57,411 nt of DNA from an uncultured Parvularculaceae bacterium (GTDB lineage: Bacteria; Pseudomonadota; Alphaproteobacteria; Caulobacterales; Parvularculaceae): contig CALLPQ010000022.1 of the NCBI GenBank assembly GCA_938015425.1, forward strand, positions 1-57,411. Reading direction: 5' to 3'. Each line of letters opens with the position of its first letter. Position 1 is the stretch's first letter. The notes below the pieces were generated by a model. The model saw nothing but the letters and a program-made list of their open reading frames with translations. It was not told where the DNA came from and searched no databases. The position numbers were made by a program, and so were the translations under genes. This document shows positions 1-57,411 of the stretch, piece by piece.

Positions 1-443
1 GCACGGGCAAGCTCTATTGCTAAAGAACACCGTATCTCCGCATCGGGGTGGGTTTGTTTTTCAGCTAAAATTTCAAATGCCTGCGTTAACAAAGCATCCC
101 CCGCCAGAATTGCTGTTGCATCATCAAAAGCTTTATGCACAGACGGACGCCCCCGTCTTAAATCACTATCATCCATGGCCGGTAAATCATCATGAATGAG
201 ACTATAACAATGGATCATTTCCACCGCGCACCCCGCCCGAATTGACCGATCCCGTGGACAATCAAACATATCGGCTGCCGCAATCACCAAAAACGGACGC
301 AGACGTTTACCGCCATCCAACGCCCCATGGCGCATTGCATCCACAACACGGCCAAGAGGCCCCTCCCGCGTGGGAAGAAATTGATCTAACGCTGTTTCAA
401 CCAGCCCTGCAGTTTGTTTAATAGTAGAGGTGAAAGCACTCAT
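1..443 (-). CDS. ispA: Polyprenyl (farnesyl) diphosphate synthase, N-terminal part, cut by window edge
   Basis: This is the first ~148 residues of a trans-isoprenyl diphosphate synthase; the C-terminal half lies beyond the left edge. Translating back from the ATG at 443-441 gives GGKRLRP at about residues 44-50 (pyrophosphate/IPP binding) and the first Asp-rich motif DDLPAMDD at about 85-92. That spacing, with a small helix before the motif, fits the bacterial farnesyl diphosphate synthase type. The family is about 290-300 residues long, so half is missing only because of the window. It would condense IPP and DMAPP to farnesyl diphosphate, the precursor used by hpnC/hpnD nearby. Chain length cannot be settled from this fragment. 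Confidence 0.9.
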   Translation of the reverse strand, partial: MSAFTSTIKQTAGLVETALDQFLPTREGPLGRVVDAMRHGALDGGKRLRPFLVIAAADMFDCPRDRSIRAGCAVEMIHCYSLIHDDLPAMDDSDLRRGRPSVHKAFDDATAILAGDALLTQAFEILAEKQTHPDAEIRCSLAIELAR

Positions 444-460
444 CGGGACCCTATCTTTTA

Positions 461-489
461 TTATATGTGGCTTTACTTATATGTGGCTT
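461..489. repeat. Short direct repeat, 13 bp twice
   Basis: The 13-mer TTATATGTGGCTT occurs at 461-473 and again at 477-489, separated by TAC (16-bp period). It lies just upstream of the ispA start and is one of a series of short tandem duplications in this window. Confidence 0.85.
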
Positions 490-720
490 CAAATAAATAC
501 GGCTTTTGGATTTGTTCTATCTCGTAAATCGAATTACACAATGCCTGATTATCTAAACCAAGCTCGGAGATAATCCGATAAAGCAATGATAGTAAAACAA
601 GCCTTCTTAATTTTAACGCTCTTAACCCGCTCACCCATCAAGGGCAACCGTGTTGTCATAGTTAAAGCAATGTTTAAAAACAATTTTCAACAACCAACAT
701 GATATTGGTCCATTATACAG

Positions 721-744
721 CTTGGCTCTGGGCTTGGCTCTGGG
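721..744. repeat. Perfect 12-bp tandem duplication
   Basis: CTTGGCTCTGGG is present twice head to tail (721-732 and 733-744), about 15 bp downstream of the stop of the neighbouring minus-strand gene. Confidence 0.9.
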
Positions 745-758
745 CCTAGATCTGCACA

Positions 759-1496
759 CTAAATTAAAAGCCCGGTGCCATAACAATTAATGCAGGATCG
801 GGAAAACAATCCGGTTTTGCCGCGCCCCCCACAATCGGGGCAAAGTTTTCGCTGCGCGTCTTTATCCCCCAAAAACCGCGATAAGATCGCAGGTTTTTGC
901 ATCGATCCCCCACCCGCATTCTCTTCTGCCATATTCTCTGCTGCCATTTGGTTATCAGCGTGATCACGGGCATACGTTAAGGCTTTACCGCTCATCATTG
1001 TGCTTAATGAACGCTCTGGTACAACCCACTTGAACGTCATTACAATATCGCGGTGCCATGTCTGGATCAAAAGTGAAAACCGGTTTTCATCAAATTGCCC
1101 TTGGGCCTCAACAAATGAAAATAGAATAATGTTTTGCTGCTCATCCAGCTCCGCAATAGAAATATGCAAATTACGGTTAAGCTGTTCTATATCCGATGAT
1201 GAAAGAGAAACGCCGGAAAAATAACAGATAAAACCGTATTGGACGATCTTCTTGGTGTCTTGATCTCCATGGGTTAAAACAGCAATAAAGTTCAAACCAT
1301 TAAAGCTGATTTGATAGTAATGCCGATTGTCTTCGGTATCGAGATAGTCCACACGATCATAAATATGATTGAAGACTGACAGGATCGCGGCTTGGGGCCA
1401 AAAGGCTTTAGCCCGCCTATCCCTTTTACGCGCATTTCCCTTTTGAAGATCGCCCATATTCCTGAAAAGCCCATTCCCCGAATTCTCTTCGGCCAT
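759..1496 (-). CDS. Uncharacterised protein with C-terminal DnaJ-type zinc ribbon
   Basis: A 245-residue soluble protein that I do not recognise as a named family. The first ~170 residues are a mixed alpha/beta region with no clear motif; the general look resembles YbjN-type sensory or chaperone-like domains, but this is weak. A low-complexity linker (about 175-205) leads to a C-terminal CxxCxGxG pair, CPDCGGRGK then CINCYGTG, at about 219-242. This resembles one DnaJ cysteine-rich repeat unit and probably binds one zinc ion. An AGGAG-type ribosome site precedes the ATG. There is no signal peptide or membrane segment. It stands alone between ispA and ispH. Confidence 0.7.
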   Translation of the reverse strand: MAEENSGNGLFRNMGDLQKGNARKRDRRAKAFWPQAAILSVFNHIYDRVDYLDTEDNRHYYQISFNGLNFIAVLTHGDQDTKKIVQYGFICYFSGVSLSSSDIEQLNRNLHISIAELDEQQNIILFSFVEAQGQFDENRFSLLIQTWHRDIVMTFKWVVPERSLSTMMSGKALTYARDHADNQMAAENMAEENAGGGSMQKPAILSRFLGDKDAQRKLCPDCGGRGKTGLFSRSCINCYGTGLLI

Positions 1497-1807
1497 AATC
1501 TCTACCTTCTCCTAACACCCACTATAATTACTTTAGGCTATCCTACAGCTATCAAACCACCAAGCTTGGATAGAATTTATTTTCTAAATACTCGGAATTT
1601 TCCCCTTTATAGGGCCATATCTTTCAAGAATGTATCGCATTGCAACAAAAATTGACTAAATAAGCAGCTTCTTGACCAAGTGTGGTAAGGATGCGCTTGC
1701 TCCAACCCAAATCTCGTGAAATAGTATCTTTACAAAAAAATGGGCAACACCTTACAAATTAACAAAATTCAGGTTGTAAATTACAGCAACGAAAGGGTAA
1801 AAGAGCG
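1497..1807. other. Divergent intergenic region upstream of ispH
   Basis: AT-rich 311-bp region between two divergent starts, so it should hold promoters for both genes. I could not pick a convincing -35/-10 pair. A purine-rich ribosome site (GGGTAAAAGAGCG) lies directly before the ispH ATG. No RNA gene was seen. Confidence 0.5.
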
Positions 1808-2824
1808 ATGAACGATAAGGCCGCTATTGGGGCAACATTAAAGGATAGTCCATTGAAAGTCATTCTTGCACAACCACGCGGTTTTTGCGCCGGTGTGGAA
1901 CGCGCCATCGATATTGTCGAGCGGGCCCTCGCCAAATATGGCGCCCCTGTCTATGTCCGCCATGAAATTGTTCATAACAAATATGTTGTGGAAACACTTC
2001 GCAACCGCGGTGCAATTTTTGTTGAAGAGGTTGATGAAATCCCTGAAGGGGCAGTCACCATTTTTTCCGCCCATGGGGTTTCCCGCAAAGTTGAAGACGG
2101 GGCCCATTTCCGCGAGCTTGATGTTATTGACGCCACCTGCCCCCTTGTGACCAAAGTCCACAAAGAAGGCCGCCGTTATGCTGGCCGTGGATACGATATC
2201 GTTTTAATCGGTCATTTGGGACACCCAGAAGTCGAAGGCACACTTGGGCAAATTCCCGGCACGGTTCACGTAATCAGCGAACCGGAAGAAGTTGAAACTC
2301 TAAATGTTTCAGACCCTGACCGCGTATCTTTCGTTACCCAGACAACATTATCGGTTAATGACACAAAAGACGTAATCGCAGCCCTTAAAAAACGGTTCCC
2401 GAATATCATCGGACCAGACACACGCGATATTTGCTACGCAACGCAAAACCGCCAAACCGCAGTCATTGAAATGGTAAAACATATCGATTTATTGCTGGTG
2501 GTTGGCGCAAACAACAGCTCAAATTCAAACCGTCTACGTGAAATTGGCGAGAATAAAGGCGTCCCCAGCTATCTGATTGAAGATGCCACCATGTTCGACC
2601 CTGCGTGGCTTGAAGGGGTTGAAACAGTGGGCGTCACCGCTGGGGCATCCGCCCCTGAAACATTGGTGCAAGACACCATTAATCGCCTCGGTGAATGCCG
2701 GGCCCTCACATTAGAATTACTTGACGGCGTTGAAGAAAATGTCCATTTCAAACTACCATCAGAATTAGCTGACGTGCCAAGACCTGAAGCGGCACGTAAA
2801 GCATGGGCGACAGAAATCGCTTAA
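1808..2824 (+). CDS. ispH: 4-hydroxy-3-methylbut-2-enyl diphosphate reductase (IspH/LytB)
   Basis: Last enzyme of the MEP pathway; it reduces HMBPP to IPP and DMAPP on a [4Fe-4S] cluster. The three cluster cysteines are visible at C27 (GFCAGV), C111 (DATCPLV) and C209 (DICYATQ). The GHPEVEGT segment, which carries the catalytic glutamate, follows the second. At 338 residues it is slightly longer than E. coli IspH because of short N- and C-terminal tails. It sits 49 bp upstream of hpnH on the same strand, so the two may be cotranscribed. This puts the precursor supply beside hopanoid genes. Confidence 0.97.
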
Positions 2825-2873
2825 CCATTGACCACTCTTAATTAAATCGCTCCCACCTTAAGGATAACGAAAC

Positions 2874-4028
2874 ATGACTGTCACATTGCACCAACAAGTC
2901 CGGATGGGCGCCTATTTGGTAAAACAAAAATTGAAGGGTAATAAACGCTATCCCCTCGTGCTTATGCTGGAACCCTTGTTTCGTTGTAATCTTGCATGTT
3001 CAGGATGCGGAAAAATTGACTTCCCTGCACCAATCCTAAATAGACGTTTATCGGCAAAAGAATGCCTTGAGGCGGTTGATGAATGTGGTGCGCCCATGGT
3101 GGCAATTCCGGGCGGTGAACCCCTAATCCATAAAGAAATCGGTGAAATTGTTGAAGGCATTGTAAAACGCAAAAAGTTTGTCTCTCTTTGCACAAACGCT
3201 CTTTTGCTTGAGAAAAAACTGGACCTTTTCACCCCTTCACCTTTTCTATTCTTTTCCGTTCATCTTGACGGTTTGAAAAAGCATCATGATAAAGCGGTTT
3301 GCCAAGAGGGTGTTTTTGAACAAGCTATTTCCGCGATTAAAGCGGCAAAAGCAAAAGGCTTTCAGGTTAATGTTAACTGCACCGTGTTTGATGGCTATCC
3401 TGCTGATGAACTTGCTGACTATCTTGATTACTGCACGAATGAACTAGGCGTTGGTATTTCCATGTCACCCGGCTTTGCTTATGAGCGCGCGCCAGAACAA
3501 ACCAATTTCTTAAATCGCCGTAAGACTAAAAACTTTTTCCGTGATTTGTTCAAGATCGAAAAAGAACGCGGTTCCAAATGGGCTCTAACCCACTCTTCTC
3601 TCTATCTTGATTTCCTTGCCGGCAATCAGGAATATTCTTGCACGCCATGGGGCAACCCGACACGCAATGTATTTGGATGGCAAAAACCATGCTATCTATT
3701 AGGTGAAGGCTATACGGATACTTTTAAAGAGCTGATGGAAACCACAGAGTGGGATAAATATGGCACCGGCAATTACGAAAAATGCGGTGACTGTATGGCC
3801 CATTGTGGATATGAGCCAACAGCCGCTGACGATGCCATTGGCAATCCGTTCAAGATGTTCCGTGTTCCCCGCTTTGGATTAAAAACAGAAGGCCCAATGG
3901 CACGCGAAATCGACCTTGAAAAGGCACGCCCTGCTGATGATGTTCACGAGAAAATCGTGGAAGAAGAATTAGCCAAGATCGCTGCCGAGAAGAAGAACGC
4001 CAAGGAAACCGCCGAGGCTCACGCTTAA
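2874..4028 (+). CDS. hpnH: Adenosylhopane synthase, radical SAM protein HpnH
   Basis: HpnH attaches the 5'-deoxyadenosyl group of SAM to diploptene, giving adenosylhopane, the first C35 hopanoid. The radical SAM cysteines are C38, C42 and C45 (RCNLACSGCG), and a SPASM/DUF3463-like cysteine set follows in the C-terminal half (CGDCMAHCGYEP). Length 384 fits the family. The last ~25 residues are rich in Lys, Glu and Ala and lie on DNA also used by hpnG on the other strand. The partner that removes adenine, HpnG, is the next gene, arranged tail to tail. Confidence 0.95.
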   Translation: MTVTLHQQVRMGAYLVKQKLKGNKRYPLVLMLEPLFRCNLACSGCGKIDFPAPILNRRLSAKECLEAVDECGAPMVAIPGGEPLIHKEIGEIVEGIVKRKKFVSLCTNALLLEKKLDLFTPSPFLFFSVHLDGLKKHHDKAVCQEGVFEQAISAIKAAKAKGFQVNVNCTVFDGYPADELADYLDYCTNELGVGISMSPGFAYERAPEQTNFLNRRKTKNFFRDLFKIEKERGSKWALTHSSLYLDFLAGNQEYSCTPWGNPTRNVFGWQKPCYLLGEGYTDTFKELMETTEWDKYGTGNYEKCGDCMAHCGYEPTAADDAIGNPFKMFRVPRFGLKTEGPMAREIDLEKARPADDVHEKIVEEELAKIAAEKKNAKETAEAHA

Positions 4029-4682
4029 GGTTTTTAATGCCTCTTTTGAATCTGATCCAAGCTGTGCCAATTCGGACAGCTGGATCGGATTTTGCATCGC
4101 TTTAAACAAAGTCCCAACAATCTTTGTGCTGCCATCTTCATTGACGGCATTCAATGCCGCCTCTGGCAATGCCCGACCAGCAGGATCTGCAATAGCGCGT
4201 ATAGCTAGAAAACCAAGCCCTGCCTCCTTAGCTGCACGCGCCGCGCCATGGCTTTCCATATCCACACTTTTAGCACCCGTCTCTTGATATAGACGGTTTT
4301 TTTCTTCAATCGTTAAAATCACCTCATCTGATCCATAGATGATTGATGGACTAATACCAGCCGCTTTATGACTGCGCTTTAACAAATCTATATAATCAGA
4401 ACTGCAATGATATTCCTCGCCGCTGATGGTCACCACCTTAGACCCAATCACCAAATCACCGGGGGCATAAGCCGGTAATAACCCGCCCGATACCCCAACA
4501 GATATGATCAAGCGCCCCCCCTCACCCGCAGCATTTCCTTCATCCGCAAACCCTTTAGCCAAAGCATATGCGCGGTCTGCATTAGCCCCTGAAATGGCGA
4601 TGGATACCCGTTCATCGGGGAAGGCTTTCCGCACAGCTTTTGCTTCCGATTTTAAACCGCAAATAATTCCAATTTTTGCCAC
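3969..4682 (-). CDS. hpnG: Adenosylhopane nucleosidase HpnG (purine/uridine phosphorylase fold)
   Basis: 237-residue protein of the nucleoside phosphorylase/MTA-SAH nucleosidase superfamily. Visible motifs are the N-terminal IGIICGLKSEAKA, the glycine-rich SVGVSGGLLP, and DMESHGAARAA, which carries the ribose-binding Glu. HpnG releases adenine from adenosylhopane to give ribosylhopane. The assignment rests on the family match plus the adjacent hpnH. Its last 20 or so residues (hydrophobic, Gly/Leu-rich) are encoded opposite the Lys/Glu/Ala tail of hpnH; the genes overlap by 60 bp tail to tail. That extension probably arose by stop-codon loss. Confidence 0.92.
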   Translation of the reverse strand: MAKIGIICGLKSEAKAVRKAFPDERVSIAISGANADRAYALAKGFADEGNAAGEGGRLIISVGVSGGLLPAYAPGDLVIGSKVVTISGEEYHCSSDYIDLLKRSHKAAGISPSIIYGSDEVILTIEEKNRLYQETGAKSVDMESHGAARAAKEAGLGFLAIRAIADPAGRALPEAALNAVNEDGSTKIVGTLFKAMQNPIQLSELAQLGSDSKEALKTLSVSLGGFLGVLLLGSDLG

Positions 4683-4743
4683 GCTTCTATCCTTTAAAAC
4701 CCTCGTTTACGCTTATCATATCAACCTTATCAAAATCAGCATT

Positions 4744-5289
4744 TCAAACTTTAATGGCATAGGGATGAAAATCGAGTAAGCCACCCCTTACAAGTTTATA
4801 GCCCTGATCAAGCAACGCGCCCGGCGCAATCACCGCATTCGCCCCGATACGGCAGTCATCGCCAATGAGGCTGCCAAATTTATCCACCCCAGTCTTTATA
4901 ACCGATCTTTGGTAGAAAAATGATATTTCTTTATCGTCCATCTCATTTCGATAATTGGCTATCATCGCCCCCGCTTCTATATTAGCACGTGATCCCAAAA
5001 TTGAGTCTCCAACGAAACTTAGATGAGCAACCTTTGACCCTTCAAACATCATCGTCGTTTTTAATTCACAAGACGGGCCAACAATACAATAGTCATCCAA
5101 GAAAATCCCGCCTCTTAAATATGCATTTGCTGCAACAAAAACATGAGGCCCAAGTATCATCGGACCCTTTAGAACTGCGCCTTTTTCGATGATCGTTGAC
5201 GAATGCACAGCCTGATTATTTTTAATGGTATAATCACTACTTAAATTTTGTAACTGGTCACAAATGATTTCTTCTAGAGCACTCGTCAC
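4744..5289 (-). CDS. Hexapeptide-repeat (left-handed beta-helix) transferase-like protein
   Basis: 181-residue protein made largely of hexapeptide repeats of the left-handed beta-helix fold, such as IIEKGAVLKGPMILGP, VFVAANAYLRGG and DDCRIGANAVIAPGA. These resemble the acetyltransferase half of GlmU and other sugar-nucleotide acyltransferases. No pyrophosphorylase domain is present. The acceptor is unknown. It lies between hpnG and the ICMT-like gene on the same strand, about 60 bp from hpnG, so a role in decorating hopanoids or lipid heads is possible but is only a context inference. Confidence 0.8.
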   Translation of the reverse strand: MTSALEEIICDQLQNLSSDYTIKNNQAVHSSTIIEKGAVLKGPMILGPHVFVAANAYLRGGIFLDDYCIVGPSCELKTTMMFEGSKVAHLSFVGDSILGSRANIEAGAMIANYRNEMDDKEISFFYQRSVIKTGVDKFGSLIGDDCRIGANAVIAPGALLDQGYKLVRGGLLDFHPYAIKV

Positions 5290-5403
5290 CTGCCATGGAG
5301 GCTTGTCGATTTTTGAAAAAGGAGAGGAAGCCCATTTTTGAATAAATTTCGAAATATTTATATCGATCCTTAACTCTCCATCCTTTTGTAGGTTTATTCT
5401 GTT

Positions 5404-5856
5404 TTAAAACCATCGCCTTACCCGTTGGCAATAAGACTTATACTCATCACCAAATTTTTGGGTTAAAATTTCTTCTTCAGGTTTAATTTGCCACTGCGTA
5501 ATCGTCATGAAAAACCCGATTATGGGGATTATATTAATCGGGTTACCAAACCGGATTAATCCGGCCAACAAAATAATCAGCATACCCAGATACATAGGAT
5601 TACGACTATAGTTAAAAATACCCGTCACAACCAACTGGCTGGCTTGTTCTGGATGATGGGGGTTTGTGGTTGTCCCCACCTTAAAAAACCGCCCTATGGC
5701 AAGCCCCATAATACCGCTTCCCAGCAATGCCACCAGAATTGACAATTTGTTTTGTCCGGGAAAATAAAATCTAATGGCGGGAGTAGCGATATAAATTAAA
5801 TACATCACCCCAAGGGTAATCAATAATTGTAGCGGGGGCATAATTTTCAGTTTCAT
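5404..5856 (-). CDS. Membrane methyltransferase of the ICMT/PEMT-like family
   Basis: About 150 residues with four or five hydrophobic segments and the C-terminal signature of isoprenylcysteine/phospholipid methyltransferases: GIFNYSRNPMYLGM, then EEEILTQKFGDEYKSYCQRV. That region binds SAM at the membrane. I prefer the ATG at 5856 (a GAG-type ribosome site precedes it, and it starts 2 bp after the hpnE stop) over a TTG 21 bp upstream. Tight coupling to hpnE implies coexpression with squalene synthesis. The substrate is unknown; a lipid or isoprenoid is plausible. Confidence 0.85.
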   Translation of the reverse strand: MKLKIMPPLQLLITLGVMYLIYIATPAIRFYFPGQNKLSILVALLGSGIMGLAIGRFFKVGTTTNPHHPEQASQLVVTGIFNYSRNPMYLGMLIILLAGLIRFGNPINIIPIIGFFMTITQWQIKPEEEILTQKFGDEYKSYCQRVRRWF

Positions 5857-5857
5857 T

Positions 5858-7219
5858 TTAAATCTCGCTTTTATCAATATGCTTTAAAACCATATCCGCC
5901 GCTTTATTCCCCGAGCGGATTGCCCCTTCAATCGTTGCCGGCACCCCTGTGTCAATATGATCTCCCGCCAAGAACAGATTATCATAAGCCGTTTTTGTCT
6001 TTAATCGTTTGGCCACCCCTTGGGGGGATTGATCAAAAGTGGCGCGTTTTTCGCGGATTACCCGCACTTTCGTGTAAGCCATATCTCCAAGATTTAAAGC
6101 GACGCAAGTTTCACGCCATAAATTATCTGCAACCTCACTATTGGGCACCTCATCCATGCCAATCGCATGAGAGGCAGAGACCGTTAAACTCACCACATCA
6201 TCATGAATAACCGCCCATTGGGCATCGCTTGATAACATGCCGATGAAAAACCCTTCCCCTAATGCCTCGCGTGGCAAAGGTTTCGGGGCCAAAAAGTGTA
6301 CATTCAATATGCTAGCATCATCATTAGGCGGATCTAGTTCAGGCATAACCTGCTTTAAACGCGATGGCGGCAAAGCAATAACCACATGGGTCTTATCATC
6401 AATATTTATTGTTTCATTAGAAAATTCCAAAGCCGTAATTTTCCGGCTGGTTTCATCACGCTTGAGCCCACGCAATCGCGCCCCGAAACGAATATCGACA
6501 TTCTCGTTTTCTAATGTTTTAATAGCAGGTTCAACAAAAGCCGTACCAAGACCATCATGGGCGGTCATGGGGGTGCAAGCTTGTCCACCAAGGGCAAATG
6601 TTTCCTTCAAGACGGACCATAACAGTTTTGCCTGACCAATTTGCGGCGTAGTGTTTAAAACCGCGAGGGTCAAAGGTTCCCACAATCTGTCATAAAGATA
6701 ATGGTTTTGTTTTTTATCGTCGTCAGGGCTAATCCCCTCCGCATTTGCACGTTTATCATCAATGCCAACGGCGTCACTAACACTTTGGGTTTCTCCCGCG
6801 AGTGCTATTTTTAATCCGGCCAGATAATCCCCAAGCTTTGTTCCGGGTATTCTGGTTTTTGCTCCAAAAGCCCATAGGGGGATTGGCCCCTTATTAAACC
6901 GGATGCTCCATCGCTCACCGGTTTTTACATCAACAAAGGGATAAAGTGCCCCGGGAGGGCTGGTCAATTGATCTTCCGCCCCCACCCTTTTTAAATATTG
7001 CCGTGCATGGTGGTTGGCTGACATAATAAAATGATTACCATTATCAATTTTACGCTCAAGGCTTTTATCATAGAATGAGCGGCATCGCCCGCCCGCATGC
7101 CCCGCCCCTTCAAACAGGCGAACGCTTAACCCCGCTTTAGAACAAGCAAGGGCGGTGGCCAATCCGGATAATCCGGCGCCAATAATAATAACTTTATGAT
7201 CTGACTTTACCCCGGTCAT
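5858..7219 (-). CDS. hpnE: Hydroxysqualene dehydroxylase HpnE (FAD amine-oxidase fold)
   Basis: HpnE reductively removes the hydroxyl of hydroxysqualene to yield squalene, the third step of the HpnCDE route. The N-terminus carries an FAD dinucleotide motif (VIIIGAGLSGLATA) followed by GGRCRSF, and the C-terminus has the second FAD-binding segment (NLFLAGDHIDTGVPATIEGA). I place the start at the ATG at 7219 (AAGGA eight bases upstream), which gives 453 residues and matches the family; an upstream ATG at 7255 lacks a ribosome site. It follows hpnD by about 70 bp and is directly followed by the ICMT-like gene. Confidence 0.95.
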   Translation of the reverse strand: MTGVKSDHKVIIIGAGLSGLATALACSKAGLSVRLFEGAGHAGGRCRSFYDKSLERKIDNGNHFIMSANHHARQYLKRVGAEDQLTSPPGALYPFVDVKTGERWSIRFNKGPIPLWAFGAKTRIPGTKLGDYLAGLKIALAGETQSVSDAVGIDDKRANAEGISPDDDKKQNHYLYDRLWEPLTLAVLNTTPQIGQAKLLWSVLKETFALGGQACTPMTAHDGLGTAFVEPAIKTLENENVDIRFGARLRGLKRDETSRKITALEFSNETINIDDKTHVVIALPPSRLKQVMPELDPPNDDASILNVHFLAPKPLPREALGEGFFIGMLSSDAQWAVIHDDVVSLTVSASHAIGMDEVPNSEVADNLWRETCVALNLGDMAYTKVRVIREKRATFDQSPQGVAKRLKTKTAYDNLFLAGDHIDTGVPATIEGAIRSGNKAADMVLKHIDKSEI

Positions 7220-7291
7220 GGCGCCATTCCTTTTCGCAATCCATATAGATGCCATTTTTAAAGCGGATTTTACTATATAGTCTGGTTTGCT

Positions 7292-8215
7292 TTACCGTTC
7301 CACGTTTAAAGGCGGCGCAATGGCATAGCGCAATGATATCAGTATTTTTTCAACCTTCGACATGGTTAAGGGCTCGCCAATTCTATCCCATCCACGCGCC
7401 TCAAGTTTTTTGAAATATCCTTCATAAATCCCCATCATCAACAAAGCGGGGCGCATCACCCGCCAATCAAGGGATTGCAGGTTGACCCGGGCCTGCCTAA
7501 ATTTTTCACGAACCAAATTGCCTAACTCTTTCCCCACCATTGGCAAGCCTTCAGCCCCGATAACGTGTTTGGGGTCAAGGGGCACATTATATTTTTCCAG
7601 CAATTCACGAGGCAAATAAAGCCGGCCTAATTCGGCGTCCTCCGCAATATCACGCAAAATATTGGTGATCTGCAAAGCATCGCCCAAAGCAAGGGCAAAC
7701 TCATCAGCTGTTTTATTTTGAGGGGCGCCAAACACCGGCATCGACAACATGCCAACAGCCCCGGCGGCGCGGCGCGTATACGCTAAAAATCTGTCCATAG
7801 TCGGGGCAATCACCGGACCATGGGCATCCATTTCCATTCCCTCAATCACCAATAAAAATTCTTCCTTGGCAAGATTATAAGTACGAACCGGATCAAGCAG
7901 CGCCATGCCCGTCAATGTTTGCGGCTTCCCCTCAAACAGGTTATCAATCTCTACCCGCCACGCATCAAGCCCTTTTTGTCGGTCCGCAACCGATATCCCT
8001 TCATCATCAGCAATATCGTCCACCTCACGGCAAAACGCATAAACCGCATACATACCATTTCGGCGTTCTTCAGGGAGAATTTTCATGCCCGACGCAAATG
8101 ATGTGCCTGAACGTTCTACTGTTTCATAGGCGTGTTGTCGGGCTGCCGCTTTTCTTTCGCTTTGGTCTTGCTCATCACTAAGCGGTTGCCCCCCTTGGGG
8201 AATAGAAGTGGTCAT
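7292..8215 (-). CDS. hpnD: Presqualene diphosphate synthase HpnD
   Basis: Squalene/phytoene synthase family member of 307 residues that joins two farnesyl diphosphates into presqualene diphosphate. The two Asp-rich metal sites are visible: REVDDIADDEG at about 64-74 and NILRDIAEDAELGRLYLP in the middle of the chain. The start ATG overlaps the hpnC stop by 4 bp (ATGA), so hpnC and hpnD are translationally coupled. HpnD is distinguished from HpnC by position and by the typical N-terminal SGTSFASGMKILP segment. Confidence 0.95.
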   Translation of the reverse strand: MTTSIPQGGQPLSDEQDQSERKAAARQHAYETVERSGTSFASGMKILPEERRNGMYAVYAFCREVDDIADDEGISVADRQKGLDAWRVEIDNLFEGKPQTLTGMALLDPVRTYNLAKEEFLLVIEGMEMDAHGPVIAPTMDRFLAYTRRAAGAVGMLSMPVFGAPQNKTADEFALALGDALQITNILRDIAEDAELGRLYLPRELLEKYNVPLDPKHVIGAEGLPMVGKELGNLVREKFRQARVNLQSLDWRVMRPALLMMGIYEGYFKKLEARGWDRIGEPLTMSKVEKILISLRYAIAPPLNVER

Positions 8216-9105
8216 GACAAACGCCCCTCCTTGGCCGTCCGGCCCGCCCGAACAAAGCCTTGAACCATGCCGCTAACCCCTGCAATAGCAAAATCCGGTT
8301 TACTTAAGGAGACGCGCATAGCCAATGGGTCATCACGGCGCAACCGTTTGGAAAGCCGCTCCGCCAAATTTATAATCACGGCAGATTCCATGGCTAAATG
8401 CTTACTGTTCAAGGCATAGGGTAGCTTTCGAACATCATCCATTAACCCATCGCATCCATCCAGCATACGGTCCATAACCAAACGCATAGCAGGGGTTAAG
8501 GCGGGTTTCCTTATATCTTCAATCGTGCCGCCCGCTTCATCCATCCAGCGGGAGGGGATATAACACCGATCAATTTCCGCCAGATCATCGCCGAAATCTT
8601 GTAAGTGATTTAAGATTTGCAAAACCGTGCACAAAGCATCCGAATATGGATAGCCCGCCGCATCTTCCCCATGCAGGTCCAGCAAATAACGTCCAACGGG
8701 GTTCGCTGAATTTTCGCAATACCCTAATAGCTCTTCCCAACTTGCATAACGCGATTTTTCTGCGTCTTGGACAAAAGCCTTTATTAAATCACTCCCGTGA
8801 CGGGTGGGCACATTGGTTTCAAGCATGCTGGTGCGTAACTGCGCCGCTTTTTCATATCCTGAACAGTTTTGTTCATCCCCCTCCAACACCGCTTTAAACA
8901 TCAGTAGGCGGTTTATTTTCTCTTGAGAGCTCAAATCCGGATTATCGGCCACATCGTCAATCGCACGCGCAAAGTCATAATAGCGCATCACATGGGGGCG
9001 CAACGCCTTTGGCAACAAAAAGGAACCAACAGGAAAATTTTCATCTTTTGCCCCTTTCCCCGAAGGGGTTTCGGCAACAGACTCTATGATTATTTGATCG
9101 GTCAA
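8212..9105 (-). CDS. hpnC: Hydroxysqualene synthase HpnC
   Basis: Squalene/phytoene synthase family member that converts presqualene diphosphate to hydroxysqualene. It shows the family opening ENFPVGSFLLP with HVMRYYDFARAIDDVAD, and the second metal motif NHLQDFGDDLAEIDRCYIP. The frame is open back to a GTG at 9177, but no ribosome site precedes that codon. A TTG at 9105 with AAGG nine bases upstream is my preferred start. This is the first gene of the hpnC-D-E group, so its promoter should lie in the gap before lpdA. Confidence 0.9.
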   Translation of the reverse strand: MTDQIIIESVAETPSGKGAKDENFPVGSFLLPKALRPHVMRYYDFARAIDDVADNPDLSSQEKINRLLMFKAVLEGDEQNCSGYEKAAQLRTSMLETNVPTRHGSDLIKAFVQDAEKSRYASWEELLGYCENSANPVGRYLLDLHGEDAAGYPYSDALCTVLQILNHLQDFGDDLAEIDRCYIPSRWMDEAGGTIEDIRKPALTPAMRLVMDRMLDGCDGLMDDVRKLPYALNSKHLAMESAVIINLAERLSKRLRRDDPLAMRVSLSKPDFAIAGVSGMVQGFVRAGRTAKEGRLS

Positions 9106-9499
9106 TGGTGCAAACCTTAAATACGAATAATCATTTATATCTAACCTGTTATGCCCCAAAACCCAAGGGCAAACCACTCAAATATGACCCAAAACCCATA
9201 CCTATTCCACTGGTAATCTTTATAGTAACCCTCACCTCATCCCCAAGCCCGCATGATCAATTTACATAATCTCTCTTGCTTTGACGGCTACCTTATAGGG
9301 TGATTATCCAATAAATCATCGTTCCATGAAATTTATCATCGTGAATTGCTCACAATTGGTTTTATTCTTTTATATCTTGTCTATAGTTGCCAAAAATAGG
9401 ATGCATTTAACAAAAAGCTCGGCTACACCACCCAAAACAACGGCCCAAACCTTAAGTCCTTAAGTTAACCAGATCATACATAAAGATGGAGACTATCAA
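9106..9499. other. Divergent intergenic region between hpnC and lpdA
   Basis: About 390 bp, or 320 bp if the longer hpnC start is used. No gene is seen. It should carry the minus-strand promoter of the squalene genes and the plus-strand promoter of lpdA. A GGAG ribosome site lies about ten bases before the lpdA ATG. No strong dyad was noticed. Confidence 0.5.
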
Positions 9500-10915
9500 A
9501 TGGCAGAACACACACCAGATCTCGTTGTCATTGGCTCAGGACCCGGGGGCTATGTCGCCGCCATCCGTGCATCCCAACTGGGCATGAAAGTCGCAATTAT
9601 CGAGCGGGAAAGTCTTGGCGGGGTTTGTCTGAATTGGGGGTGTATTCCCACAAAGGCGCTCCTTCGCACCGCCGAGGTCTACACAAATATGAAACACGCA
9701 GAAGCCTTTGGCCTTAAGGCAGAAAAAATCAGCTTTGATATTGATGCGGTGATTAAACGCTCCCGCGGGGTCGCCAACCAGCTTTCTGGCGGTATCGCTT
9801 TCTTAATGAAGAAACATAAAATTCAAGTCATCAATGGTGAGGCAAGTCTGACCAAAGGAACCATTGCGCCAATCGTTCAGGTCAAAACAAAATCGGGGAC
9901 GGACACCGTCAAAGCAAAACATGTTATTCTCGCCACGGGGGCGCGGGCCCGCACCATTCCGGCGGCAGGATTAGAACCCGACGGCAAATTTATCTGGACC
10001 GCTAAAGAGGCGATGGTCCCTGATACGATGCCTAAATCATTATTGGTTATCGGCTCTGGCGCAATCGGCATTGAATTTGCCAGCTTCTATAATGCTCTGG
10101 GCGCAGATATCACCGTTGTGGAAATGGTTGATACCATTCTTCCGGCGGAAGATCCGGAGATTTCAAAGCTTGCAGAAAAATCTTTCAAAAAACAAGGCAT
10201 GACCATCAAAACCGGTGCCAGCGTTGAAAAAATCGAAAAAGGCATCAAGACTGTCAAAGCCACTATAAAATTAAAGAATGGCAAAACCGAAAATATTGAG
10301 GTTGAGCGCGTTGTCTTGGCCATCGGCATTGTGGGGAATGTTGAAAATTTAGGTCTTGAAACTGTAGGCGCTAAAATCGACCGGAGCCATATTGTCGTGA
10401 ATGAATGGTTAGAAACCGGCGTCAAAGGGCTGTACGCCATTGGTGATGTGGTGGGGGCCCCGTGGCTTGCCCACAAAGCTTCCCATGAGGGGGTTATTTG
10501 CGTTGAAAAAATTGCTGGCGAAAAGAATGTTCATCCTCTGAATACGGATCTTATTCCCGGGTGTACCTATTGCCATCCACAAATTGCCAGTGTTGGCCTG
10601 ACAGAAGAAAAAGCCAAAAAAGCGGGCTATAAAGTTAAAGTTGGGCGCTTCCCCTTTAGTGGTAATGGCAAGGCCATTGCCCTTGGAGAACCAGAAGGTT
10701 TGGTTAAAACCGTTTTTGATCAAAAGACCGGAGAACTCTTAGGGGCACATATGATCGGCGCCGAGGTAACCGAACTTATTCAAGGGTTTGGTTTGGCAAA
10801 AACCATGGAAGCCACGGAAGAGGATTTAATGCACACAATTTTCCCTCACCCCACTTTGTCGGAAATGATGCATGAAAGCGTTCTTGATGCGTACGGAAAG
10901 GTTCTCCATTCATAA
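9500..10915 (+). CDS. lpdA: Dihydrolipoyl dehydrogenase (E3)
   Basis: 471-residue flavoprotein that reoxidises dihydrolipoamide in 2-oxoacid dehydrogenase or glycine cleavage complexes. The FAD motif GSGPGG is at 12-17, the redox-active disulfide is C43/C48 (GGVCLNWGCIP), the NAD-binding motif VIGSGAIGIEF is in the middle, and the catalytic His/Glu are H450 and E455 (HPTLSE). No lipoyl domain is fused at the N-terminus. Unusually for an alphaproteobacterial E3, no E1 or E2 genes are adjacent; lipA lies 12 kb away. The complex it serves cannot be told from here. Confidence 0.96.
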   Translation: MAEHTPDLVVIGSGPGGYVAAIRASQLGMKVAIIERESLGGVCLNWGCIPTKALLRTAEVYTNMKHAEAFGLKAEKISFDIDAVIKRSRGVANQLSGGIAFLMKKHKIQVINGEASLTKGTIAPIVQVKTKSGTDTVKAKHVILATGARARTIPAAGLEPDGKFIWTAKEAMVPDTMPKSLLVIGSGAIGIEFASFYNALGADITVVEMVDTILPAEDPEISKLAEKSFKKQGMTIKTGASVEKIEKGIKTVKATIKLKNGKTENIEVERVVLAIGIVGNVENLGLETVGAKIDRSHIVVNEWLETGVKGLYAIGDVVGAPWLAHKASHEGVICVEKIAGEKNVHPLNTDLIPGCTYCHPQIASVGLTEEKAKKAGYKVKVGRFPFSGNGKAIALGEPEGLVKTVFDQKTGELLGAHMIGAEVTELIQGFGLAKTMEATEEDLMHTIFPHPTLSEMMHESVLDAYGKVLHS

Positions 10916-11369
10916 GCTGATTATCATAGGCTCCTATGAGACTTAACGGTTTACCCTAGTTTGTTCACTGGTAGTAAATCAGCGTTACGAACATCCCGAA
11001 TTAAGGGAAGACAATAACCAATCCATAAGAAGGTTTAGGATTATAACTTTTAAACCGGTACCTAATATTCAGCAATAAAGCCTTGATTTAACGATATAAA
11101 ATAACAAAACCTTACACGGTTTAATAACATAAAATGCTATTTTACACCGTCAAATTATGCGTTTTTATTAAAATAGCCATAAATCCATCGTTAGATGAAT
11201 TTATGGCCCCCAAATTACTTGCTTTTTTATTCATTAATGCCTAAATCAAAGATGTTAAGTAGTCTTTTACCGAATACTCCGACTCACTGCAGTTCGAAGA
11301 TTTCAAGAAAAGCGCGACTGCACCGAGACCACTGCATATTGCGAGTGGAATTTTACTAGGAGAAAACGG
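10916..11369. other. Long AT-rich leader/intergenic region before the cold-shock gene
   Basis: 454 bp without a gene. It holds a short dyad just after lpdA (TCATAGG/CCTATGA, 10924-10939) and a stronger hairpin at 11176-11207. Cold-shock genes often have long structured 5' leaders that act as thermosensors, so the second half is probably transcribed leader; this is inference. A good ribosome site (AGGAG) precedes the cspA ATG. Confidence 0.6.
11176..11207. other. Stem-loop in the lpdA-cspA region
   Basis: GCCATAAAT pairs with ATTTATGGC (9 bp), then after one mismatch CATC pairs with GATG around a GTTA loop. The next plus-strand bases are CCCC, with a T-rich run about 13 bases further on. It may be a lpdA terminator or a folded element of the cspA leader. 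Confidence 0.7.
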
Positions 11370-11576
11370 ATGGCTAACGGCACCGTAAAATGGTTTAACT
11401 CAACTAAAGGCTACGGCTTTATTCAACCTGATGATGGCGGCAAAGATGTGTTTGTACACATTTCTGCTGTACAGCAAGCTGGCCTCTCTGGCTTGGATGA
11501 TGACCAGAAAATTGCATATGAACTGGAAACAGGACGTGACGGCAAGCAATCTGCGGCCGAGCTTAAACTCGTTTAA
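11370..11576 (+). CDS. cspA: Cold-shock domain protein (CspA family)
   Basis: 68-residue single cold-shock domain, an OB-fold RNA/DNA chaperone. The RNP1 motif KGYGFI is at 13-18 and RNP2 VFVHI at 27-31. The length matches classic Csp proteins. It is preceded by a strong AGGAG site and a long structured leader, and followed by a good rho-independent terminator, so it is a one-gene unit. Which of the several usual paralogues it is cannot be said. Confidence 0.95.
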   Translation: MANGTVKWFNSTKGYGFIQPDDGGKDVFVHISAVQQAGLSGLDDDQKIAYELETGRDGKQSAAELKLV

Positions 11577-11612
11577 GTTAGATCTGGTGGTTTATACTGC
11601 CATATAGAATGT

Positions 11613-11650
11613 AGGCGGTACGGACAAAGTTCGGGCCGCCTTTTTCTTTT
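11613..11650 (+). terminator. Rho-independent terminator of the cold-shock gene
   Basis: AGGCGG (11613-11618) pairs with CCGCCT (11636-11641), followed by TTTTTCTTTT. It lies about 37 bp past the cspA stop on the plus strand. Confidence 0.85.
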
Positions 11651-11750
11651 GTTATAAAGTCAATAAATTAGCCTCAAATGAAAGCCCGGTATCCTTAAGC
11701 TCGAGCCACGGCTACCACCTCATATAAAATATAATAAAATAAGGACGACC

Positions 11751-12545
11751 ATGTTAATCGCTATTGATGTCGGAAACACAAATTCCGTATTTGCCCTTTA
11801 TAAAAACGATACCGCGATTGCACAGTGGCGTACCTCAACTTCTACACAAAGAACAGCCGACGAATATGCCGTTTGGTTATCTCAGTTGATGACCATGGAA
11901 GGGCTTAATATTAAAGATGTAGATGATTGCATTATCTCGACCGTGGTGCCGCAATCCCTTTTCCATTTACGAAACCTTGCCCGCCGCTATATTAAGGTTG
12001 ACCCCTTTGTTGTTACCTCATCCAGTGTTCCCGGCATTGAAGTGCGCATTCCCAAACCATCCGAAGCGGGAGCAGACCGATTAGTGAATGCGGTTGGGGC
12101 TTACAGCAAATATGGGGGACCATTAATAGTCATTGATAGTGGCACAGCCACCAATTTCGATATTGTTGGGGATGATGGTGGATTTGAGGGGGGTATCATC
12201 GCCCCCGGCATCAATTTATCCGTACAAGCCCTACATAATGCGGCGGCGTTATTACCGCGTATCGCCATCGAACGTCCCGAAAAAATTATCGGAAGAGACA
12301 CGGTGGGTGCTATGCAAACAGGTATTTTTTGGGGGTATGTTGATTTGATAGACGGATTAACCAGACGGGTAATCGAAGAATATGGAAAACCCATGAAAGT
12401 GATTGCCACTGGCGGTGTGTCCTCTTTGTTTGAAGGCGCGTTAAGCATGGTCGATCATTTTGATTCCGACCTGACCATTGAGGGACTTAAAGAAATCAAC
12501 AACCGATTAAAAAATCTGGATGCGAACACCGAGCGCTATGTATGA
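11751..12545 (+). CDS. coaX: Type III pantothenate kinase CoaX
   Basis: First step of coenzyme A synthesis. 264 residues of the ASKHA fold: N-terminal phosphate loop [21 protein letters not shown] near residue 105, then [10 protein letters not shown], and ATGGVSS near the end. A strong AAGGA site precedes the ATG. Its stop overlaps the rnj start by 4 bp, coupling the two. In many alphaproteobacteria birA and the nuo operon lie just upstream of coaX; here a cold-shock gene takes that place. Confidence 0.95.
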
Positions 12546-14209
12546 GTGAAGCAGAATTAGTATTTCTACCCCTTGGCGGTTCTGGCGAAATCGGCATGAA
12601 CATGAACCTTTATGGGTATGGGGGCGAACACGACAAAAAATGGCTCATTATTGATTGCGGGGTGATGTTTGGCGATTTACGCACTCCCGGGATTGATCTG
12701 ATCTGTCCAGATATCAGCTATATTGAAGACTATAAAGATGATGTGGTTGGTATGGTTGTCACCCACGGGCATGAAGACCATTTAGGCGCAGTTGCTTTAT
12801 TGGCACCCATTATTGGATGTCCGGTTTATGCAACCCCTTTTACCGCCGCATTATTACGCCGGAAATATGAAGAACGCGGCGCTGATTTTGGTGCTGTTAT
12901 TATTATCGAAATGGAGAGCCAATTTACTTTGGGTCCGTTTCAATTAGAAATGGTCACCCTAACCCATTCCATTCCCGAACCAAGCGGCGTGATTATTACT
13001 ACGCCTGCTGGCACCATCCTACATACGGGTGATTGGAAAATTGATACGGCCCCCACCCTTGGTCCCCATGTTGACAAAAACCGTTTAAAAGAACTCGGAG
13101 ATCAAGGATTGCTTGCCATGATTTGCGATTCAACGAATGTCTTCTCTAAAGGTGAATCCGGCTCTGAAACCATGGTGCGTGACAATTTAAAAACTGTTAT
13201 CGCCCGCCAAACAGGCCGCGTTGCCGTAACCACTTTTGCGTCTAATGTGGCCCGCCTGGTTTCTGTTTGTCAGGCAGCCATGGCAGCAGACAGATCAATC
13301 TGTCTTTTAGGTCGCTCCATGTTCAAGTTGATTGATGCCTCACGGGAAGCCGGTATTTTACCAGAGGGTATAAATTTCGTCAGCCCTGAAGAAGCCGGCT
13401 ATCTTCCCCGAGAACACGTTTTATATTTGTGCACGGGCTCTCAAGGGGAAGCTCGCGCCGCCCTCGCCCGCATCGCCAGAAATGATCATCGCGATCTGGT
13501 TTTGTCCAAAGGCGACACGGTCATTTTCTCTTCAAAGATCATTCCCGGAAATGAGCGTGATATTTTCACCCTTCATAATGATTTGGTGAATATGGGCGTT
13601 CATGTCATCACAGAAAAAGACGAAGATATTCATGTCTCTGGCCATCCGTGCAGGGATGAATTAGAAACAATGTATGAATGGGCCAGACCCAAAATGGCAA
13701 TTCCAGTCCATGGCGAAGCAAGGCACCTCGAAGAACATGCACACTTTGCCAAAACCCTTGGCGCCGAGCAAAGCCTTGCCCCAAGAAACGGAGATGTTAT
13801 CCGCATAGCCCCCGGCCCTTTAAAAAAGATCGACGAAGTGCCATCGGGAAAAATGTTTCTTGAAGGCGACTCTCTTGTGCCCATGGGGTCCATATCCGTA
13901 AAAGAGCGAAAAAAACTGAATTGGGCCGGCATCTGCGTTGTGTCTTTGACTTTTTTCAAAAATTCGACCCTTGCCAGCGATCCGGAAATCACCCTCTTTG
14001 GCACCTTGCACAAAAGTGACGATCATTTGGATATAGAAGATGAAACCATTGACGAAATCATTGCCTCAATAGAGGATATGTCTGCAAAAAAACGACTTGA
14101 TGATGATGCTGTCACCAATATCACAAAGCGCGCTATTCGCGATGTGATGAGCGATTTGTGGGGCAAGCGCCCGATCATTGCCGTTCAAATTCATAGGATT
14201 TCCGGATGA
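12542..14209 (+). CDS. rnj: Ribonuclease J (metallo-beta-lactamase/beta-CASP)
   Basis: 555-residue RNase J, a 5'-3' exo- and endoribonuclease of mRNA decay and rRNA maturation. The zinc motif HGHEDH is at 75-80; further metal ligands follow in THSIPEPSG and LHTGDWKID. The beta-CASP segment includes [13 protein letters not shown] and [10 protein letters not shown], and [11 protein letters not shown] is the late His motif. The start codon overlaps coaX by 4 bp and the stop overlaps the DUF1467 gene by 4 bp, so all three are coupled. Confidence 0.95.
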
Positions 14210-14451
14210 ACCCTGTTGGTATACTTATTATTTATATTCTCTGGTGGTGGCTTATCTTTTTTGCTGTGTTGCCTTTGGGGATCAAAGGACGATGGGAATC
14301 TCCAGATGACGGCGTCAAAGGGGCCGATCCGGGCGCTCCTGCTAATCCGGATTTAAAAAGGAAAGTAAAATTAACAAGCCTAATTGCTCTTGGCTTTACC
14401 GTGGTCACAATTATTATCATTGTCTCGGGCATTTTTAAGTATAGCGAATAA
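14206..14451 (+). CDS. DUF1467 family small membrane protein
   Basis: 81 residues with two predicted membrane helices (about 5-25 and 55-77) flanking a short polar loop, opening with ILWWWLIFFAVLPLG and ending in VVTIIIIVSGIFKY. This is the DUF1467 pattern typical of alphaproteobacteria, usually found between rnj and proS. The function is unknown. Here it follows rnj with a 4-bp overlap but proS and lolC do not follow, so the syntenic block is broken after this gene. Confidence 0.9.
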   Translation: MNPVGILIIYILWWWLIFFAVLPLGIKGRWESPDDGVKGADPGAPANPDLKRKVKLTSLIALGFTVVTIIIIVSGIFKYSE

Positions 14452-14868
14452 ATGCCAACACTTAATAACCACAAGCCATTAGCATTTGCTATAATCACTG
14501 AATGTAAGAACCTAAACGGAAAAGCGAGATAAGACATAAAAAGCTGTGGATCAGACGTCAGTTGCCCCAACCCGTTACACCTCAGGCTCTCACTTTAAAG
14601 AGTTAGAGCCGAAATCATGTGAAATTGCTGTAATGAATGTCTGATTTACAACCTGCTGAAGATGTTTAACGATCTTTGATTCAAGCTCTAAGCAATAGCC
14701 CTTGCCTTTCCCCTCAACGCGCTATAGCTATAGTGAACCAATTTAAAAATTCATTGACCCAATCGCCCAATCAAATTGCGGCGCAATGATGATGCTAATT
14801 TATCAATACGAATTTATTAAGCGGTAATACAATATTTAATATGTATACGACCTTATAAGAGGCCGCGC
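14452..14868. other. Intergenic region and probable mgtE leader
   Basis: 417 bp with no convincing gene. A stem-loop at 14585-14610 pairs GGCTCT with AGAGCC, plus four inner pairs. The stretch just before mgtE is AT-rich and probably contains its promoter. I looked for a magnesium riboswitch but could not recognise the conserved M-box core. Confidence 0.5.
14585..14610 (+). other. Stem-loop between DUF1467 and mgtE
   Basis: GGCTCT/AGAGCC outer stem with inner ACTTT/AGAGT pairing and a tiny AA loop. No T-run follows, so it is not an obvious terminator; it may be part of the mgtE leader. Confidence 0.5.
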
Positions 14869-16434
14869 ATGACGGGTGAAAACAACATTAAACCAGATAC
14901 TCCAGATAATAACGAGTTTCAAAAAGAGGCTGGGCAAACCCTTAAATCCGGACAACACCGTGACACGATGAAATCGACAACGGTGGATACAGCTTCCATG
15001 CGTGATCATGAAAATTCGGATACGATACAGTCAAAAGAAAATTATTTTGCGGATGATCAAACTCTGGCAACGGGCTTTTTTGACTCAATTATCGCCGGTC
15101 TTGAAAATGATGATGCAGAACAAATTAAAGCTTTGTTTGAAAAACTGCATCCAGCCGATCAAGCTGACTTACTCGGTCTTTGTAACGATGAACAACGGCT
15201 TTTGCTGATCAAGCTATTGGACGGCGAAATTAATTCTGCAACATTTGCCGAACTTGAAGATGATATTGTCACTGATGTGGTGGACGCGCTTTCCACCGAA
15301 GTGGTGGCCGAAGCTGTTTCTGAATTAGACACTGACGATGCGGTGTCTGTGTTGGAAGATGTGGACGAAGTCAAGCGCGCTGAAATTCTTGCTGAAGTGC
15401 CTGTCGCCGACCGGATCGCGGTTCGGGCGGCCTTGGACTTTAAAGAAGACAGCGCCGGACGCATGATGCAACGCGATGTCTTTGCCGTGCCTGCCTATTG
15501 GACGGTGGGCCAAATCATTGATCGCCTGCGTGAAGAAAGCGGCCTGCCGGAGCGGTTTTACGAAGTCTTTGTCATTGATCCCACATTCTCCCCCGTCGGC
15601 ACTGTTGCTTTATCGACCCTAATTAAATCCCCGCGTGACAGCATTATTAACACGCTGATGACGGAACCCTTAAGATCTATCCCCACTGCGATGGACCAAG
15701 AGGAGGTTGCTTATCTGTTCGAGCAATATAACTTAATATCCGCCGCCGTGATTGATGAAGATGAACGCCTTGTCGGCATGATCACCGTTGATGACGTTGT
15801 AGAAATCATTCACGAAGAAACCCATGAAGACATGTTGGCCCTCGCGGGGGTTGAGGCCGACACGGGGCTATCGGATACGGTTTTCGAAACAGTGCGCTCA
15901 CGCATATCGTGGCTTAGCATTAATCTATTTACGGCAATCCTCGCCTCTCTCATTATCTGGCCCTTTAGCGGCATCATCGCCGCCTTTGTGCCCCTCGCCG
16001 TGTTAATGCCAATCGTTGCATCCATGGGCGGAAATGCAGGTACACAAACGTTAACCGTTGCCGTGCGCTCCCTTGCTACGAAGGATATCACGGCTTCAAA
16101 CGCCAAAAGAATTATCCTTCGCGAGGCCCTTGTGGGGCTTAGCAACGGTTTCGTCTTTGCCCTGATTATGGGCATATTAGCTGGTGTGTGGTATTATTTT
16201 TCAATCGAACAAATCGCCAGCACAGCCGCATTGCTGGCAAGCGTTGTGGCCATTGCGATGATAATCAATCTTATGGCCGCCGGTCTTGCCGGTATTTTAA
16301 TTCCCATCGGTTTGCAACGCGCGGGATATGATCCCGCTGTTTCCTCCGCCGTGTTTGTCACAACGGTCACAGATATATTAGGGTTTCTCGTATTTTTAGG
16401 GCTGGCTAGCGTGGTCATGACCACCGTAATCTAA
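14869..16434 (+). CDS. mgtE: Magnesium transporter MgtE
   Basis: 521-residue Mg2+ channel/transporter of the inner membrane. After a ~65-residue polar N-terminal extension come the MgtE N-domain (helical repeats such as LHPADQADLLGLC), a pair of CBS domains (about 205-330, with LMTEPLRSIPTAMDQEE and VGMITVDDVV), and a C-terminal pore of about five helices (350-521) containing MPIVASMGGNAGTQT and FVTTVTDILGF. Cytosolic Mg2+ binding to the N and CBS domains closes the pore in known members. The polar extension is longer than usual and of unknown role. Confidence 0.95.
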   Translation: MTGENNIKPDTPDNNEFQKEAGQTLKSGQHRDTMKSTTVDTASMRDHENSDTIQSKENYFADDQTLATGFFDSIIAGLENDDAEQIKALFEKLHPADQADLLGLCNDEQRLLLIKLLDGEINSATFAELEDDIVTDVVDALSTEVVAEAVSELDTDDAVSVLEDVDEVKRAEILAEVPVADRIAVRAALDFKEDSAGRMMQRDVFAVPAYWTVGQIIDRLREESGLPERFYEVFVIDPTFSPVGTVALSTLIKSPRDSIINTLMTEPLRSIPTAMDQEEVAYLFEQYNLISAAVIDEDERLVGMITVDDVVEIIHEETHEDMLALAGVEADTGLSDTVFETVRSRISWLSINLFTAILASLIIWPFSGIIAAFVPLAVLMPIVASMGGNAGTQTLTVAVRSLATKDITASNAKRIILREALVGLSNGFVFALIMGILAGVWYYFSIEQIASTAALLASVVAIAMIINLMAAGLAGILIPIGLQRAGYDPAVSSAVFVTTVTDILGFLVFLGLASVVMTTVI

Positions 16435-16474
16435 ACGGCACGCCCCCTCGCTCTGTAAGGTTTTTTTCGCCCAT

Positions 16475-16738
16475 TTAGCCAAGCGCGGAGAGGTATAAAT
16501 CCAACAAGGCTTCTTGTTCCTGTCGTTCCGCCGCGTCCATTTTACGAAGGCGAATAATCGTCCTAAGGGTTTTCACGTCATAGCCTTCGCCTTTGGCTTC
16601 CGCAAAAACCTCTTTTATATCGCTGGCAATGGTGGCTTTTTCTTCTTCAAGGCGTTCAACCCGTTCAATGATAGACCGTAAGCGCTCAGCCGCCACCCCG
16701 CCTGTTTGCGCATCCACATTTGCTGATCCATCTGCCAT
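16475..16738 (-). CDS. gapR: GapR-family nucleoid-associated protein (DUF2312)
   Basis: 87 residues from the ATG at 16738, which has GGAG seven bases upstream; the longer frame to 16813 is a non-homologous extension. The sequence is a long coiled-coil followed by short helices ([16 protein letters not shown], then [15 protein letters not shown]), the GapR/DUF2312 pattern. In Caulobacter GapR binds overtwisted AT-rich DNA ahead of replication forks and aids topoisomerases. It faces mgtE tail to tail. Confidence 0.93.
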
Positions 16739-17008
16739 TGATCGCTCCACAGAAATAATAGTTTCATCATTAATCGAAAAACTATTGCATAGCTTTTGGG
16801 GCTTTTCTGACAAGACGAAACCGCATCATGGGGAAAAGTAGCCTTGTTTAAAACTCTTCTCGAAGCTTCATTTTTAAATGAATTACACAACAAATCCTTT
16901 GCACTTTCCGGCGTTTTCCCATAAGAGACTATTTTAGCCAACAGAATCGAACTTAGCCTTTGCGCCCTGAAAACAGCGTCGCAATGGGTCTTTTTGCGCG
17001 AGTATTTT

Positions 17009-20000
17009 ATGCCCAAACGTAGTGACATTTCTTCTATTCTCATTATCGGCGCAGGCCCTATCGTGATTGGCCAAGCCTGTGAGTTTGACTATTCAGGTGT
17101 TCAGGCCGTCAAAGCCTTAAAAGAAGAAGGCTACCGCGTAATATTGGTGAACTCCAACCCGGCCACGATTATGACCGACCCCGAATTGGCGGATGCAACC
17201 TATATTGAACCGATTTTACCGGAATATGTAGAAAAGATAATTGCGAAAGAACGCCCAGACGCTGTGCTTCCCACCATGGGGGGGCAGACCGCACTAAACT
17301 GCGCACTTGATCTGGAAAAAGCCGGAGTTTTTGAAAAATATAATGTGGAGATGATCGGCGCTAAGGCCGATGTCATCGAAAAAGCCGAAGACCGGGAAAA
17401 ATTCCGGGCAGCTATGGACGCCATAGGTCTGGAAAATCCCCGTGCCACCATCGCTTCATCCCCCGCTATTAAAAATGAAGAAGGTCAGGTGATTGGATAT
17501 GATCGGGCAACAGGCATCGCCGATGCTATAAAGTCTATCGACGATATTGGATTACCTGCGATCATCCGCCCTGCCTTCACCCTTGGGGGCACTGGCGGTG
17601 GCGTTGCCTATAATCGGGAAGAATTTGAGCAGATTATCCGCTCCGGTATAGAAGCCTCACCGGTTGGACAAGTTTTGATTGATGAAAGCTTATTAGGCTG
17701 GAAAGAATTCGAGATGGAAGTGGTTCGCGATAAAGCGGACAATTGCATTATCATCTGTTCAATTGAGAATGTTGACCCCATGGGGGTCCATACGGGCGAT
17801 TCCATCACTGTTGCCCCAGCCCTCACCTTGACCGATAAAGAATATCAAATCATGCGCACGGCCTCCATCGCTGTGTTGCGCGAGATTGGCGTAGAAACCG
17901 GCGGCTCTAATGTTCAGTTCGCGGTTAACCCGGAAGATGGACGGCTGGTCGTCATCGAGATGAACCCACGGGTTTCCCGCTCGTCGGCCTTGGCCTCAAA
18001 AGCCACAGGTTTTCCTATTGCGCGCATCGCCGCCAAACTCGCCGTTGGTTACACCCTTGACGAGTTGGAAAACGATATCACCAAGGCGACCCCCGCCGCA
18101 TTTGAACCCAGCATTGACTATGTGGTAACAAAAATCCCGCGGTTTGCTTTTGAAAAATTCCCGGGGGCAGAAAACACCCTTACGACCGCTATGAAATCCG
18201 TGGGTGAAGCCATGGCCATCGGCCGCACTTTTGCGGAAAGCCTGCAAAAAGCATTACGATCATTGGAAACCGATTTGTCCGGCCTCGACCCCATTGACAT
18301 AAAAGGTCTTGGCCATGGGGATGATACAAACGCTTTTCGGGCGGCTCTTGCGGCCACCACGCCTGACCGTTTGCGTGTGACAGCGCAAGCCTTCCGTCAT
18401 GACCTCCCCATCGAACAAGTGCAGGCCATCACCGCCTATGACCCCTGGTTTCTGGAACAAATTCAATCCATCGTTGAAATGGAAAAACAATTGCAGCGTG
18501 ATGGTCTTCCCGAAGATCCGGAATTATTACGCGACGTTAAAGCTATGGGTTTTTCAGATGAACGCCTTGGCCAATTAGTAGACGCCACCCAGCAAGAAAT
18601 TCGCACATTTCGAAAAGACCGTGGCATTAGACCCGTGTTTAAAAGGATTGATACGTGTGCTGCTGAATTTAGAGCCATCACACCCTATATGTATTCAACC
18701 TATGAAACGCCTATAGAAGGATTAGAAACATGCGAGGCCGCACCATCAACCCGTAACAAGGTTATTATTCTTGGCGGCGGGCCAAACCGTATTGGCCAAG
18801 GTATTGAATTTGATTATTGCTGTTGTCACGCAGCCTTTGCCCTGAACGATATAGACATTGAGTCAATTATGGTCAATTGCAACCCTGAAACGGTTTCAAC
18901 AGATTATGACACATCAGACAGATTATATTTCGAGCCGCTAAGCGAAGAGAATGTCCTTGATATCATCACCCGAGAGCAAGATAGTGGTGAGCTCTTAGGG
19001 GTTATTGTGCAATATGGGGGGCAAACCCCGCTTAAGCTTGCAAGGGCTATAGAAGCAAACGGGGTTAGTCTTCTTGGCACTCCATTTGACGCAATCGACC
19101 TTGCTGAAGATCGCGAAAGGTTTCAAAAGCTCATCGAAAAAATTGGCCTTTTGCAGCCAAATAATGCAACTGCGATGACACGCGACACTGTATTAGAGGT
19201 TGCAAAAAGTGTTGGTTACCCATTGGTTACACGCCCCTCTTATGTTTTAGGTGGGCGCGCGATGGAAATTGTTCATCACGAAGATGGGTTAAAACATTAC
19301 CTTGAAACTACGAATATTGAAATTAGTCCGCAAGCACCCTTATTACTTGATCAATATTTACAAAATGCTGTTGAAGTGGATGTGGATGCGATTTGCGATG
19401 GAGATGAAGTCTTTATTGCCGGCGTTATGGAACATATCGAAGAAGCGGGTATTCATTCCGGTGATAGTGCCTGCTCCCTACCCCCTTATACATTAAGCGA
19501 AAAAATAATTACCCAGTTAGAAACCCAAACCCGAAAATTGGGTATGGCTCTTGGGGTGGTTGGCTTGATGAATGTGCAATATGCCATTCAAGGAGAGACA
19601 ATCTATATTTTAGAAGTTAATCCGCGTGCGTCCCGTACGGTGCCTTTTGTCGCAAAAACAACGGGTATATCCGTTGCGAATTTAGCCGCTAAGGTCATGG
19701 CGGGTCGTAAACTAAAAGAGCTAGGTCTTCATGATCGTGCCCCGTCATTGCCCCATACAGCTGTGAAAGAAGTGGTTTTTCCCTTTGCCCGCTTTGCCGG
19801 CGTCGATACGGTTTTAGGACCGGAGATGCGTTCCACAGGTGAGGTTATGGGGATCGATGCAAACTTTGCCAAGGCCCGGGCCAAAAGCCTTTTGGGGGCT
19901 GGCGGCATTGTACCAACCAGCGGATGTGTTTTCATTTCTCTTAAAGACGATGACAAAGCCGGCATGTTAGAGACGGCACGGACTTTAACGGATATGGGGT

Positions 20001-20314
20001 TTTCGATCATCGCGACGAGTGGCACCGCTGATTTCTTTACAAGTCACAATGTAAAAGTTGGACGTGTTAACAAAGTACTTGAAGGACGCCCCCACATTGT
20101 GGACGCGTTAAAGAACGGCGAAATTCAAATCGTTTTCAATACAACTGAAGGGGCACAATCGATGAAGGATTCTCGCTCGATCCGCACCACAGCCCTAAAC
20201 CAGAAAATTCCATGCATTACCACAGCGGCCGGTGCAAAAGCGGCAGTTCAAGCTATACAGGTTATGTGCCACGACCAATTAGAGGTTGCAGCGCTCCAAA
20301 GCTATTTTCGTTAA
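17009..20314 (+). CDS. carB: Carbamoyl-phosphate synthase large subunit
   Basis: Synthesises carbamoyl phosphate for arginine and pyrimidines. 1101 residues from the ATG at 17009 ([10 protein letters not shown] is the usual opening; a TTG 15 bp upstream is only a frame extension). Two ATP-grasp halves are visible, each opening with a Rossmann motif ([19 protein letters not shown]; then [17 protein letters not shown]) and containing RPSYVLGG-type loops, followed by a C-terminal MGS-like allosteric domain ([11 protein letters not shown]). carA is not adjacent. REP-like palindromes lie directly downstream. Confidence 0.97.
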
Positions 20315-20377
20315 ACTGTGCTTTATGAATACGAGATCGTTATAGTGATATTTTAATATCTGTTGGTTTGGCGGATT

Positions 20378-20419
20378 ACCACAATGGACCCCCACCTACG
20401 CGGGGGTGACGGAGTTTAC
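20378..20419. repeat. REP-like palindromic unit, copy 1
   Basis: A 42-bp unit containing ACCCCCAC-CTAC-GCGGGGGT, near-perfect hairpin with one mismatch. It matches the unit at 20549-20590 at almost every position. Confidence 0.9.
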
Positions 20420-20430
20420 GCGATAGCCCT

Positions 20431-20470
20431 CCAACTTGTCATTCCCGCGCAAGCGGGAATCCATAATGAG
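20431..20470. repeat. REP-like palindromic unit, variant
   Basis: Contains the perfect hairpin ATTCCCGC-GCAA-GCGGGAAT (20441-20460) flanked by GTC and CCA. This TCATTCCCGCG...CGGGAATCCA pattern is a common proteobacterial intergenic palindrome, also seen at Neisseria repeats. Confidence 0.9.
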
Positions 20471-20548
20471 ATTTGATATCTGATCCACTGACTGATTATA
20501 CCCCCTTAACCAGTTTTCCGTTTTGAAAAATACTGGGTTTTAGCAATA

Positions 20549-20590
20549 ACCACAATGGACCCCCGCCTTCGCGGGGGTGACGGAATTTAC
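20549..20590. repeat. REP-like palindromic unit, copy 2
   Basis: 42-bp unit in the same orientation as copy 1, with a perfect 8-bp hairpin ACCCCCGC-CTTC-GCGGGGGT and the same flanks (ACCACAATGG before, GACGGAATTTAC after). Confidence 0.9.
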
Positions 20591-20630
20591 CGGACTAAAG
20601 GACAGGCAAAATTAGATAATTAAAAACGAT

Positions 20631-21521
20631 CTACAACGTGCCATTAATTAATTTCATAACACCAGAAAAGTCCAAACCGTCCTTACCCGCACTTTCCATC
20701 AAGGCATATAATGCCTCGGCTTGGGCACCAAGAGGAGTCGCCGCTTTTGCACTATGAGCCGCTTCTTGGGCAAGTCGCATATCTTTCAACATCATACCCG
20801 CAGCAAAGCCCGGCGCATAATCGCGATTTGACGGCGCCGTTTCCACAGGCCCCGGCGCAGGGCAATAACTTGTCATTGACCAAGACTGCCCAGAAGCTGT
20901 TGAGGATATATCGTAAAAAGTTTGCGCGTCCAGACCCAGTTTTTCTGCAAGATTAAAGGCCTCGCAAGTGGCGATCATAGAAATACCAAGCAACATATTA
21001 TTGGCAATTTTAGCCACTTGTCCATTACCACTATCGCCAGCATGAAAAATATTTTTGCCCATCGCTTCCAATACAGGTTTAGCCTTATCAAAGGCCGCAC
21101 CTTCACCGCCAACCATGAAGGTTAAGGTGCTCCCTTGCGCCGCCCCGACACCGCCAGAAACAGGCGCATCCACCATCGAAAACCCTTTAGCCGCGGCATC
21201 CCCGGCAACTTTACGGGCGCTATCAACATCAATAGTCGAGCTATCAATCAATAAGGCACCAGATTTCGCATGGTTAAAAATACCATACTCATCACCATAA
21301 ACAGACCTCACATGGGGGCCAGCAGGCAGCATGGTCACAACGATCTGCGCATCCTCCACCGTATCCGCAATGGTTTTACCGCGCTTACACCCCGCTTCAA
21401 CCGCACGGTCAATCGCGCCAATAGATAGATCAGTAGCTGTCACATCAAATCCGGCTTTACTAAGATTTGCCGCCATAGGGCCACCCATATTTCCAAGCCC
21501 GATAAAACCAATTTTTGTCAT
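20631..21521 (-). CDS. mmsB: 3-hydroxyisobutyrate dehydrogenase
   Basis: 296-residue beta-hydroxyacid dehydrogenase, NAD-dependent, oxidising 3-hydroxyisobutyrate to methylmalonate semialdehyde in valine breakdown. It opens with the Rossmann motif IGFIGLGNMGGPMA, has the substrate loop DAPVSGGVGAAQGSTLT near 118-134, and the catalytic Lys in NGQVAKIANNML. No other valine catabolic genes are adjacent, but valine breakdown yields propionyl-CoA, which the prp cluster at 29-34 kb would consume. A related hydroxyacid such as tartronate semialdehyde cannot be fully excluded. Confidence 0.9.
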   Translation of the reverse strand: MTKIGFIGLGNMGGPMAANLSKAGFDVTATDLSIGAIDRAVEAGCKRGKTIADTVEDAQIVVTMLPAGPHVRSVYGDEYGIFNHAKSGALLIDSSTIDVDSARKVAGDAAAKGFSMVDAPVSGGVGAAQGSTLTFMVGGEGAAFDKAKPVLEAMGKNIFHAGDSGNGQVAKIANNMLLGISMIATCEAFNLAEKLGLDAQTFYDISSTASGQSWSMTSYCPAPGPVETAPSNRDYAPGFAAGMMLKDMRLAQEAAHSAKAATPLGAQAEALYALMESAGKDGLDFSGVMKLINGTL

Positions 21522-21556
21522 GAATGACCTCCAAAAGCATTGACCTGCGTCAATTG

Positions 21557-22042
21557 TTAAGATGAATTAGATCCATATAAATCATGGGCCCGCGCGATAA
21601 AAGCGTCCCACATTATCGTAAAAATTTTTTCAAAAACCGTATTACTAACCGTCTGCATAAAGATTGATTTAAATTCATAATCAACCTCGAACTCTATTTT
21701 CGAGCTTGCATTATTACCCTGCTGTTGTATCCGTGTTTCATCATTATCAGTAAATTGCCACAAACTATCGAGCTTTTTGACCGGGCCCTCAATATGATGA
21801 ATAGCAATATCGTAAGTCTCTTCGTTCAATACCACACGACATTTAAACTTCTCCCGGAATACTTTATATTGGACAAGCATTTCGGCAAGAAGAACGCGTT
21901 GGTGGCCATCCCGATCTTCTTTTAAGATGCGCAGCCCTTTGCAATAGGGTACAAATTCCGGATAACGCTTAATGTCAGCAACAAGATCAAACATTTGCCT
22001 GGCATTAAAAGGCAGATCATCAATTTGACGCCGCGTCATCAT
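21557..22042 (-). CDS. ratA: RatA/Coq10-type START-domain protein
   Basis: 161-residue START/polyketide-cyclase fold protein, with the family opening DLPFNARQMFDLVADIKRYP followed by EFVPYCKG. Homologues include Coq10, which binds ubiquinone and supports respiration, and E. coli RatA/PasT, reported as a ribosome anti-association factor. In alphaproteobacteria this gene usually sits close to lipA, as it does here (one gene in between). A ubiquinone chaperone role seems more likely than a toxin role, but sequence does not decide it. Confidence 0.85.
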   Translation of the reverse strand: MMTRRQIDDLPFNARQMFDLVADIKRYPEFVPYCKGLRILKEDRDGHQRVLLAEMLVQYKVFREKFKCRVVLNEETYDIAIHHIEGPVKKLDSLWQFTDNDETRIQQQGNNASSKIEFEVDYEFKSIFMQTVSNTVFEKIFTIMWDAFIARAHDLYGSNSS

Positions 22043-22108
22043 AGAGGCTTACTTTCATCTTGTCTTTCAAGCTAAATCGCTTTGGTGCAAATCCGTTAAT
22101 CACAACGA

Positions 22109-22801
22109 TTAGCAATTTGCACAAGCAATATTATCAAGATATCCATCAAAATGCGCTGAAAGTTTTTCAAGCCATTTGGTTACCCTAGGCGGGGTTGTGC
22201 AAATCTTTTCATGGGTGATTGAACGTTGCCACATTAAAGGAGACGCCGCCACATAATCTGAAAGGTCTGGTTGATCCCCACCAAGAAAATCACTTTTCTT
22301 TAATTCGGGCACCAGTAACTCAAGAGCCGCTTGAAATTTAACAGGCAATAAAGGGTCATCTGCCAGATCTTCTAATGTTTTACCAAACCGTTCCTCGCGG
22401 GTTTCCGTAAAATAGGCCGCTTCGTCTGCGGGTAAAGCTGTTGCCACACGATGAAACATTAACGGACCAAGAGCCGGAAACAAAGCCTCGCCAAGCCATG
22501 ATTGATAACGGTCAACCCGTTTTTGCTCTTCCACGCCATCAATCAGTGGTTTTTCTGGAAACTTCTTTTCCAGATAGCTTAATATTTTTGCACTATCACG
22601 CACCAATTCATCTCCATGCTTTAAGATAGGCAACTTGCCATAATCAGGATCTGGATAAGCAGATTTTGGCAGAAACCCCAGAGCGACCGTTTCAAATTCC
22701 AGCCCTTTATGAAGCAGGCCAAATTTTGCAAGCCAACAAAATGGGCTAAACCGCACATTCTTATCACGTGCAGCAAGATCGTAAAGCGTAATATCCGACA
22801 T
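22109..22801 (-). CDS. Glutathione S-transferase family protein
   Basis: 230-residue protein with an N-terminal thioredoxin-like GST domain (SPFCWLAKFGLLHKGL, then the cis-Pro region YGKLPILKHGDELVRDSAKI) and a helical C-terminal domain. The E-S/D-S glutathione motif appears as RDSAKIL. The substrate is unknown; the sequence does not fit maleylacetoacetate isomerase or a beta-type GST signature. It lies between the START gene and lipA on the same strand, with ~60-bp gaps, so loose cotranscription is possible. Confidence 0.85.
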   Translation of the reverse strand: MSDITLYDLAARDKNVRFSPFCWLAKFGLLHKGLEFETVALGFLPKSAYPDPDYGKLPILKHGDELVRDSAKILSYLEKKFPEKPLIDGVEEQKRVDRYQSWLGEALFPALGPLMFHRVATALPADEAAYFTETREERFGKTLEDLADDPLLPVKFQAALELLVPELKKSDFLGGDQPDLSDYVAASPLMWQRSITHEKICTTPPRVTKWLEKLSAHFDGYLDNIACANC

Positions 22802-22856
22802 CTATTTTATCCTTTATCATCCGTAGAGAAATCTATTTTTGAATTTGCATTTAAAA

Positions 22857-23804
22857 TTATAGTTTCGCGCGTGCCGCCTGTAATTTCGTAAAATCCTCAC
22901 CAGCATGATGGGAAGAGCGCGTCAAAGGACTTGCGGAAACCATTAAAAACCCTTTTGCTTTCGCCAACACTTCATAAGATGCAAACTCGTCAGGGGTTAC
23001 AAAACGATCAATCGCTGCGTGTTTCCTTGTGGGCTGTAGATATTGCCCAATGGTGATAAAGTCGATCCCCGCCGACCGCATATCATCCATCACCTGCATA
23101 ATCTCTTCACGCGTTTCGCCCAACCCCACCATTAATCCGGATTTCGTAAACATAGACGGATCACGTTCTTTCACACGCTCCAGCAATCGCAAAGAGTGAT
23201 AATAACGTGCCCCCGGCCTTATGGATAAATAAAGCCTTGGGACAGTTTCCAGATTATGGTTAAAAACATCTGGTTTCGCATCAATAACAATTTCAGCCGC
23301 CCCCTCTTTTCGCAAGAAATCCGGCGTTAAAATCTCAATGGTTGTTGCTGGGTTACGGTCGCGGATGGTGGTGACCACATTGGCGAAATGTTCTCCGCCT
23401 CCATCAATCAAATCATCACGATCAACCGAGGTAATAACAACATGTTTAAGCCCCATCTCGAAAACCGCATCAGCAACATTTTTGGGTTCATCAGGGTCGA
23501 GGGCAGCGGGCTTTCCGGTTTTTACATTACAAAACGAACACGCTCTCGTGCACGTATCCCCCATAATCATCATGGTTGCATGTTTTTTTGACCAGCATTC
23601 CCCGATATTCGGGCACGCTGCTTCTTCACATACAGTGGTCAGGTTTTTACTACGGACAATCGCTCTGGTATCCGTAAAACCACGCGAGACTGGGGCTTTC
23701 ACCCTTATCCAGTCGGGTTTGCGTAAAACGGGACTATCTGGACGTTTTTGTTTTTCGGGGTGGCGCACAGCGGCATCCACAGTTTTATTTATGAGTGTGA
23801 CCAT
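22857..23804 (-). CDS. lipA: Lipoyl synthase
   Basis: Radical SAM enzyme that inserts two sulfur atoms into protein-bound octanoate to make lipoate. 315 residues with both iron-sulfur sites: the auxiliary cluster motif [12 protein letters not shown] and the radical SAM motif CTRACSFC. The C-terminal RSSHHAGE serine motif, which ligates the auxiliary cluster, is present. It supplies the cofactor used by complexes that share LpdA (9.5-10.9 kb). Confidence 0.97.
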
Positions 23805-23869
23805 GGGGCTTCATTAGCAGCCTGATGGGGGTTTTTGAAGGGCTCACAAAATAAATTGATCGAAAAATA

Positions 23870-25561
23870 TCAAATTTCTGGCGGTAAAAGACGTTGTGCT
23901 CGCCATTGTTCAACAATTCGCTCAATAAAACGACCATCATCAATTTCAACGGACCAACCATCAGTAAAGCTAGCCGTCAAACTACGGGGAATATCGGTCT
24001 TGCGAAGCGCGTCAAACCGGATGCTGGTTGGAAGGGGCACCCCCTCACCCACAGCAATAGCCTCACCGGTTCGCAGGGAAGGTAGTGACGCCAGTAAGCT
24101 GGTCGATGCATCAGGCACCACAGCCCGTAAAGCATCCTGATCTGAATTATTAGCAAGACGCATCGCAAAAACCGTATTGCATTGTGACAAAATGGCCGGA
24201 TCAAGCTCCGTTGGTCTTTGTGAAACAACCCATAAGGAAACGCCAGTTTTTCGACCTTCTTTCGCGATGCGGGCTAAGGCCATGCGAGTGGGGGCAAAGC
24301 CATAATTGTGATTGGCGGGGGCAAACCGGTGTGCATCCTCGCAAACGATCGCAATAGGAGACGCCCCGTTACTCCAAAGACCAAAATCAAAAGCCAAGCG
24401 CGAGACCACAGACACCACAACTTGCGCAACTTCGGTGGGCAAACTCCCCAACTCTATAATGCTAATGGGTTTATTATCAATCGGTATACGAAATAGTTTA
24501 GACAAAATATCAACCATATTGTCTTGTACTGTTAAAGTACCAAACATAAAACTATAGCGCGCATCTTGGCTAACCGTGAAAAGCCGGTTACGCAGCTTTT
24601 TATAAGGACTCATATTCTCAGTATTATTTAAACTGCCCAAGCCTTTATCCAACAATGCCAGAATTTCAGATATTCTATAGGGAACCGGCGTATCAACCGT
24701 AACGTTTGAGGTTTCAAAAGCTCTTTGATCCCCTGTTGTGCGCAAGACGCTTGCAGATGAAGAATATCCTACACGTTTGACGATAGGTATCATTTCCCGC
24801 AATATTTCAATTTCAGTCTCTACCCCGTGACGATCAGGGTATAAAACCTCAATCAATTCATCGAATGTCAACAGCCAATAAGGAAGGGTGAATGTCGCCG
24901 GATCAAAAACAACCGCCTTATCTCCAAAGCTTGATGCATATTCATTATGCGTATCAAGAATAACAATATGGGCTTTTTGATACCGGTCTGTCACCGCCTG
25001 TAACATCAAAGAAACGGCGCATGATTTACCTGCGCCCGTTGTGCCAAGAATTGCGGTGTGGCGTGAAAATAATTCGTTCACGTTCACGGTGGCGGGAATA
25101 GACGAGTCCTGCTTGACAACACCAACCCGAACACTCGCCGAATGGCTAGAGGCAAATAACGCACTTAACTCCGTTCGGGCCGCGATAAAAACCTGATCCC
25201 CAAGAGTTGGATAATGGGATACCCCGCGCTGGAACCGTGCAGGAGAGGTTGATGACGGTTTGACAAATTCACCGATCATTTCCAACTCCATGACTTTCAC
25301 ATCATTTGCACCATCATCAAGAGACGGCGCAGGAATACTCATCCCTGCTATCAATGCTAAAACCACAACCGCGCCCGTATCAACGCTAACGATTGCCCCC
25401 AATTGTAATCTTTCACGATCACCTTGATGGGTCTCATTATAAATACGCACCAATGCATGTGAACCCGTGATCGAGACGACTTCGCCGATACTGACCTCAT
25501 CACTCGATAAAGTGTTTTTATTAATTGAAGTTATATTTTGTTTTAAGGATGATTGAGACAT
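23870..25561 (-). CDS. HerA-like ATPase (HAS-barrel plus DUF87)
   Basis: 563-residue ATPase of the HerA/FtsK-like superfamily. An N-terminal HAS-barrel (about 20-95; IGEVVSITGSHALVRI) precedes a Walker A GTTGAGKS at 173-180 and a Walker B-like AIVCEDAHRF near 400, then a VSQRP motif. HerA proteins form hexameric DNA translocases, usually beside the nuclease NurA. No nurA is near; instead a histidine kinase gene lies 11 bp upstream on the same strand, so the two form an operon. Its task is unknown: DNA end processing, or a signalling-controlled translocase. Confidence 0.88.
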   Translation of the reverse strand: MSQSSLKQNITSINKNTLSSDEVSIGEVVSITGSHALVRIYNETHQGDRERLQLGAIVSVDTGAVVVLALIAGMSIPAPSLDDGANDVKVMELEMIGEFVKPSSTSPARFQRGVSHYPTLGDQVFIAARTELSALFASSHSASVRVGVVKQDSSIPATVNVNELFSRHTAILGTTGAGKSCAVSLMLQAVTDRYQKAHIVILDTHNEYASSFGDKAVVFDPATFTLPYWLLTFDELIEVLYPDRHGVETEIEILREMIPIVKRVGYSSSASVLRTTGDQRAFETSNVTVDTPVPYRISEILALLDKGLGSLNNTENMSPYKKLRNRLFTVSQDARYSFMFGTLTVQDNMVDILSKLFRIPIDNKPISIIELGSLPTEVAQVVVSVVSRLAFDFGLWSNGASPIAIVCEDAHRFAPANHNYGFAPTRMALARIAKEGRKTGVSLWVVSQRPTELDPAILSQCNTVFAMRLANNSDQDALRAVVPDASTSLLASLPSLRTGEAIAVGEGVPLPTSIRFDALRKTDIPRSLTASFTDGWSVEIDDGRFIERIVEQWRAQRLLPPEI

Positions 25562-25572
25562 ATCTGCTCCCC

Positions 25573-26538
25573 CTATGCCGTTTTCGCTAAATTATTATTG
25601 GTCGGTTCTATTTCTAATGGTCGCTCTTTCAAACTTTCTTTTATATCTTCGTGTTGATTGACAAAATTCACAGCCGGTGGAAATCCGATCGTTGATAAAG
25701 TCCCTTTTCCCTTTTTGCTCTTTATGGTGAACACACCGCCTTGCATTTCGATAAATGTCTTGGCTAGAGCTATCCCTAAACCGGGTCCGGCAAAAGGTTT
25801 TTGCAACCCAGTTTCAATAACATTGAAACAATCCAGACTTTCCGTTATTTCTTCTTCACTAAAACCTACCCCATCATCGCGAATTTGAATTTGAACCCAA
25901 TCATTCTTATCAACAACAATGCGGGTTAAAATTTTACCGCCGCCTTCACATGACTTAATTGCAGTCTGCAGCAGATGATCCAAAGCTTGACCCAGTTTTT
26001 GCTGGTCCGTCCATATTTTCGGTACAGAAATATCCGGATCTTTATCTTTTTTGTTTGAGCCATTAACAATTGTTACGTCTGCACTTTTAGCTCTTGTTCG
26101 AATGCGCACCAAGGCTGCATCCAATATTGTATCCATATCTTCATCTGCATGCATTGGCATTTGCGAGCCTGTATCCAGAGCTGCAACTTCAAGAATAGTG
26201 TTAATATGGCCTAGCAACAGGTCAGCCGATTGCAGAATATATTCCGCATATGAATTTTTCTTTTTCTTATCAAGCTCGTATTCATCACCATTTAACAACA
26301 TACTGGCAAAACCAATGATCGCGTTAAGTGGGGTTCTTAACTCATGGTTCATATTTTCCAGAAAAGAAGAGCGTATTCTAATCGCTTCTTCTACTGCCAG
26401 ATTAGCCGCCTTCAGATTCCTTTGGGCTTGGGCGCGGGTAAGCGCATCAGACATATTGCCAAGATAACAATCAAGCTCAGACTTTGGCTGGCCATTCTTG
26501 TTTTCATCTGCTCTCGATATCGCGTTTAAAAGATACAT
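25573..26538 (-). CDS. Soluble orphan sensor histidine kinase with altered N-box
   Basis: 321 residues without membrane segments or a recognisable sensor domain. A short coiled-coil (30-60) leads to the H-box with H65 (NMNHELRTPLNAIIG), then an HATPase domain with G1 RDDGVGF (about 220-226) and G2 GPGLGIALAKTF. In the N-box the two usual asparagines are H188 and T192 (HLLQTAIKS instead of NLLSNAIKF). The second normally holds Mg-ATP, so kinase activity may be weak or absent. No response regulator is adjacent; the partner gene is the HerA-like ATPase 11 bp downstream. Confidence 0.88.
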   Translation of the reverse strand: MYLLNAISRADENKNGQPKSELDCYLGNMSDALTRAQAQRNLKAANLAVEEAIRIRSSFLENMNHELRTPLNAIIGFASMLLNGDEYELDKKKKNSYAEYILQSADLLLGHINTILEVAALDTGSQMPMHADEDMDTILDAALVRIRTRAKSADVTIVNGSNKKDKDPDISVPKIWTDQQKLGQALDHLLQTAIKSCEGGGKILTRIVVDKNDWVQIQIRDDGVGFSEEEITESLDCFNVIETGLQKPFAGPGLGIALAKTFIEMQGGVFTIKSKKGKGTLSTIGFPPAVNFVNQHEDIKESLKERPLEIEPTNNNLAKTA

Positions 26539-26740
26539 TTAATGATAACCCCATACTCAAAACTGCCTCAAATATTGGCTAATCGAAAAGCCAATTAGAT
26601 AAGCATAGAGTTTAAACACCTAATACGCCGTTAAGGGTTTTGGCATTTTGAGGGGGTGGTGGTAATAATTCGGTAGCAATATGGCAACACTCCTTCAATG
26701 GATCCCATATTGGCACACTGGTGTTTTATCCCCAAAAATA

Positions 26741-28627
26741 TTATCCTGATTTGGGACTATCCTCTTTATCAGCATTGTTAGTATCAGTGCCTTTATCATC
26801 CACAGATACCGGCGGTACGTAAGCTAATACTGTGTCACCAATTTCCGGTTTAACGCGCAATTCTTCTGATGCAAAAATCAATACGCCCTTTCTGATGACC
26901 AATATAATATCCTGACCTTCTCTTGCGTCTTTTAAGTAAGTCTCTGGCGTATATTCATCAGAAAGTTTTGTGCGTTGATAGGTCCATCCTAAATAATGAC
27001 GGCGTAATAAATCATCAATATTCACTGCGGAATGCAAAAATGTCTTACCTTGTAGAGTATGTGACATGGCCTGACGGTTTTCTTCGTTTTTCCCTCTGGC
27101 ATTAACTTGGAATATCTGTGTGCGTCCTAATTCTGGCGCTAAGTCAGTGCACACCAACGCATTATGAGACTCATTGCCGCTGACTGCCAATAAATATCCA
27201 AACCGGTTAAAGTCTAAGTGATGTTCTGTGACTTCAGATAAGATTTCACCATAATAAGTCGGAATATTGGCAAGTCTTGCAGGTCGCAACCGCCGCCAGC
27301 TTGAATCTGCCAGGGTCACATTAATATCAAGTTCTTTCAGTTTAACCGCCAACCCCACTGACCACACGCTTGCTCCCACAATCAATACACCCGGTTTTTC
27401 CCGTGATGCCAATCCTAATATTTTGGCTAGGGGGCTAATCGTAAAGCCATGAAGCACCACCGTGGCAAACACCATTCCAAACGCAAGCGGGATTAATTTC
27501 GCCCCGTCAGGGTGACCATTTGCAACTAAAGAGGTTGCAAAAAACGATGAAACCGCGACTGCAACAATCCCTCGCGGGGCGATCCACCCCACCAATAAAC
27601 GTTCTTTCAAGGGTAAATCAGAACCAACCGTCGATAAGAACACCGCGGCGGGCCGGACAATAAAAAGCATCACCAAGATCAACGCAATCATCCGACCGTC
27701 AATCGCCTGCAATGTATCCCACGTCAAATTCGCGGTTAACATCACAAAAACACCCGATACCAACAATATGGTGATGTTCTCTTTGAAATGTCGTAACTCG
27801 TTAATGCTGGCAATTTTTGCGTTTGCCAAAGTGACACCCATCACCGTGACACTTAATAAGCCGGCTTCATCCTGAAATTGGTTGGCTAATTCAAAACATA
27901 ATAAAACAGATGTAAGCAAAACCGGCGGTTTTAAATATTCGGGCACATGACCATTGCGGAATAGGTGGGCAATAACCTGTCCAATGCAAAACCCGAACAA
28001 GACCGCCAATAAAGTCCCGATAAAAAGAGCTGCCGCTATCTGCGTGCCACTTCCATGTGTTGTGTCGAATGTTAGAACCTCATAAACAAAGACCGCTAAC
28101 AACGCCCCGATCGGGTCATTAACAATACCTTCCCATTTAAGAATTTTGGCGGGGCGAGCACTCAATTTTGATTGCCGCAATAATGGGATAATAACAGTGG
28201 GACCCGTGACCACCATAATACCGGCAAATAGAACCGCGATGGGAAATGATAATCCGGCAATATAATGCGCCGCTATAGTGCCAAAGCCCCAAGCAATCGG
28301 CACACCGGGAAAAACCAACCGCCTTATCCCTTTGGACAAACCACGAATTTCGGAAAAGTTTAAGGTTAAACCCCCCTCAAACAAAATAACCGCAACGGCA
28401 ATACCGATTAACGGGCGATAAAAATCCCCGAATAAAGCTTCAACGGGAGCTAAACCATCCGTATAGCCATCGCCCACCATGGCTTTGAATAAACCAAAAG
28501 TCGGGCCGGCCAAAATACCGGCAATTGCCATCAAAACAATAGCCGGTAAATTCAACCGCCATGCAAGCCATTGTGCACCAACCCCTAAAATACCGATTAC
28601 GGTGACGGCAACAACAATATTTTCCAT
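26741..28627 (-). CDS. CPA1-type Na+(K+)/H+ antiporter with C-terminal RCK-like domain
   Basis: 628-residue protein. The first ~400 residues form about 12 membrane helices with CPA motifs (ILFEGGLTLNF; GPTVIIPLL; the ND pair in WEGIVNDPIGALLAVF). A cytosolic part follows, with a TrkA-N/RCK-like Rossmann region (LIVGASVWSVGLAVKLKELD) and a TrkA-C-like end (EELRVKPEIGDTVLAYVPP). Such proteins exchange Na+ or K+ for protons in pH and ion balance; the RCK part suggests nucleotide or ion gating. It is monocistronic with large gaps on both sides. Confidence 0.9.
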   Translation of the reverse strand: MENIVVAVTVIGILGVGAQWLAWRLNLPAIVLMAIAGILAGPTFGLFKAMVGDGYTDGLAPVEALFGDFYRPLIGIAVAVILFEGGLTLNFSEIRGLSKGIRRLVFPGVPIAWGFGTIAAHYIAGLSFPIAVLFAGIMVVTGPTVIIPLLRQSKLSARPAKILKWEGIVNDPIGALLAVFVYEVLTFDTTHGSGTQIAAALFIGTLLAVLFGFCIGQVIAHLFRNGHVPEYLKPPVLLTSVLLCFELANQFQDEAGLLSVTVMGVTLANAKIASINELRHFKENITILLVSGVFVMLTANLTWDTLQAIDGRMIALILVMLFIVRPAAVFLSTVGSDLPLKERLLVGWIAPRGIVAVAVSSFFATSLVANGHPDGAKLIPLAFGMVFATVVLHGFTISPLAKILGLASREKPGVLIVGASVWSVGLAVKLKELDINVTLADSSWRRLRPARLANIPTYYGEILSEVTEHHLDFNRFGYLLAVSGNESHNALVCTDLAPELGRTQIFQVNARGKNEENRQAMSHTLQGKTFLHSAVNIDDLLRRHYLGWTYQRTKLSDEYTPETYLKDAREGQDIILVIRKGVLIFASEELRVKPEIGDTVLAYVPPVSVDDKGTDTNNADKEDSPKSG

Positions 28628-28756
28628 TGAATATCCTATTCAGTCGACACGCGCCATGATGACAGAAGGCAACTTTAGACCCTTATCCGGTCAGGTAATA
28701 GTATGGCGTTCACCTCATATCCGGTCTATCCGGTTAAGCTTTTAAATCAAGATGGT

Positions 28757-29533
28757 TTACCGATGTTTAAAAGTCGGTTTTCGTTTTTCAACAAAAGCGG
28801 CCATTCCTTCGCGTTGATCTTCCGTCCCGAACACAGAGTGGAAGACCCGCCTTTCAAAACGCACCCCTTCACTTAAGGTTGTCTCATACGCGCGATCAAC
28901 GGCCTCTTTGGTCAACATCACAATAGGTCTGGAAAATTCCGCAATCTTTTGCGCTGTCTGGATGGCTTCCTCGCGCAGTTCCGCTAGCGGAATAATACGC
29001 GAAACCAGACCGCAACGCTCTGCTTCTTCGACATCCATCATCCGGCCTGTCAAACACATTTCCATCGCTTTTGATTTACCGATCGAGCGGGCCAGACGCT
29101 GCGTGCCCCCTGCCCCCGGCATGGCGCCAATAGTGATTTCAGGTTGAGAGAATTTCGCGTTATCTGCCGCTAATATAAAGTCACACATCATCGCCAGCTC
29201 GCATCCGCCCCCAAGGGCATAGCCCGCAACCGCCGCAATAACCGGTTTGCGGCATCTTGTGGCTTCTTCCCAATTAGCGGTAATAAACTCTTCTTTATAT
29301 ACGGTCATATAGTCTTTAGACTGCATTTCTTTAATATCAGCTCCGGCGGCAAAGGCTTTTTCGGAACCAGTAATAATAATACAGCCAATATTATCATCTT
29401 TCTCGAAAGCCTGAAGCGCAAGCGTCACCTCATCCATCAATTGCCAGTTAAAAGCATTAAGTGCATCAGGCCGATGCAAGGTCAAAATACCAACATTGCC
29501 TTCAACTTCTGTAAGGATACATTCATATGACAT
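28757..29533 (-). CDS. Enoyl-CoA hydratase (crotonase family)
   Basis: 258 residues, last gene of the methylcitrate-type operon, 12 bp after prpC. The oxyanion loop AFAAGADIKEM and both catalytic glutamates of true hydratases are visible (GGGCELAMMCDF; then PEITIGAMPGAGGTQRL). It should hydrate short-chain trans-2-enoyl-CoAs. Candidates given the context are acryloyl-CoA, crotonyl-CoA or a branched-chain intermediate feeding propionyl-CoA. The assignment as hydratase is firm; the substrate is inferred. Confidence 0.93.
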   Translation of the reverse strand: MSYECILTEVEGNVGILTLHRPDALNAFNWQLMDEVTLALQAFEKDDNIGCIIITGSEKAFAAGADIKEMQSKDYMTVYKEEFITANWEEATRCRKPVIAAVAGYALGGGCELAMMCDFILAADNAKFSQPEITIGAMPGAGGTQRLARSIGKSKAMEMCLTGRMMDVEEAERCGLVSRIIPLAELREEAIQTAQKIAEFSRPIVMLTKEAVDRAYETTLSEGVRFERRVFHSVFGTEDQREGMAAFVEKRKPTFKHR

Positions 29534-29545
29534 ATTCGTTTCTCC

Positions 29546-30685
29546 TTAACGCTTAGACATTGCAACAACGTCGCGCTGCCCTGATCCGGTATAGTTCGAC
29601 AGCGGACGAATGAGTTTATTATCGCCAAGCTGTTCCATAACATGGGCAGTCCATCCCGTGATACGGCTCGCCACGAATAGCGGCGTAAACATCGGAATAT
29701 CAAATCCCATAAGATAATAGGCAGGCCCCGCAGGGAAATCCAAATTCGGATAAATGCCTTTTTCAGATACCATTGTATCGTCAAGACCTCGGCTCATCTC
29801 CCAATATTTTTTGGCTTCATCACTGCCAATAACATCAACCATTTTCTTAAAGGCTTCCGTCATTGTGGGCACACGACTATCACCAGAGCGATAAACCCGG
29901 TGACCAAAACCCATAATTTTGCGTTTTTCACGTAACGCCGTTAACATCCATTCGCGGGCATTGTCCGGCTCACCCACTTCTTTCAACATATGCATCACCG
30001 CCTCGTTAGCGCCGCCATGTAAAGGCCCTTTAAGAGCGCCAACACCGCCTGTCACCGCCGAATAGATGTCCGATGTTGTAGAAGCAATAACCCGCGCCGC
30101 AAATGTAGAAGCATTAAAAGAATGTTCCGCATACAGTGTCATCGAGATATCAAAACATTTTATGACTTCGTCTGCTGGCACTTCGCCAAAGCACATATTG
30201 AAAAAATTCTCGGAAAACTCAAGGCCATTATCGGGCGCAATAGCTGATAAACCTTGTTTATGTCTATAATCCGCGGCAATCATTTCAGGTATTTTAGCAT
30301 ACATGCGGATGGCTTTATCATAGAGACCATCAGGCGAAGAATCCTCAGTTGTTTTGTCTTCTTGCCCAAGGAAAGAGATTGCCGTGCGTAATGTGTCCAT
30401 GGGGTGGGCTTGTTTGTTAAACCGTGAAATCACATTTTTTAAATCGTCCGATAGACCGCGTTCCGATTTTTCACGCGCCACAAAATCGCTTAGTTGCGAC
30501 TGGGTTGGTAGTTCTTTATTCCAGATCAAATAAGCCACTTCTTCAAAACGACATTGGCTTGCCAAATCTTGTACTTTATAGCCGCGATAGGTCAGAGAAT
30601 TTATCTCCGGCATCACTTTTGAAACCGCAGTATCGTCCGTTACCACACCGGCAAGACCATATTTTATTTCTGAATCACTCATCAT
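29546..30685 (-). CDS. prpC: 2-methylcitrate synthase / citrate synthase family
   Basis: About 380 residues from the ATG at 30685 or 30682 (the frame runs on to 30721). Condenses propionyl-CoA with oxaloacetate to 2-methylcitrate. Catalytic positions seen: His in GPLHGGANEAVMH, His in GFGHRVYRSGDSRV, and Asp in PNLDFPAGPAYY. Its opening YGLAGVVTDDTAVSKV recalls actinobacterial methylcitrate synthases more than the E. coli enzyme (from memory). The start lies inside the last codons of the ABM gene, so the two are translationally coupled. Position next to prpB and prpD supports methylcitrate over plain citrate synthase. Confidence 0.9.
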   Translation of the reverse strand: MMSDSEIKYGLAGVVTDDTAVSKVMPEINSLTYRGYKVQDLASQCRFEEVAYLIWNKELPTQSQLSDFVAREKSERGLSDDLKNVISRFNKQAHPMDTLRTAISFLGQEDKTTEDSSPDGLYDKAIRMYAKIPEMIAADYRHKQGLSAIAPDNGLEFSENFFNMCFGEVPADEVIKCFDISMTLYAEHSFNASTFAARVIASTTSDIYSAVTGGVGALKGPLHGGANEAVMHMLKEVGEPDNAREWMLTALREKRKIMGFGHRVYRSGDSRVPTMTEAFKKMVDVIGSDEAKKYWEMSRGLDDTMVSEKGIYPNLDFPAGPAYYLMGFDIPMFTPLFVASRITGWTAHVMEQLGDNKLIRPLSNYTGSGQRDVVAMSKR

Positions 30686-31019
30686 CACTCTCCTGATTTT
30701 TCCAACTATATTCGCATTCAACCTTTGCTATGCGCAAAGTATAATCATTATACCACTCTTCTTTTCCTAAACGGCGCGCTTCGCTATGTTCATCAAAATC
30801 ACGCCAATGTTTAATGGCCTCTAGACTTTCCCAGTAAGAAACGGTGATGCTAAATCCGTTCCTCATATAGGCTCCCTCAACCCCCAAATAGCCAGGCATT
30901 GTTGTCGCCAATTCAAACATTCTTTCTGCCGTTTTATTGTAAGCATCTTCCGCCGCTTCATCGAGGTCGCGTTTGGTGGAAGAGAATATAACAGCGTAAT
31001 ATGGTTTTTCTAAATTCAT
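30675..31019 (-). CDS. ABM-domain (antibiotic biosynthesis monooxygenase-like) protein
   Basis: 114-residue single-domain protein of the dimeric ferredoxin-like ABM fold. It has the usual layout: strand YYAVIFSS, helix, PGYLGVEGAYMRNGFSITVS, then the conserved YWESLEAIKHWRDFDEHSEA. Many such proteins bind heme or small ligands or simply scavenge reactive carbonyls. It is embedded in the prp operon, overlapping the start of prpC by about 10 bp. Its role in propionate metabolism is unknown. Confidence 0.85.
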   Translation of the reverse strand: MNLEKPYYAVIFSSTKRDLDEAAEDAYNKTAERMFELATTMPGYLGVEGAYMRNGFSITVSYWESLEAIKHWRDFDEHSEARRLGKEEWYNDYTLRIAKVECEYSWKNQESDDE

Positions 31020-31084
31020 ATTACCTCATCATATTTAAAAACAACAGGCTTTCTAAAACAACGAATACTCGAAAACTACCCAAA

Positions 31085-31999
31085 TCACTCTGTCGGTGTG
31101 TCAGTCACCTGAAAATTATAAAGACTATCATCAAACTTATTATAATCCGCATAGCGAAGATTATCATATAGATCACGGCGATGCTGCATCATATCGAGAA
31201 TGTTGTTTTGATCCCCATCTTCTAAAATTTTATCAAGGCCAATATCACAAGCCCCCATTGCCAAACGCAAGGTGGTCACAGGATAAATCACCATATTAAA
31301 CCCAAGATTTTCCAACTCTTTATCATTAAGCAAACGGCTTTTACCAAACTCTGTCATATTCGCTAAAATGGGGACGTCGATGGCTTTACGCACGGCTTCA
31401 AATTCTGCTTCTGATTTCATCGCTTCAGGAAAGATCATATCAGCGCCCGCATCAACATAGGCTTTCATACGGTCAATAGATTGCTCTAAGCCCTCAATCG
31501 CCCGCGCATCGGATCTGGCGATTAAAACAAAGTTTGGATCACGTTTTGCATCCGCCGCCGCCTTAACCCGTTGCAACATCACCTCGGTCGGCACAATCTC
31601 TTTACCATCAAGATGACCACATCGTTTAGGCATAACCTGATCTTCAATATGACACCCGGAAAGTCCCGCATCTTCCATGGAGCGAATAGTGCGCGCAGCG
31701 GCCATCGGTTCACCAAAGCCTGTATCAATATCAATAATGGCCGGCAAATCCGTAACTCTTGATATTTGTTGCCCCCGATCAACAAATTCGCTCATGGTCG
31801 CAAGGCCGATATCAGGCAAACACAAATCAGCGGCCATCACCGCACCGGAGATATATACTCCGTCAAATTTTTCTTTTTGCTCAATCATCTGTGCACAGAG
31901 CGGATTAAAAGCGCCAGGAAATTTCAATAATTTACCCGAAGCAAGGTCCTTACGAAAAATCTCGCGTTTTTCCTGAGCCGATTTTTGTGTAAACAACAT
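31085..31999 (-). CDS. prpB: Methylisocitrate lyase
   Basis: 304 residues from the ATG at 31999; the frame extends to 32074 but that extension is unrelated sequence inside the upstream gene. Cleaves 2-methylisocitrate into pyruvate and succinate. The isocitrate-lyase superfamily active-site motif KRCGH with its catalytic Cys is present, with Asp metal ligands in IDIDTGFGEP and the HIEDQV strand. The N-terminal part (SGKLLKFPGAFNPL; VYISGAVMAADL) resembles actinobacterial PrpB more than that of E. coli, judged from memory. Confidence 0.94.
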   Translation of the reverse strand: MLFTQKSAQEKREIFRKDLASGKLLKFPGAFNPLCAQMIEQKEKFDGVYISGAVMAADLCLPDIGLATMSEFVDRGQQISRVTDLPAIIDIDTGFGEPMAAARTIRSMEDAGLSGCHIEDQVMPKRCGHLDGKEIVPTEVMLQRVKAAADAKRDPNFVLIARSDARAIEGLEQSIDRMKAYVDAGADMIFPEAMKSEAEFEAVRKAIDVPILANMTEFGKSRLLNDKELENLGFNMVIYPVTTLRLAMGACDIGLDKILEDGDQNNILDMMQHRRDLYDNLRYADYNKFDDSLYNFQVTDTPTE

Positions 32000-32012
32000 T
32001 ACGATATAATTC

Positions 32013-32441
32013 CTATTTAAATTCCTGCAAAGGGGTGCCGATACGCTTACCCATTTCTTCACCCAGCGCCACAAGTCCGCTCATTGGACGCACCATCACT
32101 TCAAATTCGCGAATTAATCCCTCTTCATCAAAACGGATCAAATCAACACCCTTTAGGGCCTTTCCATTTACAACAGCACTAAACTCTAAGGTTACATTTA
32201 AACCATCATCACTTTTAAAGTGTCGATGATATTTAAAATCTTCAAACACATTCAGCACGGTGGATAGCGCCATTCGTAATGCTTGCTTCCCATTATAAGG
32301 AGAATGTGCCATAGGCGAGCGGAACACAACATCATGGTAAACGATAGTCAGTAAATCCGACAGATCACGAGAGGCAATCATCTTATGCCACAGGTCAAGT
32401 GAATATTCTATTGGCTGTTTACCATCATCTGTTGTTGCCAT
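32013..32441 (-). CDS. SnoaL/NTF2-like protein
   Basis: 142 residues from the ATG at 32441 (AAGG six bases upstream; the ATG at 32447 has none). A cone-shaped alpha+beta NTF2 fold is suggested by LWHKMIASRDLSDLLTIVY, DVVFRSPMAHSPYNGKQAL and the closing strands VDLIRFDEEGLIREFEVMVR. Known relatives include ketosteroid isomerases and polyketide cyclases, but most are ligand-binding proteins of unknown role. It lies 13 bp upstream of prpB within the operon. Confidence 0.82.
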   Translation of the reverse strand: MATTDDGKQPIEYSLDLWHKMIASRDLSDLLTIVYHDVVFRSPMAHSPYNGKQALRMALSTVLNVFEDFKYHRHFKSDDGLNVTLEFSAVVNGKALKGVDLIRFDEEGLIREFEVMVRPMSGLVALGEEMGKRIGTPLQEFK

Positions 32442-32550
32442 ATTCATCCTTAGGCTGATGTTTTAGTTGGCTTTTAAGAGAGAGGCCGGAATGATCTCCG
32501 GCTCTCCCCTTAAAATCCAACTCGTTTTCCTTTATCGTGCCACTTTAAAA

Positions 32551-32928
32551 CTAAGAAGACATGCAAAAGAAATTAAGCTTATTACCGTCTGGGTCTTTGA
32601 CATATCCACATGAACAAGCCCCATCAAGACGTGGTCCCGGATCACCATCATTGGTCGCACCAAGTTCCACAGCTTTCGCATGAAGTGCCGCAACGTGCTC
32701 TGGGTTTTCACACGCTATGGTCACCATATTGCCATTTCCAGGGCTCGCCGTGCCGCCATCAAACGGCGTAGCCAAACCAAACATAGGGCCAGAGCCATTA
32801 CTATAGGCTACAAAACCACCGTCAGGGCGTTCCATTGCGACTTTACCACCAATTTCACCTAATAACTGATCATAGAACTGACGGGCAGCTTCCATGTCGC
32901 TCACACCGATACAAGAATATGCAATCAT
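32551..32928 (-). CDS. VOC-superfamily (glyoxalase-like) protein
   Basis: 125 residues forming one VOC domain pair of beta-alpha-beta-beta-beta units: opening IGVSDMEAARQFYDQLL and ending GYVKDPDGNKLNFF, the usual metal-site region. Members include glyoxalase I, methylmalonyl-CoA epimerase and dioxygenases; the motifs here do not match the epimerase closely. It sits 20 bp after prpD in the operon. An epimerase-like or isomerase-like task in the propionyl route is conceivable, not shown. Confidence 0.85.
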   Translation of the reverse strand: MIAYSCIGVSDMEAARQFYDQLLGEIGGKVAMERPDGGFVAYSNGSGPMFGLATPFDGGTASPGNGNMVTIACENPEHVAALHAKAVELGATNDGDPGPRLDGACSCGYVKDPDGNKLNFFCMSS

Positions 32929-32948
32929 TTTATTCTCCTTCTTTAGGT

Positions 32949-34481
32949 TTAAAAAATACCTTTAGCAGTATTTTCGATCAAATAGCCTTTCGGGGCTACA
33001 GGGTTTAATGTACGCACCTCATCCGCACTAAGGTCTGGCAGTCGTTGAACCAAATCCAGAAACCGTACTGACTCTGATGCATCCAGAATATCATCCGTAA
33101 GGGTTTTAAATTTATTGATATATTCAGGGCGACCAAACGGACGTGCCCCAAGGGGGTTCGCATTGGCAATGCCCAACTCGTCTTCAATGACGCTGCCATC
33201 CTCCATCGTAATCACCACACGGGCGCCAAACGCTTTTTCAGAAGGGTCATGACTATGATAACGACGGGTCCATTCGGGGTCTTCAATGGTGGATATCTTA
33301 TGCCATAGCCTTACAGTGTCCGCCCGTTTTGCACGCTCCGGCGCGTAAGAACGCTCATGGTGCCATTCGCCATCTTGCAGGGCTACAGCGAAAATATACA
33401 TGATCGAGTGATCAAGCGTTTCACGGCTGGCATTAGGATCCATTTTTTGCGGATCGCCAGCACCCGTACCAATAACATAATGTGTATGGTGGGATGTGTG
33501 CAGAACAATTGATTTTACATTATCGAAGTCACCAACTTTTTTGCCCATTCTAAAGGCCAGATCAATCAAAGCTTGAGATTGATACTCGGCTGAATGTTCT
33601 TTTGTATATGTCTCCAAGATCGCGCGCTTGCTTTCGCCTTTTGCCGGCAATGGAACAATATAGCTCGGCTCATAAGGGGATTTACCCTGATCGCGTGCCG
33701 TGCGGCCATTCAAGATAAAAGAAAGCACGCTGTCTTCCCCTTCATAAATGGGGCTTGGCGCACCCTCACCGCGCATACAGCGGTCAACAGCTTCAATGGC
33801 GGTCTTGCCTGCATATGCAGGAGCAAAAGCTTTCCAAGAAGAAATCTCGCCTTTGCGTGATTGACGTGTTGTCACCGTACAATGTAAACCTTGTTGCACT
33901 GATTGATAGATAATCTCCGTATCAAGACCAAGCAATGTGCCAATCGCGGCTGAGGCTGATGGGCCGATATGGGCAATATGGTCAATTTTATGTTCGTGCA
34001 GGCAAATGCCTTTAACAAGGTTAACTTGAATTTCATAGCCTGTTGCAATACCGCGCAGCAAATCCGCACCGCCTTTGCCGCATTGTTGGGCGACCGCTAA
34101 TACAGGGGGAATATTATCACCCGGATGGGAATAATCAGCCGCCAAAAAAGTATCGTGGAAATCCAATTCACGCACCGCAGTGCCATTGGCCCACGCTGCC
34201 CATTCTGCGCATACGCAATGATCTGGCCCCAAACCAAACAAGGTTGCCCCGCCAGAACGCAAATGCGTGTTCGCCATGGCCCGTGCAGATTTGATGGGGC
34301 CGCGGTTCAAGGAGGCAATCGCAACAGAGGCGTTATCAATAATGCGGTTGATAATCATATCCGTCACATCATCATCAATACCAACAGGATCAGCCGCCAT
34401 TTCGGCCATTTTCCATGCGAGTTGTTCTTCGCGTTTTAAAAGGTCAGTGGAAGGGTGAGCGCGGACATTATGGTCAATCAT
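32949..34481 (-). CDS. prpD: 2-methylcitrate dehydratase (MmgE/PrpD family)
   Basis: 510-residue MmgE/PrpD family protein that dehydrates 2-methylcitrate to 2-methyl-cis-aconitate. Family blocks visible include [20 protein letters not shown] near 125-145, [16 protein letters not shown], and [15 protein letters not shown]. The N-terminal [13 protein letters not shown] and the longer 505-510-residue form recall actinobacterial PrpD rather than the 483-residue E. coli enzyme (memory-based comparison). First gene of the operon prpD-VOC-SnoaL-prpB-ABM-prpC-crotonase; no prpR regulator or prpE ligase is adjacent. Confidence 0.94.
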
Positions 34482-34662
34482 GAAGGCTTCTTTCGTGCTT
34501 TAAAGGGGCGTAAATGAAAATAATAATGGTTAAATCATTATCGTCTAAGTTTAGGCTTCGTATGCACCCACTGCGACACTCTGTCAAAACATAAGTGCAA
34601 CACCTTCCGGCGGCAAAACGCCTCTGGAAAACTAATTCTTGACTTTTTTATTTATAGAAAGA

Positions 34663-35442
34663 CTAGAAAAATAGTAATTTTACAACCATCATCAAGATCA
34701 CAATGATAAACACTTTTTTGATCAAGGGCGCTCCCTTGGCAATTGCCGTGCGGGCCCCGATATAGCCACCAATGGCATTACCAAAGGCAAGGGCCAACCC
34801 CACTTGCCAAGCAATTTGCACGCTAGAGGCAAACACGAACAGGGCCACAAAACTGAATATAAGAGCAATAAAAACCTTATGCATGTTCGTGCGGACCAAA
34901 TCGATGCCCATGACGCGATATAAAATCGGCATCAATAAAAACCCCACACCAATCTGGATAAAACCACCCCAAAACCCGGCACCGACCATCAAAACATGGC
35001 CCAGCAGAAGACGTTTGGGTTTAAATGCGACTTCAGGCTGTTTTGACCCATTCGCGTTCGTTGCACTTACTTTATCTTCTTGCTTCCGGTCAAAAACCAT
35101 CAAGGCCATAATCGCCATCATGATGCCCGCAAGGAGACGGTCAAACCATTCCCCCTCCACCTGAACACCGACCTTTGCCCCGAAATAGGCACCGATTGAC
35201 GCCATAAATGCAAGACTGGCACTTAGCTTAAAATCAGAAAACCCTTTTGAAAAAAAACCCCAAACCGCAACAATATTCTGACCGATAATCGATATACGGT
35301 TCGTGCCATTGGCAACCGGCCCCGAGATTCCAAAAAACAACATCATCGGAACCGTCAATAAAGATCCGCCCCCTGCCATAACATTAAGCCAGCCAGCGCC
35401 AACCCCAAGCAGAGAAAGCAGAGCCAATTGCCATAATGCCAT
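34663..35442 (-). CDS. TSUP-family sulfite/organosulfonate exporter-like membrane protein (TauE/SafE)
   Basis: 259-residue polytopic protein with seven or eight hydrophobic helices and the family N-terminal signature NVMAGGGSLLTVP, repeated in weaker form as GAGFWGGFIQIGVGFLL in the second half. TSUP proteins move sulfite, sulfoacetate and other organic anions. A charged central loop (about 122-140) separates the halves. It stands alone, 180 bp from prpD. The transported substrate is unknown. Confidence 0.88.
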   Translation of the reverse strand: MALWQLALLSLLGVGAGWLNVMAGGGSLLTVPMMLFFGISGPVANGTNRISIIGQNIVAVWGFFSKGFSDFKLSASLAFMASIGAYFGAKVGVQVEGEWFDRLLAGIMMAIMALMVFDRKQEDKVSATNANGSKQPEVAFKPKRLLLGHVLMVGAGFWGGFIQIGVGFLLMPILYRVMGIDLVRTNMHKVFIALIFSFVALFVFASSVQIAWQVGLALAFGNAIGGYIGARTAIAKGAPLIKKVFIIVILMMVVKLLFF

Positions 35443-35620
35443 AAATTCACTTCCTTTTCATGTTAGCTCTTAATTATTGTACCCTTTCCATCAACGCAAT
35501 AACCAAACCCATTAATTTAAATCAATTACTTCTAAAGCACCCCCTTCAAAAATGTAACGGGCCCGTGAGCTGACATCGACACATATATTTGCTAGAGTTA
35601 CCCAACAAAAGGAGATATTT

Positions 35621-36064
35621 ATGAGATTATTACTGCTCGGTCTAACCGCACTTACACTGACATTTGGTTTGGTTGCCTGCTCTCAAGACACCAAAGTTTC
35701 AAGGACAACCAAGATTGAAGACAATAAAGCCGATGCCCGCATTGCAGCTGTATTGATATATGCGGACTGGTGCCCCTCGTGTAAAATAATTGAACCTAAA
35801 TTATCATCTGCACGCTCTCAAGGGCCCATCGAAGGCGTGAAGTATTTAACACTGGATTACACAACCCGCGATAAGAACGCCATGTTTGCCGCAGCCGATG
35901 GCCTTGGTGTTGGCGAAGCCATACGCACCCAACTGGGCGATGAGGTTTTAACAGGTATCCTATTATTAGTAGATATTGATAATAAAAAAGTTGTTGCCGA
36001 TCTTCGAAAAGAACTTTCGGTTGATGAATTAAGATCAGCAATCGTTACGGCCTCACAAGTTTAA
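35621..36064 (+). CDS. Thioredoxin-like lipoprotein
   Basis: 147 residues with a lipoprotein signal peptide (MRLLLLGLTALTLTFGLVAC; predicted lipidated Cys at 20) followed by a thioredoxin fold with a WCPSC redox motif (YADWCPSCKIIEPKL). It is therefore a periplasmic, membrane-anchored thiol protein, perhaps a disulfide reductase or cytochrome-maturation helper. The fold continues to KKVVADLRKELSVDELRSAI. It has an AAGGAG site seven bases before the ATG and stands alone on the plus strand. Confidence 0.9.
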   Translation: MRLLLLGLTALTLTFGLVACSQDTKVSRTTKIEDNKADARIAAVLIYADWCPSCKIIEPKLSSARSQGPIEGVKYLTLDYTTRDKNAMFAAADGLGVGEAIRTQLGDEVLTGILLLVDIDNKKVVADLRKELSVDELRSAIVTASQV

Positions 36065-36204
36065 GGCAAACCCATTTTATATATTGCATCGTATAAAGAA
36101 TAACCTCATAAAGGGAATATTCTTTATACCTTGACCAAACCATGTGATAAGATTTCAAAAGAACCATTTCAGGCCCCTTATGGGGCTATCTTTAGAAAAC
36201 TATC

Positions 36205-36564
36205 ATGACATTATCCAAAACGCTTAAAACTGAAAACCCTGATGAATACTGGATGGATGAAGGCATTTTCGTAAAGGAGATTGTCAACACACCCACAATA
36301 TCCGGCTTTTCTCTGGCGCGATGCCGCCTGCCCCAAGGGGCGATCACGCGGAACCATCGACTAAATGTAGCCGAGACCTACATTATCGAAGATGGGAACG
36401 CCATGATCTACCTTGATCAACAACCATATAAGGTCATGAAGGGGGATATTATTCCTGTTGCAATCGGCCAAAGCCAATATATCAAAAATGTCGGCAATGG
36501 AGATTTAATATTTCTAGTCCACTGCACACCGCGATTTACCATGGATCAATATCAAGCCATTTAG
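36205..36564 (+). CDS. Single-domain cupin protein
   Basis: 119 residues forming one small cupin barrel: first motif region NHRLNVAETYIIEDGNAMIY (with one His and one Glu) and second motif GDIIPVAIGQSQYIKNVG followed by a CTPRF end. Metal ligands appear incomplete compared with classic cupins, so it may be a sugar or small-molecule binding protein rather than an enzyme. No obvious ribosome site precedes the ATG. It has no clear partners nearby. Confidence 0.75.
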   Translation: MTLSKTLKTENPDEYWMDEGIFVKEIVNTPTISGFSLARCRLPQGAITRNHRLNVAETYIIEDGNAMIYLDQQPYKVMKGDIIPVAIGQSQYIKNVGNGDLIFLVHCTPRFTMDQYQAI

Positions 36565-36640
36565 ACAGATTAATGAGTGAAACAGAACAATAAGTAAAAT
36601 AGATCAATGTGATAACTATTCACATCACACCATTTCCCCA

Positions 36641-36676
36641 TGTCAGGCCTCATAAATATGTCAGGCCTCATAAATA
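36641..36676. repeat. Perfect 18-bp tandem duplication over the phhB stop
   Basis: TGTCAGGCCTCATAAATA occurs twice head to tail (36641-36658, 36659-36676). It repeats the last codons and stop of the pterin dehydratase gene; the outer copy lies outside the coding region. Confidence 0.95.
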
Positions 36677-36954
36677 TCTTCGATAAACCGCGCTAAAGCC
36701 ACATCACGATCAGATAACCCCCCCGCATCGTGAGTGGTTAAAACGATCTCTACACGGTTATAAACATTAAACCACTCTGGATGATGATCCATCTTATCAG
36801 CCATTATGGCAATGCGGGTCATAAACCCGAAAGCGTGATTGAAATCATCGAACTTAAAGCTTTTTTTTGCCCCGTCACGCCCGGCAATATCTTCCCACCC
36901 TTTAAAGGTCGAAAAAAATTGCGCGCGCTCATGGTTTGACAATTTTTCAATCAT
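36661..36954 (-). CDS. phhB: Pterin-4a-carbinolamine dehydratase
   Basis: 97 residues with the complete family signature: [11 protein letters not shown], then [19 protein letters not shown] and [10 protein letters not shown]. It dehydrates 4a-hydroxytetrahydrobiopterin formed by aromatic amino acid hydroxylases. No phenylalanine hydroxylase gene is nearby; instead it is 12 bp downstream of a zinc alcohol dehydrogenase. The C-terminal codons and stop are duplicated in tandem just downstream. Confidence 0.93.
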
Positions 36955-36966
36955 AATATTCTTTCT

Positions 36967-38019
36967 CTAAAATTTATCAATAATCGTTACCCCTAAAGGG
37001 GGTGATTGATCCATCGTCATAAGGGCTTCAATACTTTCCTCAAGAGATATTTTTTTTCCGATTAGTTTTTGCGGTTTCAATCTATCCGTACTAATCATAT
37101 TTAACATATCTTGATATCTAAATGATTGCATGCCGTGACTACCCAAAATCTCTAATTCGTTGGCAATGATCAAATCCATCGGGACTGCCGCCAAACCACC
37201 CTCTTCCACCATCAAACCCACTTGAACATGCTTACCGCGTTTTCGTAGGCTTTTAATACCGGTTAGGCAAACATCTTTATGACCAATAGCATCGATTGAT
37301 AAATGCACCCCCTCATCCATTCCATCTTTACTGGCTTCGTGAATGGCGCCCACAACATCCTCATGATTATGGCTGTTAATAATAATATCTGCCCCAAGGG
37401 TTTTCGCGAGCTTTAAAGGCTGCTGGCCTACATCCACAGCAATCACATGGGCGCCCGCCGCGCGAGCAATCATAATGGCTGAAAGCCCAACCCCGCCACA
37501 TCCAAAAATGCAAACCCATTGCCCAGCTTGGCATTTTCCTTGATCCATAACCGCACGAAACGATGTGGCAAAACGGCACCCAAGGCTGGCCGCCGTTGCA
37601 AAGTCAATGGTTTGGGGTAAAGCCACTAAATTAACATCCGCATAATGAAGGGATACATATTCCGCAAAAGAACCCCAATGGGTAAAACCCGGCTGGAATT
37701 GATTATCACATATTTGATGATTACCTGAAAAACATTGTCCGCATGCCCCGCACCCGCCAACAAAGGGCACTGTTACCCGATCTCCCACCCGCCATCGCGT
37801 TACATCTTTTCCGACAGTTTCAATAATGCCCGCAAGTTCATGGCCCGGCACATGGGGCAGCGTAATATCCTTGTCATGGCCGCGCCAACCATGCCAATCA
37901 CTGCGGCATAAACCGGTTGCCATAACTTTAACCACCACACTATGGGGTTCCGGTGTGGGGTCAGGCACATTTTTTATGGTAGGAGCAACATTAAATTGTT
38001 CGTAAAGAACAGCTTTCAT
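36967..38019 (-). CDS. Zinc-dependent alcohol dehydrogenase (MDR family)
   Basis: 350 residues of the medium-chain dehydrogenase family. Catalytic zinc ligands: Cys in GLCRSDWHGW, His/Glu in PGHELAGI; structural zinc in CGACGQCFSGNHQIC; Rossmann motif CGGVGLSAIMIARAAG. The substrate is not clear from sequence. It precedes the pterin dehydratase gene by only 12 bp on the same strand, so the two are likely cotranscribed, an odd pairing. Confidence 0.9.
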   Translation of the reverse strand: MKAVLYEQFNVAPTIKNVPDPTPEPHSVVVKVMATGLCRSDWHGWRGHDKDITLPHVPGHELAGIIETVGKDVTRWRVGDRVTVPFVGGCGACGQCFSGNHQICDNQFQPGFTHWGSFAEYVSLHYADVNLVALPQTIDFATAASLGCRFATSFRAVMDQGKCQAGQWVCIFGCGGVGLSAIMIARAAGAHVIAVDVGQQPLKLAKTLGADIIINSHNHEDVVGAIHEASKDGMDEGVHLSIDAIGHKDVCLTGIKSLRKRGKHVQVGLMVEEGGLAAVPMDLIIANELEILGSHGMQSFRYQDMLNMISTDRLKPQKLIGKKISLEESIEALMTMDQSPPLGVTIIDKF

Positions 38020-38122
38020 AAGGTTATAACCCTGCTATCTATCAAGCCCAATATAGGCGTTCCTCACGGAATAAACATGAGAAGATAAACGGGGTCAACC
38101 TTGCAATAGAGTGAACAAAAAT

Positions 38123-38719
38123 CTATTTCGTCTGTTTTATCAAACCAGCAATTGATTGCTTTAAGACCGGCAAGACATCCGCCTCGAACCATGGGTTCTT
38201 CGCTAACCAGCGATTATTACGGGGGCTAGGATGCGGTAGCGGAACAATATCGGGGGCAAGTTGCCTCCAATCCGCAACTGTTTTTGTTACCGTTTCCCCT
38301 TGCCTTGCTGGCAAATGCCAATCTCTGGCATATTTCCCAATTACCAACATCAATTTTACATTTTTCATATAGCTCATAAATTCATGACGCCAATGATCCG
38401 CGCATTCAACACGGGGGGGAAGATCGCCCGATTTACCCGTTCCGGGAAAACAAAACCCCATCGGTAAAATCGCAATTTTCGATGCATCATAGAATGTTGG
38501 TTTGGTAACCCCCATCCAATCGCGAAGCCGGTCACCCGAAGCATCATCAAAGGGAATGCCTTTTTCGTGGGTTTTACTGCCCGGGGCTTGGCCCACAATC
38601 AGGACTTTTGCCTTTTTACTGACCTGAAAAAGCGGGCGCGGGCCGAGTGGCAAATCGGAACAAATGCCACAGGCCCGCGCCCTGATGAGAAGATCTTTTG
38701 ATTGAGTATCTTTAGTCAA
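38123..38719 (-). CDS. Uracil-DNA glycosylase superfamily protein
   Basis: 198 residues of the uracil-DNA glycosylase-like fold: VLIVGQAPGSKTHEKGIPF near residue 36 (motif I), a late HPSPRNNRW (motif with catalytic-type His), and a short N-terminal Cys pair (RACGIC). The open frame runs on to 38908, but that part is antisense-like shadow inside the MAPEG gene. A TTG at 38719 preceded by GAGGAG seven bases upstream, just after the MAPEG stop, is the credible start. It may remove uracil or another base from DNA; the true substrate is unproven. Confidence 0.85.
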   Translation of the reverse strand: MTKDTQSKDLLIRARACGICSDLPLGPRPLFQVSKKAKVLIVGQAPGSKTHEKGIPFDDASGDRLRDWMGVTKPTFYDASKIAILPMGFCFPGTGKSGDLPPRVECADHWRHEFMSYMKNVKLMLVIGKYARDWHLPARQGETVTKTVADWRQLAPDIVPLPHPSPRNNRWLAKNPWFEADVLPVLKQSIAGLIKQTK

Positions 38720-38741
38720 AAAGAGACTCCTCTTTTTGTCG

Positions 38742-39158
38742 TTAGATAATTGATAGGGCTGTAAGACCAATCGCAAGCACCATGGCCCATGATACGAGAT
38801 ATACAGGAGTGCGCAAGAATGGAACGCCAAGTATATAAACAACAGCATGAGCAACACGGGCAAAGAAGAAGATTTGCATAAAGCCAGCGATAGCAGCACC
38901 TTTAGCATCGCCCCCTAAATAATGGGCAGCAACCAGAACAGCAATCAGCGCTGGCAAAGTCTCAACCATATTAAGGTGTGCCCGTTGCGCACGTTGGGCC
39001 CAAAGTGGTGGCTCGGGTGCTGTTGCCGGAAAACCTTCAGGGTAGTTAGAAAGAAAAGTCGGCAAGCCCCAAACAAAGACGCGCGCTAAAATATAGGGCG
39101 TCCAAAGGAGCACTGTTAAAATGCCACTAAGGGCAAGGTATGTAAAAGCGGTTTGCAT
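38742..39158 (-). CDS. MAPEG-family membrane protein
   Basis: 138-residue protein with four predicted membrane helices of the MAPEG family (eicosanoid/glutathione metabolism). Signature pieces: RAQRAHLNMVETLPALIAV and FFFARVAHAVVYILGVPFLR. Bacterial members are mostly of unknown function; some have glutathione transferase or peroxidase activity. It is immediately upstream of the glycosylase-like gene (22 bp) and likely cotranscribed. Confidence 0.9.
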   Translation of the reverse strand: MQTAFTYLALSGILTVLLWTPYILARVFVWGLPTFLSNYPEGFPATAPEPPLWAQRAQRAHLNMVETLPALIAVLVAAHYLGGDAKGAAIAGFMQIFFFARVAHAVVYILGVPFLRTPVYLVSWAMVLAIGLTALSII

Positions 39159-39255
39159 AAAATTCTCCGTTATTCTAAATTAATGTTAGTTTTTAAATCG
39201 TTGCAACAATCTTGATTGATCATCACGACACCGAATACTAGTTACTTCACTGAAC

Positions 39256-39300
39256 AAACTTTGACTAAATAAACTTTGACTAAATAAACTTTAACTGAAC
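39256..39300. repeat. 15-bp tandem repeat, three copies
   Basis: AAACTTTGACTAAAT twice exactly (39256-39270, 39271-39285), then a diverged third copy AAACTTTAACTGAAC; a partial unit precedes. Confidence 0.9.
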
Positions 39301-39331
39301 AAATCTTACCGCAAAAAATTATTTTGACTTT

Positions 39332-39369
39332 GTAAGCATGTTTAGTCGTTGTAAGCATATTTAGTCGTT
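39332..39369. repeat. 19-bp tandem repeat, two copies
   Basis: GTAAGCATGTTTAGTCGTT (39332-39350) followed by the same unit with one change (39351-39369). Confidence 0.9.
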
Positions 39370-39470
39370 AAAAATAGATAATCAAAGATAAACAGGTTTT
39401 ACAAAAACTTCTAGTCTTGTTTTGAACCCGATTAACAATTTTCATCTATGTCTTGGTTTTATCTTTCTGT

Positions 39471-39507
39471 TAAATCACTTTACGTAAATCACTACAAGTA
39501 AATCACT
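39471..39507. repeat. 14-bp-period repeat of TAAATCACT, three copies
   Basis: TAAATCACT at 39471, 39485 and 39499, each followed by a short variable spacer. Confidence 0.85.
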
Positions 39508-39955
39508 ATGCGGTGCTATAATCCCGACCGAAGAAAATCCGAATCGGGAATCCTGTAAATAAAGTCGAAACACTGAACAGCGCGTTTATATGTTATAACG
39601 TGCTGATATTGCTTGCTTTACGAATTCATTTTATGGGTTTTTCGTTAATGCGCCTATACCCTATTGATGTGTACACTACTTATTTCGTTCTATTTATTTC
39701 TAGATATTTATCTGCTCTTTTATGCACATTTAATTTGTTTTTTCTCATGTTCTTAATTGATAATATCTGTAAACAGAATAACTCTTTTCTATCTCGGTTT
39801 TAAAAGATGCTACCAATCAAATAGCTTTAATCATAGAACGGATATGCATCTAAAATGAAACATCGACTATAGAGAGGAGACCATTTGAACACGAAATATC
39901 AATAATTACCTCTAAACTTGGTACGTTACGGAAAAAACTCGAGACGAATTGCAAA

Positions 39956-40885
39956 TTAATAAACCAGCTCCCGCCTAAAAGTGCGCGGCGAATCACCAAA
40001 CTTGTTGGCAAAAGCCCGACTAAAAGCGGCAGCCGATTGATATCCAATAAGTTGAGCAATTTCCTGAATGCTTGTTTGCTCTTCATCCAGCATCACAAGG
40101 GCCTTTTGCAGGCGCCAATCCGCTAGATATTTCATCGGCCCGACCCCCATCAATTCGCTAAACCGGTCAGAAAAACGGCTGCGCGACATACCTGTATGCT
40201 GCGCCAACGAACCCACAGTCCAGTTCAATCCCGGCTCTTGATGGATAGCCGTAAGAGCGGTTGCAATATTAGGGTCTTTTAATGCTTTTAAAATTGTCGG
40301 CGAATCATCAGGTTGGGTTAAATTAGATTTTAACACCTCGATAAAAACAATCTCGGATAATCGTGTGACCGTTGCGTCAGATCCCGGCTCGCCAGAAAAC
40401 ATCCGTTGACTGACAAATTTAAGTGCATCATCCAACCATGGCTCCCCAGCCCGATCCGTGCCGGTAACGTGAACATATTCGGGGAGTGCAGCCAGTAAGG
40501 GATGTTCCGCCCCTTTGCGGAATGTGAAATGACCACAAATCATTTGCGTTGCAGCCCGCGCATCCCCCTCACCGACCCGAAGAACACCCGTGCCATCATA
40601 GTCCACATCCGATAGAATTGTCTCTAAAGGCGGTGCTGTGGCCCGACCATTATCAGAAAGCACATGACTGGTACCGTTAGGGATTAGAACCATATCCCCC
40701 GGTGACAACAAGATTTTTTCACCAGACGGGAAACTCACATGACAAGCCCCCTCCACCACTAAATGAAATCTGGCAGCCATTTCATAATCAGGTACCGTTG
40801 TGCCCCAACTACCGCGAAAATTCGTGCGGAAGTAAAGAACCCCTCGCATATCCAGCGTTTTTAATATATCGTCGAGAATATCCAT
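39956..40885 (-). CDS. AraC-family transcriptional regulator with cupin sensor
   Basis: 309 residues: an N-terminal cupin_6-type ligand domain (about 1-185; GEKILLSPGDMVLIPNGTSHVL) and a C-terminal pair of helix-turn-helices (about 215-305; VGSLAQHTGMSRSRFSDRF, then IQEIAQLIGYQSAAAFSRAF). It should bind a small ligand and activate a nearby promoter. The target is unknown; it could be in the repeat-rich region downstream of its own gene, upstream of MAPEG. Confidence 0.92.
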   Translation of the reverse strand: MDILDDILKTLDMRGVLYFRTNFRGSWGTTVPDYEMAARFHLVVEGACHVSFPSGEKILLSPGDMVLIPNGTSHVLSDNGRATAPPLETILSDVDYDGTGVLRVGEGDARAATQMICGHFTFRKGAEHPLLAALPEYVHVTGTDRAGEPWLDDALKFVSQRMFSGEPGSDATVTRLSEIVFIEVLKSNLTQPDDSPTILKALKDPNIATALTAIHQEPGLNWTVGSLAQHTGMSRSRFSDRFSELMGVGPMKYLADWRLQKALVMLDEEQTSIQEIAQLIGYQSAAAFSRAFANKFGDSPRTFRRELVY

Positions 40886-41156
40886 TTGAATTTCTTATTC
40901 TTTTGCTAATTGATCCAATCCCCAGAATACTGGTACGAATAGCAAAGAATGTGAAGATTTTTAAGGTGAATAAGTACGATATGCAAGAAATATAGGTATT
41001 TTAGCAAAGCGCTATTCTATTAATAGAGATAAGCAGGGCTTATTTCCACATCAATAATCTAGCGATATCCCAATTAAAGGCCGTTTCAAAGCTGGTCTTA
41101 AGGCTTATCAACTCAATATCTATTTCTTGATATAATTGGTTTGAGCAGCATCAAAT

Positions 41157-43412
41157 CTAGAATTCCTGACCAAATTTTTTGGAGGCGGGGAAGCCTTTGG
41201 GGGCTATTTTACCGGCTTGAGCGCGTTTCCCCACAAAGGGTTTCCACCCCTCAAGGGTTTGCACCCGTCCAGAGCGATCCGTCCATGTAAAGCCTTCTTT
41301 GCGGGTGAAGATTTTTGCATCAGATAGTCCGCCTTGCGCATATTTTTGTAACAAGACCCCTTTACCGCGCGACATTTCTGGCAGTTCATCGGCTTTAAAA
41401 ACAATCAATTTTTTATTATCGCCCACAACCGCAACCATGTCACCAACGGCAAGGCGGCACACATTGGCCTCCGCCCCGCTGGCAACATTCAAGACCTGTT
41501 TACCCTTTTTAGTGGTTGCCAAGCAATCAGCCTCAGACACAATAAACCCGTGGCCTGATGTTGACGCCACCAAAAATTTGCGTTCCCCTTGATGGAGAAA
41601 TACAGATGAGATCGCTTGGGCATTATCCATATCAATCATTAACCGGATAGGCTCACCATGCCCCCGCCCCCCCGGCAAATCATGAACATCTAACGTGTAA
41701 AATTTGCCGTTTGTGGCAAAAACCATTAATTTATCTGTGGTCATGGCGTGGACCACATGGCCCTCTCGGTCACCATCTTTATATTTAATGGTCTTGCGGT
41801 CTTCCACATGGCCTTTCATCGTCCGTATCCATCCTTTATCGGATACGATAACCGTCAAGGGTTCTTTTTCTATCAAGGCGTCAAGATCAATATCATCGGC
41901 TTCCGGTGCTTCGGCAAACTGCGTGCGCCTGGCCCCCAGTTGGGATTTAGGGTCAAAAGCCTTTTTAATATCGCGTAATTGTTCGGCAATTTTCTTCCAT
42001 TGGGCATCTTCAGATTTCAAAAGGGCCTTTAATTCCTTTTGTTCTTTTTTCAATGCTTTATGTTCGTTTTTAATTTCCATCTCTTCAAGCTTTCGCAAAG
42101 CCCGAAGACGCATATTCAAAATGGCTTCAGCTTGAACATCATTCAACTTGAAGGTTTTCATTAATTGCTGTTTTGGTTCATCTTCATAACGGATAATACG
42201 AATGACTTCATCCAGATTAAGATAGGCAATTAAAAATCCGTCTAGAATTTCCAACCGTTTGGCAATCTTTCCAAGGCGGAAAGTCGTACGTCTTTTTAAA
42301 ACATCACGGCGATGATCAAGCCATGCCTGCAAGACGTCGCGCAATCCCATCACCCGCGGAGACCCCTGGGCGTCCAAAACATTTAGGTTCATCGAAAAAC
42401 GCGACTCAAGATCGGTAACTTTAAACACGCTTTCCATCACCGCATTGGCTTCAACGGTTTGGCTGCGCGGCTCTAACACCAATCTAATATCTTCGGCGCT
42501 CTCATCACGAACATCGGTAATAACCGGCAGTTTCTTGGTTTGAATAAGATCGGCAATTTTCTCGACCAATTTAGATTTTTGAACCTGATAGGGAATTTGC
42601 GTTATAACGATTTGATATTTGCCGCGCTCTAGCGCCTCACGCTCCCATTTCGCCCGCACCCGAAACCCGCCACGCCCGCTGACATAGCTTTCAGCCATAT
42701 CCTCAGGGGTTTCAACACACACCCCCCCCGTCGGAAAATCAGGCCCTCTGACATATTTCATCAATGTTTTGATATTCGCGTTGGGGGCCTTGATCAAATG
42801 CAGTGATGCATCAATAAGCTCTGGCACATTATGGGGCGGTATGGATGTCGCCATACCAACCGCAATGCCGGAGGCCCCGTTGGCTAACAGATTTGGAAAC
42901 GCCGCTGGCAATACAGCCGGTTCATTATCTTCACCATCATAAGTGTCACGAAAATCAACCGAGTCTTCATCAATCCCCTCAAGTAACATTTGAGCCGCTT
43001 GGGTCAAACGGCTTTCCGTATAGCGCATGGCCGCCGGATTATCACCGTCAATATTACCAAAATTACCCTGCCCATCCACAAGGGGAACCCGCACAGAAAA
43101 ATCTTGAACCAACCGCGCCATGGCATCGTAAATCGAGGCGTCCCCATGGGGGTGATAATTACCCATAACCTCGCCCACAACCTTGGCCGATTTTTTAAAT
43201 CCCCCCGATGGATTAAGCTTCATTTGACGCATGGCAAATAATATTCGCCGATGCACCGGCTTTAACCCGTCACGCACATCAGGCAAGGCCCGTGACGTAA
43301 TTGTCGATAGAGCATATGCGAGGTATCGTTGCCCCAAAGCCTCATCAAGAGGTTCAAGGAAAATATCCTCCGGTATTAATGGTTTTTGTGCGGGTTTTTT
43401 CTTTCTAGCCAT
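41157..43412 (-). CDS. parC: DNA topoisomerase IV subunit A
   Basis: 751 residues. The type IIA cleavage core has the active-site Tyr131 in AAMRYTESRL, preceded by NYHPHGDASIYDAM. The ParC C-terminal beta-propeller has degenerate blades (GRGHGEPIRLMIDMDN). The short C-terminal domain and absence of a GyrA-box suit ParC rather than GyrA. The residue matching E. coli Ser80 in the quinolone region is Ala92, and the one matching Glu84 is Asp96; similar variants are natural in many alphaproteobacteria. parE is not adjacent. Confidence 0.94.
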   Translation of the reverse strand: MARKKKPAQKPLIPEDIFLEPLDEALGQRYLAYALSTITSRALPDVRDGLKPVHRRILFAMRQMKLNPSGGFKKSAKVVGEVMGNYHPHGDASIYDAMARLVQDFSVRVPLVDGQGNFGNIDGDNPAAMRYTESRLTQAAQMLLEGIDEDSVDFRDTYDGEDNEPAVLPAAFPNLLANGASGIAVGMATSIPPHNVPELIDASLHLIKAPNANIKTLMKYVRGPDFPTGGVCVETPEDMAESYVSGRGGFRVRAKWEREALERGKYQIVITQIPYQVQKSKLVEKIADLIQTKKLPVITDVRDESAEDIRLVLEPRSQTVEANAVMESVFKVTDLESRFSMNLNVLDAQGSPRVMGLRDVLQAWLDHRRDVLKRRTTFRLGKIAKRLEILDGFLIAYLNLDEVIRIIRYEDEPKQQLMKTFKLNDVQAEAILNMRLRALRKLEEMEIKNEHKALKKEQKELKALLKSEDAQWKKIAEQLRDIKKAFDPKSQLGARRTQFAEAPEADDIDLDALIEKEPLTVIVSDKGWIRTMKGHVEDRKTIKYKDGDREGHVVHAMTTDKLMVFATNGKFYTLDVHDLPGGRGHGEPIRLMIDMDNAQAISSVFLHQGERKFLVASTSGHGFIVSEADCLATTKKGKQVLNVASGAEANVCRLAVGDMVAVVGDNKKLIVFKADELPEMSRGKGVLLQKYAQGGLSDAKIFTRKEGFTWTDRSGRVQTLEGWKPFVGKRAQAGKIAPKGFPASKKFGQEF

Positions 43413-43504
43413 TCCCCTTGATTAGCAGAGTTTGGCGACTAGAAAAGAGGCAAAAAGGGGGAAAAGATATAAAATTCAAAAATAGGTTAGACAAACCTTA
43501 AATT

Positions 43505-44818
43505 TTATAGCCGTACTTGTTTCTGGCAGCATTTATCCAATACACCGGATAAGGCAAATGCCGCCCGGCGCGCACTATTATGTACATCATCACCAAAGGT
43601 GGCCAAAAATGCATCTTTTTGCTTACGCTTATACGCGTTGCCAATCACATCAATATTATCGAGTGCATCAGCTAGCCCACCCAAAGAATCCACCACCTCG
43701 CCCAGTTTCCAATGGGTATAATTAGGATCATTTTGCCATTTAGCATCATGGCAATTTAAAAATACGCATGGTTTGGGGGTTTCTAAAAACTCATAAACCT
43801 GACTGGAAACATCCCCAAGATAGACATCAGCAGCTCTCATATAGGTCATATTGATAGAAGACGGTGACCCTGTATCAATATGGATATGGGGGTTACTGAA
43901 ATATTTTGTTTTAAGTCCCTTGCGCCACTGCATATGGTTCAAGTCAGCCGTAATATGTAATTTACGCGACCATAACATGGTGTGGGGGGCAAAAATAAGA
44001 TTAAAATCATCTCTTTGCATAAAGTGGTCTAAAACACATTCGCCAGCTTGATACCAAGAAGATAAAAGCGGATCAAAATGGGGATTATAAACCACCGTTG
44101 GCAAATCATTCTCGAAAAATCTTTGTTTTTTGATAGGGGCAACACGCACGGAATTAAATTTGGGATATCCAACAACGGAGTATTTTCCGTGTTCAACGAT
44201 TTTCTCCGCCAACATTCTGGTTTTTATTTTCTCTCCGGGCACAAGCACATGGTCAAATTTTGAAATTGCTTTTTTAAACCCGACCGCCCGGTCGCCCGCA
44301 CCATGTTGAGTATAAACCATGGCGGGCCCGTTAACCCCCAACTTGTCTTTATAAATCAAGCTGGTTGTTTCAGGGGTTACAATTAAATCAAACTTGGAAA
44401 GTGTACGGACAATAGAACGTGAGGCCCCAATCCTGCGTAGGGGGGCCGCGCCAAAAATCATGGCCTCAAGTGTGCGTGCCCACAATGGCGGTGCGATGGT
44501 TGTAATCGAAACACGATTTAAAGCGGCGGGAGATAATAAACTGGCCAATAGATCCGCATGGGCGTTTGATTGCACAAAAGCTTCAATATGAATTTTAGAT
44601 TCAATATCGATCAATTCATTGATAATCGGCGCACAATGGGGGATTTGATGAGGTTGATCGTGCACTAACAAAAAAGCCGCCGAAACATTATCGGGACGTT
44701 TTGTAAAAAGATGCCTTGGATGATAATCCGCAAGCCTTAAAGGTGAGCCATATAAATCGATCTCCCCTTGGGAATCAAATGTTAATTGGGCATCAAATGT
44801 TAATTGTGCTTCACTCAT
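43505..44818 (-). CDS. CDP-glycerol glycerophosphotransferase-like protein
   Basis: 437 residues with a GT-B-like fold of the CDP-glycerol:poly(glycerophosphate) transferase kind: VYTQHGAGDRAVGFKKA in the first half, VVGYPKFNSV, then IFAPHTMLWSR and the late donor-site region MRAADVYLGDVSSQVYEFL. Family members build teichoic-acid-like or polyol-phosphate chains; in Gram-negatives related proteins act in capsule or LPS. No other glycan genes are near. The N-terminus contains an in-frame duplication (AQLTFD twice) created by an 18-bp tandem repeat. Confidence 0.82.
   Translation of the reverse strand: MSEAQLTFDAQLTFDSQGEIDLYGSPLRLADYHPRHLFTKRPDNVSAAFLLVHDQPHQIPHCAPIINELIDIESKIHIEAFVQSNAHADLLASLLSPAALNRVSITTIAPPLWARTLEAMIFGAAPLRRIGASRSIVRTLSKFDLIVTPETTSLIYKDKLGVNGPAMVYTQHGAGDRAVGFKKAISKFDHVLVPGEKIKTRMLAEKIVEHGKYSVVGYPKFNSVRVAPIKKQRFFENDLPTVVYNPHFDPLLSSWYQAGECVLDHFMQRDDFNLIFAPHTMLWSRKLHITADLNHMQWRKGLKTKYFSNPHIHIDTGSPSSINMTYMRAADVYLGDVSSQVYEFLETPKPCVFLNCHDAKWQNDPNYTHWKLGEVVDSLGGLADALDNIDVIGNAYKRKQKDAFLATFGDDVHNSARRAAFALSGVLDKCCQKQVRL
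44774..44809. repeat. 18-bp tandem duplication inside the start of the transferase gene
   Basis: ATCAAATGTTAATTGGGC followed by the same unit with one change (44792-44809). In frame it doubles the residues AQLTFD near the N-terminus. Confidence 0.93.
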
Positions 44819-45249
44819 TAATGGTTTTCCTTAACCAATTTTTATCAACGCGCCTGACAACAAATCAGTCAGATCAAGGGGGAATTTAAAAGACACATAA
44901 CCACCCCCACAGCAAGTTATTGTACTATGTTAAAAAGAGCGGTTAACGCAAAGGAGGCGAAACCCCGCACTGATAATCCGGTTTAAAAACGGGAAATGAA
45001 TTTGCATCATCTGCTTTATATTGGTGTGTACTTATCCCAATATTATTCATGATTACAACTCAATCCCGCGTGAAGAGCGCTCTTTACACAAAATATTCAT
45101 CACATTCATGTGTAATGAATTCTAAAAACCAGATGATCACTATCAAAGATAGATAAACTTACAAGCCTGTAATGCTTGTAAGATCGCACAAAATCAAAAA
45201 TAAAATATTTTGCAAAACCTAAGAATATAACAACGCCAACCTTTGGTTA
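44819..45249. other. Intergenic region rich in dyad symmetry
   Basis: 431 bp between yghU and the transferase gene, both minus-strand. Four inverted repeats are visible: ATATTGG/CCAATAT (45018-45043), the perfect palindrome AAGAGCGCTCTT (45073-45084), TTACACA/TGTGTAA (45084-45115) and a 9-bp hairpin at 45158-45182. It must carry the transferase promoter. No gene is seen. Confidence 0.65.
45158..45182 (-). terminator. Probable terminator-like hairpin after yghU
   Basis: CTTACAAGC pairs perfectly with GCTTGTAAG around a 7-base loop. On the minus strand it lies about 70 bp past the yghU stop and is followed by TTTATC, a weak T-tract. Confidence 0.5.
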
Positions 45250-46134
45250 TTATGTTTCGGTTTTTGCAACTTTGTCTTGTGTTTTCAAATCAAAATCACT
45301 GGCATCATGGCGCTCTAACAATTGCTCGCTTAAATCACCCCACGCCCTATTGACAATGCGGCCACGCTTAACCGCATCACGCCCTGCAATTTGTTTGGCC
45401 CATCTTTGCACATTCTTATAAGACTGGGTGTCAAGAAATTCTCCGGCTTCATATAAATGTCCTAAAGCTAACACACCATACCAAGGCCAGATTGCAATAT
45501 CCGCGATCGTATAATCAGCGCCGCACATATATTCATTTTGTTTCAAATGGCGATCTAGAACATCTAGCTGGCGTTTAACCTCCATTGAAAACCGGTCAAT
45601 ACAATATTCAATTTTAACTGGGGCATAAGCATAAAAGTGGCCAAACCCACCCCCCAGATAAGGGGCACTGCCCATTTGCCAAAACAACCATGATAAGCAT
45701 TGCGCCCGCTGTTCGGGTTCTTTGGGTAAGAAGGCATCAAACTTTTCTGCCAGATGTAAAAGGATAGAACCTGACTCAAACACCCTGATGGGTGTGGTTC
45801 CGCTTCGATCCATCAGTGCAGGAATTTTAGAGTTAGGGTTAATGTCAACAAAGCCACTACCAAACTGGTCGCCCTCACTAATATTGATAAAATAAGCATC
45901 ATATTCGGCCCCTTTAATCCCAAGGGCCAGCAACTCCTCCAGCATCACAGTCACTTTAACACCGTTAGGTGTTGCCAATGAATACAGTTGGAAAGGATGA
46001 CGCCCTACAGGTAATTCGGCCTCTTTAGTGGCACCAGCAATAGGTCTGTTTATGCTCGCAAAAGCACCGCCATTTTCTGATTCCCATTTCCATACTTTAG
46101 GGGGGGTATAAGTGTTTTCATCAGTCATTATCAT
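45250..46134 (-). CDS. yghU: Glutathione-dependent disulfide-bond oxidoreductase YghU
   Basis: 294-residue Nu-class GST-like protein; close resemblance to E. coli YghU in the opening segment (NTYTPPKVWKWE; GGAFASINRPIAG; VGRHPFQLYSLATPNGVKV). It reduces disulfides and organic peroxides using two glutathiones. The ATG at 46134 or 46128 is the start. The C-terminal ~15 residues are a charged extension absent from the core. It stands alone. Confidence 0.94.
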   Translation of the reverse strand: MIMTDENTYTPPKVWKWESENGGAFASINRPIAGATKEAELPVGRHPFQLYSLATPNGVKVTVMLEELLALGIKGAEYDAYFINISEGDQFGSGFVDINPNSKIPALMDRSGTTPIRVFESGSILLHLAEKFDAFLPKEPEQRAQCLSWLFWQMGSAPYLGGGFGHFYAYAPVKIEYCIDRFSMEVKRQLDVLDRHLKQNEYMCGADYTIADIAIWPWYGVLALGHLYEAGEFLDTQSYKNVQRWAKQIAGRDAVKRGRIVNRAWGDLSEQLLERHDASDFDLKTQDKVAKTET

Positions 46135-46225
46135 GGCTCCGTTATCAATTTTGCATAGTCGTCATTTAAGTTTTTATCATTATGTTGAAAGATAAAGAAC
46201 AGCAAATCATATCACATCATCTTGA

Positions 46226-46244
46226 TATAGGCTCAAAGCCTATA
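46226..46244. other. Perfect 8-bp hairpin between helicase and yghU
   Basis: TATAGGCT-CAA-AGCCTATA. It lies downstream of the helicase stop and upstream of yghU on the minus strand; no T-run follows, so its role is unclear. Confidence 0.6.
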
Positions 46245-46260
46245 CAGCCGTTTACCCTGA

Positions 46261-46316
46261 CACTTTTATCCTCATGTCTTTATTCTCATGCATTTATCCC
46301 CACACCTTTATCCTGA
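46261..46316. repeat. Degenerate 14-15-bp repeat over the helicase 3' end
   Basis: Four imperfect units with a core like CTTTATCCTCA (46261, 46276, 46290, 46305); the last covers the helicase stop codon. Confidence 0.65.
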
Positions 46317-48572
46317 GGCTTTTTTCTTGCGCATCGCGCGGGTTGGTTTATTCGTCCGGGTTTTGGGCTTTTTCTTTTTTGCACTTTTCTTGGGGAGTTT
46401 TTTAACTTTTTTGCCCGGCTTAAATCCGGTTTTAGATTTCTCTTCCTGATTTCTTTTTGGTTTCTTATTGCCCCGCTTCCCCGAGGGCGCACGCGTTTCA
46501 TCTCCCTCAAAACCAGTATTTTGATCTTCTGCCCGATTACCATCATGACGCGGTGTTTTTTGCCCCCGTTTGCGGTTTGGTTTTTTTGCCGTACGGAGAT
46601 TATTACCGATAAACTCTTCCTCTGGGGGATGACCATTTATATCGCCGGATGAAGAATATGGTTTTGCATCCTTTTTAGGCATTTTGCGATCAGATTTAGA
46701 TACATGTTTTACAGGCGACTTTGGAGAAGGTTGACGACTATCTTTTTCTTGCTCTTTAAAAGATGCATTATCTTGCGTTTGGATTTCATCCGTATTTGAA
46801 TTTTGTTTTTTATCTTTCGCTCGTTTTGGGTATTGGCTTTTATCGCGCGGTTTGTAAGACGGCATTTGATCCGCCTGACTAAAATCAGGCTTTCCTTCAA
46901 GGCGTGACGCGGTAATCGCTTTCTCGATCTTACCTTGCGGGCCAATATTTTCTACAAATTGATCAACCCCGTTAGCGGAAATTTCAACAAAGGTGCGCGT
47001 TTCACTAATCTTAATGGCACCAATATTGGCTTTTTTTAATCCGCCGGACTTACACAACATAGGCAATATCCAACGCGGTTCCGCTTTTTGTTTGCGACCC
47101 AGATTAAGGGAGAACCAAACGCCATCGGCAAAATCACCCCGGGTAGAGCGGGGGCCACGCCCCTCGCCATCCTGACGGCCTTTACCCCGCGATGATCGTC
47201 GGTCGTCTTTATAATGATCATGATGGGCATCACCCGCATCAATCAGCTCTTCCGGCGCAGAGCGATCTGCGCGATATTGGCGCACAAAAGCAGCAGCAAT
47301 ATTTTCAACAGAATAAGTACTCAATAACTTATCAACAATCTCGCGCTCATCATCGCCCACGGCTTCGCTAAGAGCAGGATTGCCCACCATGCGTTCATTA
47401 TCTTTTTCAATCACATCTTCAACAGAAGGGGGTGTGCCCCACTCGGCTTTGATTTTTGCCGACATTAAAAGGCGCTCGGTGCGTTTACGCGCTTGATAGG
47501 GAATAATCAGGGCACTGACGCCTTTGCGCCCTGCCCGTCCGGTGCGACCACTACGGTGCAGCAAAGCCTCGGCATTTTTAGGAATATCAGCATGAATAAC
47601 CAATTCCAGATCCGGCAAATCCAGACCGCGCGCTGCAACATCGGTGGCTATACACACTTGCGCCCGACCATCACGTAAAGATTGCAAGGCGTTGGTGCGT
47701 TCTTTCTGGCTTAACTCCCCCGACAGGGCCACAACAGAAAACCCACGATTATTAAATCGCGATACCATTTTATTAACCGCAACCCGCGTATCTCCAAACA
47801 CAATCGCGTTTTTAGCATCGTAATAGCGTAAAACATTTATAATGGCATTTTCACGGTCCGGTGCGGCAACCGTCATGACCCGATACTGGATATCCATATG
47901 CTGTTTGGCTTCAGCAGCGGTGTTCACCCGCACCGCATCTTTTTGATATTTTTTTGCCATGCCCAAAATGGTTTTTGGTACTGTGGCAGAAAACATTAAT
48001 GTGCGACGTTGCTGCGGGGCGGCCCCTAAAATCAATTCCAGCTCTTCGCGAAATCCCATCTTCAGCATTTCATCCGCTTCGTCCAGAACGATCCCCTTTA
48101 GTCCGCCCATCTCCAAAGTGCCACGCTTTATATGATCACATAACCGACCTGGAGTGCCCACAACAATATGTGCCCCTCTGGCGAGGGCCCGCCGTTCATC
48201 GCGCATATCCATACCGCCAACACACGTGGCCAATTTTGCTCCCGCCATCCCATAGAGCCACTCAAGCTCGCGGCTGACCTGAAGGGCCAACTCACGGGTT
48301 GGGGCAATGACAAGAGCAAGCGGTTTGCCATACTCCCTTAACTTATCGCTTTTTCCCAAAAGGGTTGGCGCTAAGGCAATACCAAAAGCAACAGTTTTAC
48401 CGGAACCAGTTTGCGCAGAAACCAGCAAGTCAGCTTCATCCAGTTCAGGCTTTAAAATGGCTTCTTGCACAGGGGTCAAGGCGCTATATCCACGTTGGGT
48501 TAACGCTTTTGCCAAGCTAGGCACGACCCCGATAAACGGAGTTTCTTGAGAAACGGTCATAAGGTCTTTCAA
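46308..48572 (-). CDS. DEAD-box RNA helicase with DbpA-type domain and long basic tail
   Basis: 754 residues. Helicase motifs: Walker A SAQTGSGKT near 50-60, PTRELA, DEADEML, SAT, and HRSGRTGRAGRKG. After ~370 a linker leads to a DbpA/CsdA-like RNA-binding domain (about 500-560; WFSLNLGRKQKAEPRW). The last ~180 residues are low-complexity, Lys/Arg/Ser-rich with repeated KK and RK clusters. It probably remodels rRNA or mRNA in ribosome assembly or cold adaptation, like DeaD/CsdA. The tail is exceptionally long and basic. Confidence 0.93.
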   Translation of the reverse strand: MKDLMTVSQETPFIGVVPSLAKALTQRGYSALTPVQEAILKPELDEADLLVSAQTGSGKTVAFGIALAPTLLGKSDKLREYGKPLALVIAPTRELALQVSRELEWLYGMAGAKLATCVGGMDMRDERRALARGAHIVVGTPGRLCDHIKRGTLEMGGLKGIVLDEADEMLKMGFREELELILGAAPQQRRTLMFSATVPKTILGMAKKYQKDAVRVNTAAEAKQHMDIQYRVMTVAAPDRENAIINVLRYYDAKNAIVFGDTRVAVNKMVSRFNNRGFSVVALSGELSQKERTNALQSLRDGRAQVCIATDVAARGLDLPDLELVIHADIPKNAEALLHRSGRTGRAGRKGVSALIIPYQARKRTERLLMSAKIKAEWGTPPSVEDVIEKDNERMVGNPALSEAVGDDEREIVDKLLSTYSVENIAAAFVRQYRADRSAPEELIDAGDAHHDHYKDDRRSSRGKGRQDGEGRGPRSTRGDFADGVWFSLNLGRKQKAEPRWILPMLCKSGGLKKANIGAIKISETRTFVEISANGVDQFVENIGPQGKIEKAITASRLEGKPDFSQADQMPSYKPRDKSQYPKRAKDKKQNSNTDEIQTQDNASFKEQEKDSRQPSPKSPVKHVSKSDRKMPKKDAKPYSSSGDINGHPPEEEFIGNNLRTAKKPNRKRGQKTPRHDGNRAEDQNTGFEGDETRAPSGKRGNKKPKRNQEEKSKTGFKPGKKVKKLPKKSAKKKKPKTRTNKPTRAMRKKKASG

Positions 48573-48734
48573 TTATCAAATGCATTTATGAATGCAACAA
48601 ATGGCGCAAAAACAGGTGTATAAAGGTAAAAGGGTTGCGCCCTAATCTAAAAACCATCTTCTATGGTGAAAAACCAGTTATGCATAGCACAAACTCGAAT
48701 ATCACTGATGTTTTATTATTAACGCCGGCTATTC

Positions 48735-50069
48735 CTAACTTCCATTAAGAGCCGTCCATAATCTGTCAATTCGTGCAGGGCCCGTTACTGAACCAGTTAC
48801 CGAACCAGTTACCGAACCTGTTCCCGAGCTTGTTCCCGAGCTTGTTAAAGACCCCGTCACCGATAATGACAGGGCATTGGCATTTATGATTTCCCCAGCA
48901 ATAGCCATTAAATCATTAGGGGTTACCGCCTTAATACGGTCTAAAATCATTTTGGGTGTCCGGCATTCCCCGAAAGTCATTAATTGTGCGGAGGCTCCTT
49001 CAATACGGGCGACAGGACTTTCCCTCCCCATCAATATGGACGAGCGTAACAAGGCCTTGGCACGGTCCAGTTCCGCATCATTAATATTTTCCGCCATCGC
49101 TTTTAATTCATTGGCGACTAAATGACAGGCTTTTTCCGCTTGCTCTGCATCCGTACCAATATAAGCCCCAATTAACCCCCCTTCATCAAAACTATCAGAA
49201 AATGCGTAGACAGAATAAGCAAGGCCAAATTCTTCTCTTATTTTTTGGAATAACCGTGAAGACATGCCCCCGCCAAGGACATCGGAAAATAACCGCGCCG
49301 CCAAATAACGATCATCATCATACCCAAAACCGGGATAAGCAATGGCAATATGGGTTTGTTCCAAGGGCTTATCATCATAGTGTATCCCGCCGCGATAAAC
49401 CGGTCGCTTTCGTCCATCAACCGTCCCCTCAATGGGGGAAGGTTTCAAGTCCCCGTAAAAATTTTGTGCCATCGCAAACAGACTATCAGGGTCCACCCCG
49501 CCTGACGCTGCCAGCACCATATTAGGCGCGTAGTATAAACGGTCCATAAAACCGGTTAATTTTTGGCGCGAATGCCCCCGCACTGAATTTATAGACCCCA
49601 AGATGGGCCGCCCTAAAGAATGATCACCCCAAGCAACCCGCGACAGGTTTTCAAACACGCTATCATCGGGATCATCGGCCGCCTCGCCAATTTCTTGAAT
49701 GACCACATCTTTTTCCCGCTCAAGTTCGGCTTCATCAAACACGGGTTGCATTAAAATATCGGCCAGAATTTCACTGACATGATTAAAATCATCTTTTAAA
49801 AAACGCCCATAATATCCCGTACGCTGATGACTGGTTGCCGCATCCAATGACCCGCCAACATTCTCCAACTCGATCGCAATATCACGGGCACTGCGGGTCT
49901 TGGTCCCTTTAAAGGCCATATGCTCTAACAAATGTGCGATGCCCGCCTCATCATCGGCTTCATCCAGCGTACCCGCCTTAACCCACATGCCCATAGCCAC
50001 AGAGGAAAAATCAGGGATGGGGTCACATATAATGCGCAGCCCATTATCTAACGTCATTATTTCAGCCAT
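48735..50069 (-). CDS. M16-family zinc peptidase (processing-peptidase-like)
   Basis: 444 residues, inverzincin fold. The zinc motif HLLEH (in IAHLLEHMAFKGT) with the downstream Glu in EREKDVVIQEIGEA marks an active peptidase related to mitochondrial processing peptidase beta. Alphaproteobacterial homologues lie next to thrC, as here (16 bp gap). The C-terminus carries a repetitive tail of GSVT/SSGT units (about residues 409-433) made by 12-bp DNA repeats, not part of the usual family end. Confidence 0.93.
   Translation of the reverse strand: MAEIMTLDNGLRIICDPIPDFSSVAMGMWVKAGTLDEADDEAGIAHLLEHMAFKGTKTRSARDIAIELENVGGSLDAATSHQRTGYYGRFLKDDFNHVSEILADILMQPVFDEAELEREKDVVIQEIGEAADDPDDSVFENLSRVAWGDHSLGRPILGSINSVRGHSRQKLTGFMDRLYYAPNMVLAASGGVDPDSLFAMAQNFYGDLKPSPIEGTVDGRKRPVYRGGIHYDDKPLEQTHIAIAYPGFGYDDDRYLAARLFSDVLGGGMSSRLFQKIREEFGLAYSVYAFSDSFDEGGLIGAYIGTDAEQAEKACHLVANELKAMAENINDAELDRAKALLRSSILMGRESPVARIEGASAQLMTFGECRTPKMILDRIKAVTPNDLMAIAGEIINANALSLSVTGSLTSSGTSSGTGSVTGSVTGSVTGPARIDRLWTALNGS
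48784..48843. repeat. 12-bp tandem repeat, five units, in the peptidase C-terminus
   Basis: Units GTTACTGAACCA, GTTACCGAACCA, GTTACCGAACCT, GTTCCCGAGCTT and GTTCCCGAGCTT in register (48784-48843). Being a multiple of three they add four residues each without a frameshift. Confidence 0.95.
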
Positions 50070-50084
50070 AAATCTCTCTTAAAA

Positions 50085-51491
50085 CTATACTGTTTGGGCA
50101 TGACCAAGGATAAAGGCACGAATTGCAGCCGGATCAGCAGCGCAATGGGACATGACCTCTGGACGATCATATAAATCCTCCATGCTTTTTGGCAGGCTGG
50201 GGGTTTGCCCCGTTGCGGCCACCACACTTTCAGGGAATTTCGCCGGATGGGCGGTGGATAAAGTGACCATTGTGCCGGTATGATCGCGTTCACGATCGGC
50301 AATCTTTTTGGCAACCACGCACCCAACAGCCGTATGCGGATCAATCAAATAACTCGAGCTCTCAAAATGCTCTTTCATGCAAACAATAACCTCTTTCTCG
50401 CTCGCCATTTGTGAGGTGAACAATGGGGACATCTTCTCAAAGAGCGTTTTGGGGAGTGTAAAGCCGCCAGATTGTTTTTGACACGCCATTAACGCCCGCA
50501 CCTGATCACTATCACGGCCTGACATTTCAAAAATCAACCTTTCGAAATTACTGGCCACTTGAATATCCATAGAGGGAGATGTGGTTGCATTTACCTTTGT
50601 GGGTTGATAGTCACCTGTTTGCAAAACGCGATGAACAATATCATTTTGGTTTGTTGCCGCACAAAGGCGATGAATAGGAAGGCCCATTTTATGGGCCACA
50701 AAACCCGCAAATATATCACCAAAATTGCCTGTGGGCACGCAATAGGATAGTTTTCTATCGGGCGCACCCAAGGCAACCGCTGACGCAAAATAATAGACCG
50801 ATTGAATGGCGATACGCGCCCAGTTAATAGAATTAACACCGCCAAGGGCAACATTTTGCGCAAACTCACGCTCCCCAAAAAGGGTTTTTACAATAGATTG
50901 ACAATCATCAAATGTCCCGTCCACCGCAATATTAAAGATATTGGCGGCACCACTTGTGGTCATAATTTTTCGTTGCACGGCAGAAATTTTACCTTCGGGG
51001 TGCAAGATAAAAACATTTAACCGAGCTTTATTTTTAAGGGCCTCAATTGCTGCCCCGCCAGTATCCCCCGAGGTAGCGCCGATAATCGTCAGTTTCTGAT
51101 CGCGCTTTGCCAGCACTTTTTCAAACATCAACCCCAATAGCTGCATCGCCACATCTTTAAACGCAAGAGTTGGCCCATGGAACAATTCCAATATCCACTC
51201 ATCATCACCAATTTGCCTCAGCGGTGCCACCGCCGGATGGGTAAAATTCGCAAAAGCATGCTCGCACATTTCGGCCAATTCACCATCGGTAAATGTATCT
51301 CCCACAAAGGGAGATAAAACTGCACAGGCAATCGCGGCAAAGGATTGGCCTTTAAACCTTGCAATATCTGCGCTCGAAAAATGTGGCCACTCTTCCGGCA
51401 TATAGAGCCCACCATCAGGGGCCAACCCCGCCAATAACGCCTCTTCAAAAGAAACGCTGGGGGCGCGCCCTCTGGTGGAACAATATCGCAT
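50085..51491 (-). CDS. thrC: Threonine synthase
   Basis: 468 residues from the ATG at 51491. PLP-dependent conversion of O-phosphohomoserine to threonine. The PLP lysine lies in GPTLAFKDVAMQL near residue 110; ATSGDTGGAAIEA and PTGNFGDIFAG bind the cofactor phosphate and substrate. The opening MRYCSTRG is typical of the bacterial class with an N-terminal thr_synth_N domain. It precedes the M16 peptidase gene, the usual alphaproteobacterial order. Confidence 0.95.
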   Translation of the reverse strand: MRYCSTRGRAPSVSFEEALLAGLAPDGGLYMPEEWPHFSSADIARFKGQSFAAIACAVLSPFVGDTFTDGELAEMCEHAFANFTHPAVAPLRQIGDDEWILELFHGPTLAFKDVAMQLLGLMFEKVLAKRDQKLTIIGATSGDTGGAAIEALKNKARLNVFILHPEGKISAVQRKIMTTSGAANIFNIAVDGTFDDCQSIVKTLFGEREFAQNVALGGVNSINWARIAIQSVYYFASAVALGAPDRKLSYCVPTGNFGDIFAGFVAHKMGLPIHRLCAATNQNDIVHRVLQTGDYQPTKVNATTSPSMDIQVASNFERLIFEMSGRDSDQVRALMACQKQSGGFTLPKTLFEKMSPLFTSQMASEKEVIVCMKEHFESSSYLIDPHTAVGCVVAKKIADRERDHTGTMVTLSTAHPAKFPESVVAATGQTPSLPKSMEDLYDRPEVMSHCAADPAAIRAFILGHAQTV

Positions 51492-51570
51492 CAAATTATC
51501 CTAAATTATAAGGCCTTAGAGCCCGAATCAAACACCGTCAAACGACTTCAGCAGATTGTATACCAGATAT

Positions 51571-51598
51571 CGGTCAGGCTCTTACGGTCAGGCTTTTA
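51571..51598. repeat. 14-bp tandem duplication near a gene end
   Basis: CGGTCAGGCTCTTA followed by the same unit with one change (51585-51598), immediately downstream of the paraoxonase-like gene's stop. Confidence 0.9.
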
Positions 51599-51602
51599 GC
51601 GG

Positions 51603-52652
51603 TTATCGGTCCATATCACAAATCAAGAATTTTTCCTCATAGAGAGAACCAATAATAAGTTTTCTTACAGACCTAGCTGCAACTGACGATCCTGAAAGAG
51701 ATGCTCCGTCATCAGAATAAAGAGTAGAAACCTCTTTGGTTTTTGGATCGAACGTATAAACCCGCGATGGAGCCAGTATATCTTTATCACGTCTATGACG
51801 GGCCAAAGCCAAGGGCTGCGGGTGGGCCCCAATCAAGAATAACCCCTCTTCATCAATATTGATATTATCCACCGCCGCCCCGACCCTTATTCTTTCAGAA
51901 AAGGTCAAATATCCGGTTTCATCATCACGGTCATATTCAATAATATTCCCGCCAGCCGTTTCAGCCACATAAAGCTTTTGACCATTACCATCTAAAGCAA
52001 TGCCATTTGCATTCTGGATGCTGCTCGCTGCCTCATGCCAAGATATACCATTAAAAAATAGGACGCGGCCCGTGCGCTGACGTAACAAGAAGCTCAACCG
52101 CCCGAGTATATTGGAACTGCCTGAATATTTATCATTGGTCACATAAAACGCACGCGGGCCAACCGCAATAATGTCATTAGGGTTGCTTAAGCGTTTTTCT
52201 TTTAACGTTTCCAGATGGGCTAAATCCCCTTGCCCATCCACATCATAAATCTCGACGGCATTGTCAGCCTCATTCACCACGAATAAGCGTTTAACCCCCG
52301 CCCCTTCAAAAAAATGGATACCCTGAGGGGCAAAATTTTCAGGCACGCCCTTCGTCCGGTCATACCAAGAACTATCTTCAAGGGGATTATGAATATCAAA
52401 TAGGTGGATGGCCCCGCGCTTGCGGTCATCCCTTTTTGCTCTGCGATTATAAGAAGAAATAAAAGCCTTTCGGCGCGTGCCATCAAACTGTATGTCTTCC
52501 GGGCCGGCTATTCCAGTGACCGCCTGACATTGACCATTAAAGCTGGAGCGGACCTCTTCAAAATGATTGAATGAGCGAACAATCCACACCCCCCATGCAG
52601 CCACACCAATCAACAATATTAAACCGAGGAACGCAATAATCCGTTTCATCAT
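51603..52652 (-). CDS. Paraoxonase/arylesterase-like beta-propeller protein, membrane-anchored
   Basis: About 349 residues with an N-terminal membrane anchor or uncleaved signal (residues 4-26) then a six-bladed propeller of the PON family. Calcium-site segments match human PON1: GPEDIQFD, NPNDIIAVG, NANGIAL and VDNINID all keep the metal ligands. The two catalytic-type histidines of PON1 (115 and 134) correspond to Gln in PQGIHFF and Glu in VVNEADN. It may be an inactive or altered lactonase. Start chosen at an ATG at 52652 or 52649; no good ribosome site is visible. Confidence 0.83.
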   Translation of the reverse strand: MMKRIIAFLGLILLIGVAAWGVWIVRSFNHFEEVRSSFNGQCQAVTGIAGPEDIQFDGTRRKAFISSYNRRAKRDDRKRGAIHLFDIHNPLEDSSWYDRTKGVPENFAPQGIHFFEGAGVKRLFVVNEADNAVEIYDVDGQGDLAHLETLKEKRLSNPNDIIAVGPRAFYVTNDKYSGSSNILGRLSFLLRQRTGRVLFFNGISWHEAASSIQNANGIALDGNGQKLYVAETAGGNIIEYDRDDETGYLTFSERIRVGAAVDNINIDEEGLFLIGAHPQPLALARHRRDKDILAPSRVYTFDPKTKEVSTLYSDDGASLSGSSVAARSVRKLIIGSLYEEKFLICDMDR

Positions 52653-52936
52653 CCACACTTTTAATAATTACGGCTGTAAACGCCTCAATAGCGTTCGTTT
52701 TGTCTGACTCATCTAATAACAGGGTTTACCTTAATCACGGTTTTGCCCAATGGGAATGCGCTATAATCTATTTTTTATAGTTTTCTTAAAACAAGAAAGG
52801 GTTTTCCATCGGAAACGACATTTTTTCCATGAATAGCCGACTTTTCCCTTGCCAGAACAACGTTCCCATCGTATAGCCGCCCATCATATATTGGATTATG
52901 TCCAATCCCCCTATTTAGACTTTTTGAGATTGTGCC

Positions 52937-53158
52937 ATGAAAAAAGACATTCATCCCGATTATCACACAATTAAAGTGGTTCTAACCAATGGCGAGAGCT
53001 TCGAAACGCGCTCTACCTATGGGGAACCGGGCACAACCCTAAATCTGGATATTGATCCAAGCTCCCACCCTGCATGGACAGGCGGCCCACAAGCCCTATC
53101 CGACAAAGGTGCGGTTTCCAAATTTAACAAAAAATTTGGTGCTTTCGGTATTAAATAA
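52937..53158 (+). CDS. rpmE: 50S ribosomal protein L31, zinc-independent form
   Basis: 73 residues with the L31 opening [19 protein letters not shown] and the late [11 protein letters not shown]. The zinc-binding cysteines of the C+ form are absent: the site reads SHPAWTG where Cys-rich forms have CSNCHPFYTG. L31 sits at the inter-subunit bridge. The zinc-less form spares zinc. An ABC transporter gene that commonly follows in alphaproteobacteria is missing; rcdA follows convergently. Confidence 0.93.
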
Positions 53159-53205
53159 TTACCACTTAATACAATAGCCTATATCACTTATCTCATAGAA
53201 TAGAT

Positions 53206-53223
53206 GACCAAACGGGTTTGGTC
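53206..53223. other. Hairpin after rpmE
   Basis: GACCAAA-CGGG-TTTGGTC, a perfect 7-bp stem about 50 bp past the rpmE stop; followed by GTTATAG, so a weak terminator at best. Confidence 0.55.
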
Positions 53224-53405
53224 GTTATAGCTATGTTTTAAAGAAGTATGTTTATCAGGTCTGGGCTTTATAATGCCCATGGTGCGTAGTTTTCATGGTA
53301 CATAAAAGTATAGATAACAATTATTACAGCCTGCATTAAGCCTAAACTTTTCAAGACGTTCTCGCAGATCGGTCAAACCCGATATTACCTTGAAGATGAA
53401 TTAGC

Positions 53406-53930
53406 CTACATCTCGCCCGAGCCAAAAGCTTTCATGAGCGCCCTTTGTTGGGCTGCGGCCCCTTGCTCAAGGCTATCAATGTCTTGTGATGCAAATAGGC
53501 CAAGGTCAAGGCGCGAGATACGGTCATAAAGACTATCACTCCGTTCAATCAACTCACCCAAAGCTTGGGGCAAGTCTTCGTGTTGATTGCGTTTTGGCAG
53601 GCTTTCCTGATCACGTGGATTGATACGGTATTTCGTATCCTGAGCTTCATTAATGCTCATATCCCCTTCACGTAGGGCTCGCAAAACCAAAAGCCATGAC
53701 GCAATTTGCATCAATTGCGTTGTTAAACGCATAGACGACCCCGCATAAGCCATCGCACCAGAACGTGACATGGTTTTTGAAATTTCCCGCCCCTCACCAT
53801 CGAGGTAATTGGCTGTTTCTTCAACTAACGCCATTCCTTCACGAAAAGTGCGGGAAAACAACGCAGACTGAATAAAATTATCAACGCCACCAACCATATT
53901 GATGACCTCCATATCATTAACTTCGTGCAT
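53406..53930 (-). CDS. rcdA: RcdA-like cell-cycle proteolysis adaptor (DUF1465)
   Basis: 174 residues from the ATG at 53930 (AAGGA seven bases upstream). Three-helix DUF1465 architecture: IQSALFSRTFREGMALVEE, then MAYAGSSMRLTTQLMQIASWLLVLRALREGDM, then a C-terminal helix with DLPQALGELIERSDSLYDRI. In Caulobacter RcdA joins PopA and CpdR in delivering CtrA to ClpXP. The presence of this gene suggests a CtrA-type cell-cycle circuit here. Confidence 0.87.
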   Translation of the reverse strand: MHEVNDMEVINMVGGVDNFIQSALFSRTFREGMALVEETANYLDGEGREISKTMSRSGAMAYAGSSMRLTTQLMQIASWLLVLRALREGDMSINEAQDTKYRINPRDQESLPKRNQHEDLPQALGELIERSDSLYDRISRLDLGLFASQDIDSLEQGAAAQQRALMKAFGSGEM

Positions 53931-54110
53931 CACAATGTCCTTTTATATATCATTGAATGGCTAACAATCAAAATTAAAAAGAAAGACGAAGCCCTGCTTT
54001 TATCGGTTGTTTTTCATTATGCCTTAATTCGTATTACACGTTAAATAAGCAACCTATATGCCACATTAAACCCTGTTAACCTTAACAAAACACAATACTA
54101 TAGGTGAGAT

Positions 54111-54915
54111 ATGGCCACGCTAAAATTCCCCAAATGGGAGAATAATCCCTGCGCTGAGTATGTTTTTGGTATCGATGGCTGCCCAAACGGGTGGGTGGTT
54201 GCGGCAATTCAAGCAACAGGCGAAATTAACCACTGCGAGTTATGCATCATCGAGGAATTTTCACAAATCATACCAACCCCTTCACCCATCCAATCACATA
54301 TCGGTGAACCCGTAATTCCCGCTATCATGGTTGATATGCCCATCGGTCTTCTCGATTATGGACGCCGCCCCTGCGACCGCATGACACGCCGTCATATCGG
54401 GGCACGCGCATCAAGTGTATTTCCCGCACCAAGACGCCCTATGCTTGCCTTCAAAGATTATGAAGCTGCGAACGCATGGGGCAAACAACAAGGACATGAA
54501 GGGGGCGGCGGACTTTCTAAACAGGCTTTTAGTATAATGCCGAAGATTAAAGAGATCGATGCCGTCATGACACCGCAATTACAATCCATGATTAGCGAAG
54601 CCCACCCCGAACTTGCGTTCACCCGCCTTAACCAAGGCATACCTTGCGCACACAATAAACGTCACAAAGACGGCATTGCCCAACGGTGTGCCCTTTTAAA
54701 GGGTCATGGCTTACCCGATCCAAAAGAGTTACATCAGACATTGAAAGACACTCATAAAACTTACACTCATAAATCTGGTGCCAAAAAGCACAGCGCAACA
54801 TTGAATGATGTCATTGACGCCATGGCATTGGCATTAACCGCAAGGGCGAAACGCTCTGCACCTTACCGACGGCACCCGCGACCAACGAGGATTGTTACTA
54901 GAAATCTGGGGCTAG
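54111..54915 (+). pseudogene. DUF429 family protein, frameshifted near its end
   Basis: A DUF429 protein (FGIDGCPNGWVVAAI opening; VDMPIGLLDYGRRPCDRM; SEAHPELAF; LNDVIDAMALALTA). The true C-terminus, ending in RDQRGLLLEIWG, is found one frame over, with its stop at 54913-54915. The frame therefore shifts by one base near 54853-54858 (GCTCTGC). The uncorrected frame reads on to 54998, into the neighbouring IS element. Function of the family is unknown; a nuclease-like RNase H fold has been proposed. The shift may be a real mutation or a sequence error. Confidence 0.85.
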
Positions 54916-54955
54916 AAACCGTTAGTATTTCATTTGTGACCCTTTTCACCTCGCC

Positions 54956-55925
54956 TGACATTGATTTTATGATTTTTACGCTACAAGTTTTTTCTTGAGT
55001 ATTTCATAAGGTGTTTTTCCTTTAAGGGAAGTGTGTGGTCTGTGGTAATTATAAAAAATTTCCCATTCAGTGAGCTTTTTTTGCAAGTTTTGGTCTCCTG
55101 TGTAATTGAGCAACTGATAAAACTCGGTCTTATCAGTTAAGTGTGAACGCTCGACTTTCCCATTCAAATGCGGGCTAGCCGGTTTAATGTAGCGGTGAAT
55201 GATGCCGATATCCTCGGCATGCCAATGAAATTTTGATTGGAATTCGTGACCATTATCAGTCTGAACATATTTGATGCGGAACGGAAATTTTTCAACGACA
55301 TAATCCAGAAAGTTGATCGCGTTTGCTTGATTATGTTTCTCATATACTTTTAAGGCACGAATACGGGTCGCATCATCAATCGCTGTATACTGAAAGCGTT
55401 TGATCCGTTTGCCATTCTTATCAGTAAAGAACAGGAACTTGACGTCAATCTGAACCTGATGGCCAGGCACCGTTTTTTCATAGCGCTTGTAGGTGCTCGG
55501 CGAGCGTTTCGGTGCGCCTTTTGGTAATCGGCTAAGTCCGTTACGTTTGAGTACGCCAAAAACCCCAGTGGGCGATACGCTCAGTCCGTAATAGCGCTGC
55601 AGATACCAACTGATCCGCTGCTGACCGAGCCCGAACTCTTTGCGAACATAGATGATTTTCTCTTCAATTTCTGCCGATACGCGGATCTTAGGATTTTCTG
55701 GGCAAGGTTTAGAGTTGATCAGCGCCTCTTTTCCACCAGCAGCTAATTGTCGTTTCCAGCGGTAATAAGTATCTCGCGATATACCGTAGCGCCGGCAAAC
55801 AAAACTCACATTACCTGCTTGTTCACCTTCTTCAAGAATGCGGGTCTTCCGCCTGATATCGTGCTCTGCTTGTCGGTTCATCAACCTTCTCCTGACATGT
55901 CAATTCATTATAGAATAAACTGTCA
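54956..55925 (-). mobile_element. IS481-type insertion sequence
   Basis: About 970 bp. The ends are TGACA at 54956 and TGTCA at 55925, continuing as imperfect inverted repeats of about 20 bp. GCC flanks both sides (54953-54955 and 55926-55928), a possible 3-bp target duplication. It carries one transposase gene. It inserted 40 bp past the DUF429 stop. Confidence 0.8.
54976..55884 (-). CDS. Transposase, IS481-type DDE
   Basis: 302 residues. An N-terminal helix-turn-helix (VSFVCRRYGISRDTYYRWKR near 25-45) is followed by a second DNA-binding region and an rve integrase catalytic core with the DDE triad: Asp in VQIDVKFLF, Asp in YVQTDNGHEF and Glu in NGKVERSH. No frameshift or stop is present, so the element may be active. 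It fills almost the whole element. Confidence 0.93.
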   Translation of the reverse strand: MMNRQAEHDIRRKTRILEEGEQAGNVSFVCRRYGISRDTYYRWKRQLAAGGKEALINSKPCPENPKIRVSAEIEEKIIYVRKEFGLGQQRISWYLQRYYGLSVSPTGVFGVLKRNGLSRLPKGAPKRSPSTYKRYEKTVPGHQVQIDVKFLFFTDKNGKRIKRFQYTAIDDATRIRALKVYEKHNQANAINFLDYVVEKFPFRIKYVQTDNGHEFQSKFHWHAEDIGIIHRYIKPASPHLNGKVERSHLTDKTEFYQLLNYTGDQNLQKKLTEWEIFYNYHRPHTSLKGKTPYEILKKKLVA

Positions 55926-55991
55926 GCCAAGGTTGGGAGTTTCATAGCTAATTATACGCTGCAGTTTCCGTTATCTTGCATAATAGTTTAA

Positions 55992-56711
55992 GGGGCTGGC
56001 ATAGGAAATTGGTTATTTTAGGTATGGTTTGAGCCATTTTTTGAGCGTTTTCAAGAGTTGATCGGGCGGTCCATAATTGAACCGCCATTCGCATTCCTTG
56101 AGAAATAAAGGAAAGTTACTACGCGGAATACCATTGTATCGACGCAGATGTCGTTTAGCTTGGTTCCAGAAATTTTCGATACCGTTGATGTGGTTCTCTT
56201 TATCTGCAAACAGTTTCGAATGATTGATGCGCATATGATGAAAATCGGTGATATCTAAAGTGTCATACGAGCGGTAACTGTCGGTATAAACAATGCTGTC
56301 AGGCTGTACTTTACAGACAATGATGGGAATGAGCGTGTCAGCTTTGGTATCATTGACTGCGACTGTATAGACATGTCCGCCACGTTTCAAAAGCCCAAAG
56401 ACTGGTACTTTTCCAGCCGCACCACGACCTCTTTTGCCTTTTCTCACGCCGCCAAAATAACTTTCGTCAACTTCGATCTCACCCGCAAACTCGGTCCATT
56501 CCGCGCTAAGCTTTTGCGCGATGATGCCGCGTAACCGGTGATAAAATTGAGTGACAGTGTTGCGGTTTACACCTACCAATAAAGCCGCTGTTCTTGCTGG
56601 TGTCCCGGCAACATAGTGTTCAAGCAGGCGATTTGTCTGAAAATCTGTTAGTTTTGAGTACTTTAGGCGCATAAGAAACGATAAATCCTATCGATTTCAT
56701 ATGCCAGCCCC
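55992..56711 (-). mobile_element. IS1595-type insertion sequence, full copy
   Basis: 720 bp bounded by terminal inverted repeats: GGGGCTGGCATAGGAAATTG at the left and, reversed, GGGGCTGGCATATGAAATCG at the right. Encodes one intact transposase. No clear 8-bp target duplication is seen, which fits rearrangement with the second copy at 57239. Confidence 0.88.
56013..56672 (-). CDS. IS1595-family transposase (ISXO2-like)
   Basis: 219 residues: an N-terminal DNA-binding part with an H-T-H-like segment (ARTAALLVGVNRNTVTQFY), then the ISXO2-like DDE domain with Asp in EIEVDESYFGG, Asp in YTDSYRSYD and a late Asn/Glu-type residue in HINGIENFWNQAKRH. This N/E arrangement is typical of the family. 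Frame intact. Confidence 0.93.
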   Translation of the reverse strand: MRLKYSKLTDFQTNRLLEHYVAGTPARTAALLVGVNRNTVTQFYHRLRGIIAQKLSAEWTEFAGEIEVDESYFGGVRKGKRGRGAAGKVPVFGLLKRGGHVYTVAVNDTKADTLIPIIVCKVQPDSIVYTDSYRSYDTLDITDFHHMRINHSKLFADKENHINGIENFWNQAKRHLRRYNGIPRSNFPLFLKECEWRFNYGPPDQLLKTLKKWLKPYLK

Positions 56712-56759
56712 AAAAATTATAATAAATATTAGAGTTTTTAGTGAGGAATTGATATAGCG

Positions 56760-57262
56760 ATGGCAAAAAATTCTCAGATCACAGGCGGGTTATTTAACCC
56801 TAATATAGATTATGAGCGGGTGGCAAAGATGATTTCGATGACGGCATCAAACTGTAATTTGTTGTACGATCACTCAATCAAGACAATTAAAGATCAATCC
56901 AGGGAATATAATTATCATCACAAACATTTATCGCTACTTGTAAGGCATATGGAGTATTTTATTATTCAGCCACGCGTGTCTAAAAAGTTGACCTTCGCGC
57001 TAAGGAAAAAGGAGTTGATGATCTACGCAATTATATTTGGAGTGATCAACCTATCAAGATGAAAGATAAAGGCAGGAAAACCTTTCATTTTGAGCATATT
57101 AAACCGTGCGCGCAAATTCGTAATGAGATCCTTGCATTGGAAAATTTTGATCTAGAACAAGTCATAAATATTTTGAAAACTTCTGATATCGCTTGGATAC
57201 TCAAAGAGGAAAAAAAGATTCTTGATAAAAAAAATAAAGGGGCTGGCATAGGAAATCGATAG
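56760..57262 (+). pseudogene. Uncharacterised gene, frameshifted and cut by an IS end
   Basis: Two overlapping frames (56760-57062 and 57059-57262) rejoin into one protein if one A is restored in the A-run at 56982-56986. The corrected reading runs through RAKEKGVDDLRNYIW and into FHFEHIKPCAQIRNEIL, about 160 native residues. The last residues (GAGIGNR) are coded by the terminal repeat of the second IS1595 copy, so the native 3' end is lost. I do not recognise the family. The HIKP segment hints at a nuclease-like site but that is weak. Confidence 0.7.
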
Positions 57263-57345
57263 GATTTATCGTTTCTTATGCGCCTAAAGTACTCAAAACT
57301 AACAGATTTTCAGACAAATCGCCTGCTTGAACACTATGTTGCCGG
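57239..57345 (+). mobile_element. Truncated inverted copy of the IS1595-type element
   Basis: 107 bp identical, apart from one base, to the transposase-start end of the full copy at 56605-56711 but in opposite orientation. Homology stops abruptly after GTTGCCGG at 57345. Confidence 0.92.
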
Positions 57346-57411
57346 CCAAAAAAAACCTTGCTTTCTTCTACAACTAAGAGTTAAGATTTTAAAAATTGGT
57401 TCTTCTGGAAC
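57278..57411 (+). pseudogene. Truncated IS1595 transposase start, fused to other sequence
   Basis: Begins with the same ATG and first 23 codons (MRLKYSKLTDFQTNRLL...) as the full transposase, then continues in unrelated sequence, open to the window edge. It cannot make a functional transposase. Whether the following bases belong to another element is not visible. Confidence 0.8.

Follow-up and report, generated by a model that had tools for sequence, protein, structure and literature searches.

The window, the whole stretch of 57,411 nucleotides that was analyzed, forms contig 22 in a draft genome of 2.5 Mb whose nearest relatives are Marinicaulis, Parvularcula, and Amphiplicatus (Parvularculaceae). 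On its minus strand, an open reading frame (ORF) running from 52652 to 51603 encodes a paraoxonase (PON)-like protein of 349 amino acids plus a stop codon, here called PON-A; the ORF listing also offers a GTG start two codons further upstream. The protein matched the Pfam Arylesterase family (PF01731) at 53.3 bits (cutoff, 21.3), with a second, lower score of 29.9 bits for SGL. In the PDB, PON1 chains matched residues 27 to 347 with E values of about 6e-25 to 2e-23, and the identity to PON1 (1V04, 3SRG) is 30%. An NCBIfam search with the protein gave no match, and scans of viral contigs and genome contigs with the window protein alone recovered no relative. Close to the locus, at 54976-55884 on the minus strand, lies a 302-amino-acid ORF that resembles an IS481-type transposase (integrase core), judging its translation by eye.

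Table 1. Features of the PON-A locus, with window coordinates
Feature	Coordinates	Strand	Assignment	Basis
PON-A gene	51603..52652	-	349-aa PON-like six-bladed propeller, predicted to be membrane anchored	ORF; PF01731; PDB matches to PON1; model pLDDT 96; Z 42.7 to PON1
N-terminal hydrophobic helix, residues 2-27	52572..52649	-	Probable uncleaved signal anchor	Helix in model; hydrophobic N terminus across PON-A clade; topology predicted
Cys42	52527..52529	-	With Cys345, counterpart of PON1 Cys42-Cys353 disulfide	Bond predicted
Glu52/Asp53	52494..52499	-	PON1 Glu53 (Ca1)/Asp54 (Ca2)	Alignment; His/His-only profile
Gln110	52323..52325	-	PON1 His115 position, no histidine	Alignment; His/His-only profile
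Glu128	52269..52271	-	PON1 His134 position, no histidine	Alignment; His/His-only profile
Asn159/Asp160	52173..52178	-	PON1 Asn168 (Ca1)/Asp169 (Ca2)	Alignment
Asp174	52131..52133	-	PON1 Asp183	Alignment
Asn216	52005..52007	-	PON1 Asn224 (Ca1)	Alignment
Asp262/Asn263	51864..51869	-	PON1 Asp269/Asn270 (Ca1)	Alignment
His277	51822..51824	-	PON1 His285; kept here, lost in 48/55 clade members	Alignment
Cys345	51618..51620	-	PON1 Cys353	Alignment
thrC	50085..51494	-	Threonine synthase, downstream of PON-A family-wide	Pfam; synteny
M16-family peptidase	48735..50069	-	Next after thrC; present in 11/21 loci examined	Pfam

In the genera examined, PON-A immediately precedes thrC and is transcribed in the same direction; the two are also adjacent in G006. 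Both genes were resolved at 19 loci; at 18 of these the gap ranges from -4 to 67 bp, and the window locus has a gap of 111 bp. M16 peptidase, GNAT, and EAL genes often come next. This linkage suggests that PON-A and thrC are cotranscribed, and it indicates nothing definite about function. A connection between thrC, a gene of the homoserine pathway, and homoserine lactones was considered and is unsupported by synteny alone. The slot upstream of thrC is occupied by SURF1 in other Caulobacterales. This order is broken in Parvularculaceae, where PON-A sits in the slot and SURF1 elsewhere (window positions 50085-52652 compared with L183, L187, and L189). Because SURF1 is still present in the same genomes, this is a rearrangement and no replacement of function, and PON-A was rejected as a functional substitute for SURF1.

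An AlphaFold2 model of the PON-A protein, built on 102 aligned relatives, has a mean pLDDT of 96 and forms a full-length six-bladed propeller. When superposed on PON1, as the original prediction had proposed as a check, the model matches its fold with a Z score of 42.7 and 2.2 Å over 321 aligned residues. Across the PON1 structures, including the H115Q/H134Q double mutant (4HHQ, Z 41.5), Z scores range from 41.5 to 42.7 and rmsd values from 2.1 to 2.3 Å; the score for DFPase is 26, against 42 for PON1. Given the alignment register and strand order, the side chains at the dyad and ligand sites are predicted to superpose as well.

All five Ca1 ligands of PON1 are kept in PON-A, namely, E53 (E52), N168 (N159), N224 (N216), D269 (D262), and N270 (N263). 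With D54 (D53) and D169 (D160) also retained, the ligands of both calcium sites are present in the sequence, as are D183 (D174), His285 (H277), C42, and C353 (C345). The alignment thus bears out the proposal that the segments carrying Glu53/Asp54, Asn168, Asn224, Asp269, and Asn270 are conserved. His285, which that proposal did not mention, is present in the window protein and lost in most orthologues. From these ligands, the protein is predicted to bind calcium. It also has both the Cys42-Cys353 pair and an N-terminal hydrophobic helix; Cys42 occurs in 54 of 54 and Cys345 in 55 of 55 PON-A sequences. The helix is probably an uncleaved signal anchor, with the propeller in the periplasm.

In PON1, a dyad composed of His115 and His134 mediates lactonase and arylesterase activities, and replacing either histidine, or the pair, lowers or abolishes these activities (PMC7766523). 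Pairwise alignment places Gln110 of PON-A at His115 and Glu128 at His134, with no gaps at either site (FNPHGI in PON1 and FAPQGI in PON-A; LLVVNH and LFVVNE). The flanking residues Pro109, Gly111, and Asn127 are invariant or nearly so family-wide, and a profile made from 92 His/His homologues only gave the identical register at both sites, with high posteriors. These data uphold the claim that Gln and Glu replace the two histidines. It is very improbable that the alignment has simply missed the dyad of a normal PON lactonase, or that a neighboring histidine stands in for the lost ones. His113, His277, and His286 do occur near the dyad segments, but the clade does not conserve the first or the last, and His277 already corresponds to His285 of PON1. 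The strand order of the model agrees with the gapless, family-invariant register, which places no real histidine at these sites. The catalytic dyad of the PON1 enzyme type is therefore absent from the PON-A protein, and it is absent clade-wide.

A PON match at E ≤ 1e-30 was found in 60 of 62 Parvularculaceae genomes. Most of these matches are PON-A, and the best match in the family is usually a PON-A orthologue with 37 to 53% identity. The PON-A clade comprises 55 Parvularculaceae sequences, covers almost all genomes of this family, and is monophyletic with a FastTree support of 98 and an SH-aLRT value of 97 (IQ-TREE, reduced set). Position 115 is never histidine in these sequences (L in 34, G in 5, V in 4, I and M in 3 each, and others), and position 134 is Glu or Asp in 29, Ala in 11, and His in 2. 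Calcium residues are nearly fixed at N168 (52/55), N224 (53/55), N270 (53/55), and D54 (54/54). Glu53 is lost in 9 of the 54 sequences that cover it, comprising all eight members of genus g3 and L064; Asp269 is substituted in 7 of 55, and one or both residues are altered in 12 of 55. In the genus g3 sequences (L022, L024, L025, L026, and L127 to L130), Asp269 and Asn270 are also partly lost, and purifying selection persists. Since 55 orthologues in one clade share the loss of the dyad, chance is excluded as the source of the substitutions. Both histidines were lost in a single ancient event, which the favored reading places at the root of this clade. The original prediction had offered the right set of options (inactive, a binder, or a hydrolase with a new mechanism), but it had treated the protein as a single oddity, whereas the loss is ancient and clade-wide.

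The prediction had also called for a survey of the two positions across bacterial PONs. Outside the PON-A clade, both histidines are kept in 92 of the 112 natural PON sequences sampled. The exceptions include Spirochaetota (Leu/Ile), KSB1 and Bacteroidetes (Leu/Arg), one alphaproteobacterium (Leu/Arg), Ferrovibrio and its relatives (Arg/Gln, Gln/Asn), His/Arg paralogues, and a few sequences that lack some calcium ligands. The tree requires 10 to 11 changes between His/His and other dyad states, so dyad loss is recurrent; its frequency in bacteria is an estimate from a nonrandom sample of 167 sequences. Judged by these sequences, Parvularculaceae is the large, conserved case of dyad loss within the sample. 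Ca1 ligands are kept in dyad-less proteins from Spirochaetota, KSB1, Bacteroidetes, an alphaproteobacterium, and Ferrovibrio (L237, L265, L269, L093, L138, and L268).

The source genome contains two further PON homologues, a His/His protein (PON-B, contig 59) and a His/Arg copy (contig 50). A His/His PON frequently accompanies PON-A in the same genome; in genera g3, g5, g8, and g9, PON-A is present and a PON-B match is absent. A phylum-wide search with PON-B as the query (E ≤ 1e-20) recovered PONs from a small number of genomes. The combination of His115 with Arg134 represents a third paralogue type in Parvularculaceae (L003:225-1391 on contig 50, L045, L046, L048, L049, and L051), and the H134R change also occurs in directed-evolution PON1 variants. 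In Alphaproteobacteria, genes for His/His PONs are often preceded by one for an ABC exporter, and some of them lie near DUF1465. At seven alphaproteobacterial loci (L153, L157, L158, L149, L159, L165, and L167), the PON gene comes directly after a gene of about 600 codons, which encodes an ABC exporter in the four cases tested (L149, L153, L158, and L159). The two genes form a conserved pair whose members share 4 bp in L158 and in L165, and DUF1465 or OmpA-family genes are near some of the loci.

Among close PON-A pairs, dN/dS is 0.08 to 0.24 (0.17 to 0.24 in genus g3), and among His/His pairs it is 0.02 to 0.20. The PON-A clade is functional and under purifying selection that is slightly relaxed. 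At the 22 positions that form the PON1 pocket, mean entropy in PON-A relative to His/His PONs changes by +0.45 bits versus -0.40 elsewhere (+0.43 without the Ca1 ligands; 0 of 20,000 permutations), in a test that includes both dyad sites, whose change had drawn attention to the clade. A difference in entropy change is likewise seen for the inner strands when position 115 is left out (P = 0.006). The most relaxed positions include 115, 134, 285, 169, and the loop around 291 to 295; out of 335 columns, positions 115, 134, and 285 rank 198, 284, and 255 in entropy and are drifting. The Ca1 ligand columns are still among the conserved ones, and two positions of the pocket, 222 (Phe) and 332 (Thr/Ser), also show strong conservation in PON-A. 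Residues newly fixed in PON-A are R79, P90, L91, D98, T100, G102, P104, R122, R154, G178, F188, G195, and W205. By strand topology, the clade-specific invariants R79, R154, G178, F188, G195, and P280 sit on loops of the active-site face, which is compatible with a reshaped substrate pocket. At the PON1 pocket positions, no clade-specific invariant able to act as a new catalytic group was found in PON-A.

The relaxed pocket, the loss of calcium ligands in genus g3, and two g3 genomes that lack a match at E ≤ 1e-30 are what would be expected if PON-A were a decaying paralogue on its way out, redundant beside the His/His PON-B. We regard this as improbable. Such decay is contradicted by the dN/dS values, open frames, fixed synteny, near-universal presence, and new invariants of the clade, and in g3, g5, g8, and g9 there is no PON-B match, so redundancy fails there.

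Ca1 is the catalytic calcium in PON1, and its retention in most members is therefore as much expected for catalysis as for stability. The main alternative to a binding role is a Ca2+-dependent hydrolase resembling DFPase and SMP30, in which Glu52 and Asp262 would activate a calcium-bound water and Leu115 would make the pocket hydrophobic in most members. We consider this possible, although well short of probable. All five Ca1 ligands are kept in the window protein and most of the clade, and the conservation of positions 222 and 332 also agrees with it. E53Q and D269N variants of PON1 retain measurable activity, and a water activated by Glu53 and Asp269 is the proposed nucleophile (PMC6100192). 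DrSOD, a calcium propeller with a site like that of DFPase and gluconolactonase, hydrolyzes 2-coumaranone (PMC12362111), and PON1 H115Q/H134Q folds and is said to converge organophosphate and lactonase activity (PMC7766523). However, the 12 sequences in which Glu53 is missing or Asp269 changed argue against such a hydrolase, as do pocket positions that are on average relaxed instead of fixed anew. Genus g3 lacks Glu53 in every member sampled, with Asp269 lost in several, and yet remains under purifying selection, which argues that selection is not maintaining catalysis through Glu53, at least in that genus. The window member, judged by its sequence, ranks with the most enzyme-like proteins in the clade, and with Glu53, Asp269, Asp183, and His285 kept it may use a different hydrolytic mechanism. 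It is rather unlikely, in our estimation, that the His-free clade as a whole is still enzymatic, having acquired a PON mechanism that needs only calcium with Glu53/Asp269 and acts on a new substrate, as a natural counterpart of the H115/H134 replacements obtained by directed evolution of PON1.

Dyad loss predicts the loss of PON-type lactonase activity, which PON-A probably lacks, and does not thereby prove inactivity. Pocket relaxation, the Glu53/Asp269 changes, and purifying selection together tilt the balance toward a binding-type role other than that of a PON. We give slightly better than even credence to PON-A being a Ca2+-stabilized, membrane-anchored propeller that binds a partner or ligand and has abandoned the His115/His134 lactonase mechanism. 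This mechanism would have been given up a single time, when the Parvularculaceae clade arose, with the protein persisting as a six-bladed propeller presumably stabilized by Ca2+. The N-terminal helix would anchor it in the inner membrane with the propeller in the periplasm, where it would act by binding a partner or ligand, or as a scaffold, instead of by PON-type hydrolysis. Counterpoints to a binding role are the window protein itself, which keeps every Ca1 ligand as well as D169, D183, and H285, and the clade-specific invariants on the active-site face.

By descent and fold, PON-A is a member of the PON family and is not to be filed as a PON1-type lactonase. It shares with PON1 (1V04, 3SRG; PF01731) the six-bladed propeller, the Ca1 and Ca2 ligands, Cys42-Cys353, the N-terminal helix, Asp183, and His285. 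It differs in lacking the His115/His134 dyad, in having Ala at the free Cys284 of PON1, in the relaxed pocket of its clade, and in being a bacterial protein linked to thrC. PON1 H115Q/H134Q (4HHQ) likewise has no dyad histidine, carries Gln at position 115, and keeps the calcium ligands, but it is engineered, whereas PON-A has Glu at 134 and belongs to an ancient natural clade with mostly Leu115. DFPase and SMP30/gluconolactonase (1PJX, 3G4E) have a calcium-centered propeller active site without the PON-type histidine dyad. By homology, PON-A (E52, N159, N216, D262) has the corresponding ligand set of Glu, two Asn, and Asp, equivalent to Glu53, Asn168, Asn224, and Asp269, again without the dyad. 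It has no close sequence kinship with these proteins, and SGL/DFPase members are not its closest relatives in sequence or structure. In DFPase, moreover, a water occupies the place where Asn270 binds calcium in PON1 (PMC6100192). In the H115Q/H134Q mutant of PON1, Ca1 shifts by 1.8 Å and lactone-analogue binding is lost (PMC7766523). MEC-6 and POML-1 of Caenorhabditis elegans are PON-like endoplasmic reticulum (ER) proteins with a reported chaperone role (PMC4825646); they differ from PON-A in being animal ER proteins, and the comparison is one of described roles. They serve as a precedent for a nonenzymatic role, as calcium-propeller lactonases free of the histidine dyad (PMC12362111) do for a hydrolase. 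A literature search, with key works on bacterial PONs outside its scope, found no paper that pairs Parvularculaceae with paraoxonase.

What His115 and His134 contribute to PON catalysis continues to be debated. If PON-A is inactive, it would be a bacterial PON pseudoenzyme that is well conserved. The 55 dyad-less orthologues, most of which keep the calcium ligands, the His/His paralogues that share their cells, and several independent losses elsewhere provide natural pairs that can be used to test the role of the dyad and whether Ca1 and Glu53/Asp269 suffice.
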